From assembly GCA_003604975.1 (NCBI GenBank), contig QZIR01000016.1, positions 1 through 56,108 of the forward strand: DNA of 56,108 nucleotides, in the 5' to 3' direction. Position 1 is the first letter of the stretch. Every line of letters begins with the position of its first letter. This document shows positions 1 to 56,108 of this stretch, in pieces. A program made the position numbers and the translations under genes. Source of the stretch: Desulforudis sp. GTDB taxonomy: Bacteria; Bacillota; Desulfotomaculia; Desulfotomaculales; Desulforudaceae. A model generated the notes under the pieces. That model saw nothing but the letters and a program-made list of their open reading frames with translations. It was not told the DNA's origin and made no database searches.

Positions 1-31
1 ATTCCCCTACATATTTCTGAAAACATCTAAA

Positions 32-75
32 GGCCGCAACCCCTTTATTTGCAAGGGTTGCAGCCTCTTTTTCTC
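32..75 (+). terminator. possible terminator of a gene left of the window
   Basis: A 7-bp stem (36-42 with 55-61, GCAACCC/GGGTTGC), extended by a GGC/GCC pair after one mismatch, is followed by TCTTTTTCTCC. The T-rich tail is on the plus strand, so it could end a plus-strand transcript entering from the left. No gene is visible between it and the tRNA. Confidence 0.35.
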
Positions 76-281
76 CTCTTTTGCTGTCAAAGTCAGGATT
101 ATACTACTTTACAGGGACGCGCGCAAGCGCCGCTGTTACCTAGAAACAAAGAACGGGCGGAATCCGCCCTACACATCAGTGGTAACCTTGGGAAACCACT
201 CTATGATCAATCGTCCTCTCAGTACCAGCCGGATTTCTTTGGTCTTACCGACGTCTGATGACGACGACTGACTTCTATTTT

Positions 282-357
282 TGGTGACCCCACCGGGATT
301 CGAACCCGGGTTACCGGCGTGAAAGGCCGGTGTCTTAGTCCACTTGACCATGGGGCC
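282..357 (-). tRNA. tRNA-Glu (anticodon TTC)
   Basis: Read on the minus strand the 76 bases fold as a full cloverleaf. The acceptor is GGCCCCA/TGGGGTC with discriminator A and an encoded CCA. The anticodon stem is CCGGC/GCCGG around the loop CTTTCAC, giving anticodon TTC (Glu), and the T arm is CCGGG-TTCGAAT-CCCGG. It lies alone downstream of purA, with about 70 bp between them. Confidence 0.96.
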
Positions 358-430
358 ATGAAAACCTCGCAAGGGGTATGATACTATACGGCCGAACGGC
401 TGTCAAGGGTAATTGCTGGCTGTACAGGAG

Positions 431-1747
<1,317 letters not shown>

Positions 1748-3133
1748 CTAAACTCTCCTCAGTATCTCTCTGGCCGCCACGACCCCGGCCGCCGAGGCCT
1801 GCACCAGGCCCCGCGTCACGCCGGCGCCGTCACCGGCGGCGAACAGGTTTTTGATCTTGGTCTCCAGTCCCTGGTTCAGGGTGAGCCGGGATGAATAGAA
1901 CTTCACCTCTGCACCGTACAGCAGGGTATCCCGTGAGAAGACTCCCGGCGCAATGTGGTCGAGCGCCTTGAGCATTTCCACGATGCCCATCAGGTGCCGG
2001 TACGGGAACACCAGGCTAAGGTCGCCGGGCGTGGCCTCGCTCAGCGTGGCCCTCACCAGCCCCCGTTCTATTTTCTCCCTGGTACTCCGCCTCCCGTTGA
2101 CAAGGTCGCCCACGCGCTGCACCAGCACCCCACCGCCTAGTAGGTTCGCGAGTTTGGCGATCGAACGCCCGTAGGTAATCGGCTCGCGGAACGGTTCGGT
2201 GAAGTTCTTGCTTACCAGCAGGGCAAAGTTGGTGTTCTCGGTCTTATTATAGGCATGGCTGTGCCCGTTAACCGTGATCACCCCGTTGTTGTTTTCCATC
2301 ACGACTTCACCGTAGGGATTCATGCAAAAGGTCCGCACCCGGTCCTCGAAGGTCTGGGAAACATAGGTGCACTTCAGTTCGTAAAACAAGGAAGTCAGGT
2401 TCTCCATGACCACGGCCGGCAGTTCCACGCGAACGCCGATGTCCACCGGATTCACGGTGGTGCTAAGGCCCAACCGGTGCGCTTGGGCGGTCAGCCATTC
2501 CGAACCCTCGCGCCCGGGCGCCGCAATCACGTAATCGGCCGTAAAAACCTGGCCGTCGCCCGTTTCCACACCTAAAACCGCGTTATCCTTGGTGATGATC
2601 CCGGTCACCTGTAGGTCCGTACGGATGTCGGTCTGGGCGGACAGGTCCTCAAACATCTTCTGGAGAATCTGAGCACAACGTCCCGTACCCAGGTGTCTGA
2701 TCGGCAGCGGCACCAACCGCAGTCCCGCCAGGGTGGCCTGCTTGCGGATCTCCTCGAGCTTGTCGGCGCACTTGACGCCGTACACTTCCTCCGGCGCCCC
2801 GTATCGCAGGTAGATCCCATCCACGTAAGAGATCATGGCATGGAGGGCTTCTTCTCCGATATACTGATCGAGATGCCCCCCCACTTCGGAGGAAAGCGTC
2901 AGTTTTCCGTCACTGAAGGCCCCGGCGCCGCCCCAACCGCAAACGGTGGCACAGGGTGCACAGTTTACGCAGCGGTTGTGCTTCTCCCGGGAAGGGCAGA
3001 CCCGCCGCTTGATGTCGCGTCCCTTCTCGATCATCAGAATCCGGATGTTGTTCTTATCGTTTACAAGTTCAAGGGCCGCGAATATCCCCGCCGGCCCCGC
3101 TCCAATAATGATAACATCATATTTACTTTGCAT
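1748..3133 (-). CDS. FAD-dependent oxidoreductase (COG2509-like)
   Basis: Predicted NAD(P)/FAD-dependent dehydrogenase of unknown substrate. An N-terminal dinucleotide fold (GAGPAG, about residues 10-15) is followed by a cysteine-rich stretch (CPSREKHNRCVNCAPCATVC, about residues 45-65) and a GWGGAGAFSDGKL motif typical of the uncharacterised COG2509 dehydrogenases. A second FAD-contact motif (AAGDGAGVTRGL) lies near the C-terminus. The chosen ATG at 3133 sits 8 bases after GGCGGAG. An in-frame GTG at 3142 would overlap that site, so I reject it as the start. The four clustered cysteines could hold an Fe-S centre, but this is inference. Family membership is confident; the reaction is unknown. 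Confidence 0.85.
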   Translation of the reverse strand: MQSKYDVIIIGAGPAGIFAALELVNDKNNIRILMIEKGRDIKRRVCPSREKHNRCVNCAPCATVCGWGGAGAFSDGKLTLSSEVGGHLDQYIGEEALHAMISYVDGIYLRYGAPEEVYGVKCADKLEEIRKQATLAGLRLVPLPIRHLGTGRCAQILQKMFEDLSAQTDIRTDLQVTGIITKDNAVLGVETGDGQVFTADYVIAAPGREGSEWLTAQAHRLGLSTTVNPVDIGVRVELPAVVMENLTSLFYELKCTYVSQTFEDRVRTFCMNPYGEVVMENNNGVITVNGHSHAYNKTENTNFALLVSKNFTEPFREPITYGRSIAKLANLLGGGVLVQRVGDLVNGRRSTREKIERGLVRATLSEATPGDLSLVFPYRHLMGIVEMLKALDHIAPGVFSRDTLLYGAEVKFYSSRLTLNQGLETKIKNLFAAGDGAGVTRGLVQASAAGVVAAREILRRV

Positions 3134-3179
3134 TACCATCACTCCGCCGGTAAAACTGTAGCAGAAGGGGGTTGCTTTG

Positions 3180-4502
3180 TCAATGGCGGGCGAGGTTCAC
3201 GAACCGCGTGAACTCCTTTAGGAAGGCCAGCTTGACCGTTCCGGTGGGACCGTTCCGCTGCTTGGCCACCACCAGTTCGGCAATCCCCTTTTCCTCTGTA
3301 TCCGCGTTGTAGTAATCCTCGCGGTAAATGAAGACGACCACATCGGCGTCCTGCTCCAGGCTGCCGCTCTCACGCAGGTCGGACATCTGGGGTCGCTTAT
3401 TGGGGCGGGACTCCACGGCCCGACTGAGCTGGGAGAGGGCCACCACTGGAACGTACAGTTCCTTGGCCAGACCCTTGAGAGCCCGGGAGATCTGGGCAAT
3501 TTCCTGTTGCCGGTTCTCCACGCGGGTGCCGGACTGCATCAGCTGGATGTAGTCGATGATCACCAGGCCCAGTCCCTTTTCCCCCTGCAGGCGCTTCGCC
3601 TTGGCGCGGATCTCGCGTACCGAGGCCCCCGCGGTATCGTCAATGTAGATGGGCAGATCACTCAGGTTGGCCGCCGCGTCGTGCAGGCACTCCCAGTCCT
3701 CCTCCCGCAGATTCCCGGTCCGCAGGCGGTACTGGTCCACTTTGGCCTCAATGCTCAACAACCGCTGGACAAGCTGCTCCTTGGCCATCTCCAGGCTGAA
3801 GACGGCCACCGGCGTCCGATCCTCCGAACTGGCCACCTGGTGGGCGATGCAAAGGGCGAGGGCCGTCTTGCCCATGCTCGGGCGGGCGGCCACGATCACC
3901 AGATCCGAAGGCTGCAGTCCGGCACAGAGGTTATCCAGGTCGATGAAACCGGTGGGTACCCCCGACAGGCGACCCTTGTTGGCGTATGCCTGTTCGATCG
4001 CACCCCACGTCTTCAATAGTACTTCCCTTAGTTGCACAAAGGCCGCCGAACCACGCCGGGTACTCAGTTCCAGGATCATCTGTTCGGCCTGGTCGAGCAG
4101 GCGGGGCGCTTCATCGTTCTCCTCGTAACTCATTTCCGCGATCCGGCCGGCCACCAGAATGAGGGTACGCAACAGCGCCTTCTCTTCCACAATCCGGGCG
4201 TATTGTTCTACGTTGGCCGTCGTGGGTACCAGGTCGGTCAGCGAGGCAATATAGGTCGCCCCGCCCGCCTTTTCAAGCAGGCCTTCCCGCCGCAACTGGT
4301 CGGTTACCGTGACCAGGTCCACGGGCTGCCCGGCATCCTGTAGGCGAAGGGCGGCTTCGTATATCAACCGGTTAGCAGAGTGGTAAAAATTATCCGGTTT
4401 GAGGATGGAGACCACCCGGTAGATGACGTCCGGGTCCAAAAGCAAGGCGCCGAGCACCGCTTGCTCGGCGTCCAGGTTTTGCGGGGGAATCCGGTCAAGC
4501 AT
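3180..4502 (-). CDS. dnaB: replicative DNA helicase DnaB
   Basis: Hexameric 5'-3' helicase of the replication fork (DnaC in Bacillus naming), loaded at the origin after DnaA opens it. The protein has the N-terminal primase-interacting domain (residues 10-110) and a RecA-type core with Walker A ARPSMGKT at 206-213. A VIIDYIQLM Walker B motif and an SQLSRAVE-type segment near the DNA-binding loops follow. The ATG at 4502 gives the canonical N-terminus (LDRIPPQNLDAEQAVLGALL) and overlaps the rplI stop in the string ATGCTTGA, implying translational coupling. A longer reading frame starting at 4577 lies inside rplI and is rejected. No intein is present. Confidence 0.97.
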   Translation of the reverse strand: MLDRIPPQNLDAEQAVLGALLLDPDVIYRVVSILKPDNFYHSANRLIYEAALRLQDAGQPVDLVTVTDQLRREGLLEKAGGATYIASLTDLVPTTANVEQYARIVEEKALLRTLILVAGRIAEMSYEENDEAPRLLDQAEQMILELSTRRGSAAFVQLREVLLKTWGAIEQAYANKGRLSGVPTGFIDLDNLCAGLQPSDLVIVAARPSMGKTALALCIAHQVASSEDRTPVAVFSLEMAKEQLVQRLLSIEAKVDQYRLRTGNLREEDWECLHDAAANLSDLPIYIDDTAGASVREIRAKAKRLQGEKGLGLVIIDYIQLMQSGTRVENRQQEIAQISRALKGLAKELYVPVVALSQLSRAVESRPNKRPQMSDLRESGSLEQDADVVVFIYREDYYNADTEEKGIAELVVAKQRNGPTGTVKLAFLKEFTRFVNLARH

Positions 4503-4947
4503 TGCTGTTGACAACCTCCACCGTAAACTCGGCCTGTACCCCGGGATGCAGGCGGGCCAACGCCGAATAGGAGCCAAGGGCCTTCACGGTCTCCTTCAAC
4601 TCGATCTTCTTCTTGTCCAGTTTGATCCCGGCTTGGGCGGCCAGGGCCTGGGCCACGTCCTTGTTGCCCACCGACCCAAAGAGTTTGCCGCCTTCCCCGG
4701 CCCGGGCCTCCACCCGTACGCTGAGCCCCTTAATCCTTGCCGCCAGTTTCCGGGCCTCGGCCTCCATCCGCTCCTCCTTGGTGGCCTTGGCCTGCCGATT
4801 CTGGGCAATCTCCTTGATCCGCCCCTCGGTCGCCTCCTGGGCAATCCCCCTGGGGATCAGGAAGTTGCGGCCGTAACCCTCGGCCACATTCACAATCTCA
4901 CCGCGTTTACCGACGCCGGACACATCTTTTAAAAGTACTACTTTCAC
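4495..4947 (-). CDS. rplI: 50S ribosomal protein L9
   Basis: Large-subunit ribosomal protein that binds 23S rRNA, with N- and C-terminal globular domains joined by a long helix. The 150-residue length and the N-terminal KVVLLKDVSGVGKRGEIVNV signature, followed by GYGRNFLIPRG, are diagnostic. The GTG start at 4947 overlaps the TGA of the upstream YybS gene (GTGA), and its own stop overlaps the dnaB ATG, so yybS-rplI-dnaB are tightly coupled, a common Bacillota arrangement. Confidence 0.97.
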   Translation of the reverse strand: MKVVLLKDVSGVGKRGEIVNVAEGYGRNFLIPRGIAQEATEGRIKEIAQNRQAKATKEERMEAEARKLAARIKGLSVRVEARAGEGGKLFGSVGNKDVAQALAAQAGIKLDKKKIELKETVKALGSYSALARLHPGVQAEFTVEVVNSNA

Positions 4948-5855
4948 GATTCTCGATTCCTCCTCTCCATGCGGGAACGGACATCAACCAGGGTATCCAC
5001 AAAACCAATATTTGCCATCAGGAGTGCCGCCACCGGGAAGTAAAGCAGGATCGTAAGTGCCAGAGCGAACTTCATCCACCGCGGGGGCGGGTAAAAACGA
5101 TAGAGGAACACACTGAGCGAAAGTCCTGCCAGGAATAAACCAAAGACGGTGACAAAGAGCAGGTTCTTGGCGATGGCGTCCGCCCATTCAACCGCCCAGC
5201 GGTCTCCGATCAGAAGGAGTATCAAACCGCCGATCAGTCCCCAAATAGCATACCAGGGCAGGCGCCAGGCCGAAAACTCCGGCAGGGGTTCCCCGATGAA
5301 ACCCAACCGGTGCAACAGGCCGGCGGTCAGGAAAAAGCCCGCGAAGGCCACGGCCACGGCCCAGGCCACCAAGCCGCCCGGCATCAGCACGGCCATTATG
5401 CCCATAGCCTGTTCCACCGCCTCGGGCAGCGGTTCGGCAGGCGCCATCAGGGTGTTGATGTCAAAAGGATCCTGACCAGTCAGGAGATAGCTCAAACCCA
5501 GGCTCGCAAAAACCAGGATTACCGCCAGGATCACACCGATACTCAACGTCCTGCCATAGGCTACCCGATTCTTCAAACAGAGGCCGTAGAAGACACCCAG
5601 CAGGCCAAACTCAACCAATAGCAAGGCCGGTTCCGGTGCCCGCAGCGCGAGGCCGGCAACCAGGGAGGCCAGGACCACGTAGCTCAGGGCAGGTACAGCC
5701 GTACTACGGTGTGTAATCGCCGCGGTGATCAGGGTAATAATCAGGCCGACGACCACCGACAAAAAGACTACGACCACCCCGAGTACCGCGAGAAAGATCA
5801 GGACCGACGTGAACAGGGCCCCTTCTCTAATTGTTCCCGCCGGCAAGCAACTCAC
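4944..5855 (-). CDS. yybS: YybS-like (DUF2232) integral membrane protein
   Basis: Predicted polytopic membrane protein of 303 residues with about eight hydrophobic segments and no catalytic motif. Its position directly upstream of rplI and dnaB is where Bacillus places yybS, and the hydrophobic pattern plus the ending FALALTILLYFPVA agree with the DUF2232/YybS family. The function is unknown; some relatives resemble energy-coupling membrane components, but no ECF genes are near. The GTG at 5855 follows AAGGTGAG. The stop overlaps the rplI GTG by two bases. Confidence 0.8.
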   Translation of the reverse strand: MSCLPAGTIREGALFTSVLIFLAVLGVVVVFLSVVVGLIITLITAAITHRSTAVPALSYVVLASLVAGLALRAPEPALLLVEFGLLGVFYGLCLKNRVAYGRTLSIGVILAVILVFASLGLSYLLTGQDPFDINTLMAPAEPLPEAVEQAMGIMAVLMPGGLVAWAVAVAFAGFFLTAGLLHRLGFIGEPLPEFSAWRLPWYAIWGLIGGLILLLIGDRWAVEWADAIAKNLLFVTVFGLFLAGLSLSVFLYRFYPPPRWMKFALALTILLYFPVAALLMANIGFVDTLVDVRSRMERRNRES

Positions 5856-6008
5856 CTCACCTTAGGGTCACCCCTAGCCCTCTCGCCTCACTTTACTTTT
5901 AGAAGGCGATTCTTGCTGTTATTCGTCAAGGCTACGACCTATTCCTGCCAGACCGGTTTAGACATAGCGTCTCCCGTTTCTCTAAAGGCCGGGCTAAGTG
6001 TGGGTAAG

Positions 6009-6041
6009 AAAAACCCCGGGCTTATTGAAAACCCAGGGTTT
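6009..6041 (-). terminator. terminator of the rpsF-ssb-rpsR operon
   Basis: On the minus strand an AAACCC-GGG stem pairs with CCC-GGGTTT around a TTTTCAATAAG loop, with one internal mismatch, and runs into TTTTT. It lies just after rpsR and separates that operon from yybS-rplI-dnaB. Confidence 0.75.
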
Positions 6042-6081
6042 AGTCCTCTTAGCATCCAAGGTCATTTTCGTGTCTACCAGA

Positions 6082-6309
6082 CTAGTCGGTCGAATACGGC
6101 AGCAAAGCCATATTACGGGCCCGCTTGATAGCGACCGTCAGCATCCGCTGGTGTCCGGCACAGTTCCCTGAGATTCGTCTCGGCAGGATCTTGCCGCGCT
6201 CACTGACGTATTTCTTAAGCCTGTTTACGTCCTTGAAATCGATCACGGGAATCTTATCCACACAGAAGCTGCAGATGCGCTTCCGGCGACGTCCCCTCTC
6301 GCGTCTCAT
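6082..6309 (-). CDS. rpsR: 30S ribosomal protein S18
   Basis: Small-subunit protein that partners with S6 on the 16S rRNA platform. The 75 residues contain the diagnostic [30 protein letters not shown] and [13 protein letters not shown] segments. The CSFC pair retains one of the zinc-binding cysteine clusters seen in the C+ form of the protein. It follows ssb by 12 bp in the rpsF-ssb-rpsR operon. Confidence 0.97.
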
Positions 6310-6321
6310 CCGGTTTCCCCC

Positions 6322-6717
6322 TTAAAAAGGAATATTCTCATTCTCGTCCGAAAAATCGATCTCGCTCCCCAACGGCCGGTCCTCACGCCCGCCGTCCTTG
6401 GGCCAGTCCAAAAAACGCACGGTATCGGCCACCACTTCGGCCGCTTTCCGCCGCACACCCTGGTTGTCGTCATAGGAACGAACCTGGAGCCGTCCGTCAA
6501 CCGCCACCAGTCTGCCCTTCTTCAGGTTGTTGGCGCACGTCTCCGCAAGCTTTCGCCAGGTCACGATATCGATGAAGTCGGTTCCGCGTTGTCCCTGGCT
6601 GTCGGTAAACGGCCGATCAACGGCCAGATTGAACTTGGCCGTAGCCACGCCGCCGGGTGTATAGCGTAATTCCGGGTCGCGGGTCAGCCGGCCGATTAAG
6701 ATCACCTTATTGAGCAT
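6322..6717 (-). CDS. ssb: single-stranded DNA-binding protein
   Basis: Binds and protects single-stranded DNA in replication, recombination and repair. An OB fold occupies residues 1-105 (LNKVILIGRLTRDPELRYTP at the start, DFIDIVTWRKLAETCANNLKKG inside). The C-terminus is the acidic tip DFSDENENIPF, the docking peptide for replisome partners. At 131 residues the linker is short. It is encoded between rpsF and rpsR, the standard Bacillota order. Confidence 0.96.
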   Translation of the reverse strand: MLNKVILIGRLTRDPELRYTPGGVATAKFNLAVDRPFTDSQGQRGTDFIDIVTWRKLAETCANNLKKGRLVAVDGRLQVRSYDDNQGVRRKAAEVVADTVRFLDWPKDGGREDRPLGSEIDFSDENENIPF

Positions 6718-6744
6718 TTTAAAACACCGCCTTCAAGGCGAAGA

Positions 6745-7032
6745 CTACTCGTCCTCGCGTATGATGATGTGCCGGAGAACACCATCAGTGATCTTGAATA
6801 TGCGATCAAGCTCTTCGGCTGCCGCCGGTTCGCCCTTGAACTTGAGAACGACGTAAAACCCATCACGTACGTCGTCAACTTCATAGGCCAAGCGTCTCTT
6901 ACCCCAAATATCAGTCTTGGTAATTTCGCCGCCTTGATTCGCAATCAGATCACTGAACTTGTTGACCAGTGCGGTGTTAGCTTCTTCTTCCAGACCCGAA
7001 TTCAGGATGTACATTACCTCGTACTGCCGCAC
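6745..7032 (-). CDS. rpsF: 30S ribosomal protein S6
   Basis: Primary binder with S18 in the platform of the 30S subunit. The 95-residue reading from GTG 7032 begins [10 protein letters not shown], as in other S6 proteins, and that GTG lies five bases after GGAGGAGGTG. The frame stays open 60 bases further upstream, but the extension has no ribosome site and no family match. [23 protein letters not shown] is the typical S6 core. First gene of the rpsF-ssb-rpsR operon. Confidence 0.96.
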
Positions 7033-7168
7033 AGATTCACCTCCTCCCTCTGGACTAGCGGCCCTGATAAACACACAGGGCAGGGTGGACAACAGGGCAG
7101 ACTCAAGACATCATAACCCATTTATCGGCCCGGCGTCAAGCAATGCTGGCATTTTGTGTCAGATAATG

Positions 7169-7197
7169 AAAAAGCCCTCCGAGGGTTTTCGGAGGGC
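7169..7197 (-). terminator. rho-independent terminator, minus strand
   Basis: A nine-bp perfect stem (7174-7182 with 7189-7197, GCCCTCCGA/TCGGAGGGC) is followed on the minus strand by five T. It ends whatever is transcribed from the 7.2-8.1 kb region and insulates rpsF. Confidence 0.85.
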
Positions 7198-7199
7198 GA

Positions 7200-7423
7200 A
7201 GGCCTGTGGCCATAGCGGGGTCTTATGGCCATAGGAAGGAGCTCCAACAAAAAGGTGAGGAGTGGTCGCCAATTATCGAAAAGACAATCGGTTTACATGT
7301 ATCGATGCCTCCGTATGAGAAGTGGAAAGTGCCCGGCTTGCGTCCAAGCCATGAGACTTTCACACGGTCCATTTACTCAGGAAAACCCGAAATCGGTTCA
7401 CGGTAACTTACGCACACGAACCC
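7200..7423 (-). other. gene-free transcribed stretch; possible small RNA
   Basis: No convincing coding sequence is present between the membrane-protein stop and the terminator at 7169-7197. On either strand there is a nested hairpin: an outer GAAAGT/ACTTTC stem (about 7324-7365) around GGCTTG-CGTC-CAAGCC (7335-7350). A GGCCATA repeat also occurs at 7208 and 7226. Read on the minus strand it would be a 200-base 3' UTR or an independent RNA. I recognise no known riboswitch or 6S-like core. Confidence 0.25.
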
Positions 7424-8074
7424 CTAAAAATAGCGGTCCAGGGTTTCTTTTGAGACCATCGTCCGCCGGCGTGTCGGAGCCTCATACCGGCTCCCGTTAA
7501 GGCGCATCGCCTTGGCTGCCATCCACAAGGCGATCAGGAGCACCGCTCCCCCGCCAACCAGCGTGGTTAGGTTGGCCTGTCCAAACCATTCGATCAAGGC
7601 GGTTGCCGTCGCAGTCAGCGCTACAACTACGGGGCCAATCAGCCCAAACTGGCTTTCCACCGCCATCCCGGCAGCTATCGCCGCGAGAATAACCAGAACA
7701 GGGGTCACCAACGGTCTGAAGTTGATCGCACCTACCAGATCCCACCAACTGAATCGGAGTAACCGGGCTCGACGTCTCGGTACGTCGGCCTCATAATCAT
7801 CGTCCGGATCGATGTCCGACTCATAGTAGTCCCCGTGGTCGTAGTCCTGACGCATTTCCCGTACACACCTGGATCTCTTTGTTTCCGACACCCGTGGTTC
7901 GGGTTCGTCCAGAATATCGATTCGTCGTCTGGACTTGGGAACACAGGCCCACTCGTTCACCGCCTGCCGTTCCTCCAGAACGTACCGCGCATTGGATGCA
8001 TCTGCGGACGACAGCTTCTTGCGCACGTACCTGCGGGAGGTATTCCGGCTGCCGCCTTCGGTCGTTCCAGGCAT
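7424..8074 (-). CDS. hypothetical membrane protein with acidic N-terminal tail
   Basis: No family recognised. The 216 residues start with about 115 polar residues rich in Arg/Ser, then a strongly acidic Asp/Tyr stretch (YDHGDYYESDIDPDDDYEADV, about 78-98) and an RRRAR cluster. Three hydrophobic segments follow (about 119-136, 143-160 and 167-185), and the end is basic (ETLDRYF). The pattern suggests a cytoplasmic disordered tail on a small membrane anchor. A start later than 8074 is possible, because the extreme N-terminus is unremarkable. A strong terminator lies 230 bp downstream. Confidence 0.55.
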   Translation of the reverse strand: MPGTTEGGSRNTSRRYVRKKLSSADASNARYVLEERQAVNEWACVPKSRRRIDILDEPEPRVSETKRSRCVREMRQDYDHGDYYESDIDPDDDYEADVPRRRARLLRFSWWDLVGAINFRPLVTPVLVILAAIAAGMAVESQFGLIGPVVVALTATATALIEWFGQANLTTLVGGGAVLLIALWMAAKAMRLNGSRYEAPTRRRTMVSKETLDRYF

Positions 8075-8821
8075 AGCCTCACCAACCTTCCAAAAGAGAT
8101 GGGATCATACATTGGGTACTGGTGCTGGGCCTGCTACCCGGCCTTAATACCTTGGTCAGATTATTCTTTCTAGGCTATGCTTCTTGTTCCCCACAAAGTC
8201 TGTCCACGATCCTACCCTGGTCGACCCTGGACCAGGAAACCGGCTGGTGACCGGTATAATGTTGTTTTTAGCCCAGAGCGCAATACCGCTCTGCGTTGTT
8301 TCCCCACCTGCGGGAAAAGACCCATAGGCGGGGGTAAGCCATATGTTCACCGGAATCGCCGAACCGCGACCGGCTGCCTGTCTGGTTAAACCCCTGTTTC
8401 CTGCTTATCGCCGCCACTGTCCCGGCTCCTTTCCCCATATTGGCGTAACGTATCCGCCAACAGGATCTAAGGCTGCACAGCAGTCTGACCCTTGTTCCAA
8501 AACCCTCTCACTCGCTAACTCCCGGGGGATCCCCGATTTGACGGATCGGATCGGATGGAACCCATACCCGTCACCTCTTTTACTCCTTTTCTTGAGTAAG
8601 TTGTCTATCTCCCCAACCGCCAGTCCGGGTGCGTCTGCCAACCCACCCAAGTGGAGGGCGCCTGAGGTGAATTGCCGATTGTTACGGCGTCTTCAGCATT
8701 TTTGCCCTAATGATAGCACAGCGGCGCAAACCCGCTGTGCGGCGCTTGACGGGCATTGGACAACCATTACCCCCTATTGCTTCCAATTACTCCCATTTCC
8801 ATAGATTCCCACATAGAATAA
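8075..8821. other. long stretch without a recognisable gene
   Basis: About 750 bp between the acidic membrane protein and the DUF951 terminator. Short open frames occur on both strands (for example 8405-8650 minus and 8343-8804 plus), but none has a ribosome site plus a protein-like composition. A nine-bp perfect hairpin, GCACAGCGG/CCGCTGTGC, lies at 8716-8740 without a T-run. On the minus strand the region would be a very long leader of the membrane-protein gene. No rRNA, tmRNA, RNase P or SRP motif was seen. Confidence 0.4.
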
Positions 8822-8847
8822 GGACGCCGCCTTTTAAGGTGACGTCC
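8822..8847 (-). terminator. hairpin downstream of the DUF951 gene
   Basis: GGACG-C-CGCCTT pairs with AAGGTG-A-CGTCC (one mismatch, one G-T pair). On the minus strand the tail is TTATTCTATG, only weakly T-rich, so this is a probable rather than certain terminator for the DUF951-cvpA-ykvI transcript. Confidence 0.5.
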
Positions 8848-8904
8848 CTGTTTCACCGAATCCATTTGACTGCCGTTCTCTGGGCGTTGCCCCCCCCGAG
8901 TCCA

Positions 8905-9111
8905 TCAAACCTCTTCGGGAGAATCGGCCGCGGCCTGTTTTTTGCGCACTCCCTTGAGAAACTTTGGCCTCGGCAACAATACGACCCGTCCACAGCCCAT
9001 ACAACGGATTCGGAAGTCCACGCCGGTGCGTAACACCTCCCAGCGGTCGGAGCCGCAGGGATGTGTCTTTTTCATCTGCACAATGTCCCCCACCCGATAA
9101 TCAACGTTCAC
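8905..9111 (-). CDS. DUF951 family small protein
   Basis: A 68-residue cytosolic protein of the DUF951 family (YyzM in Bacillus). It is recognised by the N-terminal YRVGDIVQMKKTHPCGSDRWEVLRTGVDFRIRC pattern, followed by GCGRVVLLPRPKFLKG. Conserved Cys19, Cys37 and Cys40 suggest a metal-binding or nucleic-acid-binding fold, but the function is unknown. In many Bacillota it sits near the origin beside CvpA-like or mechanosensitive-channel genes; here CvpA is the immediate upstream neighbour. Confidence 0.85.
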   Translation of the reverse strand: MNVDYRVGDIVQMKKTHPCGSDRWEVLRTGVDFRIRCMGCGRVVLLPRPKFLKGVRKKQAAADSPEEV

Positions 9112-9155
9112 CCTGCTTTTTACCTCCGATGATCAAAACACCTCGGGGATGCATC

Positions 9156-9836
9156 CTATTTAGCCACGGGCATTACAAACGCCCACAAGTAATCTATAAA
9201 ACGCATGTAGGACGGGGCTACCTGGGACTGCACCAGCCCCTCGGACACCACGTTGGGACCCATGAACACGCTGGACAGACTGGCCAGTTTCAGGGCACCG
9301 ACGGCCAGTGCCCCCAATACGAAACCCTTGGCCAAGCCGAAACAGAATCCCCCGGCCCGGTCGAGCGGCATCAGCAAGGGGAGCCGCGGAACCACCGACA
9401 AGAGCCGCCCGGCAATATGCGCGGTAATCAAAAAGACCAACAAAAAGGCTGCCGCATTGACCGTGGCGGTCGCGAGTGTATCCGGAAAACCCTGCCCAAA
9501 GACCGAGACCTCACCCGCCAGGAAAAGGTCAAAACTGCTGATCAACTCTTCAAAGCTGGCCGGAAGTGGCCACTCCCCCTCCCCTCCGGTCACCACCGGA
9601 AAACCTGCTACCGGTTTAGACATGGGGAACTTATGGACATAGTAGGTAGCTAGGGCTGAAGTCAGTCCCAACCGCTCGTCTACATATTGCCCAAAGGGCG
9701 CGTAATACTTAAGGGCCAGGACAACTCCCAGGGCGAGGGAGGCCAGTCCAAGGACACTGCGCACCAGTCCCCGCATCAGACCGCCCCAGGCCGTCACCGC
9801 CAGGATGACAATAAGCAGGTAGTCCACCCAGTTCAG
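9156..9836 (-). CDS. CvpA family membrane protein
   Basis: Membrane protein with four or more hydrophobic segments. The N-terminus NWVDYLLIVILAVTAWGGLMRGLVRSV is the CvpA/colicin V production signature. The role in this lineage is unknown. I place the start at a CTG (9834-9836), because AGGAGGG lies six bases upstream and the resulting N-terminus (M-N-W-V-D-Y) is the usual one. An ATG-initiated frame from 9896 adds 20 atypical residues and overlaps the upstream gene by eight bases. An Ala/Gly-rich C-terminal half keeps the glycine-rich helices of the family. Confidence 0.82.
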   Translation of the reverse strand: MNWVDYLLIVILAVTAWGGLMRGLVRSVLGLASLALGVVLALKYYAPFGQYVDERLGLTSALATYYVHKFPMSKPVAGFPVVTGGEGEWPLPASFEELISSFDLFLAGEVSVFGQGFPDTLATATVNAAAFLLVFLITAHIAGRLLSVVPRLPLLMPLDRAGGFCFGLAKGFVLGALAVGALKLASLSSVFMGPNVVSEGLVQSQVAPSYMRFIDYLWAFVMPVAK

Positions 9837-9888
9837 AACGATCCCTCCTAAAGAAAGCCCAACGCTCAATATGCCCGGTTCCGGGTAC

Positions 9889-10965
9889 TTAGACATGTTT
9901 TTCGCGTCCGGCCCTAAAAACCCTGCCTAGCGGCCTTACCAACAGCGCCAGTATCAGCACCAGCCCGGCATAGCCGAAAAGGGGGTAAAAAAAGCCGATC
10001 AGAGACACAAAATCGATAAAAGCCAACGGTATGACCAGGATCGTGGCGCCCACCCCGGCTACCCGGTAGCGCACCGTACCCGGTAAGGCCCAGCGGCTGG
10101 CAAAGCCGTGGGCATTGGCAATGGCCGTGGTAAACACCGCCATCCAAATCACTACCGAGATCATCGTACGGACCACCGGGTGCAGAATGCCCGCGAGGTA
10201 CAGCATTGGAACCTGATAAAGCGCCAGTTCGGAATAGAAGGTGACTACAGCCAGGGTGACGATACTCGCCGCAAGCCCGAGCGCCAGGCCACCCGAAACC
10301 GCCCCCAGCACGGCCTGCTCCCGGTTCAGGTGCCGGCCAAGCGAAGACAGCACGGCCACCGGTACCACCATATTATAGGACACGTAGAGAAAGGCGGATA
10401 AAAGCCAGTTGCCCATCATCCGCTCGCTCACCGCTTCCTCAATGACTTCCGGAGCTCCGCCACCCACAATGAGCGCCACCAAACAGACGACAACCACCAG
10501 GATGATCTTTAGCGGCACCAGTACCGCGTTTACGACCACCAGGCCGTTCAGTCCGGTGTAGATCACCGCCGCCACAAAGACGGCCAGGACCAACACGCCG
10601 CAGGACGCCGGAAGGCCAAACTGCTCCTGAAACACGGCGCCGCTCCCCGCCAGCATCACCCCCAAGCCGGCAACAAGCATGCCCATGCTCACATAATCCA
10701 TAACCCCGGCCAACCGCCGCCCGAGTAAATAATTTAACACTTCACGGTAGCTGGTTGCCCTCAGCTTAACCGCCGTGGTCTGGACGACGGCGCCGAGATA
10801 GGCAAACATCAGGGCCGCCAACGCTACCCCCCAGACGCCCATTGCGCCGTAAACACCAAAAAACTGCAGTATTTCCTGGCCGGACGCAAAGCCCGCCCCG
10901 ATAACCGCTCCGACATAGAGCAGAGCTACTTTCAGCGCTCCTGTCTGACGCAAGCTGTTTTTCAC
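9889..10965 (-). CDS. ykvI: YkvI-like membrane transporter
   Basis: A 358-residue inner-membrane protein with about ten transmembrane segments. The opening ALKVALLYVGAVIGAGFASGQEILQFF is the signature of the YkvI family, a branch of the amino-acid/APC-like transporters with an unwound first helix (GAGFASGQE). The substrate is unknown. Stop codon and downstream cvpA frame overlap or nearly touch, so the two are probably cotranscribed. It is divergent from yyaC. Confidence 0.85.
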   Translation of the reverse strand: MKNSLRQTGALKVALLYVGAVIGAGFASGQEILQFFGVYGAMGVWGVALAALMFAYLGAVVQTTAVKLRATSYREVLNYLLGRRLAGVMDYVSMGMLVAGLGVMLAGSGAVFQEQFGLPASCGVLVLAVFVAAVIYTGLNGLVVVNAVLVPLKIILVVVVCLVALIVGGGAPEVIEEAVSERMMGNWLLSAFLYVSYNMVVPVAVLSSLGRHLNREQAVLGAVSGGLALGLAASIVTLAVVTFYSELALYQVPMLYLAGILHPVVRTMISVVIWMAVFTTAIANAHGFASRWALPGTVRYRVAGVGATILVIPLAFIDFVSLIGFFYPLFGYAGLVLILALLVRPLGRVFRAGREKHV

Positions 10966-11121
10966 CTCAGCGCTTCACTTAATCAGCCTCCTTGATTTGT
11001 ATGCCCAAAACGGCCAGAAGACCACTCCGTCAGGGAATAACGGGTTTGTTTAGTGGCAATAACTATACCAGCTAAGAAAATGTCCTGATATGCCATATCG
11101 AACGGAGGCTAGGAACAGAAG

Positions 11122-11736
11122 ATGACTGAACTCGCTCTTAACTGCAGAACTGATAGACCCGCGATTTCGCGGATTCATATAGACGATTCGTTAGCAGCAA
11201 TGAAACTGGCTACCGAACTGTACCAGCGGCTATCCGAAGCGGATCTCGAGGCCGGCCGGAGACCGATTGTTTTGCTCTGTATCGGCACCGACCGTTCCAC
11301 GGGAGATGCCCTGGGCCCTCTGGTGGGCAGCCAGCTGAGGCGTGTGGGCCAGAACCTGTTTAGTGTTTACGGCACCCTGGAGGAACCGGTCCACGCCACT
11401 AACCTTGAGCAGGTCATCACTGAGATCCAGGTGAAGTATCAAAACCCATACATTATCGCGGTCGACGCTTGCCTGGGCAACCCCGAGAACATCGGCTACG
11501 TCAACATCGTCAACGGCCCGCTGAAACCGGGGGCCGGAGTGAAGAAGACGCTGCCCGCTGTGGGTGAGATGCACATCACCGGCGTCGTCAACGTCGGCGG
11601 CTTCATGGAATACATGATTCTACAGAGTACACGATTGAACATCGTGATGCAGATCGCGAACGTAATCGCGGATGGCCTGAAACAGACCATTTACAACCAC
11701 AAGCAGGCCGCGGCCGCTCTCGACCGCCGGGCGTAA
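11122..11736 (+). CDS. yyaC: spore protease YyaC
   Basis: Member of the YyaC family, related by fold to the Gpr-like germination and hydrogenase-maturation proteases and expressed in sporulating Bacillota. Diagnostic segments are IVLLCIGTDRSTGDALGPLVG (about 49-69), GTLEEPVHATNLEQ and IIAVDACLG (Asp in the last). The 204-residue length is close to the family norm. The ATG at 11122 follows a GGAAC-type site eight bases upstream. Its presence is the clearest sign that the organism forms endospores. A terminator follows about 30 bp after the stop. The proteolytic activity is a family annotation, not shown here. Confidence 0.92.
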   Translation: MTELALNCRTDRPAISRIHIDDSLAAMKLATELYQRLSEADLEAGRRPIVLLCIGTDRSTGDALGPLVGSQLRRVGQNLFSVYGTLEEPVHATNLEQVITEIQVKYQNPYIIAVDACLGNPENIGYVNIVNGPLKPGAGVKKTLPAVGEMHITGVVNVGGFMEYMILQSTRLNIVMQIANVIADGLKQTIYNHKQAAAALDRRA

Positions 11737-11764
11737 CCGGTTATCAAAGACGTTAATCGAAACG

Positions 11765-11800
11765 AAACCCCGGGGACTTTCCCTCGGGGTTTGTTCTTTT
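11765..11800 (+). terminator. terminator of yyaC, shared with convergent ykuS
   Basis: AAACCCCGGGGA pairs with TCCCTCGGGGTTT around a short loop and is followed by GTTCTTTT on the plus strand. The convergent minus-strand gene ends at 11802, so the hairpin may serve both directions. Confidence 0.8.
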
Positions 11801-11801
11801 A

Positions 11802-12047
11802 TTACCGGGCATCCGCAGCCCTCTCGACCTGCTCAAAAATTTCCTGGGGCGTCTTGCCCTCGGCGCTTACCACCGGTACCCTGAGCGCCCTTTTCTGGAC
11901 CCCGGTGAAGTCTTCGGTCATGCCGGACACCACCAGGGCCGCGGAGTGATCGGCCTCGTCCGGCGGCACCACGGTATATCCCCGTTTCTGAAAGAAGTCC
12001 CCGAGGTCACCCAGGCCCTCACTGATCGCCACCCTCTTCAAAAACAA
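11802..12047 (-). CDS. ykuS: YkuS family protein (UPF0180)
   Basis: Small 81-residue protein of the YkuS/UPF0180 family. It is recognised by the VAISEGLGDLGDFFQKRGYTVV start, the SAALVVSGMTEDFTG core with a central SG-D segment, and the conserved PVVSAEGKTPQEIFEQVE ending. The function is unknown. The GGAGGTGATTG ribosome site fits the ATG at 12047. It converges on yyaC, with the shared terminator between them. Confidence 0.85.
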   Translation of the reverse strand: MFLKRVAISEGLGDLGDFFQKRGYTVVPPDEADHSAALVVSGMTEDFTGVQKRALRVPVVSAEGKTPQEIFEQVERAADAR

Positions 12048-12107
12048 TCACCTCCCTCAGCAATAGTATCGGGGAGGCGTCAGGGTTTTATGCAGTAGGC
12101 GCCCAGC

Positions 12108-12740
12108 CTAGTCCTTTCCCGGCTTCAACAGGGCGATTACCTGATCGTCAGTCGTCTGGTCAAAATGAAGGAAGAACTGGCCTACCGCGTAAAACGCGCT
12201 CGGTGACTCCAGGCAGACAACCCGATCCACATCCTTGGCAAGACGACGCAGCGTTTCGGGTGGGGCCACCGGCACGGCCAGGACCACCACCCGGGGGTTT
12301 GCCTTCCGGATCGAGCGCAACGCTGCCAGGGTCGTACTCCCGGTAGCGATCCCGTCATCAACCAGGATCACCGTCCTGTTTGCGTAATCGGGCTCCGGAC
12401 GATCACCCCGGTACAGTCGCGTACGGCGGGCGATTTCCGCGATCTCGTGCTCGATCTGAGGCTTTAGATCGGCCTCATCCAGGCCGGTCAGCGCCATCAG
12501 GTGTTCGTCCAGGATCACCGTCCCGTCCTGGGTTACGGCTCCGATGGCCACCTCGGGATTGTACGGCACTCCGATCTTGCGCGGAATGATAATGTCCAGC
12601 GGCAGGTCAAGCTTTTCGGCAACTTGGGCGGCCACCACCACACCGCCCCGGGGAATACCCAGAACCAGACCGTCGTTAAAGGATTCACCGGCCATTCTTT
12701 CCGCTAAACGGCGACCCGCATCGATCCGGTCAACAAACAC
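12108..12740 (-). CDS. phosphoribosyltransferase family protein
   Basis: Type I phosphoribosyltransferase-fold protein of 210 residues, of the stand-alone predicted kind often annotated COG1926. The PRPP loop is VILVDDGIATGST (about residues 124-136). An N-terminal GIPRGGVVVAAQVAEKLDLPLDIIIPRKIG segment supplies the pyrophosphate loop and the conserved PRK. The substrate base is not predictable; relatives include proteins with no proven transferase activity. No operon partner is evident. Confidence 0.85.
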   Translation of the reverse strand: MFVDRIDAGRRLAERMAGESFNDGLVLGIPRGGVVVAAQVAEKLDLPLDIIIPRKIGVPYNPEVAIGAVTQDGTVILDEHLMALTGLDEADLKPQIEHEIAEIARRTRLYRGDRPEPDYANRTVILVDDGIATGSTTLAALRSIRKANPRVVVLAVPVAPPETLRRLAKDVDRVVCLESPSAFYAVGQFFLHFDQTTDDQVIALLKPGKD

Positions 12741-12779
12741 TACTAACCACCTTCAAATCAAGGGTTGGTAACCGTTTTT

Positions 12780-13298
12780 CTAGGGTTTGGGAACAGACGA
12801 CCGATCCCGCCTGGACTGGTTGATCGCGGACTGCTCTTCCTCGGTCAAGGGGTACGTTGAGGTACCATCCTGAACCGGCTTGCAGTAGGTACGCGACTCC
12901 GTGCGCGAGTAGAGCCCGGTGACGACCGCGCCCTCTCCGTGGGCATCCAGGAGTGCGACGGAGAAGCTCAGGTCGCTGCCGATGTCATCAAAGGCGTTGT
13001 AACGGAGAACCGGCGGGGTACGTACACAGCCGTCCAGCTTTTCCTCCATAGTGCACTGCCAGTTACGGAACTCCTCAAGCTGGGCCTCGATCCCCTCGAG
13101 GCGCGTGGTGCAGTTCTCCAGACCCTGCCCGATACCGTCTCCGCCATGCATGCGCATGAAATTCAGCAACCGCTGCTGCTGACGGAGCATCCTCCGGTAA
13201 ACGACTACCTGAACAATACTGATTATCAGTAGAATACCCAGGCCGGCCAGGATAATTTCATTAAGGTAGCTCAGGAAGTCCATTGCTGGCATTGGCAT
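12780..13298 (-). CDS. DUF4446 family membrane-anchored protein
   Basis: A 172-residue protein with one N-terminal transmembrane helix (about 13-33, GLGILLIISIVQVVVY), a coiled-coil linker and a soluble DUF4446 domain. The domain is marked by VRYNAFDD-type (VLRYNAFDDIGSDLSFSVALLD) and GVVVTGLYSR-type motifs. This family commonly lies near parB/dnaA in Bacillota. The function is unknown. The start may be ATG 13298 or the internal ATG giving MDFLSYLNE at about 13280. Confidence 0.82.
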   Translation of the reverse strand: MPMPAMDFLSYLNEIILAGLGILLIISIVQVVVYRRMLRQQQRLLNFMRMHGGDGIGQGLENCTTRLEGIEAQLEEFRNWQCTMEEKLDGCVRTPPVLRYNAFDDIGSDLSFSVALLDAHGEGAVVTGLYSRTESRTYCKPVQDGTSTYPLTEEEQSAINQSRRDRSSVPKP

Positions 13299-13380
13299 AG
13301 CCTCTTTTCTCTTAAGAAGTGGATTTTGTTGACAACCGGAAACCCGTACTCTAGACTTCTGGACGGGAGGACTATTGGGA

Positions 13381-14175
13381 ATGTCTCATAAGATCGACCG
13401 TGTACGGAACCTGCTGAGCAGATATGACAGCGCCCTCGTCGCCTGTTCGGGCGGTGTGGACTCGGGGCTCTTGCTGAAGCTCGCCGCCGAAACACTCGGT
13501 GACCGCGTGACCGCCGTGACTGCCTTAACCCCGTTCTCCGTACCGGGAGACATGGTACGTGCCACAGAATGGGGAGACGCACTGGGCGTGCCACACCTGA
13601 CCGTCCGAACCGGCCAGATGGACGATCCTGAGTTTATGGCCAACAGGCCGGATCGGTGCTACCACTGCAAGTCGATACTATTTACAGCCCTCTCTGGTCT
13701 CGCAGAATCCCAGGGCCTGTCCGTAATCCTGGACGGCACGAACGCGGACGACGCAAAAACCCACCGTCCTGGCCTCCGCGCCGCGAAGGAGTCCGGGGTG
13801 GTCAGTCCTCTGTGCAAGGCGGGCCTGACCAAGGCCGAGATCCGGGAAGCGGCCCGGCAATACAACATCCCGCACTGGGACCAGCCGTCTGAAAGCTGCT
13901 TCTGCACCCGCATCCCTTTCGGCCGATCCATCACCTTAGAGGACTTGAAGCAGGTGGCCCTGGCCGAGGACTTCCTCCGGCAACTGCTTGGGCTCCGGGT
14001 AGTACGGGTACGGCATCACGGGGATACCGTCCGCATCGAGACCGAAACCGAGGCTCTTGGCCGCCTGGTCGAACGACCTGCCGCCCAACTCATCGACCGG
14101 TACCTTCGTGCACAGGGTTTTCGCTTCGTTACCGTTGATCTCGGTGGATACCGTACGGGTTCATTGGACCCTTAA
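13381..14175 (+). CDS. larE: LarE, sacrificial sulfur transferase for the nickel-pincer cofactor
   Basis: ATP-pyrophosphatase-type enzyme that adenylates the pyridinium bis-acid made by LarB and donates sulfur to it during synthesis of the nickel-pincer nucleotide cofactor of lactate racemase. The PP-loop SGGVDS is at residues 23-28. RCYHCK and DGTNADD follow, and an ESCFCTRIPFG loop carries Cys173 and Cys175, at the place of the single sacrificial Cys176 of Lactobacillus LarE. The CXC pair raises the possibility of the Fe-S type of LarE. The ATG at 13381 lies 10 bases after GGGAGG; an in-frame TTG at 13375 is an alternative. larB and larC follow. Confidence 0.92.
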   Translation: MSHKIDRVRNLLSRYDSALVACSGGVDSGLLLKLAAETLGDRVTAVTALTPFSVPGDMVRATEWGDALGVPHLTVRTGQMDDPEFMANRPDRCYHCKSILFTALSGLAESQGLSVILDGTNADDAKTHRPGLRAAKESGVVSPLCKAGLTKAEIREAARQYNIPHWDQPSESCFCTRIPFGRSITLEDLKQVALAEDFLRQLLGLRVVRVRHHGDTVRIETETEALGRLVERPAAQLIDRYLRAQGFRFVTVDLGGYRTGSLDP

Positions 14176-14255
14176 AAAATGATACTGCCTGACACTGATT
14201 TTCGCAATGTCCGTTTGCGATACTAGTTTAATTCCGTAATCTTGGAGGGCATGCT

Positions 14256-15016
<761 letters not shown>

Positions 15017-15017
<1 letters not shown>

Positions 15018-16234
15018 TGCGCGTCCTCTACTGGGACTGCTTTGCCGGGATCAGCGGGGATATGGCGCTCGGTTCGCTCATCGACCTGGGAGCCGATACA
15101 GGCGCCCTGCAAGCGCTGTTTGCCGCCCTGCCCATCACCGGTTGCCGGTTGGAGATCAGCCCCGCCAGGAGTCACGGAATCGCCGGCACCTCGGTCCGGG
15201 TGATCGCCGAAACCGGCCAGCCGCACCGCCACCTTTCGGATGTCCTCGTGATTATCGACACCATGCCCGCGTCCGACCGTGTCCGCAACCAGGCTAAAGC
15301 CGTGTTTCACCGCCTGGCCCGGGCTGAGGCCGCTGTCCACGGCGTCTCACCGGAAGAGATCCACTTTCATGAGGTCGGGGCGCTTGACGCGATTGTGGAA
15401 ATCGTGGGGGTGGCCGCTGCGCTGGAAATGCTGGGAGTAGAACGGGTCTACGCCTCAGCCCTGCCGATGAGCACCGGATTCGTGCAGTGCGCCCACGGTC
15501 TGCTGCCCGTACCCGCACCCGCCGTGCTAGAGCTGGTCAAGGCCCTGCCGACCAGGCCCGCCGCGGTCGAGGGGGAAATGGTCACCCCCACCGGCGCCGC
15601 GCTGGTGGCTGTCCTGGCGGCCGAACACGGCCCTATGCCGCCCATGCGTCCCGCAGGAGCCGGTTACGGGGCAGGGACCAGGGTCTTCCCTTTCCCCAAC
15701 ATGTTGAGAGCCATCCTGGGCGATCTGGACGCGTCCACAAATCGCGGCGCCGAAACCCTCATCGTCCTGGAAACCAACATCGACGACGTCAACCCCGAGT
15801 TCTACCCCTACTTCATCGAGCGTCTCCTCGTCAGCGGGGTGAGGGAGGCCTTCTACAACCCGGTGGTCATGAAAAAGGGGCGGACCGGCATCAAGCTCAC
15901 CGTCCTCACCGAAGAAAAAGACGTCCCCAGGATCACCGATCTCCTGATACAGGAGACCGGAACCCTGGGGATACGCATCCGCCGTGAGGAACGGATCACC
16001 ATCCCCCGCCAGTTTTTCAAAGTCGAAACCCCGTTCGGACCGGTTCGCATCAAGGTCGCCCGCCTCGGCCCCGGCCAACTGCAGGCCAAGCCTGAGTTTG
16101 AGGACTGCCGTAATCTCGCCGCTGCCGCCGGCGTCCCCCTGCGCACCGTCACTGCCGTCGCTCAGAGAGAAGCGGAGCGCTTGCTGCTTGAACTGGGCCC
16201 TCTCTGGATTTCCAACGATAAGTTATCGTTCTGA
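15017..16234 (+). CDS. larC: LarC, nickel insertion protein for the pincer cofactor
   Basis: CTP-dependent cyclometallase that inserts nickel into the sulfurated pyridinium mononucleotide. The start (RVLYWDCFAGISGDMALGSLIDLG) and the EEIHFHEVGALDAIVEIVG block with its His and Asp residues are typical. The C-terminal part (ETNIDDVNPEFYPY) continues in one frame for 405 residues, so LarC is intact and not split into LarC1/LarC2 by a programmed shift as in Lactobacillus. Translationally coupled to larB by TAATG. No lactate racemase LarA or other client is encoded in this window. Confidence 0.94.
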
Positions 16235-16359
16235 GCCATCTGCAATGTTAACCCTGAACAGCCGATTAGTCTGCCGGTCAATGACGATGAAATACTTGGC
16301 TGCAAAAAGAAGACTGGGAATGCAGCGGAATGCGCCGATTTGGGGACTTTTTATTGAAC

Positions 16360-16677
16360 CTAAAGCCTGTAGCCTTCCTTCATTTTGATGTAGCGTTGAT
16401 AGGTTGGGGGGCTTAGTATAAAAAGAGGCGTCTCATCCAGAAGCGAGACCAGGGACTTCAGGGCCGGTCCCCGGGCCATCCACTGGCAGTAGTCCCGCCC
16501 GCCGTGATAATAGGGTCCGTACAGGCGCGATCCGGGCACCATTTCCAGCAGCCAACGGAAAAGGGCTTCATTGCGGGAGTGCATACGTACCGTAACATAA
16601 GGTTGCTTGCCGTCGCCTCCAAAATGCCCTTCTCCAATCAGTACCCCAACCAGCAATCCTTTTTCAAAATCGGTCAC
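16360..16677 (-). CDS. small LAGLIDADG-like protein
   Basis: A 105-residue protein whose N-terminus (FEKGLLVGVLIGEGHFGGDG) resembles a LAGLIDADG helix followed by the acidic glycine turn. The next part (YVTVRMHSRNEALFRWLLEMVPGSRLYGPY) continues like a LAGLIDADG endonuclease half-domain. It is a free-standing gene, not inside an intron or intein. With only one motif it would need to act as a dimer, if it cuts DNA at all. It lies between larC and the parS-like cluster; a DNA-binding role for this class is inference. Confidence 0.55.
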   Translation of the reverse strand: MTDFEKGLLVGVLIGEGHFGGDGKQPYVTVRMHSRNEALFRWLLEMVPGSRLYGPYYHGGRDYCQWMARGPALKSLVSLLDETPLFILSPPTYQRYIKMKEGYRL

Positions 16678-16693
16678 ACTACAGCACTCCTAT

Positions 16694-16722
16694 TGTTTCA
16701 CCGTGAGGATACACGTGAAACA
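16694..16722. repeat. split parS-like palindrome, copy 1
   Basis: TGTTTCAC and GTGAAACA, the two exact halves of the 16-bp parS consensus, are separated by 13 bp (CGTGAGGATACAC). Located downstream of parB, where chromosome-partition sites are expected. ParB binding is inferred. Confidence 0.6.
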
Positions 16723-16850
16723 CTACTCCCTCATTCCTAGTCGCGTCGCCCAAGCGGAACCATAACCATACTTTAACCAGCTGAACTACTTGCACCGCTT
16801 ACCCGTGAAAGGAAGGCATCTCCAGAAGAGATGACCGCTCTGCGCACGGT

Positions 16851-16879
16851 TGTTACACCGTTAGGTGACACGTGAAACA
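16851..16879. repeat. split parS-like palindrome, copy 2
   Basis: TGTTACAC (one mismatch to the left parS half) and GTGAAACA are separated by 13 bp (CGTTAGGTGACAC). The insert is similar to that of copy 1 (CGT-AGG----CAC). Confidence 0.6.
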
Positions 16880-16910
16880 TATGCTTTCCTTGACGCTCTG
16901 CTGGAACAAA

Positions 16911-16939
16911 TGTTTCACCGTCAAGTATCACGTGAAACC
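16911..16939. repeat. split parS-like palindrome, copy 3
   Basis: TGTTTCAC and GTGAAACC (one mismatch) are separated by 13 bp (CGTCAAGTATCAC). It lies 31 bp after copy 2 and about 50 bp before the parB stop. Confidence 0.6.
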
Positions 16940-16987
16940 TCGGATCCCGGACGTGAAGCATCTGTGTAATCTATCGGCCTCTGCAAC

Positions 16988-17839
16988 CTACTTATCCAGC
17001 AGGGCGCGTATAAGTCGCTCAAGGTCTTCGGCGCTGCGGTAGCGGATCTCAATACGGCCCTTTTCCGGAGTGCCTTTAATCGCTACCTTCGTCCCTAGAA
17101 ACCTGGCTGCCTCTTTAGCCAGCCCGTTGAGGTGCTGGTCAATCGCTGCCCGGGTCCGCTTGGAACCCCCTGCTGCAGGATCCTTCTCGCCCGCAAGCCT
17201 GACCGCCTCCTCCAGACCCCGTACCGAAAGTCCGGCGGCAACCGTCTTCTGCGCCAGTTCCACCTGCTTGGCGGCATTCTCCAGTCCGGCCAGAGTTCGG
17301 GCGTGTCCGGCGGTAAGCAGCCCTCCCCCGACCATCTCCTGGACCTGGAGGGGAAGGGAGAGCAGACGCAGGGCATTCGTAACCGCGGACCGGCTCTTGC
17401 CCACCCGCCGGGCGACGTCTTCCTGAGTAATCTCATGCTCCTCAATCAGGCGGCGATAGGCGGTGGCTTCCTCCAGCGGGTTGAGGTCTTCGCGCTGGAT
17501 GTTTTCGATAAGGACGGCAGCAGCCACTTCCTGGTCTTTCATATCCCTGATCAGGGCGGGGATCAACGTACGGCCAAGCTGTTTAAAGGCCCTGAGCCTG
17601 CGTTCGCCGGACACCAGTTCATAACCCCGTCCCACCTTACGCACTACCACGGGTTGCACCAGTCCGACCTCTTCGATAGAGGCCGCCAGCTCATCCAGTG
17701 CTCCCTGTTCAAAGACTAGCCTGGCCTGGCGGGAGTTCGGCCGGATATCCTTTACGGGAATTTCCTTAAGGATTTCCTTATCCTCACCGGTCGGTAACAG
17801 GGCACCCAGCCCCCTGCCCAGCGCACGTTTCTTACTCAT
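16988..17839 (-). CDS. parB: chromosome-partitioning protein ParB/Spo0J
   Basis: Centromere-binding CTPase that loads at parS sites and spreads, working with ParA/Soj. From ATG 17839 the protein has 283 residues. It begins SKKRALGRGLGALLP, the ParA-stimulating basic N-terminus. The CTP-binding region (LVSGERRLRAF, then ENIQREDLNPLEEA) and the central helix-turn-helix (ITQEDVARRVGKSRSAVTNALRLL) follow. Its ATG overlaps the parA stop by eight bases (ATGAGTAA). An open frame further upstream lies inside parA and is rejected. The unusual 29-bp sites lie just downstream. Confidence 0.96.
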   Translation of the reverse strand: MSKKRALGRGLGALLPTGEDKEILKEIPVKDIRPNSRQARLVFEQGALDELAASIEEVGLVQPVVVRKVGRGYELVSGERRLRAFKQLGRTLIPALIRDMKDQEVAAAVLIENIQREDLNPLEEATAYRRLIEEHEITQEDVARRVGKSRSAVTNALRLLSLPLQVQEMVGGGLLTAGHARTLAGLENAAKQVELAQKTVAAGLSVRGLEEAVRLAGEKDPAAGGSKRTRAAIDQHLNGLAKEAARFLGTKVAIKGTPEKGRIEIRYRSAEDLERLIRALLDK

Positions 17840-18596
17840 TCGCTGCCACTTCCTTTGCCAGTTCGCGGTACACCTCCGCCCCACGACACCTTGGATCATA
17901 TACGACAACCGGTTTACCGTAACTGGGAGCCTCCCCGAGACGCACGTTGCGGGGGATAACCGTTCCATAAACCAGTTTCTTAAAATGCCGTTTGACCTCA
18001 TCCACTACCTGGATGGAAAGGTTGGTACGTCCGTCGAACATCGTAAGCAGCACTCCCTCGATCTCCAGGCCGGGATTGAGCTGGCGCTGCACCAGTTGGA
18101 TCGCGTTCATCAGGTGGCCTAGTCCTTCCAGTGCATAGTATTCACACTGCAGAGGGACAATCACGGAATCGGCCGCTGTCAGTGCGTTTACTGTGAGCAG
18201 CCCGAGGGAGGGGGGGCAGTCCATCAGGACGTAGTCATACTTGTCCCGCACCGGGGCCAGGGCCCGCTTGAGAATAGATTCCCGCCCGGGAATGCCGACC
18301 ATCTCAATCTCGGCGCCGGCCAGCCGGAGGGTGGCAGGAATCACATTCATACCGGGTACACATTCACAGGGGCGAAGTACGGCGGGCAAATCCCGCTTTC
18401 CGATCAGAACATCATAAATACACTCTTCAATCTTATTACGGTCGAACCCGACCCCGCTGCTGGCGTTACCCTGTGGGTCGATGTCGACCAGCAAAACCCG
18501 CTTGCCGTCAAGCGCCAGGGCCGCCCCCAGATTAACCGCGGTTGTTGTTTTGGCGACACCGCCCTTCTGGTTGGTAATCGCGATAACCCGTCCCAA
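17832..18596 (-). CDS. parA: ParA/Soj family ATPase
   Basis: Deviant-Walker ATPase that drives chromosome-origin segregation with ParB and, in Bacillus, modulates DnaA and sporulation. The P-loop is KGGVAKTT, near the N-terminus in GRVIAITNQKGGVAKTTTAVNL; DIDPQGN and DCPPSLGLLTVNAL follow. The TTG at 18596 gives the family-standard M-G-R-V-I-A-I-T-N-Q start and lies five bases after AGGTGA. A GTG nine bases upstream, after AAGGAG, is the alternative. The frame is open much further upstream, but that part shows no homology. Stop overlaps parB. Confidence 0.94.
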   Translation of the reverse strand: MGRVIAITNQKGGVAKTTTAVNLGAALALDGKRVLLVDIDPQGNASSGVGFDRNKIEECIYDVLIGKRDLPAVLRPCECVPGMNVIPATLRLAGAEIEMVGIPGRESILKRALAPVRDKYDYVLMDCPPSLGLLTVNALTAADSVIVPLQCEYYALEGLGHLMNAIQLVQRQLNPGLEIEGVLLTMFDGRTNLSIQVVDEVKRHFKKLVYGTVIPRNVRLGEAPSYGKPVVVYDPRCRGAEVYRELAKEVAANE

Positions 18597-18705
18597 ATAA
18601 TTCACCTGCTCCTTACGGCATCCGAGCATGACACTGTGAGCATTCCAGGAACCTGCCCCGTTTGTACACATGCACTGTACCTTACCATTGGATTTCCACA
18701 CCAGC

Positions 18706-18738
18706 AAAAAAAATCCTTCCATCGACAATCATGGAAGG
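18706..18738 (-). terminator. terminator after rsmG
   Basis: CCTTCCAT (18715-18722) pairs with ATGGAAGG (18731-18738). On the minus strand it is followed by a T-rich tract of eight. It ends the rpmH-to-rsmG gene string before parA. Confidence 0.85.
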
Positions 18739-18772
18739 CCTAACTAAATATCGGCATCGTTGTTTTGTTAGT

Positions 18773-19492
18773 TTACAGCGGTTTCTTTTTTGGCGTTCCC
18801 GGTCGTCGAGGGTAGGTCTCCGGAGTCCTGCCTGTCTTGCGGATGCAAACCAGGGAGCGCCGTCTGCCCCCTCGGGGGAGCTGGTACTCCGGAATGTCCT
18901 CCACTGTGCCCCCCAATAATCGCAGGGCATCCGCCGCCGCCTCGATTTCCTCACGGGCCGACGGTCCCTTGTAGGCTATGAACAGACCGCCCACGGCCAA
19001 AAAGGGCAGACAGTACTCGGCCAGCACCCTAATCTCCGCCACCGCCCGCGCCACGACAAAGTCGTAGGCTCCCCGGTGCCAGGGCTCCCGGGCGAGGTCT
19101 TCCGCCCGTCCCCAGACGACCTCTACTCCGTTCAATCCAAGAGTACGGGCGGTGTCCTTCATGAAGTTGCATTTCTTCCGTGCCGATTCCAACAGCACCA
19201 GCCGGAGGTCCGGCAACACCAGCTTCAGCGCGAGCCCGGGAAGGCCGGCCCCACTGCCCACGTCAATCAAACGGGCCCCGGTCTTTTCGCGGATAACCGG
19301 CAGGCCAAGGAGGCTGTCCAGGAAATGCTTAACCGCCACATCCTCAACGGAGACCAAGCTGGTCAGGTTGAACTGCCTGTTCGCTTCGACCAGCAATTCG
19401 TAGAATTTATCAAAACCGGACAGGGCCGCCTCGTCCAGATCAAGACCCAGCGGCCCTGCTTCCTGCTGGAGGATTTCCCTCAAGTTCGGCAC
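18773..19492 (-). CDS. rsmG: 16S rRNA (guanine-N7) methyltransferase RsmG
   Basis: Methylates G527 of 16S rRNA using S-adenosylmethionine. The SAM-binding motif [17 protein letters not shown] lies at about residues 70-86. [20 protein letters not shown] and [16 protein letters not shown] are also family-typical. The GTG at 19492 follows AGGAGG with nine bases between and sits inside the end of mnmG, giving a 53-base overlap in different frames. At 239 residues it is full length; the Lys/Pro-rich C-terminus is lineage-specific. Also called GidB. Confidence 0.95.
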
Positions 19493-21389
19493 CAGCGTGG
19501 TCCTCCTGTTTACGGTTACGCTGCTCGAGATAGATCAGCAAAACGGTAATGTCAGCCGGTGAAACCCCGGATATCCGGGATGCCTGTCCGACCGAAAGCG
19601 GGCGGATCGCTTCAAGCTTCTGAGCCGCCTCGTTGGATAAACCCCTGACCTCACGGTAGACGATATCCTCGGGTAGCCGCCTGGCCTCGAGCTTCGACAG
19701 CCGCGATACCTGGGCAGTCTGCTTCTTGATATACCCCTCGTACTTGACCTCACTCTCCACCTCGGAGCGTACCTCCTCCGGCAGGGAGGGGTGCTCTCCC
19801 GGTAGAAGGAGCAGGTGGTCGTACCTGATCTCGGGCCGGCGTAGCAATTCGGCCAGATGCACCGGTCGCTGCAGTTGAGCCGAACCGTGCTCGGTAAGGA
19901 TCCGCTGGACATCCTCGTGCACCGGGACCAGCGTCTTCTCCAGGCGTTCTCTTTCCCCGGTGATCATCTCCCGCTTGTTTTCAAAGTGACGGTAGCGCTT
20001 GTCATCCACCAAGCCCAAGCGGTAGGCGCGTTCGGTCAGGCGCCGGTCGGCGTTGTCCATGCGCAGAAGCAGGCGGTACTCCGCCCGCGAGGTGAACATC
20101 CGGTAGGGTTCGGGGGTTCCCTTGGTCACCAGATCGTCGATCAGGACCCCGATGTAGCCTTCCGCCCGACTGACCAGGAACTGGTCCAGCCCGCGGCTCC
20201 GGCAAGCTGCGTTCACTCCCGCCACGAGCCCCTGGGCGGCGGCCTCCTCGTACCCGGAGGTGCCGTTGATTTGACCGGCCAGGAACAGTCCGGGCAAGGC
20301 CCGGGTCTCCAGCGTCGGCCGCAGTTGTGTAGGCACAACATAGTCGTATTCGATCGCATAGCCGCTGCGCACGATCTCCACCTTCTCCAGGCCGGGGATG
20401 CTCCGCAGTATCGCCAACTGTACATCCTCGGGCAGGCTGGTGGACATACCCTGCACGTACATCTCATTGGTCTCCCGACCTTCGGGCTCCACAAACACCT
20501 GGTGACGGTCCCGGTCCGCAAACCGGACCACCTTGTCCTCAATAGAGGGGCAGTAACGTGGCCCCGTCCCCTGGATCACCCCGCTGTAAAGCGGCGAACG
20601 GTGCAGGTTTTCCTGGATAATCGCGTGGGTGACCGGGGTGGTATACGTCAGCCAGCAGGGCACCTGCTCACGCGCCTGGACCGGAGAGACAAATGAGAAG
20701 TTCCAGTGCACCTCGTCCCCGGGTTGGGCGGTCATCCGGTCAAAGTCAACGGTTCGGGCGTCCACCCGCGGTGGTGTGCCCGTCTTAAAACGGCCCATGG
20801 TAAAGCCCAGTTCCCTGATGCTTTCCGCGAGCCCCACCGAGGGAAACTGCCCGTGGGGGGCGCCCTCGTAGTTAACATCTCCGACAATAATCCGGCTCTT
20901 CAGGTAGGTACCGGTGGTCACAATCACGTTCGGGGCCGTAAAGCGGGCCCCTGTCCGGGTAACCACGCCCTCGATGTGCCCCCCGTTGATCACCAGCCGT
21001 TCAACCATAGCCTGTTTCAGGTCCAGCAACGGCTGCAGTTCCAGTACCCGGCGCATCGACGTCTGATAGACCACCTTGTCGGTCTGGGCGCGCAGGGCAC
21101 GTACCGCGGGACCCTTTGCCGTGTTCAGCATCCGCATCTGAATCGCCGCCCGGTCGGTATTGCGCCCCATCTCGCCCCCGAGCGCGTCAACCTCCCGCAC
21201 CAAATGACCCTTGGCCGGCCCCCCCACGGCCGGGTTGCACGGCATCAGGGCCACGTAGTCGATACTGAGGGTCAAAAGCAGCGTCCGGCAGCCCATGCGG
21301 GCCGCGGCCAATGCGGCCTCACACCCGGCGTGCCCGGCGCCGATCACAATTACATCGTAAGTTCCAGCGGAGTATTCCACCTCGTTCAC
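19440..21389 (-). CDS. mnmG: tRNA uridine-5-carboxymethylaminomethyl modification enzyme MnmG
   Basis: FAD-dependent partner of MnmE that modifies U34 of several tRNAs. The FAD fold [17 protein letters not shown] is near residue 17, and [20 protein letters not shown] follows. Two GidA signatures ([16 protein letters not shown] and [17 protein letters not shown]) and the C-terminal helical domain ending [21 protein letters not shown] complete it. The last 20 residues are an extra tail that overlaps rsmG. It ends 38 bp from the mnmE stop side, in the usual mnmE-mnmG-rsmG order. Confidence 0.97.
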
Positions 21390-21426
21390 CTCCTTGCTAA
21401 AACGAACTCAGAAAAATCAAACCAAC

Positions 21427-22812
21427 TTATTTTCCAATGCAAAAATCCGCAAAGATGCGGTCCAATATGTCTTCAGTCACCGTGGATCCGGTGATTTCCC
21501 CAAACGCTTCCAACGCCGACCTGATGTCGATCGCGGTCATCTCCAGGGGCAGCTCCTGTCTTAGTGTGTCCGACGCCTCCAGCAGGTGCTTCCGCGCCTT
21601 GATCAGGGCCGCCTTGTGGCGCTCATTCGTAATCAGCAGGGTATCCCCCCGGCTAACCCTGCCCCCCAGCACCAAGTCCGCAATCGCACTTTCCAACGCC
21701 TCAAGCCCCTGATTGTCGGTCACAGCCGTACGGACTACGGCCTCGGCCCCGGTGAATTCCTTTACCTGAGCCTTATCGAGGTCCTCCGGAGCCAGGTCGG
21801 TTTTGTTGACCACGGCCAGGACCTGCTTACCGGCCACCAATTCCACCACGCGACGATCCTCATCCTCAATACCGGTATCGGCATCCAGGACCAGGATCAC
21901 CAGATCCGCCAGGGCCACAGCCTGCCGGGAACGCTCCACCCCGATCTGCTCGATAATGTCCTCGGTCTCCCGCAGACCGGCCGTGTCCAGAAGGCGGATG
22001 GGGATCCCCCGGATGTTCACGATCTCCTCGATCACGTCCCGGGTCGTTCCCGGGATTTCGGTCACGATCGCACGGTTTTCCCGTAGGAGGGCGTTGAGCA
22101 GGGAGGACTTGCCCACGTTGGGCTTGCCCACAATCACCGTAGCCAGGCCCTCGCGGTAAATACGGCCCGCTTCGGCTCCGGCAAGCAGTTCCCCGGACGC
22201 TTCGGCCAAGCGCCGCAAGCGTCCGTTTATTTCAAGCATGGTGGATTCCGGAATTTCCTCCTCGGGAAAGTCAATGCTGGCCTCGATCTCGGCCAGCATT
22301 TGCACAAGGTCCTCTCTAAATGACGCTATCTTGCGTGAAAGCCTGCCCCCAAGCTGGTCAACGGCCAATCTCAGCCCGTCCCCGGTCTTGGACCGGATTA
22401 CGTCCAGCACCGCCTCGGCCTGGGCTAGGTCGAGCCTCCCGTTCAAGAAGGCGCGCTTCGTAAACTCGCCAGCCTCCGCCAACCGGGCGCCGCCTGCGAT
22501 ACACAACTCCAGAATCCGCCTCAGCGGCACGATCCCGCCGTGCGCATGAACCTCGACGACGTCCTCACGGGTATAGCTGTGTGGGGCACGCATCACGGCA
22601 AGCAGTACCTCATCAACCGTATCCCCGGTTTCGGGATCCACGATGTGCCCGTAAACCAGGTGGTAATTCCGGCCTGCCCGCAAGTCTTGGGCGTGTTTCG
22701 CCTTGAATAATCCTGCGGCGACCTCAAGCGCCGCCGGCCCGCTTAAGCGTACAATGCCCACCCCGCCCTCACCGAGAGGGGTGGCCAAGGCCGCTATTGT
22801 ATCCCCAAGCAT
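21427..22812 (-). CDS. mnmE: tRNA modification GTPase MnmE
   Basis: Potassium-dependent GTPase that works with MnmG on U34 of tRNA. An N-terminal tetrahydrofolate-binding domain ([21 protein letters not shown]) precedes the helical domain and the inserted G domain: G1 [10 protein letters not shown]3 [11 protein letters not shown]4 NKTD. The C-terminus is the invariant FCIGK. Its 461 residues are normal. The ATG at 22812 is 12 bp after the jag stop side, within one gene string. Confidence 0.97.
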
Positions 22813-22824
22813 TTGAAGCCTAAC

Positions 22825-23445
22825 CTACTTTCGGGGGGCAATCACGATCTTTCGGAATGGTTCCTCCCCTTCACTGAAAGTATAAATATCATTACGCCCG
22901 CGCAGGGTGGTGTGGATGATCCGCCGTTCCTGCGGATTCATCGGCTCCAGAATCACGTTCCGGCCCCGTCTCTTGGCCTTATCGGCCAATCTCATGGCCA
23001 GGCGCATCAGGGTATCCTCACGTTTTCTCCGGTAACCTTCCACGTCCAGAATAATCTTCTTCCGCTCTTCGGCATTTTTATTGACCCCGAGGTTCACCAG
23101 GTACTGCAGGGAGTTGAGGGTCTCTCCCCGGCGCCCGATCAGGATCCCCAGTTGTTTTCCTTCAATGTTGATGACGATTTGATCGTCGTTCTCCTCACAG
23201 TTGAGTTCCGCCTCCACGCCCATGGCTTTCAATATCTGGTTCAAGAGTTCAACGGCTTGGTCGAACCTGGACTCCTTGACCGTTACCCGCACCAGTGCCG
23301 GCCGGCCCCCCAGGATCCCAAACAACCCCTTACTGGGCTGATCAATGATTTCGACGGTAACGCTGTCGGCATCGACCTGCAGTTCCTGTAACGCAGCACC
23401 CACCGCTGCTTCAACGGTTTTGCCGTTTTTTTCCAAAACCTTCAC
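22825..23445 (-). CDS. jag: RNA-binding protein KhpB/Jag
   Basis: Cytosolic RNA chaperone that, with KhpA, influences cell elongation and division genes in Gram-positive bacteria. A Jag N-domain (VKVLEKNGKTVEAAVGAAL), a KH-like domain with GILIGRRGETLNSLQYLVN, and an R3H domain (RKREDTLMRLAMRLADKAKRRGRNV, then MNPQERRIIHTTL) occur in order. The GTG at 23445 lies nine bases after GGAGGAGG and overlaps the yidC 3' end by 35 bases. An upstream continuation of the frame runs inside yidC and is rejected. Confidence 0.94.
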   Translation of the reverse strand: MKVLEKNGKTVEAAVGAALQELQVDADSVTVEIIDQPSKGLFGILGGRPALVRVTVKESRFDQAVELLNQILKAMGVEAELNCEENDDQIVINIEGKQLGILIGRRGETLNSLQYLVNLGVNKNAEERKKIILDVEGYRRKREDTLMRLAMRLADKAKRRGRNVILEPMNPQERRIIHTTLRGRNDIYTFSEGEEPFRKIVIAPRK

Positions 23446-24301
23446 GCTTTGCTGCCTCCTCCTTTGTCCGCCCTTTACCCTTGCCCTTGCCCTTGGCGGA
23501 CTTTGGCTGCTGACCGGCTCCTGTCTTTTTAGACTCCTTCTGTTCACGCTTGGCCGGCTCGGCCTCGATTTCAGCCTGATTTATTTCTCCCAGTTCCGTG
23601 TTGCCGGCCGGCCCCGCCAGGGCTGCCTGCCGTACCGGGATCATCTGCTTGTTGATAAAGTACTGCTGAAAGATACCCATCAGGTTAAAGGTTACCCAGT
23701 AAACCGAGAGACCGGCTGGGAGGGTACTGCTGATCCAGCCGATGAAAAAGGGCAGGAAGACCAGCATCATCTTTTGGGTCTGCTGGGCCGGATTAGGTTC
23801 GCCGCTGGTGGGCATACTCGGCATCGTCATCTTCGACTGGAAGTAGGTGGTTACACCCGCCAGAATCGGCAGGATGTAAGTGGGATCCTGCATGCTCAGG
23901 GTCTCCAACCAGAAGAAACCAGCATGCGCCGTATCCACGTAGTTGAAGTCCCAGAGGGCCCGGTACAGGGCAATCAGAAAAGGCATCTGCGCCAGGAGCA
24001 GAAGACAACCGGCCATCGGGTTGACTTTCCGTTCCTTATACAGCTCCATCATCTTGACCTGGAGCATCTGCTTGTCTTTCGCGTACTTCTTTTGTAGTTC
24101 CTGGATCTCGGGCTGCAGTAGCTGCATCGACATCATGGAACGCATCTGGATCCGCGTTAACGGGTAGAGCACCAGCTTGATCAGGACCGTAAGCATGATG
24201 ATGGCCAGCGCGTAACTCGGAATCCCGAGCGACAGGGTAAACCCGTACAGCGAATTGATCAGGGCTGTCATGCCATCAATTAACGTACCAAACAATGACA
24301 A
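23411..24301 (-). CDS. yidC: membrane protein insertase YidC
   Basis: Inserts proteins into the cytoplasmic membrane, alone or with Sec (SpoIIIJ/OxaA type). It has five hydrophobic segments typical of the Gram-positive form. The QLLQPEIQELQKKYAKDKQ cytoplasmic coiled coil and NPMAGCLLLLAQMPFLIALYRAL are signature regions. A basic Lys/Arg-rich tail (about 240-296) may contact ribosomes. No lipobox is visible near the TTG start at 24301, unlike Bacillus SpoIIIJ. In the order rpmH-rnpA-yidD-yidC-jag. Confidence 0.95.
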   Translation of the reverse strand: MSLFGTLIDGMTALINSLYGFTLSLGIPSYALAIIMLTVLIKLVLYPLTRIQMRSMMSMQLLQPEIQELQKKYAKDKQMLQVKMMELYKERKVNPMAGCLLLLAQMPFLIALYRALWDFNYVDTAHAGFFWLETLSMQDPTYILPILAGVTTYFQSKMTMPSMPTSGEPNPAQQTQKMMLVFLPFFIGWISSTLPAGLSVYWVTFNLMGIFQQYFINKQMIPVRQAALAGPAGNTELGEINQAEIEAEPAKREQKESKKTGAGQQPKSAKGKGKGKGRTKEEAAKREGFGKKRQNR

Positions 24302-24329
24302 TTAGGTTCAAACCCCCCTATTTTCCGGC

Positions 24330-24548
24330 CTATAACACCGGATCGTACCCCCCAGGGGAAAACGGATGGCACCTGCAAATGCGCCGACTGGCCATAAAAC
24401 CACCACGAATTAGGCCATATTTGCGAATCGCCTGGATCGCGTATTCGGAACAGGTTGGATAAAACCGGCAGGAAGAGGGCAGATAAGGCGAAATGCACAT
24501 CTGGTAAACACGGATTATCCCAACCACGACCTTGGCTGATTCTTTCAA
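24330..24548 (-). CDS. yidD: membrane protein insertion efficiency factor YidD
   Basis: Small 72-residue protein associated with the inner membrane that improves YidC-dependent insertion. The family hallmark [28 protein letters not shown] is present, with all three conserved cysteines and the RYG-like ([10 protein letters not shown]) follow-up. The TTG start overlaps the rnpA TGA as TTGA, so translation is coupled. Confidence 0.95.
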
Positions 24549-24868
24549 CCCAAATCCCTCGCAAGTCTCAATAAACTCTGCTCCAGCCGGGAATAGTCCA
24601 CTCCAAACGCGGCGGGTCTTACGACAATCACGTAATCAAACCCGGGCTTAAAGGCGCCCTCATTAAGGCGCGTGATTTCTTTCAACATTCGCCGCAATCG
24701 GTTGCGCTCCACGGCGTGTCCCACCTTCCGGGACACTACAAACCCGAAACGTCGCCCGGTCTCTTCGCTAGCGAGATGATACAGCACCACGTACCGGGAG
24801 GCCCGGGAACGACCACGGGCAAAAACGTGCCTAAATTCCGGGTTCTTCTTAATGGTTACTATTCCCAT
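24545..24868 (-). CDS. rnpA: ribonuclease P protein component
   Basis: Protein subunit of RNase P, which matures tRNA 5' ends. It is 107 residues long with the RNR motif in [18 protein letters not shown] and an FVVSRKVG strand. It follows rpmH by 63 bp and overlaps yidD by four bases, the universal rpmH-rnpA-yidD order. Confidence 0.96.
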
Positions 24869-24911
24869 AATCTATCCAAGCTAGTCCGGCAAAAAGAAGC
24901 GCCATAACAAT

Positions 24912-24935
24912 CTAAGGCCACTTGAGCGGCCTTAG
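24912..24935 (-). promoter_or_regulatory. hairpin at the rpmH-rnpA junction
   Basis: CTAAGGCC (24912-24919) pairs with GGCCTTAG (24928-24935), covering the rpmH stop codon. Without a T-run it is a poor terminator, but it could act as an attenuator or RNA-processing element lowering rnpA relative to rpmH. Confidence 0.35.
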
Positions 24936-25066
24936 GCTGAGAGACGCTTTCTCCCTTTTGCACGTCTGCGCTGGAGTACTCGGCGCCCGGATTTCTTGCT
25001 CATCCTTTTCAGAAATCCGTGGACTCTCTTTCTCTTACGCTTCTTCGGTTGGTATGTTCTTTTCAA
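24932..25066 (-). CDS. rpmH: 50S ribosomal protein L34
   Basis: A 44-residue, very basic ribosomal protein: [18 protein letters not shown] at the start and [18 protein letters not shown] at the end. The TTG start at 25066 is preceded by GGGAGGTGACAGCG. It is the first gene of the minus-strand string running away from the origin and shares the promoter region with dnaA. Confidence 0.96.
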
Positions 25067-25167
25067 ACGCTGTCACCTCCCAGAGGACCCTGGCGACCGT
25101 TAGAGTCCCCTGATTCTTCAACTTTTTCTCTCACACAATATCTGGAAATGTGCAGGCACCACAGTAG

Positions 25168-25197
25168 ATTATATATTATTTCAGCAAAACGAGTCAA
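25168..25197 (-). promoter_or_regulatory. promoter of the rpmH gene string
   Basis: On the minus strand TTGACT (25192-25197) and TATAAT (25168-25173) are separated by 18 bp. This is an excellent vegetative sigma-factor promoter about 100 bp upstream of rpmH. Confidence 0.75.
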
Positions 25198-25239
25198 GAT
25201 GCATGCGCTGGTGAATACCCTATTTTACGTGCCGGATTA

Positions 25240-25313
25240 TGTTGATAACTTCTGAATAATCTGGTACTATTTACTTGTCCTTATCCAACCACTTTTTCAC
25301 ACCCTGTGGATAA
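25240..25313. other. oriC: dnaA-proximal oriC segment with DnaA boxes
   Basis: Three DnaA-box matches lie upstream of dnaA. TGTTGATAA (25240-25248) is the reverse of TTATCAACA, and TTATCCAAC is at 25281-25289. TGTGGATAA (25305-25313) is the reverse of the perfect TTATCCACA. Gene orientation flips here from minus to plus, as expected at an origin. The region is AT-rich compared with its surroundings. Confidence 0.75.
25242..25270 (+). promoter_or_regulatory. promoter of dnaA
   Basis: TTGATA (25242-25247) and TACTAT (25265-25270) are separated by 17 bp. The -35 hexamer lies within a DnaA box, which would allow autorepression by DnaA (inference). Confidence 0.55.
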
Positions 25314-25364
25314 CTCTGTTGATATCCATGTTGATGAGTGACAATTTTTCCGCAGGAGGAGACT

Positions 25365-26702
25365 ATGGTCCCATCAGAAATAAGCGAGGTATGGAGCCAG
25401 GTTCTGGCGCATCTGGAACGCCAAATGACCAAACAATCCTTTGATCACTGGCTCAAACCTTTAAAACCGATCGCCTATCATAACGGGACCCTCCTGATCG
25501 AAGTCCCGAATCATTTTTCCCGGGACTGGTTGTCTGACCGTTACGCCCCGCTGATTAAGCAGTCCTTCAGCCAGTTGAGTAGAAAGGACACTGCGCTTCG
25601 TTTCCTTTTATCGCGCGAAGTGCCGGAAATAATGGCCTACTTATCCCAAAGGCCTGTTGAAAAATCTGGGGATACGGTCAGGAACCTCAATCCCAAGTAC
25701 GTGTTTGACTCATTCGTCGTGGGCAACTCCAACCGCTTTGCGCACGCCGCATCGTACGCTGTGGCCGAGGCACCGGCCAAGGCCTACAACCCCCTGTTTC
25801 TATACGGCGGTGTGGGACTGGGCAAGACGCATCTGATGCACGCCATCGGCCACCTGACCCTGGCCAACAACCCCGGCCTGAAGGTGGCCTACGTCACGTC
25901 CGAAAAGTTTACGAATGAGCTGATCAACTCCATTAAAGACGACCAGATGGTGCAGTTCAGGTATCGATACCGGAACATCGACATCCTGCTGATCGACGAC
26001 ATCCAGTTCCTGGCCGGAAAGGAACGGACCCAGGAAGAGTTTTTCCACACTTTCAACACCCTGTACGAGGCCGCCAAGCAGATCGTGATCTCCAGCGACC
26101 GGCCGCCCAAGGAAATCCCCACCCTGGAGGAAAGACTCCGCTCCCGTTTCGAGTGGGGCCTGATTTCCGATATCCAACCGCCTGACCTCGAAACCAGAAT
26201 CGCTATCCTGCGCAAAAAAGCGCAGCTTGAGAATACCAATGTTCCTGATGAAACCCTGTTCTACATCGCTGACCGCATCCCCTCAAACATCCGTGAATTG
26301 GAGGGGGCCTTTATCCGCGTGGCCGCTTACGCTTCCCTGACCAACTGTGAGATCAATCCGGAAATGGCGGCCGAAGTCTTAAAAAACATCATCCAGCCGG
26401 TCAAACCCCGGCAGATTGACTGCCGGCTGATCCAGGATATCGTCGGCCAGTATTTTAGCATGCGCCTTGAGGATTTTAAGGCTAAGAAAAGAACCCGGGC
26501 CGTTGCCTATCCGCGGCAGATCGCCATGTACCTGACTCGTGAACTCACCGACCTTTCCCTGCCGCAAATCGGTGAAGAGTTTGGCGGCCGTGATCACACC
26601 ACGGTTATCCACGCCTGTGATAAGATCGCGCAGGAGTTGCGCGAGGATCCAATGGTTCAGGAAATTATCAACGAGTTAATCAGTCGCGTGAACAAACCAT
26701 AA
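25365..26702 (+). CDS. dnaA: chromosomal replication initiator DnaA
   Basis: AAA+ initiator that binds DnaA boxes and opens oriC. From ATG 25365 (AGGAGG upstream) it has 445 residues. Domain I is [25 protein letters not shown]. The Walker A motif is [16 protein letters not shown] and Walker B is [27 protein letters not shown]-terminal helix-turn-helix ends [15 protein letters not shown] start nine codons upstream (25338) lacks a ribosome site. Followed by dnaN after 153 bp. Confidence 0.97.
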
Positions 26703-26855
26703 ACAGCCTTACCCACATACGCAGACCACGAATGGCTTGGCTTCGGGATGCCTATACACATTTCCTCAGCCCCTACGGTTATTACTACTAGCATGTTACT
26801 AATTAATAAACACTCCAACAGTTCCAATTCTGACCCTGCAAGGAGGCAGTCAGAC
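26703..26855. other. dnaA-dnaN intergenic AT-rich segment
   Basis: Contains DnaA-box-like TTACCCACA (26709-26717) and CTATACACA (about 26751-26759). An AT-rich tract with TACTAC/TAG/TTACTAATTAATAA triplets (about 26777-26810) could be the unwinding element and DnaA-trio of a bipartite origin, as in Bacillus. The melting role is inferred. Confidence 0.45.
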
Positions 26856-28001
26856 ATGCGTTTTACCACCACCAAGGACAACCTCTTAAACGGAATCAGC
26901 ACCGTACAGCGTGCGGTAGCCTTAAAGAGCCCGCTTCCAACGCTCTCCGGCATTCTTCTGGAGTTGACTGAAGCGGGACTCAAGCTTACCGGTACGAACC
27001 TCGATCTCTGTATCACCTGTGAGGTCACCGTCGACCAGACCCAGTCGCAGCCCGGGAGCATCGTCTTACCGGCCCGCTATCTTTCCGAGATTGTCCGGCG
27101 TCTGCCGGACGGTCCGGTCCATTTCCTGGCCGACCTTTCTTCCTACACCGCCTCGTTGCGCTACGGCGCTCCGAATTCTGGCGGACGGAACCAGGCCAAG
27201 CTGAACGGGATGAATCCCGGTGACTTTCAGGTGCTGCCGTCCCTGACCCCGAAGGTGGAACTGGAACTGGACGCGGCCATGTTCCGGGATTCCATTCGCC
27301 AGGTAGTCTACGCTGCCGGCCAGGACGACCTCAGGCCACTCTTTACGGGCGTGCTGCTTGAGATTGTGGACCATGAACTGCGGACGGTGGCTACCGACAC
27401 GCATCGCCTGACCATGCGGCGAGCCGAAGTGCCGGAGTTGGAGGCGCAGCTTACGAACATCATTGTACCTGCCAAAGCACTTGGAGAACTGGCCCGGATT
27501 CTGACCACCGCGGAGACCGGGAACGTGCAGATTGTAATGGCCGAAAACTACGTCTCCTTCATGGTTGGGCGCGTTCAGCTTCTGAGCCGGTTAATTGACG
27601 GGCAGTACCCGGACTACCGGCAGGTGATACCCACTTCCCACAAGTCACGCATCTCGCGCATTGACTCCCAGATGTTGGCGCAGGCTGTGGAAAGGGCGGG
27701 TATCCTTTCCCGGGATGATTCCCCGATTGTGAGTTTTAATCTTCAAGGTAACCGCCTGTTGATTTCGGCTAATTCACAGGCCGGTTCGGTGCTCGAAGAA
27801 ATCCCGGCGGAATGTGACGGCGACCAGGTCGAGATTACGTTTAATACAACCTACATCCTCGAGGCCCTGCGCGGGGCCGCCTCCTCGCAGAAGGACGAAG
27901 CGGTGGCCCTCGAATTTCACGGTGCACTTGGGCCCCTGGTGATCAGACCGCATGCCAACGGGGACTATCTGGCGCTTATTTTACCTGTCCGTCTGTCCTG
28001 A
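26856..28001 (+). CDS. dnaN: DNA polymerase III beta subunit (sliding clamp)
   Basis: Ring-shaped processivity clamp. The ATG at 26856 follows AAGGAGG by nine bases and gives 381 residues beginning RFTTTKDNLLNGISTVQRAV. Three clamp domains are recognisable, with RKVLEIPVKG-type strands replaced by family variants such as RPLFTGVLLEIVDHELRTVATDTHRLTMRR, and the final VIRPHANGDYLALILPVRL. The frame is open 36 codons further upstream with no ribosome site, so I reject that start. Confidence 0.96.
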   Translation: MRFTTTKDNLLNGISTVQRAVALKSPLPTLSGILLELTEAGLKLTGTNLDLCITCEVTVDQTQSQPGSIVLPARYLSEIVRRLPDGPVHFLADLSSYTASLRYGAPNSGGRNQAKLNGMNPGDFQVLPSLTPKVELELDAAMFRDSIRQVVYAAGQDDLRPLFTGVLLEIVDHELRTVATDTHRLTMRRAEVPELEAQLTNIIVPAKALGELARILTTAETGNVQIVMAENYVSFMVGRVQLLSRLIDGQYPDYRQVIPTSHKSRISRIDSQMLAQAVERAGILSRDDSPIVSFNLQGNRLLISANSQAGSVLEEIPAECDGDQVEITFNTTYILEALRGAASSQKDEAVALEFHGALGPLVIRPHANGDYLALILPVRLS

Positions 28002-28017
28002 CCGGGGAGTGGCCTGA

Positions 28018-29109
28018 GTGTTTCTATTACACCTGGAGGCCCGTGACTTTCGCAATTATCGGGAGCTCCATTTCGAGCCGCACCCTTCCCTGAACATCGT
28101 TCGGGGGCAAAACGCGCAGGGTAAAAGCAATTTCATCGAAGCGCTCTATTACAGCCTGCGCGGCTTTTCCTACCGGGCCGCCCGGGAAGTCGAACTGATC
28201 CGCTGGGAAAAAGAGAGCGCGTTGATCAAGAGTATCTGGAGACTGGTGGAGGGCGACCCCGACCTTAACATTCGAACGGTTGTTAAACCAGACCGCAAAG
28301 AGATCCAACTTAACGGGCGTCCGGTCAGGCGTGGGGAGTTGGTGAACCGGACGGGGGTCGTGCTCTTTACCCCCGAGGACTTATGGCTGATTAAAGGGGG
28401 ACCAGAGGGACGCCGCCGTTTTCTCGACCGGGAACTGGGAGTTTTTAGCGCCGGATACCTGGAGGATCTTCAGCAGTGCCGGCGCGCCCTGACCCAGCGC
28501 AACGCTTTGTTGCGGCAGGGAGGAGGGAGTCGGGCGGAAAATGAACTCTGGACCGAGCAGGTATGCCGGTACGGAGCGCGAATATTATCTGCCAGGCTGA
28601 AATTACTTCGTGATTATGTCCCCCTGGCCTGCCGCCTCTTTAATCGTTGGGTGGGGGAAGACCTGAATATCCGCTATCAGAGTTCGGTGGTCGTTAACGG
28701 GGCCGACGCCGGTCTGCTGGAGAGTAACTTGGCTAAGGCCACTCAGCATCGGAAGGAAGAGGAGCTTCGGGTTGGACAGACCCTCTCCGGGCCACACCGC
28801 GATGACCTGCAGTTTTTGATCAACGGCCGCGACGCCCGGTCCTTCGCGTCCCAGGGGCGGCAACGGGCGATTATCCTGGCCCTAAAACTGGCCCAAGTTC
28901 GATTTTGGCAGTTACGTACGGGAAAGCAACCGGTGATCCTGCTGGACGACGTGCTGTTTGAATTAGACGCGCCACGTCGCCAGGCGGTACTGGAGGCACT
29001 GGAGGGTGAGGCCCAGGTTTTTCTGACCGTGGGAGATGCGGTCTTTGAGTCAGTTAGTGAACACAAGAGTTTTTATGTGACGGATGGTAATTTGCGCGAG
29101 GAGGGATAG
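28018..29109 (+). CDS. recF: DNA replication and repair protein RecF
   Basis: SMC-like ATPase that loads RecA with RecO and RecR at gaps. The N-terminus FLLHLEARDFRNYRELHFEPHPSLNIVRGQNAQGKSNFIEALY contains the Walker A GQNAQGKS (about residues 30-37). The signature TLSGPHRDDLQF and Walker B VILLDDVLFELD follow. It has 363 residues. The GTG start is 16 bp after the dnaN stop, with GGGGAGTGG upstream. Confidence 0.95.
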   Translation: MFLLHLEARDFRNYRELHFEPHPSLNIVRGQNAQGKSNFIEALYYSLRGFSYRAAREVELIRWEKESALIKSIWRLVEGDPDLNIRTVVKPDRKEIQLNGRPVRRGELVNRTGVVLFTPEDLWLIKGGPEGRRRFLDRELGVFSAGYLEDLQQCRRALTQRNALLRQGGGSRAENELWTEQVCRYGARILSARLKLLRDYVPLACRLFNRWVGEDLNIRYQSSVVVNGADAGLLESNLAKATQHRKEEELRVGQTLSGPHRDDLQFLINGRDARSFASQGRQRAIILALKLAQVRFWQLRTGKQPVILLDDVLFELDAPRRQAVLEALEGEAQVFLTVGDAVFESVSEHKSFYVTDGNLREEG

Positions 29110-29111
29110 TC

Positions 29112-29363
29112 ATGTTTCTGCATCTTGGAGCCGACGTGATGGTTTTAAAACAGGATATTGTCGCCGTCCTGGATCTGGAGACCCGGACCGCGAGCACCAC
29201 CCGAGACTTTCTGAAGATTGCCCGCGACCACGGGCTTCTGCAATCGATTACCGAAGGCGAAAAGTTCCGGTCCTACGTAATCACCACCGACCGGGTCTAT
29301 CTCTCACCGATTTCCTGCGGCACGCTTAAGAAAAGAGCGGGCTTGGCCTGGGCCCAGGAGTAA
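29112..29363 (+). CDS. remB: RemB-like DUF370 protein
   Basis: An 83-residue member of the DUF370/Rem family (YaaB/RemB). It starts FLHLGADVMVLKQDIVAVLDLET, with the later SYVITTDRVYLSPISCGTLKKR segment. Bacillus RemA is a DNA-binding regulator of matrix genes, while RemB is its origin-linked paralogue between recF and gyrB, exactly this position. It begins two bases after the recF stop. Confidence 0.9.
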   Translation: MFLHLGADVMVLKQDIVAVLDLETRTASTTRDFLKIARDHGLLQSITEGEKFRSYVITTDRVYLSPISCGTLKKRAGLAWAQE

Positions 29364-29421
29364 GCTCAAGGCCCTATATTGGGCACATTATAAACAGGCA
29401 GGTTTCGGGAGCGAGAATTGA

Positions 29422-31338
<1,917 letters not shown>

Positions 31339-31381
31339 TAATTCAATAATACCACTGACTTCTTGAATCATAGATCAAAGA

Positions 31382-31418
31382 GACCTGCCACTACACAAAG
31401 AGGGCAGGTCTTTTTTTC
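31382..31418 (+). terminator. terminator after gyrB
   Basis: GACCTGCC (31382-31389) pairs with GGCAGGTC (31403-31410) and is followed by seven T. It separates gyrB from gyrA, which has its own promoter. Confidence 0.9.
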
Positions 31419-31550
31419 CACAGATTTATCCTCCTCATCCACACAAAAATTCTGATGACATTTTACATATTCTTAATATGTACCATCGAAAAATGCGATT
31501 AGCGCCGATTTATATGCAATAATCCACAGAGTTATCCCCTGTAGTCCACA
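31414..31550 (+). other. DnaA-box-like cluster between gyrB and gyrA
   Basis: Five same-strand matches to TTATCCACA: TTTTCCACA (31414), TCATCCACA (31435), TAATCCACA (31520), TTATCCCCT (31532) and TAGTCCACA (31542), with one to two mismatches each. An AT-rich stretch lies between the second and third (31444-31519). No gene covers 31339-31818. Confidence 0.5.
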
Positions 31551-31737
31551 GATTACGAACAATTCGTGATCCGACACAAGCCATATCTGTAAATTTATGT
31601 AAGAAGACGCCATGGTGAGCACGGTGCTGACTGAGTGGGCTATTTATAATAGATCGCCCGGCTTGACCAATGCCAATACTTGGTAGGGTATGATAATATA
31701 TTTCCAGAAAATGGTACGCTTAACCTGAATAGGGGTC

Positions 31738-31788
31738 GGGTTGGCCGGCGAAAGTAGCGCAAGGCATCTGCAACCCGGCTGACACAAA
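31738..31788 (+). promoter_or_regulatory. long hairpin ahead of the small membrane-protein gene
   Basis: GGGTTG (from about 31738) pairs with CAACCC (31771-31776) around a 27-base, GC-rich internal region containing GCCGGCGAAAG. It lies 30-80 bases upstream of the coding start and could be a leader-RNA structure. No known riboswitch is recognised. Confidence 0.25.
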
Positions 31789-31818
31789 ATTAGTTATGAG
31801 AAGGACGGTGAAAAACCC

Positions 31819-32085
31819 TTGGTGGAAATGAGTAGGAGGGGGATGGTGGCCGTCCTCTTGGTTTCCTTTGTGGCCGGATCCCTCGTGGAACGCTGGTTGA
31901 GTCTGACCAACCCGGTGTTCCAGACCGTTGCCCCGGTGATCACGTCCGCCGGCGGACCGGCGTTGTGGATAGGCGTTGGGGCCGTAATCGGCGCCGTGGG
32001 ACTTCTGGGTTTCCGCCGCTTGCGGGAGGATGTACCAGAAGAGACCGGGCGCAGCAAACCGAGGAGGCGTTCAGGTCGCCTCTAA
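31819..32085 (+). CDS. hypothetical small membrane protein
   Basis: An 88-residue protein with two hydrophobic segments (about 8-26 and 45-66) and a basic C-terminus (GRSKPRRRSGRL). No family recognised. The start is uncertain (TTG 31819, GTG 31822 or ATG 31828); the best ribosome-site candidate is AAGGACGGTG. A strong terminator follows at 32133, so it is an independent unit between gyrB and gyrA. Confidence 0.5.
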   Translation: MVEMSRRGMVAVLLVSFVAGSLVERWLSLTNPVFQTVAPVITSAGGPALWIGVGAVIGAVGLLGFRRLREDVPEETGRSKPRRRSGRL

Positions 32086-32132
32086 TCCTGCTGTCACAAT
32101 GTGCAAAACGGTACCCTTATCGTTAGATTCAG

Positions 32133-32167
32133 GCCGGGAATCATCGGATTCCCGGCTTTGATGCTTT
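32133..32167 (+). terminator. terminator before the gyrA promoter
   Basis: GCCGGGAATC (32133-32142) pairs with GATTCCCGGC (32147-32156) over a four-base loop and is followed by TTTGATGCTTTT. Confidence 0.8.
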
Positions 32168-32183
32168 TCTGGAAACTAATCGT

Positions 32184-32211
32184 TTGCCTGACCATCCGAA
32201 TTAGGTATACT
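32184..32211 (+). promoter_or_regulatory. promoter of gyrA
   Basis: TTGCCT (32184-32189) and TATACT (32206-32211) are separated by 16 bp, about 70 bp upstream of the gyrA start and just after a terminator. Confidence 0.6.
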
Positions 32212-32283
32212 ATTAGTAGTGGGCTAAACTGGTAGCATGTGTGCCCAAATGCTTGTGACGAGTAATGAGGAAGGGTGACCTGA

Positions 32284-34713
32284 TTGTCTATAAACCCCGG
32301 TCGCATAATCCCGATTGATATCAACGAGGAAATGAAGCAATCCTACCTGGACTACGCGATGAGTGTCATTGTAGGGAGAGCCCTCCCTGATGTCCGGGAT
32401 GGTCTGAAGCCGGTGCACCGGCGTATCCTTTACGCTATGCACAACCTCGGGGTGATCGCCGAGAAGCCACACCGAAAATCGGCCTACGTAGTCGGCGAGG
32501 TGCTGGCGAAGTACCACCCGCATGGTGACGCCGCCGTCTACGACGCCTTAGTACGGCTGGCGCAGGACTTTTCGACACGCTATCCGCTGGTGGACGGGCA
32601 CGGCAACTTCGGCTCCGTGGACGGGGACGCCGCCGCGGCGATGCGGTACACCGAGGTCCGGATGGCCAAAATCGCGGCCGAGATGCTGGCCGATATCGAC
32701 AAGGAAACCGTCGACTTCATCCCCAACTACGACGGCACGAACAAGGAGCCGGTCGTCCTGCCGGCGCGTTTCCCAAACCTGCTGGTAAACGGCTCGTCCG
32801 GTATCGCCGTGGGAATGGCGACGAACATCCCACCGCATAACCTGGGCGAGGTGATTGACGGGCTGGTCTATTTCATCGAACACCCCGAAGCCAGGGTAGA
32901 GGATCTGATGCAGTTCATCCCGGGGCCGGATTTTCCTACCGGGGGCCGGATCATGGGCAGGGAGGGGATCAGGTCGGCCTACACGACCGGGCGCGGCAGT
33001 ATCAAGGTACGCGGCCGGGCGGTGGTCGAAGAGGTCAAAAACCGCCAGCAGATCATTATCACCGAGATCCCCTACATGGTGAATAAGGCCCGCATGGTGG
33101 AGAAGATTGCCACTCTGGTGCGGGAGAAGAAGATTGACGGGATCAGCGACCTGCGTGACGAGTCGGATCGGACGGGAATGCGGGTCGTCGTAGAACTGCG
33201 GCGGGACGCCAACGCCCAGGTGGTCCTGAACCACCTGTACAAGCAGACCCAGCTGCAAGAAAGCTTCGGCGTGAATATGCGCGCCCTGGTGAATGGGCAG
33301 GCCGTGGTACTGCCGCTGGTGTCGCTGCTAAGACACTACCTTGACCACCAGAAGGAGGTTGTGGTTCGCCGCACCCGGTACCAGCTTGAGCAGGCCCAGG
33401 CCCGCCTGCACATCGTGGAAGGTCTGCGCATTGCCCTGCAGCGCCTGGACGAGGTGATCCGGACCATCCGGCGCAGCAGGGATGCGAACGAGGCCCGGCA
33501 GGCCCTGATGGACAACTTCGGGTTAAGCGAGAAGCAGGCCCAAGCCATCCTGGACATGCGCCTGCAAAGGCTGACCGCGCTCGAACGTGAAAAGCTGGAA
33601 GCGGAGTATAATGAACTGGTCGAACGGATTGCTTACCTGGAGTCGGTGCTGGCTGATGAGCAGAAGATCCTGGGGATTATCAAGGAAGAACTGGCCGCCA
33701 TCCGTAAGAAATACGCCGACGGGCGCCGTACGGAGATTGCCCGGGACGAGACGGCCTTTCGTCCGGAGGATTTGATTCCACAGGAGGACGTGGTGATCAC
33801 CATCACCAACGAAGCCTACGTGAAGCGGATGGCCACCGACGTCTACCGCAGCCAGAGACGCGGGGGGCGTGGTATTACCGGTGTTGAGCCTAAGATCAAA
33901 GACTTCGTACGGGACCTGTTCGTGGCCAAGACCCACGACTACCTGCTGTTTTTTACCGACCGGGGCAAGGTCTACAAACTAAAGGTCTACGAGATTCCCG
34001 AGGCCGGAAGGCACGCTCGCGGAACCGCCCTGGTCAACCTAATCATGATTTCGGGCGAAGAACGGATTACCGCCGTGATTCCGGTCACGAACTTTACCGA
34101 AAACAGTTTTCTCTTTATGGCCACCAGACGGGGCGTGGTTAAGAAGACCCGTTTGGAAGAGTTCGACACTGTACGCCGGGACGGCCTGATCGCCCTGTCC
34201 CTGGACAGCGGAGATGAACTGGTTGACGTCGAGATCACCGATGGCGCGCAGGATGTGATGATCACCACGCGGCGCGGCATGGCGATCCGTTTTAACGAAA
34301 CGGACGTGCGCCCGATGGGCCGGACGGCCCGCGGAATGCGTGGGATTACCCTCGGTAAGAAGGACCAGGTCCTGGGCATGCACAAGGTCCTGGAAGGGGC
34401 GTGGCTCATGGTGATCACCGCCCAGGGACACGGTAAACTGACGGCGCTGGAGGAGTTTCGTCCTCAGGCCAGGGGCGGCAAAGGCCTGATTGCCACCAAG
34501 ATCAGCGCGGTGAGCGGGGAAGTGGTGGCTACGCAGGTGGTCAAGCGGGAGAAAGGCGAAGAAATAATGCTGGTGAGCAAGGCCGGCGTGCTGATCCGCC
34601 TGAAGACCAAGGAGGTACTGCCTTTCGGACGCCCGGCGCGTGGGGTGCTGTTGATGCGCCTGGGCGAAGGGGACGAAGTGGTGGCGGTGGCCCAGGTCAC
34701 CCCGGACGACTAG
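32284..34713 (+). CDS. gyrA: DNA gyrase subunit A
   Basis: Breakage-reunion subunit of gyrase. The catalytic Tyr122 lies in [10 protein letters not shown], and numbering matches E. coli GyrA through this region. The quinolone-resistance segment reads [19 protein letters not shown], with Ala at position 83 instead of Ser and Asp at 87. The C-terminal beta-pinwheel carries the GyrA-box QRRGGRG. The 809 residues are full length. The TTG start at 32284 follows GGAAGGGTGA. gyrA has its own promoter. Confidence 0.97.
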
Positions 34714-34735
34714 GAGTTTAAAGGGGCGATGGCGC

Positions 34736-35194
34736 TTGATAAAACAAATCCTGGTTCCGACCGACGGTTCAGATTGGTCCCTGCGTGCCGCGAAACACGC
34801 GGTACGGTTGATACAGCTTGGCAACAATGTAGACGTAACCGTCTTCACGGTTGACAATATCCCCCGACGCCTGGCGAAGCGCAAGTTCTTCTGGATCATC
34901 CCGGAGCGCGGCAGGCCGGACGACAGCGACCGGGTTGAGGATCCCTATACCGAGAGCCGCGCCCGCATCCTGGCCCGGACGAAGGCGGTTTTCGACGAGG
35001 CCGGTTTTCCGGTTCGTACCGACCACGGCAGGGGCAATCCCGCCGAGGAAATCGTACGTTATGCCAATGACCACGGGATTGACCTAATTGTTATGGGGCA
35101 CCGTGGCGCCGGTGGGCTGCAGGGACTCCTGATGGGCAGCGTCAGCCACAAGGTGATCCAGTTGGCGTCCTGCCCGGTGATTCTGGTCAAGTAG
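34736..35194 (+). CDS. universal stress protein, UspA family
   Basis: A 152-residue single-domain Usp with the ATP-binding ending GHRGAGGLQGLLMGSVSHKVIQLASCPVILV (G-2x-G-9x-G-S pattern), so probably an ATP-binding type. The N-terminus IKQILVPTDGSDWSLRAAKHAV carries the conserved Asp. It starts 22 bp after gyrA at a TTG and is followed 18 bp later by a second Usp, so they form a small tandem. Confidence 0.9.
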   Translation: MIKQILVPTDGSDWSLRAAKHAVRLIQLGNNVDVTVFTVDNIPRRLAKRKFFWIIPERGRPDDSDRVEDPYTESRARILARTKAVFDEAGFPVRTDHGRGNPAEEIVRYANDHGIDLIVMGHRGAGGLQGLLMGSVSHKVIQLASCPVILVK

Positions 35195-35212
35195 GGAGGG
35201 AGAAGGCGTAAG

Positions 35213-35632
35213 ATGTTTAAGGTTCTACTGGCAGCGGACGGATCCCAGGCTTCCTATCGGGCGGCCGAGTACTCCCTGAACCTCCTCCGGATGGATCCCG
35301 CGGTCGAACTTACCGCACTGATGGTCTATCCGAGCGGGGAAGAGGAGTTTTCCCTGGTCTTAAACGAGAAGCTCAAGGAGACCATCCTTGAACACATGCG
35401 GCAGATCACGGACGAATACCGGGAATTCTTTCGTGAGCAGGGTTTTGAAATCAAGGTTGAACTGCTGATGGGCAGTCCTGCGGAAAGCATCGTCGACTAC
35501 GCGGCCCGCAACAAGTACGACCTGATTATTGCCGGCACGCGCGGAAGGCGAAACCTGGACAACCTGATCCTCGGCAGCGTGGCGCACAAGCTGGTGCATC
35601 TGGCTGACGTGCCTTTGATGCTCGTCAAGTAG
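35213..35632 (+). CDS. universal stress protein, UspA family (second copy)
   Basis: A 139-residue Usp, diverged from the preceding one. It starts FKVLLAADGSQASYRAAEYSL and ends AGTRGRRNLDNLILGSVAHKLVHLADVPLMLVK, again with the G-2x-G-9x-G-S type nucleotide motif. ATG at 35213 follows AGGGAGGGAG. Its relation to gyrase is positional only. Confidence 0.9.
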   Translation: MFKVLLAADGSQASYRAAEYSLNLLRMDPAVELTALMVYPSGEEEFSLVLNEKLKETILEHMRQITDEYREFFREQGFEIKVELLMGSPAESIVDYAARNKYDLIIAGTRGRRNLDNLILGSVAHKLVHLADVPLMLVK

Positions 35633-35712
35633 CCCCCGGTTCCTTTTGCACCTCTGACCTCTCACATCCCACATCTCAAACAGCCTGCGTTGTAAGCGGG
35701 AGCATACGGGCG

Positions 35713-35737
35713 ACAACCCGGCGCATGGGTTGTTTTT
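35713..35737 (+). terminator. terminator after the Usp pair
   Basis: ACAACCC (35713-35719) pairs with GGGTTGT (35727-35733) over a seven-base loop and is followed by TTTT. Confidence 0.75.
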
Positions 35738-35758
35738 CTACTGCAATTAATGTAAGAT
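35730..35758 (+). promoter_or_regulatory. possible promoter of pdxST
   Basis: TTGTTT (35730-35735) and TAAGAT (35753-35758) are separated by 17 bp. They overlap the preceding terminator tail and lie about 80 bp before pdxS. An imperfect hairpin (about 35775-35797) lies in the leader. Confidence 0.4.
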
Positions 35759-35837
35759 AATCTCAGGAAATACTCCGGGAGACTTCAGGTCTCCGGGTTT
35801 CGCAACAATCTCCTTAAGAACGCGGAGGCACACCAAG

Positions 35838-36722
35838 ATGACAGAAAAGGGAACCTGGACGGTAAAGAAGGGACTGGCCGAGATGCTTAAGGGCGGCGTG
35901 ATCATGGACGTCACCACGCCGGAGCAGGCCAAGATTGCCGAGGAAGCGGGCGCCTGTGCGGTGATGGCTCTGGAGCGGGTACCGGCGGACATCCGGGCTG
36001 CGGGCGGTATCGCCAGGATGGCGGATCTGACCGTGATCACCAGGATTATGGAGGCCGTAACCATCCCAGTAATGGCCAAGGTTCGGATCGGTCATTTTGT
36101 TGAAGCCCAGGTCCTGGAATACCTGGGTGTTGACTATATCGACGAGAGCGAGGTGCTCACCCCGGCCGACGAGCAGCACCATATTAACAAGCACCTTTTC
36201 AAAGTGCCTTTTGTCTGTGGTGCGCGGAACCTGGGGGAGGCGCTGCGGCGGATCGGTGAGGGCGCCGCGATGATCCGTACCAAGGGCGAGCCTGGTACGG
36301 GTAACGTGGTGGAGGCGGTACGGCACATGCGTATGGTGAGCGGTGAGCTTCGCCGGCTGACCATTCTCCCCAAGGAAGAACTGATGAGTGCGGCCAAGGA
36401 GATGGGAGCGCCGTACGATTTGGTGGTGCAGGTGGCCGAGACCGGCCGCTTGCCCGTGGTGAACTTTGCCGCAGGCGGCATCGCTACCCCGGCGGACGCC
36501 GCGCTGATGATGCAGCTCGGTTGTGATGGGATCTTCGTCGGCTCGGGCGTCTTCAAGTCCCAAAGCCCGGCGGCGCGGGCCCGGGCCATTGTGGCGGCCA
36601 CCACTCATTTCAACGACCCGCAGGTACTGGCCGAGGTGTCACGGGAGCTGGGCGAGGCGATGCCTGGGATGGACATCTCCACCATTGCCCCGCATGAACG
36701 AATGCAGGAGCGCGGATGGTAA
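35838..36722 (+). CDS. pdxS: pyridoxal 5'-phosphate synthase subunit PdxS
   Basis: Synthase half of the deoxyxylulose-independent vitamin B6 pathway. It condenses ribose 5-phosphate, glyceraldehyde 3-phosphate and ammonia delivered by PdxT. It has 294 residues with the active-site lysine block [30 protein letters not shown] and the phosphate-binding [35 protein letters not shown] at 35838 follows GGAGG. It ends one base before the pdxT ATG. Confidence 0.97.
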
Positions 36723-36723
36723 G

Positions 36724-37293
36724 ATGAAAATTGGGGTTTTAGCCCTGCAGGGGGCCTTTCGGGAACACTGCCTGGCGCTGGCCCGCCTGGGGGCCGAGCC
36801 GGTGGAAGTACGCAAGCCCGCGCAGCTGGAAGGCTGCCGGGCCTTGATTATTCCGGGCGGGGAGAGTACCACGATCGGCAAACTCATGGACCAGTATAAC
36901 CTCTTCGAACCGGTCCGGCGAATGGGGGAGCAGGGGGTACCGATCTTCGGCACCTGCGCGGGGATGATCATGCTGGCCCGCGAGATCGAGGGCTCCGACC
37001 AGCCGCGTCTGGGCCTGATGAGCATCGGCGTTTCGCGGAACGCTTTCGGCCGGCAGGTGGAGAGCTTTGAGTCCGACCTGGATGTGCCCGTACTGGGCTC
37101 CGAGCCGGTACGCGGTGTCTTTATCCGAGCCCCCCAGGTCGTCTCTGTCGGCCCGGGCGTGGAGGTCCTGGCGGTGTACCACGACAAGGTGGTTTTAGTC
37201 CGTCAGGGGCACCTGCTCGCCGCCGCTTTCCACCCCGAGTTGACCGCAGATAATCGCCTACACGCCTACTTCCTTGCGGGGTCGAGGCTTTAA
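36724..37293 (+). CDS. pdxT: pyridoxal 5'-phosphate synthase glutaminase subunit PdxT
   Basis: Glutamine amidotransferase that supplies ammonia to PdxS. It has 189 residues: KIGVLALQGAFREH start, the oxyanion GGESTTIGKL segment, the nucleophile in FGTCAGMIML (Cys near 79) and the His-Glu pair in AAFHPELT. The start ATG at 36724 is next to the pdxS stop (TAAGATG). An alternative frame extending back inside pdxS is rejected. Confidence 0.96.
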   Translation: MKIGVLALQGAFREHCLALARLGAEPVEVRKPAQLEGCRALIIPGGESTTIGKLMDQYNLFEPVRRMGEQGVPIFGTCAGMIMLAREIEGSDQPRLGLMSIGVSRNAFGRQVESFESDLDVPVLGSEPVRGVFIRAPQVVSVGPGVEVLAVYHDKVVLVRQGHLLAAAFHPELTADNRLHAYFLAGSRL

Positions 37294-37699
37294 TTTCTTT
37301 AATTGGTGTCTGACCCCTTTTGTGGGATAACTTTTGGCTGGCGGGAAACGGGGACAGGCTGGTTTATCTCGTATGTAAGACACATCCCCGTTCTAAGTCT
37401 TCTATGATTCAAGACAATCGGTGGTAGGGTAGATTACGTCGCGAAAAAGCTGCCTGCCCCCGTTTAGGACTACGCAAAAAATCCAGGTACTAATAATTGG
37501 TAATAGGACGATTGTGTTAGTGTTAGGATGTAAGAAAGCGATACAGCGTTGCTGATGCAGGAGAAAGGATTAGAACAGAGAAAAGAGAGTGTTCTTCTAA
37601 TTTTGAGGCTGTGAGAGCCTTAAGAGAACGCATAGTTGAGGAATGTGAAGCTGTATTGAGAGGCGAGGAAGGTACATGGATCTTAACGCAGGTGGTTGA

Positions 37700-38000
37700 C
37701 GGCCAAAGCCTTATGACGCCAAGGAGGCGGCCTTAGTCAAGCTACGCAATATATTGCTTTCGGCCATAGCCCAGGTAGTTTTTAATGAGACCGGTTATGA
37801 AGGGAGCAGGCGTCCCTGTTCCTGTGGGAATCGTGCGAAATATATGAAGGATGAGGGTAAGACATATGTGACCCTGGTCGGCGAGGTGAGAATTGGGAGA
37901 GCAACCTACCGGTGCACGTGGTGTGGAAATGTTACTCGTCTTCTCGATGAAAGATTGAACCTGCCTTCCGGTGCAGAGAGCCTGCTTCCGCGCCGAGGCG
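37700..38000 (+). pseudogene. transposase fragment, ISKra4-like (tentative)
   Basis: A frame encodes a zinc-ribbon-like segment CSCGNRAKY, then TLVGEVRIGRATYRC-WCGNVTRLLDERLNL, the pattern near the N-terminus of ISKra4-type transposases (CxCG, then GEV-xxRxxYxCxxC, then LDExLxL). After about residue 80 the frame degenerates into Arg/Gly-rich non-family sequence and stops; upstream frames are broken by stops. No terminal inverted repeats were found. The family name is from memory of the motif and is tentative. Confidence 0.5.
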
Positions 38001-38482
38001 GGCGCGGTCGGCCGCGAGACCCGGGGACTGATCGGGCACACCAGTTCAGGGATCGAGAGAAGAAAAGTTCGAAAATTTGAGCGCTTGGGGCTGTGCCGAC
38101 TAGTGTCACGCTAGTGGATCTTTGGTCTGTTCCATGGAAGGACTTACCGATAGCTCTGGACCGGAACAACCTTTCCCGCTTCTCTACTCACCGACCCCAA
38201 AGACCCCGAATAGCCGGACTAACCTGTGTGTTGACTGAGGAAAAAAAAGCACCCTATCCAGTGGCCGTAAGCGGTCTTTAAAGGGTCGGTCGGCTCTGGA
38301 AAACCAGCTCAGGTGCCGGCCACCGGCCCCACCAACTGGCGGACCAACGCACGCAGACGTTGGATTTCCTTGAGAAAACGGTGGAACAGTACTAGCGTGG
38401 CGGGTGAACTAGAAAGTGCCGCTCAGTGAGCCGGAAGGGGATCTGTGTAGGATACGGGAATTGTAGAGGCAGCACCGGCCGG

Positions 38483-38516
38483 CCGGCGGTTGAGTAGACC
38501 GTACGCCGGTTTTTTT
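38483..38516 (+). terminator. terminator upstream of the Crp/Fnr gene
   Basis: CCGGCG (38483-38488) pairs with CGCCGG (38504-38509) and is followed by a run of seven T. It isolates the regulator gene from the debris on its left. Confidence 0.7.
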
Positions 38517-38572
38517 GTGGGCCGATGTGCTATAGTAATGAAAAAGGAAACAGGGAGGCGAGGTGGTGCAGG

Positions 38573-39226
38573 ATGGGTCCGGCGATTACTCTGGACAGCG
38601 CCGAGATTGACCTATTGGACGGCGCGGGTCCGAGCATAGACTATCCGAAGGGTCAGCTGATCTTCACTTCAGGTGAGATGCCGGATCGGGTCTACTTCTT
38701 GAAGGCGGGTGTGATCAAGGTCTACCGCCTGACCGGAGACGGTCAGAGGCAGACGGTGGCCCTGCGTTACCAGGGGGAATTGATGGGGATTGCCGAGGCG
38801 CTTTACGGCGGCGAACGGACCTGCTGTGCCGAAGTAGTGACTGACGCCAGCGTGGTGGTGATCAGCAAGGGACGGTTCATTGAACTGCTCCGAAGTCGCC
38901 CGGGGTTCACCCTGCGGGTAGCGGAGATCCTTGGGGCACGCCTCCGGGAAGCCCACACCATGATCAGTGACCTGACCTGTCACCACGTTCCGGGCCGGGT
39001 AGCACTCTTTCTCCTTAAACTGGTGGAGCGGTGTGGAGTAACTGATAGAGAACCGGGCGTACGCCTGGACTTGCGCCTGACCCACGAGGAACTAGCCCAT
39101 ATGATCGGTACCTCGCGTTCCAACGTGACATCCATCTTGAACACCTTCCGCAAGCATGGTGCCATTGAATTGAAAGGGCGGGAGATTCGTATATTGAATC
39201 CGGAACGGCTACGAGACTGCCAATAA
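38573..39226 (+). CDS. Crp/Fnr family transcriptional regulator
   Basis: A cyclic-nucleotide-binding-fold regulator of 217 residues. The beta-roll domain (YPKGQLIFTSGEMPDRVYFLKAGVIKVYRL) is followed by a dimer helix and a winged helix with recognition segment LTHEELAHMIGTSRSNVTSILNTFRKHGAIEL. It lacks the N-terminal cysteine cluster of Fnr, so an iron-sulfur oxygen sensor is unlikely; the effector is unknown. The ATG at 38573 lies seven bases after GAGGTG. The frame is open 16 codons upstream without family match. Target genes are not evident. Confidence 0.9.
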   Translation: MGPAITLDSAEIDLLDGAGPSIDYPKGQLIFTSGEMPDRVYFLKAGVIKVYRLTGDGQRQTVALRYQGELMGIAEALYGGERTCCAEVVTDASVVVISKGRFIELLRSRPGFTLRVAEILGARLREAHTMISDLTCHHVPGRVALFLLKLVERCGVTDREPGVRLDLRLTHEELAHMIGTSRSNVTSILNTFRKHGAIELKGREIRILNPERLRDCQ

Positions 39227-39311
39227 CCATCTGCATTGATGACCATAAAAAAGGCCGGGCGCCTTATGCCCGTGTCCATAGGGACATAATGTGAACCGTG
39301 GTTTTTTGGGA

Positions 39312-39340
39312 AGGCAGACAGCAGATTTGGCTGTCTGCCT
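39312..39340. repeat. perfect 11-bp inverted repeat at the island edge
   Basis: AGGCAGACAGC (39312-39322) and GCTGTCTGCCT (39330-39340) around a seven-base loop. It lies between the Crp/Fnr gene and the recombinase remnant, at the switch to accessory DNA. It could be a terminator arm or an element end; neither flank has a strong T-run directly after it. Confidence 0.5.
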
Positions 39341-39346
39341 TTACCG

Positions 39347-40195
39347 TTATACGGCAATTTTCTGTGCTTCTTCCGCAAATGCGCCGAGGACGCCAATGTC
39401 TCGATAGTGAATTATGATTTTCTGCTCCGCCGTTCTGGAATAGCGTTCTTCACGTTCGCCTACTTCAATACGCTCAATAAACAGGTGCAGGAGCTCACCG
39501 GTCAGTTCCGGAATCTCAGTATAGCGTTTGGCTTTCTCAGCGGCACCGATTTTGACCGTCCGGCATGGAACGAACTCATGAAGCTGGTAATAATAATTGC
39601 CGGGCGTGAGAATCCGGTCTGGCGGTAACACCGGCGCATTTGAAGTTGTCCCGGTTAGGGAGAAACTACTTGCTGGTCGGACAGTACACCGAGATACGCC
39701 CCAGCACGTTGTCCTCATACAGCCGTTTGAATAAGGCGGTCAGTTCCATGTCCCTGCGGCGCATGGCGTCCAGTTCACGCTGGAGACGGTCGATCTCTCG
39801 TTTGGTTTCGGCGCTGTTTCTTTGGTTGATGTGCTGCACGAACAGAGCCTCCTGCTGTCTGGCGAAGTGAGTGACTCTCCGCAGATCGTCCAGAACGATT
39901 GCCGCCAGCTGGCTTTCCCGGATGACTCTTTTATTCATGCATGCTTGCCTCCTATCGACGCAAAAAGCCGGAGCGGCGAGTCTGACACCCATATATGGGG
40001 TGAACCATGGGGTCGAAAACCATGCAGGTTAAAGGCACGGGGTCACCGGAGGTGCCCCCGTGCCAGACACACGATGTCCCAGGTTTCCTTTGTTACCAGC
40101 GGCTCATGGGTGTTTTCGAACCGCAGCTGTTCAGATTTAGGACGCTCGATCCGCTTCTTGTTTTTGTAGGACGTGGTCGTGAAGCAAAAACAAGC
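39347..40195 (-). pseudogene. decayed large serine recombinase (TnpX-like)
   Basis: Three recombinase-derived blocks follow in the right order on the minus strand but in broken frames. The first (about 40195-40043) has a KNKKRIERPKSEQ...ENTHEPLVTKETWDIV segment typical of the recombinase domain. The second (about 39940-39666) is the coiled-coil region (LDDLRRVTHFARQQEALFVQHINQRNSAE...). The third (about 39640-39347) is the DUF4368 C-terminus (KRYTEIPELTGELLHLFIERIEVGEREERYSRTAEQKI). The zinc ribbon between blocks one and two is missing. This is the relic of the integrase that probably brought the island. Confidence 0.75.
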
Positions 40196-40231
40196 CGTCG
40201 AAAACCGCTGATGCCGGTTGTGCCGGAACAT

Positions 40232-40399
40232 CGGATCGTCGTCGTTCATCTTACGCAGATGATGGATAAGCAGTATAGCGATCCGGTGCTTGTCCGCCAG
40301 CTGCTTGAGAATACCGATGTCCCGGTAGTCACTGGCGTATGGATTAGCGTCAGCGGAAACCTTTCGTATTCTTTGGAGCGTGTCGATGACTATCAGCAC
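40232..40399 (-). pseudogene. RepA/AAA_25-like ATPase fragment
   Basis: A 56-residue piece, IVIDTLQRIRKVSADANPY, then DIGILKQLADKHRIAILLIHHLRKMNDDDP, matches the Walker B and following region of RepA/DnaB-like ATPases of mobile elements. It is fused by deletion to recombinase sequence downstream. No Walker A or C-terminus remains. Confidence 0.55.
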
Positions 40400-40433
40400 C
40401 GTGTCCGGATACGTTTTCAGGAAATCCTCGATC

Positions 40434-40553
40434 TGATTTCCGCTTCATCGCCGTCAACAACAACGTGGACAGCCTCTACGGCGACAACGACTTCTCACTG
40501 ACGATGCGCCGGAGAATCTTCGCTTTGCTACCATGTCGGAGGTCATCGGATGA
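40434..40553 (+). pseudogene. recombinase N-terminal fragment joined to an unknown 3' end
   Basis: On the plus strand a short block reads RFIAVNNNVDSLYGDNDFS, like the serine-recombinase catalytic domain (RFIAVNDNVDS..GDNDF). It is joined to a different frame ending ENLRFATMSEVIG at a TGA that overlaps the next gene's ATG. It is opposite in direction to the other recombinase remnants, so an inversion or a second element is implied. Confidence 0.45.
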
Positions 40554-41476
40554 AGCGCACTCATGACAGAAAGGAAATCACATGCTTGAAGGAAATGCGC
40601 GCGCTCTTTATACATAAAAATGACGGCGCTGTTCTTCCCGTGCAGGAAAAGCTGAACGCCGTCTGGGACGTTGTATTCGGTTTGCCGTTCTACCGCGATC
40701 TGCCGATGGACAAGCACACCTCGCGGAATCTGTTTCCCAGGCTGCTTGCAGACAAAGAGAAATGGGAGGAGACGTTTGAGGACGGTTCCGAAGGGAACAA
40801 GATGTTTCGGGAGTTTCTCTCCCGCATGGAATACTTTGCGGAAAGCATCCGCAATTTCAGAGGGCAAATAGCGGGGATGCTGGAGTTCTATTTTGAAAAA
40901 TTGAAACGCCGTAACAGCACGGCATACGCCGAAGCCTATGCGAGGTACTTTCTGGACATGGCGGCTGCCGGTGCGTTGTTGTTCGGCGATACACTGTTTG
41001 AGCAAAGTTTTCCTGTTCAGGTCAAATTCACGCCGATGCGGCATCCGGCAAATAACGGGAAGAACATACTGGCGGAGGAAACTGAGTTCTCTGCTTTCTC
41101 ACATTTCCTGTATACGGATTTTTACCGGGGACTCATCGCAGGGAACGCTCCGCGCCGCTGTCATAACTGCGGGCGTTTTTTCCTCTTGAACAGAGGCTAT
41201 GATACCTGCTATTGCAACAACATCGCGCCCGGCGAAACAGAAAAGACCTGCCGCAAGGTCGGCGCACACAGGAAAGCTCAGGATCTTACCTATGCAACGC
41301 CTGCGCAGATCGAGTACAGGAAGGTGTATAACCGATTAAAGACGCGTAGGGCGAGGGGTAAGCTGACCGCCGACGAATGGAACGCCGCCGCCGTTCTGGC
41401 ACTTGAGTATAAGGACAAAGCCGAAGCCGGAGAGATATCCGATTTTGAGTTGAAGGAAATATTCGATAAAATGTGA
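40550..41476 (+). CDS. DUF6076 family protein
   Basis: A 308-residue protein of the kind annotated DUF6076 in integrative elements of Clostridia. The C-terminal half carries a zinc-binding-like module, RRCHNCGRFFLLNRGYDTCYCNN...C (about 203-233), followed by a helical segment. The function is unknown. The ATG at 40550 lies seven bases after GGAGG and overlaps the stop of the preceding fragment (ATGA). A strong terminator follows. It is cargo of the former mobile element by context. Confidence 0.65.
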   Translation: MKRTHDRKEITCLKEMRALFIHKNDGAVLPVQEKLNAVWDVVFGLPFYRDLPMDKHTSRNLFPRLLADKEKWEETFEDGSEGNKMFREFLSRMEYFAESIRNFRGQIAGMLEFYFEKLKRRNSTAYAEAYARYFLDMAAAGALLFGDTLFEQSFPVQVKFTPMRHPANNGKNILAEETEFSAFSHFLYTDFYRGLIAGNAPRRCHNCGRFFLLNRGYDTCYCNNIAPGETEKTCRKVGAHRKAQDLTYATPAQIEYRKVYNRLKTRRARGKLTADEWNAAAVLALEYKDKAEAGEISDFELKEIFDKM

Positions 41477-41478
41477 CA

Positions 41479-41525
41479 ACAGCGGCCTGCGGAACACTCC
41501 GGCAGACCGCTGTGTTTTTTCTTTT
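41479..41525 (+). terminator. terminator between DUF6076 and DUF6550 genes
   Basis: ACAGCGG-CTGC pairs with GCAG-CCGCTGT with small internal mismatches and is followed by a T-rich TGTTTTTTC on the plus strand. The convergent DUF6550 gene begins its stop only a few bases away. Confidence 0.85.
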
Positions 41526-41530
41526 CTATC

Positions 41531-42256
41531 TTAATCCATAATTCTGATTTTGTGGCCGTTTTCGTACATATCCTCGGCGACTGTACCGACATTGGGGGCA
41601 TTGTTGTCCTCTATCCATCCGAATCCTGGAATCCATATGCTTGGCTTGTCGTCGATGACAGCTTTCGTTCCTGGCGCTGGATCATGTTTTTCGGAAGGCG
41701 GTGTACTGTCCGTGCTCATGATACCTACCTTGTGTCCGGTGAGCTCATCGTCGGGATTCCCGACCGTTGTTCCCGAACCGCCTCCCATGACGCCGACTTG
41801 CTTATTGATATCTCCTTCTCCGTCAACAGGAATTGCAATGCTTCCTCCGCCTTCATCCTTGACCCATCCGAATCCCGGAATCCACATGCACCGCTCACCA
41901 TGGACAATCTTTATCGTCCCCGGCTTGGGATCGGGAGAGGACTGTGCTGGTGCCGCTGCCGTTGCTGGCTGCTGTGCAGGCTTGGCGGGCGGCGTTGGTT
42001 CTGTTTTTTCTTCTGTCGTTGTTTCTTCAAATATCGGCGGTTCAATTTCTGCGACAAGCTCCGGTTCGGAAGTACGATTATCAGCAGAAAGAGTAATTGG
42101 CGACGTTTCCTCCAGCTTCACCTCAATTTCGGCGATTACGGCGGGTTTTACCGGTTCGGCGGGTACTTTCCCGCCCTCGACGCTTCGAGGCCACACAGCG
42201 GCACACAGGGCGACACAGGCGATAATGGCTATTCCGATGCTAATTTGCTTCTTCAT
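41531..42256 (-). CDS. DUF6550-like exported protein
   Basis: A 241-residue secreted or membrane-anchored protein. It has an N-terminal signal/anchor helix (KKQISIGIAIIACVALCAAVWP, 2-23), a Pro/Glu/Thr/Ala-rich linker and two copies of a module centred on WIPGFGW (about 124-130 and 212-218). The first is followed by VKDEGGG and the second by IEDNNAPN. Such proteins are found in conjugative elements and annotated DUF6550. The function is unknown. It is convergent with DUF6076 and divergent from the HTH gene. Confidence 0.65.
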   Translation of the reverse strand: MKKQISIGIAIIACVALCAAVWPRSVEGGKVPAEPVKPAVIAEIEVKLEETSPITLSADNRTSEPELVAEIEPPIFEETTTEEKTEPTPPAKPAQQPATAAAPAQSSPDPKPGTIKIVHGERCMWIPGFGWVKDEGGGSIAIPVDGEGDINKQVGVMGGGSGTTVGNPDDELTGHKVGIMSTDSTPPSEKHDPAPGTKAVIDDKPSIWIPGFGWIEDNNAPNVGTVAEDMYENGHKIRIMD

Positions 42257-42381
42257 TTAACTACCTCCCTTCAGCGACATACATTACCAGAGTCTTGTGG
42301 AAATAGCTATCAATATTTCGATAAAATCTACTCAAATATTAAATAAATATAAACCAAATCTTTATATATGCGTAAAATTTC

Positions 42382-42411
42382 TTGGAAAATGCAGATGAAT
42401 TTTGATATAAT
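42382..42411 (+). promoter_or_regulatory. promoter of the defence operon
   Basis: TTGGAA (42382-42387) and TATAAT (42406-42411) are separated by 18 bp and lie about 30 bp before the HTH gene. This is the only strong promoter I see ahead of the long plus-strand operon. Confidence 0.65.
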
Positions 42412-42442
42412 AAAGTGAAACTTGGAAAAACGGGTGGCGGCA

Positions 42443-42676
42443 ATGAAAGTAAGTTATAAAAAACTATGGAAGCTCCTTATTGACAGAGATATGAAGAAAA
42501 AGGATTTGCAACTGGCAGCAGGGTTAAGCTCTACGACCATTGCCAAACTTTCAAATCATGAAAATGTCAGTATGGAGGTTCTGAAAAAGGTATGTACCAC
42601 TCTTAGTGTTGACTTCGGCGATATTATGGAGTTGGTGCCGGATCAGACAGATAACAATAAGTCTGACAGCTTGTAA
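42443..42676 (+). CDS. HTH transcriptional regulator (HTH_26/XRE type)
   Basis: A 77-residue helix-turn-helix protein: KKLWKLLIDRDMKKKDLQLAAGLSSTTIAKLSNHENVSMEVLKKVCTTL is a compact Cro/C1-like domain. It starts at ATG 42443 after GGTGGCGG; an in-frame start at 42422 is possible. It leads the operon with a 17-bp gap to the helicase gene, so it is probably the local controller, like C proteins of restriction systems (inference). Confidence 0.85.
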   Translation: MKVSYKKLWKLLIDRDMKKKDLQLAAGLSSTTIAKLSNHENVSMEVLKKVCTTLSVDFGDIMELVPDQTDNNKSDSL

Positions 42677-42693
42677 CCATAGAGGAGCGAGGT

Positions 42694-45600
42694 ATGGAGA
42701 TATTCGATAATGTAACAAGAATCGTCAAAGATGATTTAGCAGCCACAATCAAAAAGGGCAGCCGCCTTTCAATAGCTGCTGCCTGTTTTTCTATATATGC
42801 TTATCAGGTGTTAAAAAAGCAACTCGATTACGTGGATGAGTTGCGTTTTATCTTTACATCGCCTGCATTTGTTTCCGAAAAAGCGCCTAAAGAAAAACGT
42901 GAATTTTATATCCCGCGTCTCAACCGCGAGCGCAGCCTTTACGGAACGGAGTTTGAAGTAAAGCTGCGTAACGAACTGACTCAAAAAGCGATTGCCCGCG
43001 AATGCGCTGATTGGATTCGTAAAAAGGTTGCGTTTAAATCAAATACCACGCCGGAAAATATGGGGGGCTTCCTCAACATAGAGTCCGGCAGTGAACAGAT
43101 TACATATATGCCGCTCGGCGGTTTTACCACTGTTGATATTGGATGCGAACGGGGAAATAACAGCTACAACATGGTTACCAAGTTTCCAGCACCACATAGC
43201 CAGGAATTCACCCGGTTGTTTGAGAGTGTCTGGAACGACAAAACGAAATTACAGGATGTGACAGAAGAGGTCATAGACAGCATCACCGCCGCCTATAATG
43301 AAAACTCAGCGGAGTTTCTTTATTTCGTGGCTCTTTACAATATATTCAATGAATTCCTCGAAGACATATCCGAGGATGTGCTTCCCAACGAAGCGACCGG
43401 ATTTAAAGAGAGTAAAATCTGGAGTATGTTATATGATTTCCAAAAGGATGCGGCACTTGCTGTTATCAATAAGCTCGAAAAATACAACGGTTGCATCCTT
43501 GCAGATAGCGTAGGACTTGGAAAGACCTTTACTGCTCTTTCTGTTGTCAAGTACTACGAAAACAGGAATAAATCTGTTCTTGTGTTATGCCCCAAAAAAC
43601 TCACTGACAACTGGAATACATACAAAGATAACTATATAAACAACCCCATTGCCGCAGACCGGCTGCGCTATGATGTTCTCTATCACACTGACCTGTCCAG
43701 AAACCACGGCAAGTCAAACGGACTGGACTTAGACCGTCTGAACTGGGGCAATTATGACCTCATCGTTATCGATGAATCGCACAATTTTCGCAATGGCGGC
43801 GAGGTTTACGGGGATGATGCACGGGAAAACCGTTATCTCCGGCTTTTAAACAAGGTGATTCGTCCGGGTGTAAAGACAAAGGTGCTCATGCTGTCTGCAA
43901 CGCCGGTAAATAACCGCTTTGTAGACTTGCGCAACCAGCTTGCACTTGCCTATGAGGGCAATTCCAGCCTGATAAATGAAAAGTTGAACACATCGAAACC
44001 AATTGATGAGATTTTCCGTAATGCGCAAAGAGCGTTTAATATCTGGAGTAATATGGAGCCGGAAAAAAGAACAACGGCGACACTATTGAAAATGCTGGAT
44101 TTTGACTTCTTTGAAGTACTGGACAGTGTGACCATTGCGCGTTCACGTAAGCATATTGAAAAGTATTACAACATGGACGAAATCGGTAAATTCCCCGAAA
44201 GGCTCAAGCCTCTGTCTCTGCGGCCGAGCCTGACCGATTTGAGCAATGCCATCAATTATAACCAGATATATGATGAGCTTATGAAGTTGAATCTCTCGGT
44301 TTACATACCAACAGACTTCGTCTTTGAGAGCAGACGGGACAAGTATGTCGACCCCGACGTCAATATCAACCGTGCCGGGCGTGAGCAGGGTATCCGCCGG
44401 CTGATGAGCATCAACCTTTTGAAACGGTTGGAAAGCTCCGTCTATTCCTTCCGCCTGACTCTCCAACGCATAAAGAAGCTGATTGATGATACAATTGCTG
44501 AAATTGATAGATTTGAGGCTGGTGATGATGCTGATATCGAGATGTCTGATTTCAGCGAGGATACCGATTTCGATTATGATGATCAGAATACCGACTTTTT
44601 CACCTCCGGCAGACGAGTAAAAATCAACCTTAACGACATGGACTATGTTACCTGGCGTGCCACTCTTCAACAAGACTCAGACGTATTGGAGCTGCTGACG
44701 CTTATGGTCGCCGACATCACGCCGGAGCATGATACCAAGCTGCAGACCCTGCTGCGTCTGATCTCGGATAAAATAGACCATCCCATTAACGAGGACAATA
44801 AAAAAGTTCTCGTATTTTCAGCATTTTCTGATACTGCCGAATACCTGTACCAGAATGTGAGCGGGTTTATAAAGGACAAATATGGGCTTAACACCGCTAT
44901 GATAACCGGCACGGTGGATGGGAAGACAACGATCCCGAAATTCAGGGCGACCTTCAATAATGTTCTGACTTGTTTTTCACCTGTTTCTAAAGATAAAGCG
45001 CTGCTTATGCCCGATTCAACCGACCGTATTGACATCCTCATAGCCACAGATTGCATTTCCGAAGGTCAAAACCTCCAGGATTGTGATTACCTCGTTAACT
45101 ACGATATTCACTGGAATCCTGTCCGCATCATCCAGCGGTTCGGACGTATTGACCGTATCGGCAGCCGGAATGCGCGGATACAGCTTGTGAACTTCTGGCC
45201 GGATTTGACGCTGGACGATTATATCAACCTAAAAAGCCGTGTGGAAACCCGCATGAAAATATCCGTCATGACTTCCACCGGAGATGACGACCTTATCAAT
45301 GCGGAGGAAAAGGGCGACCTTGAATACCGCAAGGCACAGCTCAAGCGCCTGCAAGAGGAAGTCGTCGACATCGAGGATATGTCCACAGGTATTTCCATTA
45401 TGGACTTAGGATTGAATGAATTTCGCCTTGACCTGCTTGATTACATCAAGAATAACGGTGATTTGGACAAGACCCCTTTCGGCCTCCATGCGGTTGTTCC
45501 CGCGAAGGACGATGCGCCTCCCGGCGCGATATTTGTATTGAAAAACATCAACGGCAGTGTGAATATCGACAACCAGAACCGCCTCCACCCGTTCTATATG

Positions 45601-45918
45601 GTATATATTGCGGATGACGGCGAGGTCATCTGTGACCATCTGTCCCCAAAAGAAATGTTGGATAAGATGAGATATCTTTGTAAGGGAAAGGCAAAACCTT
45701 TTGCAGAACTGTGCCGCGCTTTTAATCAGGAAACCAAGGACGGCAGGGATATGCGCCGTCTTTCTGAATTGTTGAGCGATGCTATCAACTCCATTATTGA
45801 CGTAAAGGAAGAAAGCGATATAGACAGCCTGTTCAAAAGCGGGGGTACCTCAGCTCTGAACACAAATATTACGGGGCTGGATGACTTCGAGCTGATATGC
45901 TTTCTTGTAATACGCTGA
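42694..45918 (+). CDS. SNF2-family helicase with N-terminal PLD-like domain
   Basis: Large (1074-residue) predicted DNA translocase. Residues 1-190 resemble the phospholipase-D-like domain found on defence-linked SNF2 proteins (LSIAAACFSIYAYQVLKKQL..ELRFIFTSP), but no HKD pair is visible, so this part is probably non-catalytic. The ATPase core has ADSVGLGKTFTAL (about 270-280), DESHNFRNG (about 360) and LSATPVNN. The C-terminal motor has ATDCISEGQNLQ and QRFGRIDR (about 814-821). It is followed by the DUF4391 gene, a frequent pairing in defence islands. ATG follows GAGGAGCGAGGT. Confidence 0.9.
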   Translation: MEIFDNVTRIVKDDLAATIKKGSRLSIAAACFSIYAYQVLKKQLDYVDELRFIFTSPAFVSEKAPKEKREFYIPRLNRERSLYGTEFEVKLRNELTQKAIARECADWIRKKVAFKSNTTPENMGGFLNIESGSEQITYMPLGGFTTVDIGCERGNNSYNMVTKFPAPHSQEFTRLFESVWNDKTKLQDVTEEVIDSITAAYNENSAEFLYFVALYNIFNEFLEDISEDVLPNEATGFKESKIWSMLYDFQKDAALAVINKLEKYNGCILADSVGLGKTFTALSVVKYYENRNKSVLVLCPKKLTDNWNTYKDNYINNPIAADRLRYDVLYHTDLSRNHGKSNGLDLDRLNWGNYDLIVIDESHNFRNGGEVYGDDARENRYLRLLNKVIRPGVKTKVLMLSATPVNNRFVDLRNQLALAYEGNSSLINEKLNTSKPIDEIFRNAQRAFNIWSNMEPEKRTTATLLKMLDFDFFEVLDSVTIARSRKHIEKYYNMDEIGKFPERLKPLSLRPSLTDLSNAINYNQIYDELMKLNLSVYIPTDFVFESRRDKYVDPDVNINRAGREQGIRRLMSINLLKRLESSVYSFRLTLQRIKKLIDDTIAEIDRFEAGDDADIEMSDFSEDTDFDYDDQNTDFFTSGRRVKINLNDMDYVTWRATLQQDSDVLELLTLMVADITPEHDTKLQTLLRLISDKIDHPINEDNKKVLVFSAFSDTAEYLYQNVSGFIKDKYGLNTAMITGTVDGKTTIPKFRATFNNVLTCFSPVSKDKALLMPDSTDRIDILIATDCISEGQNLQDCDYLVNYDIHWNPVRIIQRFGRIDRIGSRNARIQLVNFWPDLTLDDYINLKSRVETRMKISVMTSTGDDDLINAEEKGDLEYRKAQLKRLQEEVVDIEDMSTGISIMDLGLNEFRLDLLDYIKNNGDLDKTPFGLHAVVPAKDDAPPGAIFVLKNINGSVNIDNQNRLHPFYMVYIADDGEVICDHLSPKEMLDKMRYLCKGKAKPFAELCRAFNQETKDGRDMRRLSELLSDAINSIIDVKEESDIDSLFKSGGTSALNTNITGLDDFELICFLVIR

Positions 45919-45933
45919 CGGGAGGTGCCTTGT

Positions 45934-46584
45934 ATGATTGATTTACCAAGAAGTACGGTATTCAACCGGCGAATACCGAAGCAGAAGTTCTATGAAAACC
46001 TGTCCGTGACTGCGGAGCTTAAGCGGATATTTGTAGAACAGATTAATGTGATTTACTGGAGGAATAAAATCTCCCCTACTACAGTGAACATTGCCGCTGG
46101 GGAAACAGTCGCGGAAATTGAGGTCATAGAAATACGCCTGAACCAGCCCGGCCTTGACAAGCGAGTACTGCAGCTGATTGACAGGGAGATCCCCTACCAT
46201 ATCCTCTTTCTGCTTGTGTATGAAGAGCAAATGCAGGCATGGATCGGCTACAAGGAACAGAGCCAGGGCGGTACGACGGCTTTCAAACCGGGAACTTATT
46301 ATAACACCGAATGGCAGCCTGTGAATGAGATATCGCTGCGGATAGACGGACTCAGCATGGATGCCGTATATGAAGGCTTTATCCGGCAGATTGCCGGGGA
46401 AAGGCTGGAGGACAAAACCGGAGGCGATTTGAAAGATGCGGTCGCCCGTGATGAACGGCGGCAAAAGCTGCAAAAGGAAATCACTGCGCTGGAGAACAAG
46501 GTGCGCCGTGAAAAGCAGTTCAATATACAGGTCGCACTCAACGGTGAGTTGAAGAGATTGAGAAAGGAGCTTAATGCGCTATGA
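45934..46584 (+). CDS. DUF4391 family protein
   Basis: A 216-residue protein of the DUF4391 family: LPRSTVFNRRIPKQKFYENL at the start and an IPYHILFLLVYEEQMQAWIGYKE core. It ends in a charged coiled coil (about 160-216). The family regularly sits between an SNF2 helicase and a methyltransferase in restriction-like loci; the biochemical role is unknown. The ATG at 45934 lies seven bases after GGAGGT. The last four bases overlap the next gene (ATGA). Confidence 0.8.
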   Translation: MIDLPRSTVFNRRIPKQKFYENLSVTAELKRIFVEQINVIYWRNKISPTTVNIAAGETVAEIEVIEIRLNQPGLDKRVLQLIDREIPYHILFLLVYEEQMQAWIGYKEQSQGGTTAFKPGTYYNTEWQPVNEISLRIDGLSMDAVYEGFIRQIAGERLEDKTGGDLKDAVARDERRQKLQKEITALENKVRREKQFNIQVALNGELKRLRKELNAL

Positions 46585-48710
46585 TTAAGTTTAACAAGAT
46601 TGAAAATGCTGAGATTTTCACAAGAGATTTCAGACCTCTTGTAAAAAACAATGAGATAGGCTTCCCGACAGGCGAGGAAATCGCTGTAATATATGGCCCC
46701 AATGGGACGGGTAAAACCAGCCTTATCAAGGTGTTGTCTAATGGGAAAAATACAAAGGTCGAGTTTCAGCATGAGGGACAGACCTACACTTCGGGGCAAG
46801 ACGTTTTTCATATCATCAACGACCAAAATAACCGTAACATAATTGCAGGCGAAACAAAGGACTTCTTTCTTGGCGATAATATAAAACGAGAATTCGAGTT
46901 GCAGGAATTTATAATTTCTGAACGTACCAAAATTATCGGAGCTATTATCTCAATGCTAAAATCCAATCATGGGATTTCTGCAGCTAGTAGCCCCCTGATT
47001 GAATTCGTAACTGTGCCTGAAATTGCTGCGATTATTAAGGATATAGCGAACAATAAATCTAAAGGAGAAAAATACTCAACTGAGGATTTGATTGCAAAAA
47101 TGAGAGCAATCAGTGTTGTTGAGATTCCCGAATATGATATTGCAAAGTTAAAATTCCTTAAAGATAACTTTGCAGATAAAGCCTCTATCATTCGTAAAAT
47201 AGAGCAACTTGATGCCCAGACGCTGGCATCGAATCCACACATTCATGAGATTGAGGAGAATACCGAGGCTATCAGCATTCTTAATCGCTTTCATAAAGAC
47301 CAGTGCATTGTTTGTGATACACAGGGCATTGACTGGGCGGCATTGCTTGCAGCAAAAACCCAAAACCGCACTTCTGTTTTTGAAGCATTAGACGAGAACG
47401 TTAAAGCACTTATTGAAAAAATTATTGAATTAGTGCCAGCTACTGACCCGTTCCAAATCAAACCGCTTCTGGTGGACGCAATTAGCAAGGGGGACAAAGC
47501 AAATATTATTGTTTTGATTACGGAATTCCAAGCGTATAAGACGCTCTATTGCCACCTTGTTCTTAATGATTTGGCTGGTCTGTTTGCAAGCAGCGAGTTG
47601 CCGGTAAAAATGGAGGAGTATCTGAAACTTTTAGATGAGAAGCCTGAAATAACCGAAGAGGATATGCTTTACATTGAAGAGATAATCAGTAACAGCATGA
47701 GTAAAAAACTCACTTTGGAAAGAGATGAGAAAAAGAATCTTCGGATTTACCTTTCAAGCCAAGAGTTTTTGGGGAAATCGCGCGAAGAATTGCCCTTGAG
47801 TACAGGTGAACAGAACTTCCTTTCCTTGACTTTCGAGTTTTTGAAAGCCAAGAATTCAGCTTGCCCTGTCGTTGTAATTGATGACCCTATTTCAAGTTTT
47901 GACTCAATCTATAAGAATAAGGTCGTTTACGCTATCGTTAAGATGTTACATCATAAGAAGCGGATAGTCTTGACACACAATACAGATTTACTTCGCTTGC
48001 TTGAAAGCCAGTATAAAAATTGCTACAAATTATATCTGCTCAACAATACTGAAGGTGAAGAAAACGGCTTTATTCCAATAAACCACAAAGAGCAAGATAT
48101 GCTAATAAGCCTTGAAAAACTCCTTTCAACCTTTAGGAAAAGTATATTTCCGCACATTCAGGACACAGACCTGTTCTTGATTTCTATGGTACCGTTTATG
48201 CGTGGGTACTCCAACATCATTAACAACACCGATATATCGGATAAACTGACACAATTAATGCATGGGTATAAAACTGAAAAAGTTGATGTAGCTCAAATAT
48301 ACATCACTCTGTTCGGGAACAAAGATAATAAAATACCAGCTTCTTACGAAATATCCGTTTCAGATATTTTAAGTAAGACAGTGGATGGAGTACACATCCT
48401 CGATAACACTCAGTATCCCTTATTAGATAAAACATTGCGGCACTCTTTTACTTACCTGTTTCTTCGACTACTGGTGGAAAAGGCACTCGTCGCGAAGTTT
48501 GGTATTGATACCGACAGAAACAAGCAGTTAGGTCAGATAATTTCGGCAGCTTACCCTGATGAAAATGATATTGCACAGATTCGGAATCGTATCAGACTAA
48601 CCTCGAAAAAGACTTTGATAAACGAATTTAACCATTTTGAGGGGAATTTAAGCATCTTCCAGCCGGCGATTGATATAACAGACCAAGCTCTCGGCAAAGA
48701 ACTGACATAG
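46581..48710 (+). CDS. ABC/SMC-type ATPase resembling PrrC/RloC
   Basis: A 709-residue AAA_13-like ATPase. Walker A GPNGTGKT (39-46) is near the N-terminus. The signature LSTGEQNFLSL (about 408), Walker B VVVIDDPISSFDS (about 430) and switch histidine VLTHN follow after a helical insert. The insert carries one CIVC pair (about 242-245), as in a zinc hook. The C-terminal region has RLLVE (Arg629, Glu633) and a later His685, a spacing-loose echo of the RxxxE...H triad of PrrC/RloC anticodon nucleases. The nuclease idea is inference. Start overlaps DUF4391. Confidence 0.75.
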   Translation: MIKFNKIENAEIFTRDFRPLVKNNEIGFPTGEEIAVIYGPNGTGKTSLIKVLSNGKNTKVEFQHEGQTYTSGQDVFHIINDQNNRNIIAGETKDFFLGDNIKREFELQEFIISERTKIIGAIISMLKSNHGISAASSPLIEFVTVPEIAAIIKDIANNKSKGEKYSTEDLIAKMRAISVVEIPEYDIAKLKFLKDNFADKASIIRKIEQLDAQTLASNPHIHEIEENTEAISILNRFHKDQCIVCDTQGIDWAALLAAKTQNRTSVFEALDENVKALIEKIIELVPATDPFQIKPLLVDAISKGDKANIIVLITEFQAYKTLYCHLVLNDLAGLFASSELPVKMEEYLKLLDEKPEITEEDMLYIEEIISNSMSKKLTLERDEKKNLRIYLSSQEFLGKSREELPLSTGEQNFLSLTFEFLKAKNSACPVVVIDDPISSFDSIYKNKVVYAIVKMLHHKKRIVLTHNTDLLRLLESQYKNCYKLYLLNNTEGEENGFIPINHKEQDMLISLEKLLSTFRKSIFPHIQDTDLFLISMVPFMRGYSNIINNTDISDKLTQLMHGYKTEKVDVAQIYITLFGNKDNKIPASYEISVSDILSKTVDGVHILDNTQYPLLDKTLRHSFTYLFLRLLVEKALVAKFGIDTDRNKQLGQIISAAYPDENDIAQIRNRIRLTSKKTLINEFNHFEGNLSIFQPAIDITDQALGKELT

Positions 48711-48747
48711 TGACTTTTGTAAGTAATCTTTAGGGAGGAACAATAAC

Positions 48748-48900
48748 ATGGATAAATTGCGATTTGAATCGGCGAACTTAACCACCGGAAACATTGAAAA
48801 AATTGCTAAAATGTTTCCCGGCGTTGTTACTGAAGGAAAAGTGAATTTCGACCTGCTTCGCTCCCTGCTGGGTGACGAGGTACACGGCGATGAAGCATAA
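48748..48900 (+). pseudogene. mod: 5' piece of type III methyltransferase gene mod, ended by a frameshift
   Basis: Fifty residues: DKLRFESANLTTGNIEKI, then FPGVVTEGKVNFDLLRSLLGDEVHGDEA. This is the usual N-terminus of type III Mod proteins. It stops at TAA 48898-48900. The family continues GDEAYEFTWVGK, and removing one A from GCATAATGAG would restore exactly that. ATG 48748 follows AGGGAGGAACAATAAC. Confidence 0.8.
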
Positions 48901-50794
48901 TGAGTTTACTTGGGTAGGCAAAAGGGCTGCCATTGCCGAGGCCGGCAGACCTATCCGCAAGACACTGCGTCCCTGCATGGAGGAAAGCAAGAACTGGGAC
49001 ACCACCGAAAATCTTTACATTGAGGGCGACAATCTCGACGTACTGAAGCTGCTGCAGGAAAGCTATCTCGGCAAGGTTAAGATGATCTACATCGACCCAC
49101 CTTATAATACGGGCAACGATTTTGTTTACCGCGATAACTTCACGCGGGACAAGGATGAATATGACGAAGAAGCGGGAGTGTATAACGAGGATGGCGACCG
49201 CCTGTTCCGCAACACTGAAAGCAACGGACGGTTTCATTCCGACTGGTGCAGCATGATGTATCCACGGCTTGTGTTAGCGCGGAATTTACTGCGTGATGAT
49301 GGGGTTATTTTTATCAGTATTGATGATAATGAAGTGGCGCAATTAAGAAAAATTAGCGATGAGGTGTTTGGGGAGGGTAATTTTATAGCACAGATCTCAA
49401 ACACCAATAATCCAAAAGGGCGCTCTGATGATAAATATGTAGCAACTGCACATGAATATGTGATGATTTATGCTAAATCCATAATCATGCTTGATTGGTA
49501 TGGGTTTGAGCCAACGGAAGAAATTATTAAACGATATAACAAAGTGGACACTAATGGAAAAAGGTATAGAGAGATAGACTTGCGAAAAACTGGTGAAAAT
49601 GACCTTAGAGAGGACCGTCCGAATTTATTTTACTACTTTTACTTTAATGAAGAATCAGGCGATTTTTATCCTTCAAAAAATGATAAAGCCGTTGACGGAT
49701 ACATTCAAATAAAGCCACAGCGTGAGGATGGAAAAGAGGGCAATTGGAGATGGGGAATGGATACTGCTCTTAATAAAATATCGAACCTGATCCCTAAATT
49801 TATGCCTGCACGAAAAGTGTGGGGAGTAATAGAGAAAGATTATTTAGAGAAGCGCACATTGATAAAACCAACCAGCTCGTGGACTTTTAAAGATGTAAAT
49901 AGTGAAAGAGGTAGTGAAGAATTTATCTCTTTGGGATTTGATAAAAGGATATTCCCGAAACCGAAACCTATTGGAACGATAAATCGTTGCTTAAAGCTGG
50001 CAACATCAAACGATTCTATCATTCTCGACTTCTTCTCTGGCTCTGCCACCACCGCCCACGCGGTAATGCAGCTCAATGCCGAGGACGGCGGCAAACGCAA
50101 ATTCATCATGGTGCAGTTACCCGAACCCTGCTCCCCTGAAAGCGAAGCTGCAAAGACTGGTTATAAAAACATCTGCGAAATCGGCAAGGAGCGAATCCGC
50201 CGTGCCGGGGAGAAGATTAATTCGGAATTAAGAATTCGGAATGCGGAATTGAGGGAGCAAGATAATTCCGAATTACGCATTACGAATTCCGAATTAGGCG
50301 GCAATTCCGAATTACGCATTACGAATTCCGAATTAGACATCGGCTTCCGCGTCCTCAAGCTGGATTCCACCAATATGCGGGACGTGTACTATGCGGCGGG
50401 CGAATACACCCAGGATTTGCTCTCAATGATGGAAGACAACATCAAAGACGACCGCACCGATATGGATTTACTCTACGCGTGCTTGTTAGATTGGGGACTG
50501 CCCCTCTCCATGCCTCACAAAACCGAAGTATTGAATGCAAGCGGCGAGATTGTCGCTAATTCCGAATTACGCATTCCGAATTCCGAATTATTCACCGTTC
50601 ATACCTACAATGACGGTGACCTTATCGCCTGCTTTGATAAACACATCAGCGATGCAGTGGTTAAGGAAATCGCCAAGCGCCAGCCGCTGCGCGCTGTGTT
50701 CCGCGACAGCAGCTTTGCCAGCTCACCCGAAAAAATCAATGTGGAGGAGATTTTTAAATTATTGGCTCCGAACACGAGCGTGAGGGTGATCTGA
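48890..50794 (+). CDS. mod: type III restriction-modification methyltransferase Mod
   Basis: N6-adenine DNA methyltransferase of beta order. The catalytic DPPYNTGND motif is at about residue 69 and the SAM-binding DFFSGSATTAHAVMQLN motif at about 383. Between them lies a target-recognition region (about 130-380) of much higher AT content. Translation may restart at ATG 48890, eight bases after GAGGT and overlapping the stop of the 5' piece. The family-standard first 50 residues are then lost unless a shift occurs. The C-terminal part carries four in-frame 33-bp palindromic repeats. Stop is one base before rhuM. Confidence 0.88.
   Translation: MKHNEFTWVGKRAAIAEAGRPIRKTLRPCMEESKNWDTTENLYIEGDNLDVLKLLQESYLGKVKMIYIDPPYNTGNDFVYRDNFTRDKDEYDEEAGVYNEDGDRLFRNTESNGRFHSDWCSMMYPRLVLARNLLRDDGVIFISIDDNEVAQLRKISDEVFGEGNFIAQISNTNNPKGRSDDKYVATAHEYVMIYAKSIIMLDWYGFEPTEEIIKRYNKVDTNGKRYREIDLRKTGENDLREDRPNLFYYFYFNEESGDFYPSKNDKAVDGYIQIKPQREDGKEGNWRWGMDTALNKISNLIPKFMPARKVWGVIEKDYLEKRTLIKPTSSWTFKDVNSERGSEEFISLGFDKRIFPKPKPIGTINRCLKLATSNDSIILDFFSGSATTAHAVMQLNAEDGGKRKFIMVQLPEPCSPESEAAKTGYKNICEIGKERIRRAGEKINSELRIRNAELREQDNSELRITNSELGGNSELRITNSELDIGFRVLKLDSTNMRDVYYAAGEYTQDLLSMMEDNIKDDRTDMDLLYACLLDWGLPLSMPHKTEVLNASGEIVANSELRIPNSELFTVHTYNDGDLIACFDKHISDAVVKEIAKRQPLRAVFRDSSFASSPEKINVEEIFKLLAPNTSVRVI
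50219..50335 (+). repeat. three 33-bp palindromic repeats inside mod
   Basis: Units at 50219-50251, 50264-50296 and 50303-50335 each encode N-S-E-L-R-I-x-N-S/A-E-L in frame. Units two and three are identical; unit one is in the inverted DNA orientation yet yields nearly the same peptide, because AATTCCGAATT is near-palindromic. Confidence 0.9.
50558..50590 (+). repeat. fourth 33-bp palindromic repeat inside mod
   Basis: Encodes N-S-E-L-R-I-P-N-S-E-L in the mod frame, 222 bp after the third unit. It differs from units two and three by one or two bases in the centre. Confidence 0.9.
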
Positions 50795-50795
50795 T

Positions 50796-51815
50796 ATGAA
50801 ACAGGAAGATAAAATCATTTTATACACGACAGACAGCGGCAATGTGAGCGTTTCGGTACGATTTGAAGACGAAAACTTTTGGATGACGCAAAAAGCGATT
50901 GCGGAGCTGTTTGAGACAACGACGGCAAATATCAACATCCATATTAAGAACATTCTGGATGACCAGGAGTTGGATGCCGATTCAACTATTAAGGATTTTT
51001 TAATAGTTCAAACCGAGGGCAAACGCGAGGTCAGCCGCAAGGTACAGTTCTACAGCCTGGACATGATTATCGCTGTTGGATACCGCGTTAACTCGAAAAA
51101 AGCGACGCGCTTCCGTCAATGGGCGACCAAAACGCTGCACGAATACATCCAAAAAGGCTTTGTCCTGAATGACGAACTGCTGAAAAACGGCAAGCCTTTC
51201 GGCAAGGACTACTTTGACGAGCTGCTGGAGCGCATCCGCGAAATACGCGCCAGTGAGCGGAGGGCATATCAGAAGATTGCCGATGTGTTCGAGCAATGCA
51301 GCTATGACTATGACAAAAACAGCAACTTGACAAGGGAGTTTTACGCTTTTGTACAGAATAAGCTCCATTATGCCATAACCGGAAAGACCGCTGCCGAGTT
51401 GATTGCCGAGCGGGTCAGCCTTGAGCATCCAACAATGGGGCTGACTACATGGAAAGCGGCGCCTGATGGCAAAATCCTCAAACGGGATGTGGTAATTGCG
51501 AAAAACTACCTCAATGAAAAGGAGCTTTCGCGCCTGAACCGCATCGTGACCATGTTTATTGACTACGCCGAGCTAATGGCAGAGGACGAAGTGCCGATGA
51601 GCATGGCGGACTGGCTGCGCGAAACGGATAATTTTCTGCAGAATAACCGTCGTAAAGTCCTTGAAGGCAAAGGCACGGTTTCCCATGAAGATGCGGTAAA
51701 AAAGGCGGAGGATATTTATGAGCAGTTCCGCATTCAGCAGGACAGGGACTACATTTCGCAATTCGATAAAGAGATGGCAAAATACTTAAGGGGCGAAGGA
51801 GGCAAGGACGAATGA
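50796..51815 (+). CDS. RhuM family protein
   Basis: A 339-residue cytosolic protein of the virulence-RhuM family. It starts EDKIILYTTDSGNVSVSVRFEDENFWMTQKAIAELFETTTANINIHIKNIL, with the typical REVSRKVQFYSLDMIIAVGYRVNSKKATRFRQWATKTLHEYI core. The N-terminal part looks like a KilA/HTH-like DNA-binding fold. The function is unknown. It starts two bases after mod and overlaps res (ATGA), so it is embedded in the restriction operon. Confidence 0.9.
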   Translation: MKQEDKIILYTTDSGNVSVSVRFEDENFWMTQKAIAELFETTTANINIHIKNILDDQELDADSTIKDFLIVQTEGKREVSRKVQFYSLDMIIAVGYRVNSKKATRFRQWATKTLHEYIQKGFVLNDELLKNGKPFGKDYFDELLERIREIRASERRAYQKIADVFEQCSYDYDKNSNLTREFYAFVQNKLHYAITGKTAAELIAERVSLEHPTMGLTTWKAAPDGKILKRDVVIAKNYLNEKELSRLNRIVTMFIDYAELMAEDEVPMSMADWLRETDNFLQNNRRKVLEGKGTVSHEDAVKKAEDIYEQFRIQQDRDYISQFDKEMAKYLRGEGGKDE

Positions 51816-54800
51816 AACTGCAGTTCAAGCACCAGAAATTCCAGGCAGACGCAGCGAAAGCGGTGTGTGATGTGTTTGCCGGACAACCTTACCTCACGCC
51901 CAGCTATATGATGGACAAGGGTTATGTAAAAAATGAACAGATAGCTCTTGATGAAGTGGAACGCTTTACCGGTTTTGGCAACTCGCGGCTTGTGCCGGAA
52001 TTGAATGATGGCGTTATCCTTGAAAACATCAATAAAATCCAGCGCGGCAATCAGATTGAGCCATCCAGGCAATTGGAGGGGAGATATAACCTGACCGTGG
52101 AAATGGAAACCGGCGTCGGTAAAACATACACATACATCAAGACCATGTACGAGCTCAACAAGCGCTACGGCTGGAGCAAGTTCATTATCGTTGTGCCAAG
52201 CGTTGCCATACGGGAAGGCGTATATAAGTCGTTACAGATTACCGAGGAGCATTTTGCGGAGGAATACGGCAAGAAAATCCGGTATTTCATCTACAATTCG
52301 GCGCAGCTTACCGAGATTGACCGCTTTGCTTCGGACAGCGCCATCAACGTGATGATTATCAATTCTCAGGCATTTAACGCCCGCGGCAAGGATGCACGAC
52401 GCATCTATATGAAGCTGGATGAATTCAGAAGCCGCAAACCTATTGATATCCTTGCGAAAACAAACCCCATTCTTATTATCGACGAGCCTCAGTCGGTGGA
52501 AGGCGCGGCCGCAAAGGAACGCTTAAAAGAGTTCAATCCGCTGTTCACCTTGCGTTATTCTGCAACACACAAAAAGGACAGTGTTTACAATATGATTTAC
52601 CGCCTGGACGCAATGGAAGCCTACAACAAGAAGCTGGTCAAAAAGATTGCCGTTAAGGGCATTTCTGTTACGGGCAGCACAGCTACAGAAGGGTATGTGT
52701 ATCTGGAAAGCATCAATCTCTCCAAAGGCAACCCCACTGCCACCATTGAATTTGACGTGAAGGGCACGACCGGTGTCCGCAAGGCGACACGCATTGTCGG
52801 TGAGGGGTATAACCTGTTCCCCAATTCCGGTGAGCTTGCCGAATACAAGAATGGATATACCGTATTGCGGATTGACGGTCGGGACAGCTCCATCGAGTTC
52901 ACCAACGGCATCAGGCTCTTTGCCGGTGATGTTGTCGGCGCAGTCAGTGAAGAGCAGCTTCGGCGTATCCAAATCCGGGAAACGATCCTTTCTCATATAG
53001 AGCGGGAACGACAGTTGTTTTATAAAGGCATCAAGGTGCTGTCGCTTTTCTTCATCGACGAGGTGGCAAAGTACAAGCGGTACGATACCGCCGGACAAGC
53101 CTTTAATGGTCTCTATGCCGATATGTTTGAGGAAGAATACAGGCAGGTTGTCAGTAATCTTCAGCTTAAAATCGATGACGGCGATGAATATCTCAAATAT
53201 CTTGGTGGCATAACCGCCGAAGAAACCCATGCCGGGTATTTTTCCATAGACAAAAAAAGCCATCGTATGATAGACAGCAAATTAGGCGACAGACAAGCGC
53301 GCACATCCGATGATGCGGATGCATATGACCTGATTATGAAAAACAAAGAGCGTCTGCTGGATCGCCGTGAGCCGGTGAGGTTTATTTTCTCTCACTCTGC
53401 TCTCCGCGAAGGCTGGGACAATCCGAATGTGTTTCAAATATGCACCCTCAAGCAGAGCGGCAGCGATGTCCGCAAGCGTCAGGAAGTCGGGCGGGGCTTA
53501 AGATTGTCTGTAAACCAGAATGGCGAGCGTATGGATACGAATTTGCTGGGTGAGGATGTCCATAATGTGAATGTCCTCACCGTTGTGGCAAATGAAAGCT
53601 ATGACAGTTTCGCCAAAGGGCTTCAAACCGAACTTGCCGAGGCTGTAGCTGACCGGCCTCGTATGGTAACGGCAGATCTATTCAGGAACAAGGTCATTAA
53701 AGATGCCAATGGAACTGAGCAGGTGGTGGATATTGACCTTGCCCAAAGCATTTATGAGGGGCTTATCACCAGCGGATATGTAAAGAAAGGCGTTCTCACC
53801 GGCAAATATTATGAGGACAAGAAAAACGGCAAGATTGAGATTGCCGAAGAAGCCGCAGATTGCAAAGAGTCTGTCATCGCGATTCTCGACTCCATCTATG
53901 ACAGCCGCGCAATGCAGCCGGAGAACGCACGGAAAAACAACGTCGAATTGAAACTGGACAAATCCAGGCTGGGCTTGCCGGAATTCCAGAAGCTCTGGTC
54001 CCAGATAAACGCCAAGTCCGTATATGTGGTGGAATTCGACCAGGAGGAGCTGATTCAAAAAGCAATATCAGCGTTAAACCGCGAACTTCGTGTCTCCAAG
54101 ATATTTTTCAAGGTTGAAAGCGGCACGATGAGAGACATACAATCTCGGGAACAACTGCAGCAGGGAACCGCCTTTGTGAAGGAGGAAAACGAGGTTTACA
54201 AAGCTGAAATTTCCTCCAGTGCTGCGGTAAAATATGACCTTGTCGGTAAAGTAGTCACCGAAACGGGGCTTACCAGAAAAGCAGTTGTGAACATTCTGCG
54301 TGGAATTGAAAAGACTGTCTTTGACCAGTTTGCGAACAATCCGGAGGAATTCATTATCAAGGCGGCACAGATCATTAACGAGCAAAAAGCAACAACGATT
54401 ATTCAGCACATTACCTACAATAAGCTGGATGCCGTTTATGATACCACCATTTTCACCGAGCCGACGCTAAAGGGACAGCTTGGTGTGAACGCAATGGCAG
54501 CGAACAAGCATTTATATGACCACATTCTCTATGATTCCGCAAATGAGAGAGCCTTTGCGGAAAGCGTTGATACCAGCAATGAGGTGGCGGTCTATGTGAA
54601 GCTTCCGAATGGTTTTTACATCAGTACGCCGGTCGGAAAATATAATCCCGACTGGGCGATAGCTTTTCATGATGGTAAGGTGAAGCATATCTACTTCGTT
54701 GCCGAGACGAAAGGTTCCATGTCCACCATGCAGCTCCGCATGGTGGAAGAAGCGAAAATCCACTGCGCTCGTGAGCACTTCAAGGCTATCAGCACCGATT

Positions 54801-54859
54801 CAGTTGTGTATGACGTGGTGGACAGTTATGCAGCGTTATTGGATAAGGTGATGAGTTGA
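51812..54859 (+). CDS. res: type III restriction enzyme Res subunit
   Basis: ATP-dependent DNA translocase/endonuclease that cuts after two inversely oriented unmodified sites, in complex with Mod. The 1015 residues carry Walker A METGVGKT (about 98-105), the DEPQ box in IIDEPQSVEG (about 222), SATHKK, a FSHSALREGWDNPNVFQI block and motif VI EVGRGLRL (about 559). The C-terminal PD-(D/E)xK nuclease is NPDWAIAF...VAETKG (Asp near 946, Glu near 964, Lys near 966). All motifs are intact. Coupled to rhuM by ATGA. Confidence 0.95.
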   Translation: MKLQFKHQKFQADAAKAVCDVFAGQPYLTPSYMMDKGYVKNEQIALDEVERFTGFGNSRLVPELNDGVILENINKIQRGNQIEPSRQLEGRYNLTVEMETGVGKTYTYIKTMYELNKRYGWSKFIIVVPSVAIREGVYKSLQITEEHFAEEYGKKIRYFIYNSAQLTEIDRFASDSAINVMIINSQAFNARGKDARRIYMKLDEFRSRKPIDILAKTNPILIIDEPQSVEGAAAKERLKEFNPLFTLRYSATHKKDSVYNMIYRLDAMEAYNKKLVKKIAVKGISVTGSTATEGYVYLESINLSKGNPTATIEFDVKGTTGVRKATRIVGEGYNLFPNSGELAEYKNGYTVLRIDGRDSSIEFTNGIRLFAGDVVGAVSEEQLRRIQIRETILSHIERERQLFYKGIKVLSLFFIDEVAKYKRYDTAGQAFNGLYADMFEEEYRQVVSNLQLKIDDGDEYLKYLGGITAEETHAGYFSIDKKSHRMIDSKLGDRQARTSDDADAYDLIMKNKERLLDRREPVRFIFSHSALREGWDNPNVFQICTLKQSGSDVRKRQEVGRGLRLSVNQNGERMDTNLLGEDVHNVNVLTVVANESYDSFAKGLQTELAEAVADRPRMVTADLFRNKVIKDANGTEQVVDIDLAQSIYEGLITSGYVKKGVLTGKYYEDKKNGKIEIAEEAADCKESVIAILDSIYDSRAMQPENARKNNVELKLDKSRLGLPEFQKLWSQINAKSVYVVEFDQEELIQKAISALNRELRVSKIFFKVESGTMRDIQSREQLQQGTAFVKEENEVYKAEISSSAAVKYDLVGKVVTETGLTRKAVVNILRGIEKTVFDQFANNPEEFIIKAAQIINEQKATTIIQHITYNKLDAVYDTTIFTEPTLKGQLGVNAMAANKHLYDHILYDSANERAFAESVDTSNEVAVYVKLPNGFYISTPVGKYNPDWAIAFHDGKVKHIYFVAETKGSMSTMQLRMVEEAKIHCAREHFKAISTDSVVYDVVDSYAALLDKVMS

Positions 54860-54887
54860 TCTAATCTTTGATTGGAGGGGGGTAGGT

Positions 54888-55364
54888 GTGGATATGGGCA
54901 TTGATTTATTTTCGACAAGTCAAAAAGACGAGGTCAGTTACAAAAGTCAGCTCTTTGACCAGTATAAGCTATATGTTGAAATGACAGATAGAATAAGCCA
55001 GCGCAGGACAACGGCTAATACATTTTTCGTAACCGCTAATGCGGCATTATTGACAGTAGCTTCGTGGTTCAAGGACGATTTTGGCAAATACATGTATCTT
55101 ATATCCGTTGTAGGAATAATAATCTCCCTGTTTTGGTTTTTCTGCATCAGAAGTTATAAGCAACTTAATTCGGGGAAGTTCAAAGTGATTCACGAGATAG
55201 AGAAGGCGCTGCCACTTCGCCTTTTTGAATATGAATGGGAAGTCCTTGGCAAAGGTAAATCATTCAAAAAATATTGGCCGCTTTCTCATGTTGAATGTAC
55301 CGTTCCATTCATTTTCATTGGTCTTTATGCGGTACTGAGTATATTCAATATTATAAAATTTTAG
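54888..55364 (+). CDS. small three-helix membrane protein, RipA-like (tentative)
   Basis: A 158-residue protein with three hydrophobic segments (about 45-62, 66-85 and 137-156). Its soluble N-terminus SYKSQLFDQYKLYVEMTDRISQRRTTANTFF and its LF-EYEWEVLGKGKSFKKYWPLSHVE loop resemble small membrane proteins annotated as RipA family and found beside TIR-type defence genes. It starts at GTG 54888 or ATG 54894, 28 bp after res and 12 bp before the TIR gene. A membrane-effector role is inference from context. Confidence 0.6.
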   Translation: MDMGIDLFSTSQKDEVSYKSQLFDQYKLYVEMTDRISQRRTTANTFFVTANAALLTVASWFKDDFGKYMYLISVVGIIISLFWFFCIRSYKQLNSGKFKVIHEIEKALPLRLFEYEWEVLGKGKSFKKYWPLSHVECTVPFIFIGLYAVLSIFNIIKF

Positions 55365-55376
55365 GAGGGAATCGTT

Positions 55377-55781
55377 ATGACGTACAATCTGTTTATTAGC
55401 CATTCATGGACATACTCGGATGCTTATGAAAAGCTTATCGGACTTCTCAACAGTGCCCCGTAGTTTTCGTATAAAAATTATTCGGTGCCCAAGGACGACC
55501 CCATACATAACGCTCCAAACCAAACACCATTAAGAAATGCTATCAGTAATCAGATGGCACCCACAAGTTGTGTTTTAGTGTTGGCCGGAGTATATGCGAC
55601 GTATAGCAAGTGGATAAATATTGAACTTGACCTTGCAAAAAACGAATTTTATACTCCGAAAAAGATTATCGCTATACAACCGTGGGGTGCTGAAAAGACG
55701 TCCACTGTTGTGAAAAACGCCGCCGACGTTATCGTCGCTTGGCAAGCAAGTTCAATTATAAATGCAATAAAAGGGCTGTGA
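55377..55781 (+). pseudogene. TIR/ThsB-like protein interrupted by an amber codon
   Basis: Read through, the frame gives about 134 residues: TYNLFISHSWTYSDAYEKLIGLLN at the start, a KNYSVPKDDP loop, and CVLVLAGVYATYSKWINIELDLA. These are the hallmarks of the TIR-like MTH538/ThsB family of Thoeris-type defence. Codon 29 is TAG (55461-55463), where relatives usually have an ordinary residue before FSYKNYSV. A GTG at 55485 could start only the C-terminal 98 residues. ATG 55377 follows AGGAGGGAATCGTT. Confidence 0.75.
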
Positions 55782-55814
55782 ATTGTTAAAAAAGTGGACT
55801 ACACCGGCATACAG

Positions 55815-55857
55815 GAGAGGCACTATCCCTTGCGGGAAAATGCCTCTCTTCCTTTTT
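55815..55857 (+). terminator. terminator of the defence operon
   Basis: GAGAGGCA (55815-55822) pairs with TGCCTCTC (55841-55848) and is followed by TTCCTTTTT. It lies 30 bp after the TIR gene and ends the operon. Confidence 0.85.
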
Positions 55858-56048
55858 CCGTATCGGTTTGGGGTATGGTTCAGTAAGTTTCCCTATTAAA
55901 CCGTGCCTTTGGGCGGCCGACCTTTTTTTGTTCACTGGCAGACATTCGGTTGACAGAAAATTAACCTTGTCTGGGTTCCTGAAGAACAGACAGGCCAACC
56001 CTCCGAGGATTAGACTTCTTCAACCGTGATATGATGGATTAAACAGCC
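55858..56048. other. gene-free right flank
   Basis: No supported gene. A minus-strand frame here (to 55786) overlaps the terminator and has no ribosome site or family match. Confidence 0.4.
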
Positions 56049-56108
56049 ATGTTCATTCGTACAGTCACCGTCAGGGGCGTACGTCACATGCACATCGTAC
56101 ATACCTAT
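56049..56108 (+). CDS. start of a possible transposase, cut by the window edge
   Basis: Twenty codons reading FIRTVTVRGVRHMHIVHTY after the ATG, reminiscent of the N-terminus of IS1634-type transposases (short FIR-V start, then a strand with a VxxY). Too short to be certain; the rest lies outside the window. Confidence 0.35.
   Translation, partial: MFIRTVTVRGVRHMHIVHTY

What the first reader, a model, noticed from the sequence alone, without database searches (positions are those of the whole stretch)
16694..16939. Three parS-like sites split by a constant 13-bp insert
Seen: each site is TGTTTCAC-N13-GTGAAACA with at most one half-site mismatch, and the insert itself is conserved (CGT-A-G----CAC). 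I saw no uninterrupted 16-bp parS in the window. Known: ParB normally clamps a contiguous 16-bp palindrome. A 13-bp spacer would place the half-sites on different helical faces. Inference: either ParB here tolerates split sites, each half is recognised separately, or another protein binds the centre.
Basis: partly seen in the sequence, partly recalled or inferred. Interest (0 to 1): 0.65.

Follow-up and report, generated by a model that had tools for sequence, protein, structure and literature searches.

The report
Split parS centromere with LAGLIDADG partner
Some bacteria from many phyla have swapped the usual 16-letter chromosome-segregation site (parS) for a version pulled exactly 13 letters apart, always beside a small gene for a homing-endonuclease-like protein, which suggests a previously undescribed two-protein way of marking chromosomes for inheritance.

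Summary
Three parS half-site pairs, TGTTTCAC-N13-GTGAAACA, lie beside parB near dnaA in a Desulforudis-like genome (0 of 100 shuffles give three). They are the genome's only close matches; no contiguous parS with one mismatch or fewer exists there. Its predicted structure (pLDDT 97.5) is a single LAGLIDADG domain. Protein-led searches in three groups found this gene in 25/113, 8/50 and 22/121 genomes. All 55 carry a 13-bp split site beside the gene. None of the 229 genomes without the gene showed one in the site scans. Contiguous parS is essentially absent from gene-positive genomes and common in two groups of gene-negative relatives. In Thermaceae, gene-negative genomes have one contiguous parS in the same mnmG-rsmG gap where gene-positive ones have the gene plus split sites. 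ParB's parS-reading residues are the same on both sides. Best reading: a ParABS variant in which ParB reads the two arms and the LAGLIDADG protein reads the centre, together replacing parS. The association is firm; binding, co-loading and catalysis are inferred. No paper in the searched library describes it.

The parts
16694..16722 (+). split parS site 1, TGTTTCACCGTGAGGATACACGTGAAACA, 16 bp upstream of the start codon of the LAGLIDADG gene
16851..16879 (+). split parS site 2, TGTTACACCGTTAGGTGACACGTGAAACA
16911..16939 (+). split parS site 3, TGTTTCACCGTCAAGTATCACGTGAAACC
16363..16677 (-). 105-aa single-LAGLIDADG-domain protein (GTG start), inferred to bind the centre of the split sites
   Evidence: AF2 pLDDT 97.5; PDB matches are LAGLIDADG homing endonucleases, Z up to 12.7; co-occurrence with the split site
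16686..16691 (-). likely ribosome-binding site (AGGAGT) of the LAGLIDADG gene, between its start codon and site 1
   Evidence: read from the sequence
16988..17839 (-). parB; ParB_N, HTH_ParB and ParB_C domains, parS-contact and CTP motifs intact
17832..18629 (-). parA (start codon uncertain)
25338..26702 (+). dnaA, marking the origin region

Best explanation
The three 29-mers are a variant chromosomal centromere. Each keeps the two standard ParB half-sites (TGTTTCAC and GTGAAACA) but holds them apart by exactly 13 bp with a conserved core. Shown by comparison: the site is linked one-to-one with a small single-LAGLIDADG-domain protein encoded beside it, and the pair stands in place of contiguous parS in several unrelated lineages. 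Inferred: the LAGLIDADG protein, probably a homodimer like other single-motif LAGLIDADG proteins, binds the 13-bp centre; ParB's helix-turn-helix domains read the arms, 21 bp apart on one face of the helix; the joint complex does what contiguous parS normally does alone, nucleating the ParB-CTP clamp. Because site 1 lies just upstream of the LAGLIDADG gene's ribosome-binding site, binding probably also represses that gene and so fixes the protein's level.
For: Split sites and the gene occur in exactly the same 25 of 113 class genomes. Thermaceae: 8 of 8 gene-positive genomes have split sites, 0 of 42 gene-negative. Conexibacter's order: 22 of 22 gene-positive loci (20 with exact arms), 0 of 99 gene-negative with exact arms. 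Spacing: in 33 genomes found by the protein, every exact half-site pair 0-60 bp apart (23 of 23) is at 13 bp. Contiguous parS (up to 1 mismatch): 72 of 88 gene-negative class genomes; in gene-positive ones only inside 29-mers in four genomes, plus one site in G086. It is also absent outside 29-mers from 41 genomes of many phyla that carry the 29-mer. Same locus, both states: Thermus and Meiothermus-type genomes without the gene have one contiguous parS in the mnmG-rsmG gap; relatives with it have gene plus split sites there. ParB contact residues R173, N178, G201 and R204 (numbering of PMC7383237) are invariant in 53 gene-positive ParBs, and all checked residues are identical in Thermaceae of both types. 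On the ParB tree the state changes about six times. The core is conserved: A13 in 47 of 47, CGT at 9-11 about 1.5 bits. Fold. Phage contigs carry the 29-mer.
Against: No binding data. The LAGLIDADG acidic residue is kept in 75 of 76 homologues, which a pure DNA-binding protein would not need. The 29-mer core is asymmetric, unlike the usual near-palindromic target of a homodimer. The fixed place upstream of the gene could be explained by autoregulation alone. Some gene-positive genomes (families f1 and f17) keep a nearly perfect contiguous parS core inside the 29-mer, so ParB might need no help there. The centre varies between lineages (Thermaceae, Solirubrobacterales). Genomes within a group are not independent: only four changes sit on well-supported branches of the ParB tree.
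Confidence: 0.6

Rival explanations
1. The LAGLIDADG protein is only a regulator. The 29-mer is its operator, it competes with ParB for the half-site arms, and it tunes its own gene and the par locus; ParB loads on the split sites by itself.
For: One site lies tens of base pairs upstream of the gene with the same orientation in most loci (86 of 93 sites), next to the ribosome-binding site.
Against: Does not explain why contiguous parS disappears whenever the gene is present, why extra copies lie away from the promoter (window sites 2 and 3), or why phages carry the site without the gene nearby.
Confidence: 0.2
2. A selfish homing endonuclease that cuts contiguous parS. Genomes that carry it must convert every parS into a split form it cannot cut, so it spreads between bacteria by homing into a conserved centromere.
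For: LAGLIDADG fold with the metal-binding acid conserved; mutual exclusion with contiguous parS; scattered distribution over phyla.
Against: Several gene-positive genomes (family f17, G006, G007) keep an uncut 14-bp parS core or near-core inside the 29-mer. A merely protective insert need not keep a fixed 13-bp length and core across phyla. The gene is beside the site, not inside it, and was not found on plasmids or phages.
Confidence: 0.13
3. ParB alone accepts split sites, and the LAGLIDADG gene is linked by chance or common descent.
For: ParB is canonical in its CTP and parS-contact motifs; both arms are perfect half-sites.
Against: One-to-one co-occurrence in three groups with repeated switching; sister ParBs in Thermaceae G157 and G163 pair with contiguous and split sites respectively, following the gene.
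Confidence: 0.05

Closest known systems
Chromosomal ParABS with contiguous 16-bp parS (Bacillus subtilis, Caulobacter, Thermus)
   Same: parA and parB next to oriC, canonical ParB domains and contact residues, identical half-sites
   Different: half-sites held 13 bp apart with a conserved core, and an extra LAGLIDADG protein gene always present
WhiA (DUF199), the known domesticated LAGLIDADG protein of Gram-positive bacteria
   Same: bacterial LAGLIDADG-fold protein with a non-homing role, linked to chromosome biology
   Different: WhiA has a degenerate LAGLIDADG domain without metal-binding residues plus a C-terminal HTH that binds DNA (PMC3781837); this family is one 105-aa domain with the acid kept and no HTH
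Plasmid P1 parS with integration host factor (from memory; Funnell 1991 is only listed as a reference in PMC9178275)
   Same: a second DNA-binding protein sits between ParB-binding parts of one centromere
   Different: P1 is a plasmid system with a different ParB class and different ParB boxes; IHF is a general host factor, not a dedicated linked gene
Single-motif LAGLIDADG homing endonucleases (I-CreI, I-MsoI)
   Same: same fold and size class, likely homodimer, acidic residue at the end of the LAGLIDADG helix
   Different: no intron or intein, no sign of mobility, conserved with a par locus rather than inside its own target

Membership tests
Chromosomal ParABS | ParB with N-terminal, HTH and C-terminal dimerisation domains | tested here: met
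Chromosomal ParABS | parA and parB adjacent and near dnaA/oriC | tested here: met
Chromosomal ParABS | ParB residues that contact parS (Q162, G170, K171, S172, R173, N178, G201, R204) | tested here: met
   residue list from PMC7383237
Chromosomal ParABS | contiguous 16-bp parS near the origin | tested here: not met
   none with 1 mismatch or fewer in the genome; split sites instead
Chromosomal ParABS | ParB binds the site and loads with CTP | not testable with these tools
   needs biochemistry
LAGLIDADG fold family | alpha-beta-beta-alpha-beta-beta-alpha fold | tested here: met
   Pfam LAGLIDADG_3 weakly matches 13 of 47 homologues, best E 0.0029
LAGLIDADG fold family | acidic residue at the end of the LAGLIDADG helix | tested here: met
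   E16, 75 of 76 homologues
LAGLIDADG homing endonuclease (mobile) | cuts DNA and homes, usually in an intron, intein or phage | tested here: inconclusive
   no match on plasmids or phages; cleavage untested
WhiA | degenerate LAGLIDADG domain plus C-terminal HTH | tested here: not met
   105 aa, single domain, acid kept

The most novel reading that the evidence does not exclude
The LAGLIDADG protein is a working, controlled enzyme at the centromere: it nicks or cuts at or near parS-type sequence as part of chromosome segregation, or polices which DNA may carry a centromere.
Probability: 0.12. Interest if true: 0.95.

Novelty: new variant of a known kind. Interest (0 to 1): 0.82.

Why it matters
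[quoted passage not shown] A natural centromere with the halves 13 bp apart, tied to a dedicated homing-endonuclease-fold protein and swapped in and out between close relatives, would show that clamp loading can be handed to a second protein. Closely related Thermaceae genomes carry the two states in the same gene gap, so the idea can be tested directly. It also suggests how a selfish-gene fold can become part of a core cell process.

Tried and rejected
tRNA or Rfam RNA in the intergenic region: none. Named family for the 105-aa protein: no match for the window copy in Pfam, NCBIfam or PHROGs. PDB search by sequence profile: no meaningful hit; the fold search was needed. A change of ParB DNA specificity: the recognition helix differs between gene-positive and gene-negative ParBs in a mixed set, but this is confounded by phylogeny and vanishes in Thermaceae. 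A broken gene copy in Thermaceae G163 ('1 TAG'): rejected, the TAG is the normal stop codon. First view that the motif is merely parS plus an added half-site: true of several relatives, but the middle half-site is absent in Solirubrobacterales and decayed in this window, so the outer arms and the fixed spacing are the constant features.

Full report
Observation. They lie in the 310-bp gap between parB (minus strand) and a 105-aa ORF, in the rsmG-parA-parB region about 8 kb from dnaA. The genome belongs with Desulforudis: its ParB is 86% identical to that of Desulforudis sp. J_13. It has no other 29-mer with 2 mismatches or fewer and no contiguous parS with 1 mismatch or fewer.

Relatives. In the 113 genomes held of its class, the extended motif TGTTTCACCGTCANGTNNCACGTGAAACA occurs in 25, while most of the others have perfect, isolated 16-bp parS with no extra half-site. 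A scan of about 85,000 species genomes with the arms and part of the core fixed found 83 stretches, in Bacillota, Actinomycetota (mostly Solirubrobacterales and Acidimicrobiales), Deinococcota, Chloroflexota, Acidobacteriota, Armatimonadota, Planctomycetota and others. Chance would give about 0.5 (my estimate from 20 fixed bases in 257 Gb, both strands).

The partner gene. Comparing the genes around those sites gave the key result: homologues of the neglected ORF at 16363-16677 sit directly beside the site in most loci, nearly always with the site just upstream of the gene in one fixed orientation (86 of 93 sites). The loci without it include contigs that end near the site and the phage contigs. 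The proteins are strongly conserved across phyla (GEGHFGGDGRQPQVTLRMH...LYGPYxHGGRxYYQWMARG). The predicted structure is confident (pLDDT 97.5) and matches LAGLIDADG homing endonucleases throughout (I-AniI Z 12.2, I-CreI 11.6, I-MsoI 11.3). The acid at the end of the LAGLIDADG helix is kept in 75 of 76 homologues.

Unbiased tests. Because the loci were chosen by the site, I searched by the protein instead. Class: the gene is in 25 of 113 genomes, the same 25 that have the site. Thermaceae: 8 of 50 have the gene; all 8 have a 13-bp split site beside it and none has a contiguous site; of the 42 without it, none has a split site and 28 have a contiguous one. Conexibacter's order: 22 of 121 have the gene; all 22 have a 13-bp split site beside it (20 with exact arms); none of the 99 others has one with exact arms. 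In the order, only 6 gene-negative genomes have an exact contiguous site, so mutual exclusion is weakly tested there. In 33 genomes found by the protein, all 23 exact half-site pairs 0-60 bp apart have a 13-bp spacer. The arms carry about 2 bits per position; A13 is invariant in the class and Thermaceae, and CGT at 9-11 and GT at 15-16 are strongly conserved.

Mutual exclusion. Contiguous parS (up to 1 mismatch) is in 72 of 88 gene-negative class genomes. Among the 25 gene-positive ones it occurs only inside 29-mers in four, plus one site in G086, a metagenome-assembled genome, whose place was not listed; G086's 29-mer itself is two mismatches from parS, so that site is elsewhere. None of 41 genomes from many phyla that carry the 29-mer has a contiguous site outside it. 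In some relatives, notably family f17, the right part of the 29-mer still contains a near-complete parS core, so 'split' is a matter of degree; in this window and in Solirubrobacterales that middle half-site is gone.

Same locus, both states. Thermaceae G157 and Thermus have one contiguous parS in the gap between mnmG and rsmG. In gene-positive relatives the same gap holds split sites and the LAGLIDADG gene. G157 and gene-positive G163 have sister ParBs. The ParB contact residues are the same in both groups, so ParB very likely still reads the TGTTTCAC arms. On the ParB tree the state changes about six times, at least four on well-supported branches.

Mechanism. Shown: association, fixed geometry, replacement of parS, unchanged ParB specificity residues, LAGLIDADG fold. 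Inferred: the LAGLIDADG protein binds the conserved centre, ParB the arms, and the joint complex loads ParB. An autoregulatory role is also likely from the promoter position. A parS-cutting homing endonuclease remains possible because the catalytic acid is conserved, but uncut parS cores inside some 29-mers and the constant spacer argue against it.

Literature. A full-text search for LAGLIDADG with parS and ParB returned three papers: two concern WhiA and Streptomyces development, one is an unrelated fungal genome. Further searches found nothing on split chromosomal parS. The library lacks most subscription papers and preprints, so novelty is only as good as that coverage.

Noticed in passing
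L154 3503-3531 (minus); L151, L152, L153, L155: Phage contigs carry the split-parS 29-mer: one filamentous-type phage (M13 protein I and Zot-like ORF) and tailed-phage contigs including one with a terminase. No parA, parB or LAGLIDADG gene was found in the stretches read. Phages may borrow the host centromere.
   Followed up: partly
own genome, G000:C16:44958-44973 and 45404-45419 (L006, L007): Two copies of TGTTTCACGTGCAACC, a 2-mismatch parS-like sequence, 446 bp apart, among the nearest things to contiguous parS in this genome.
   Followed up: no
own genome, G000:C27:12369-12384 and G000:C30:25760-25775: The same perfect palindrome TATTTCACGTGAAATA at two places, two mismatches from parS.
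   Followed up: no
family f17 genomes (for example L051, L055): Here the 29-mer holds an intact 14-bp parS core GTTTCACGTGAAAC, so parS and the extra half-site coexist; possibly an evolutionary intermediate.
   Followed up: partly
L126 4212-4541 (minus): One LAGLIDADG homologue (Ammonifex sp. Tomsk_66_11) lacks the conserved acid (AVGHF instead of GEGHF), a natural catalytic-site variant or assembly error.
   Followed up: no
G086 (L113, L166): The only gene-positive class genome with a contiguous parS match outside its 29-mer; its contig was deposited as Armatimonadetes and its ParB sits on a long branch.
   Followed up: no
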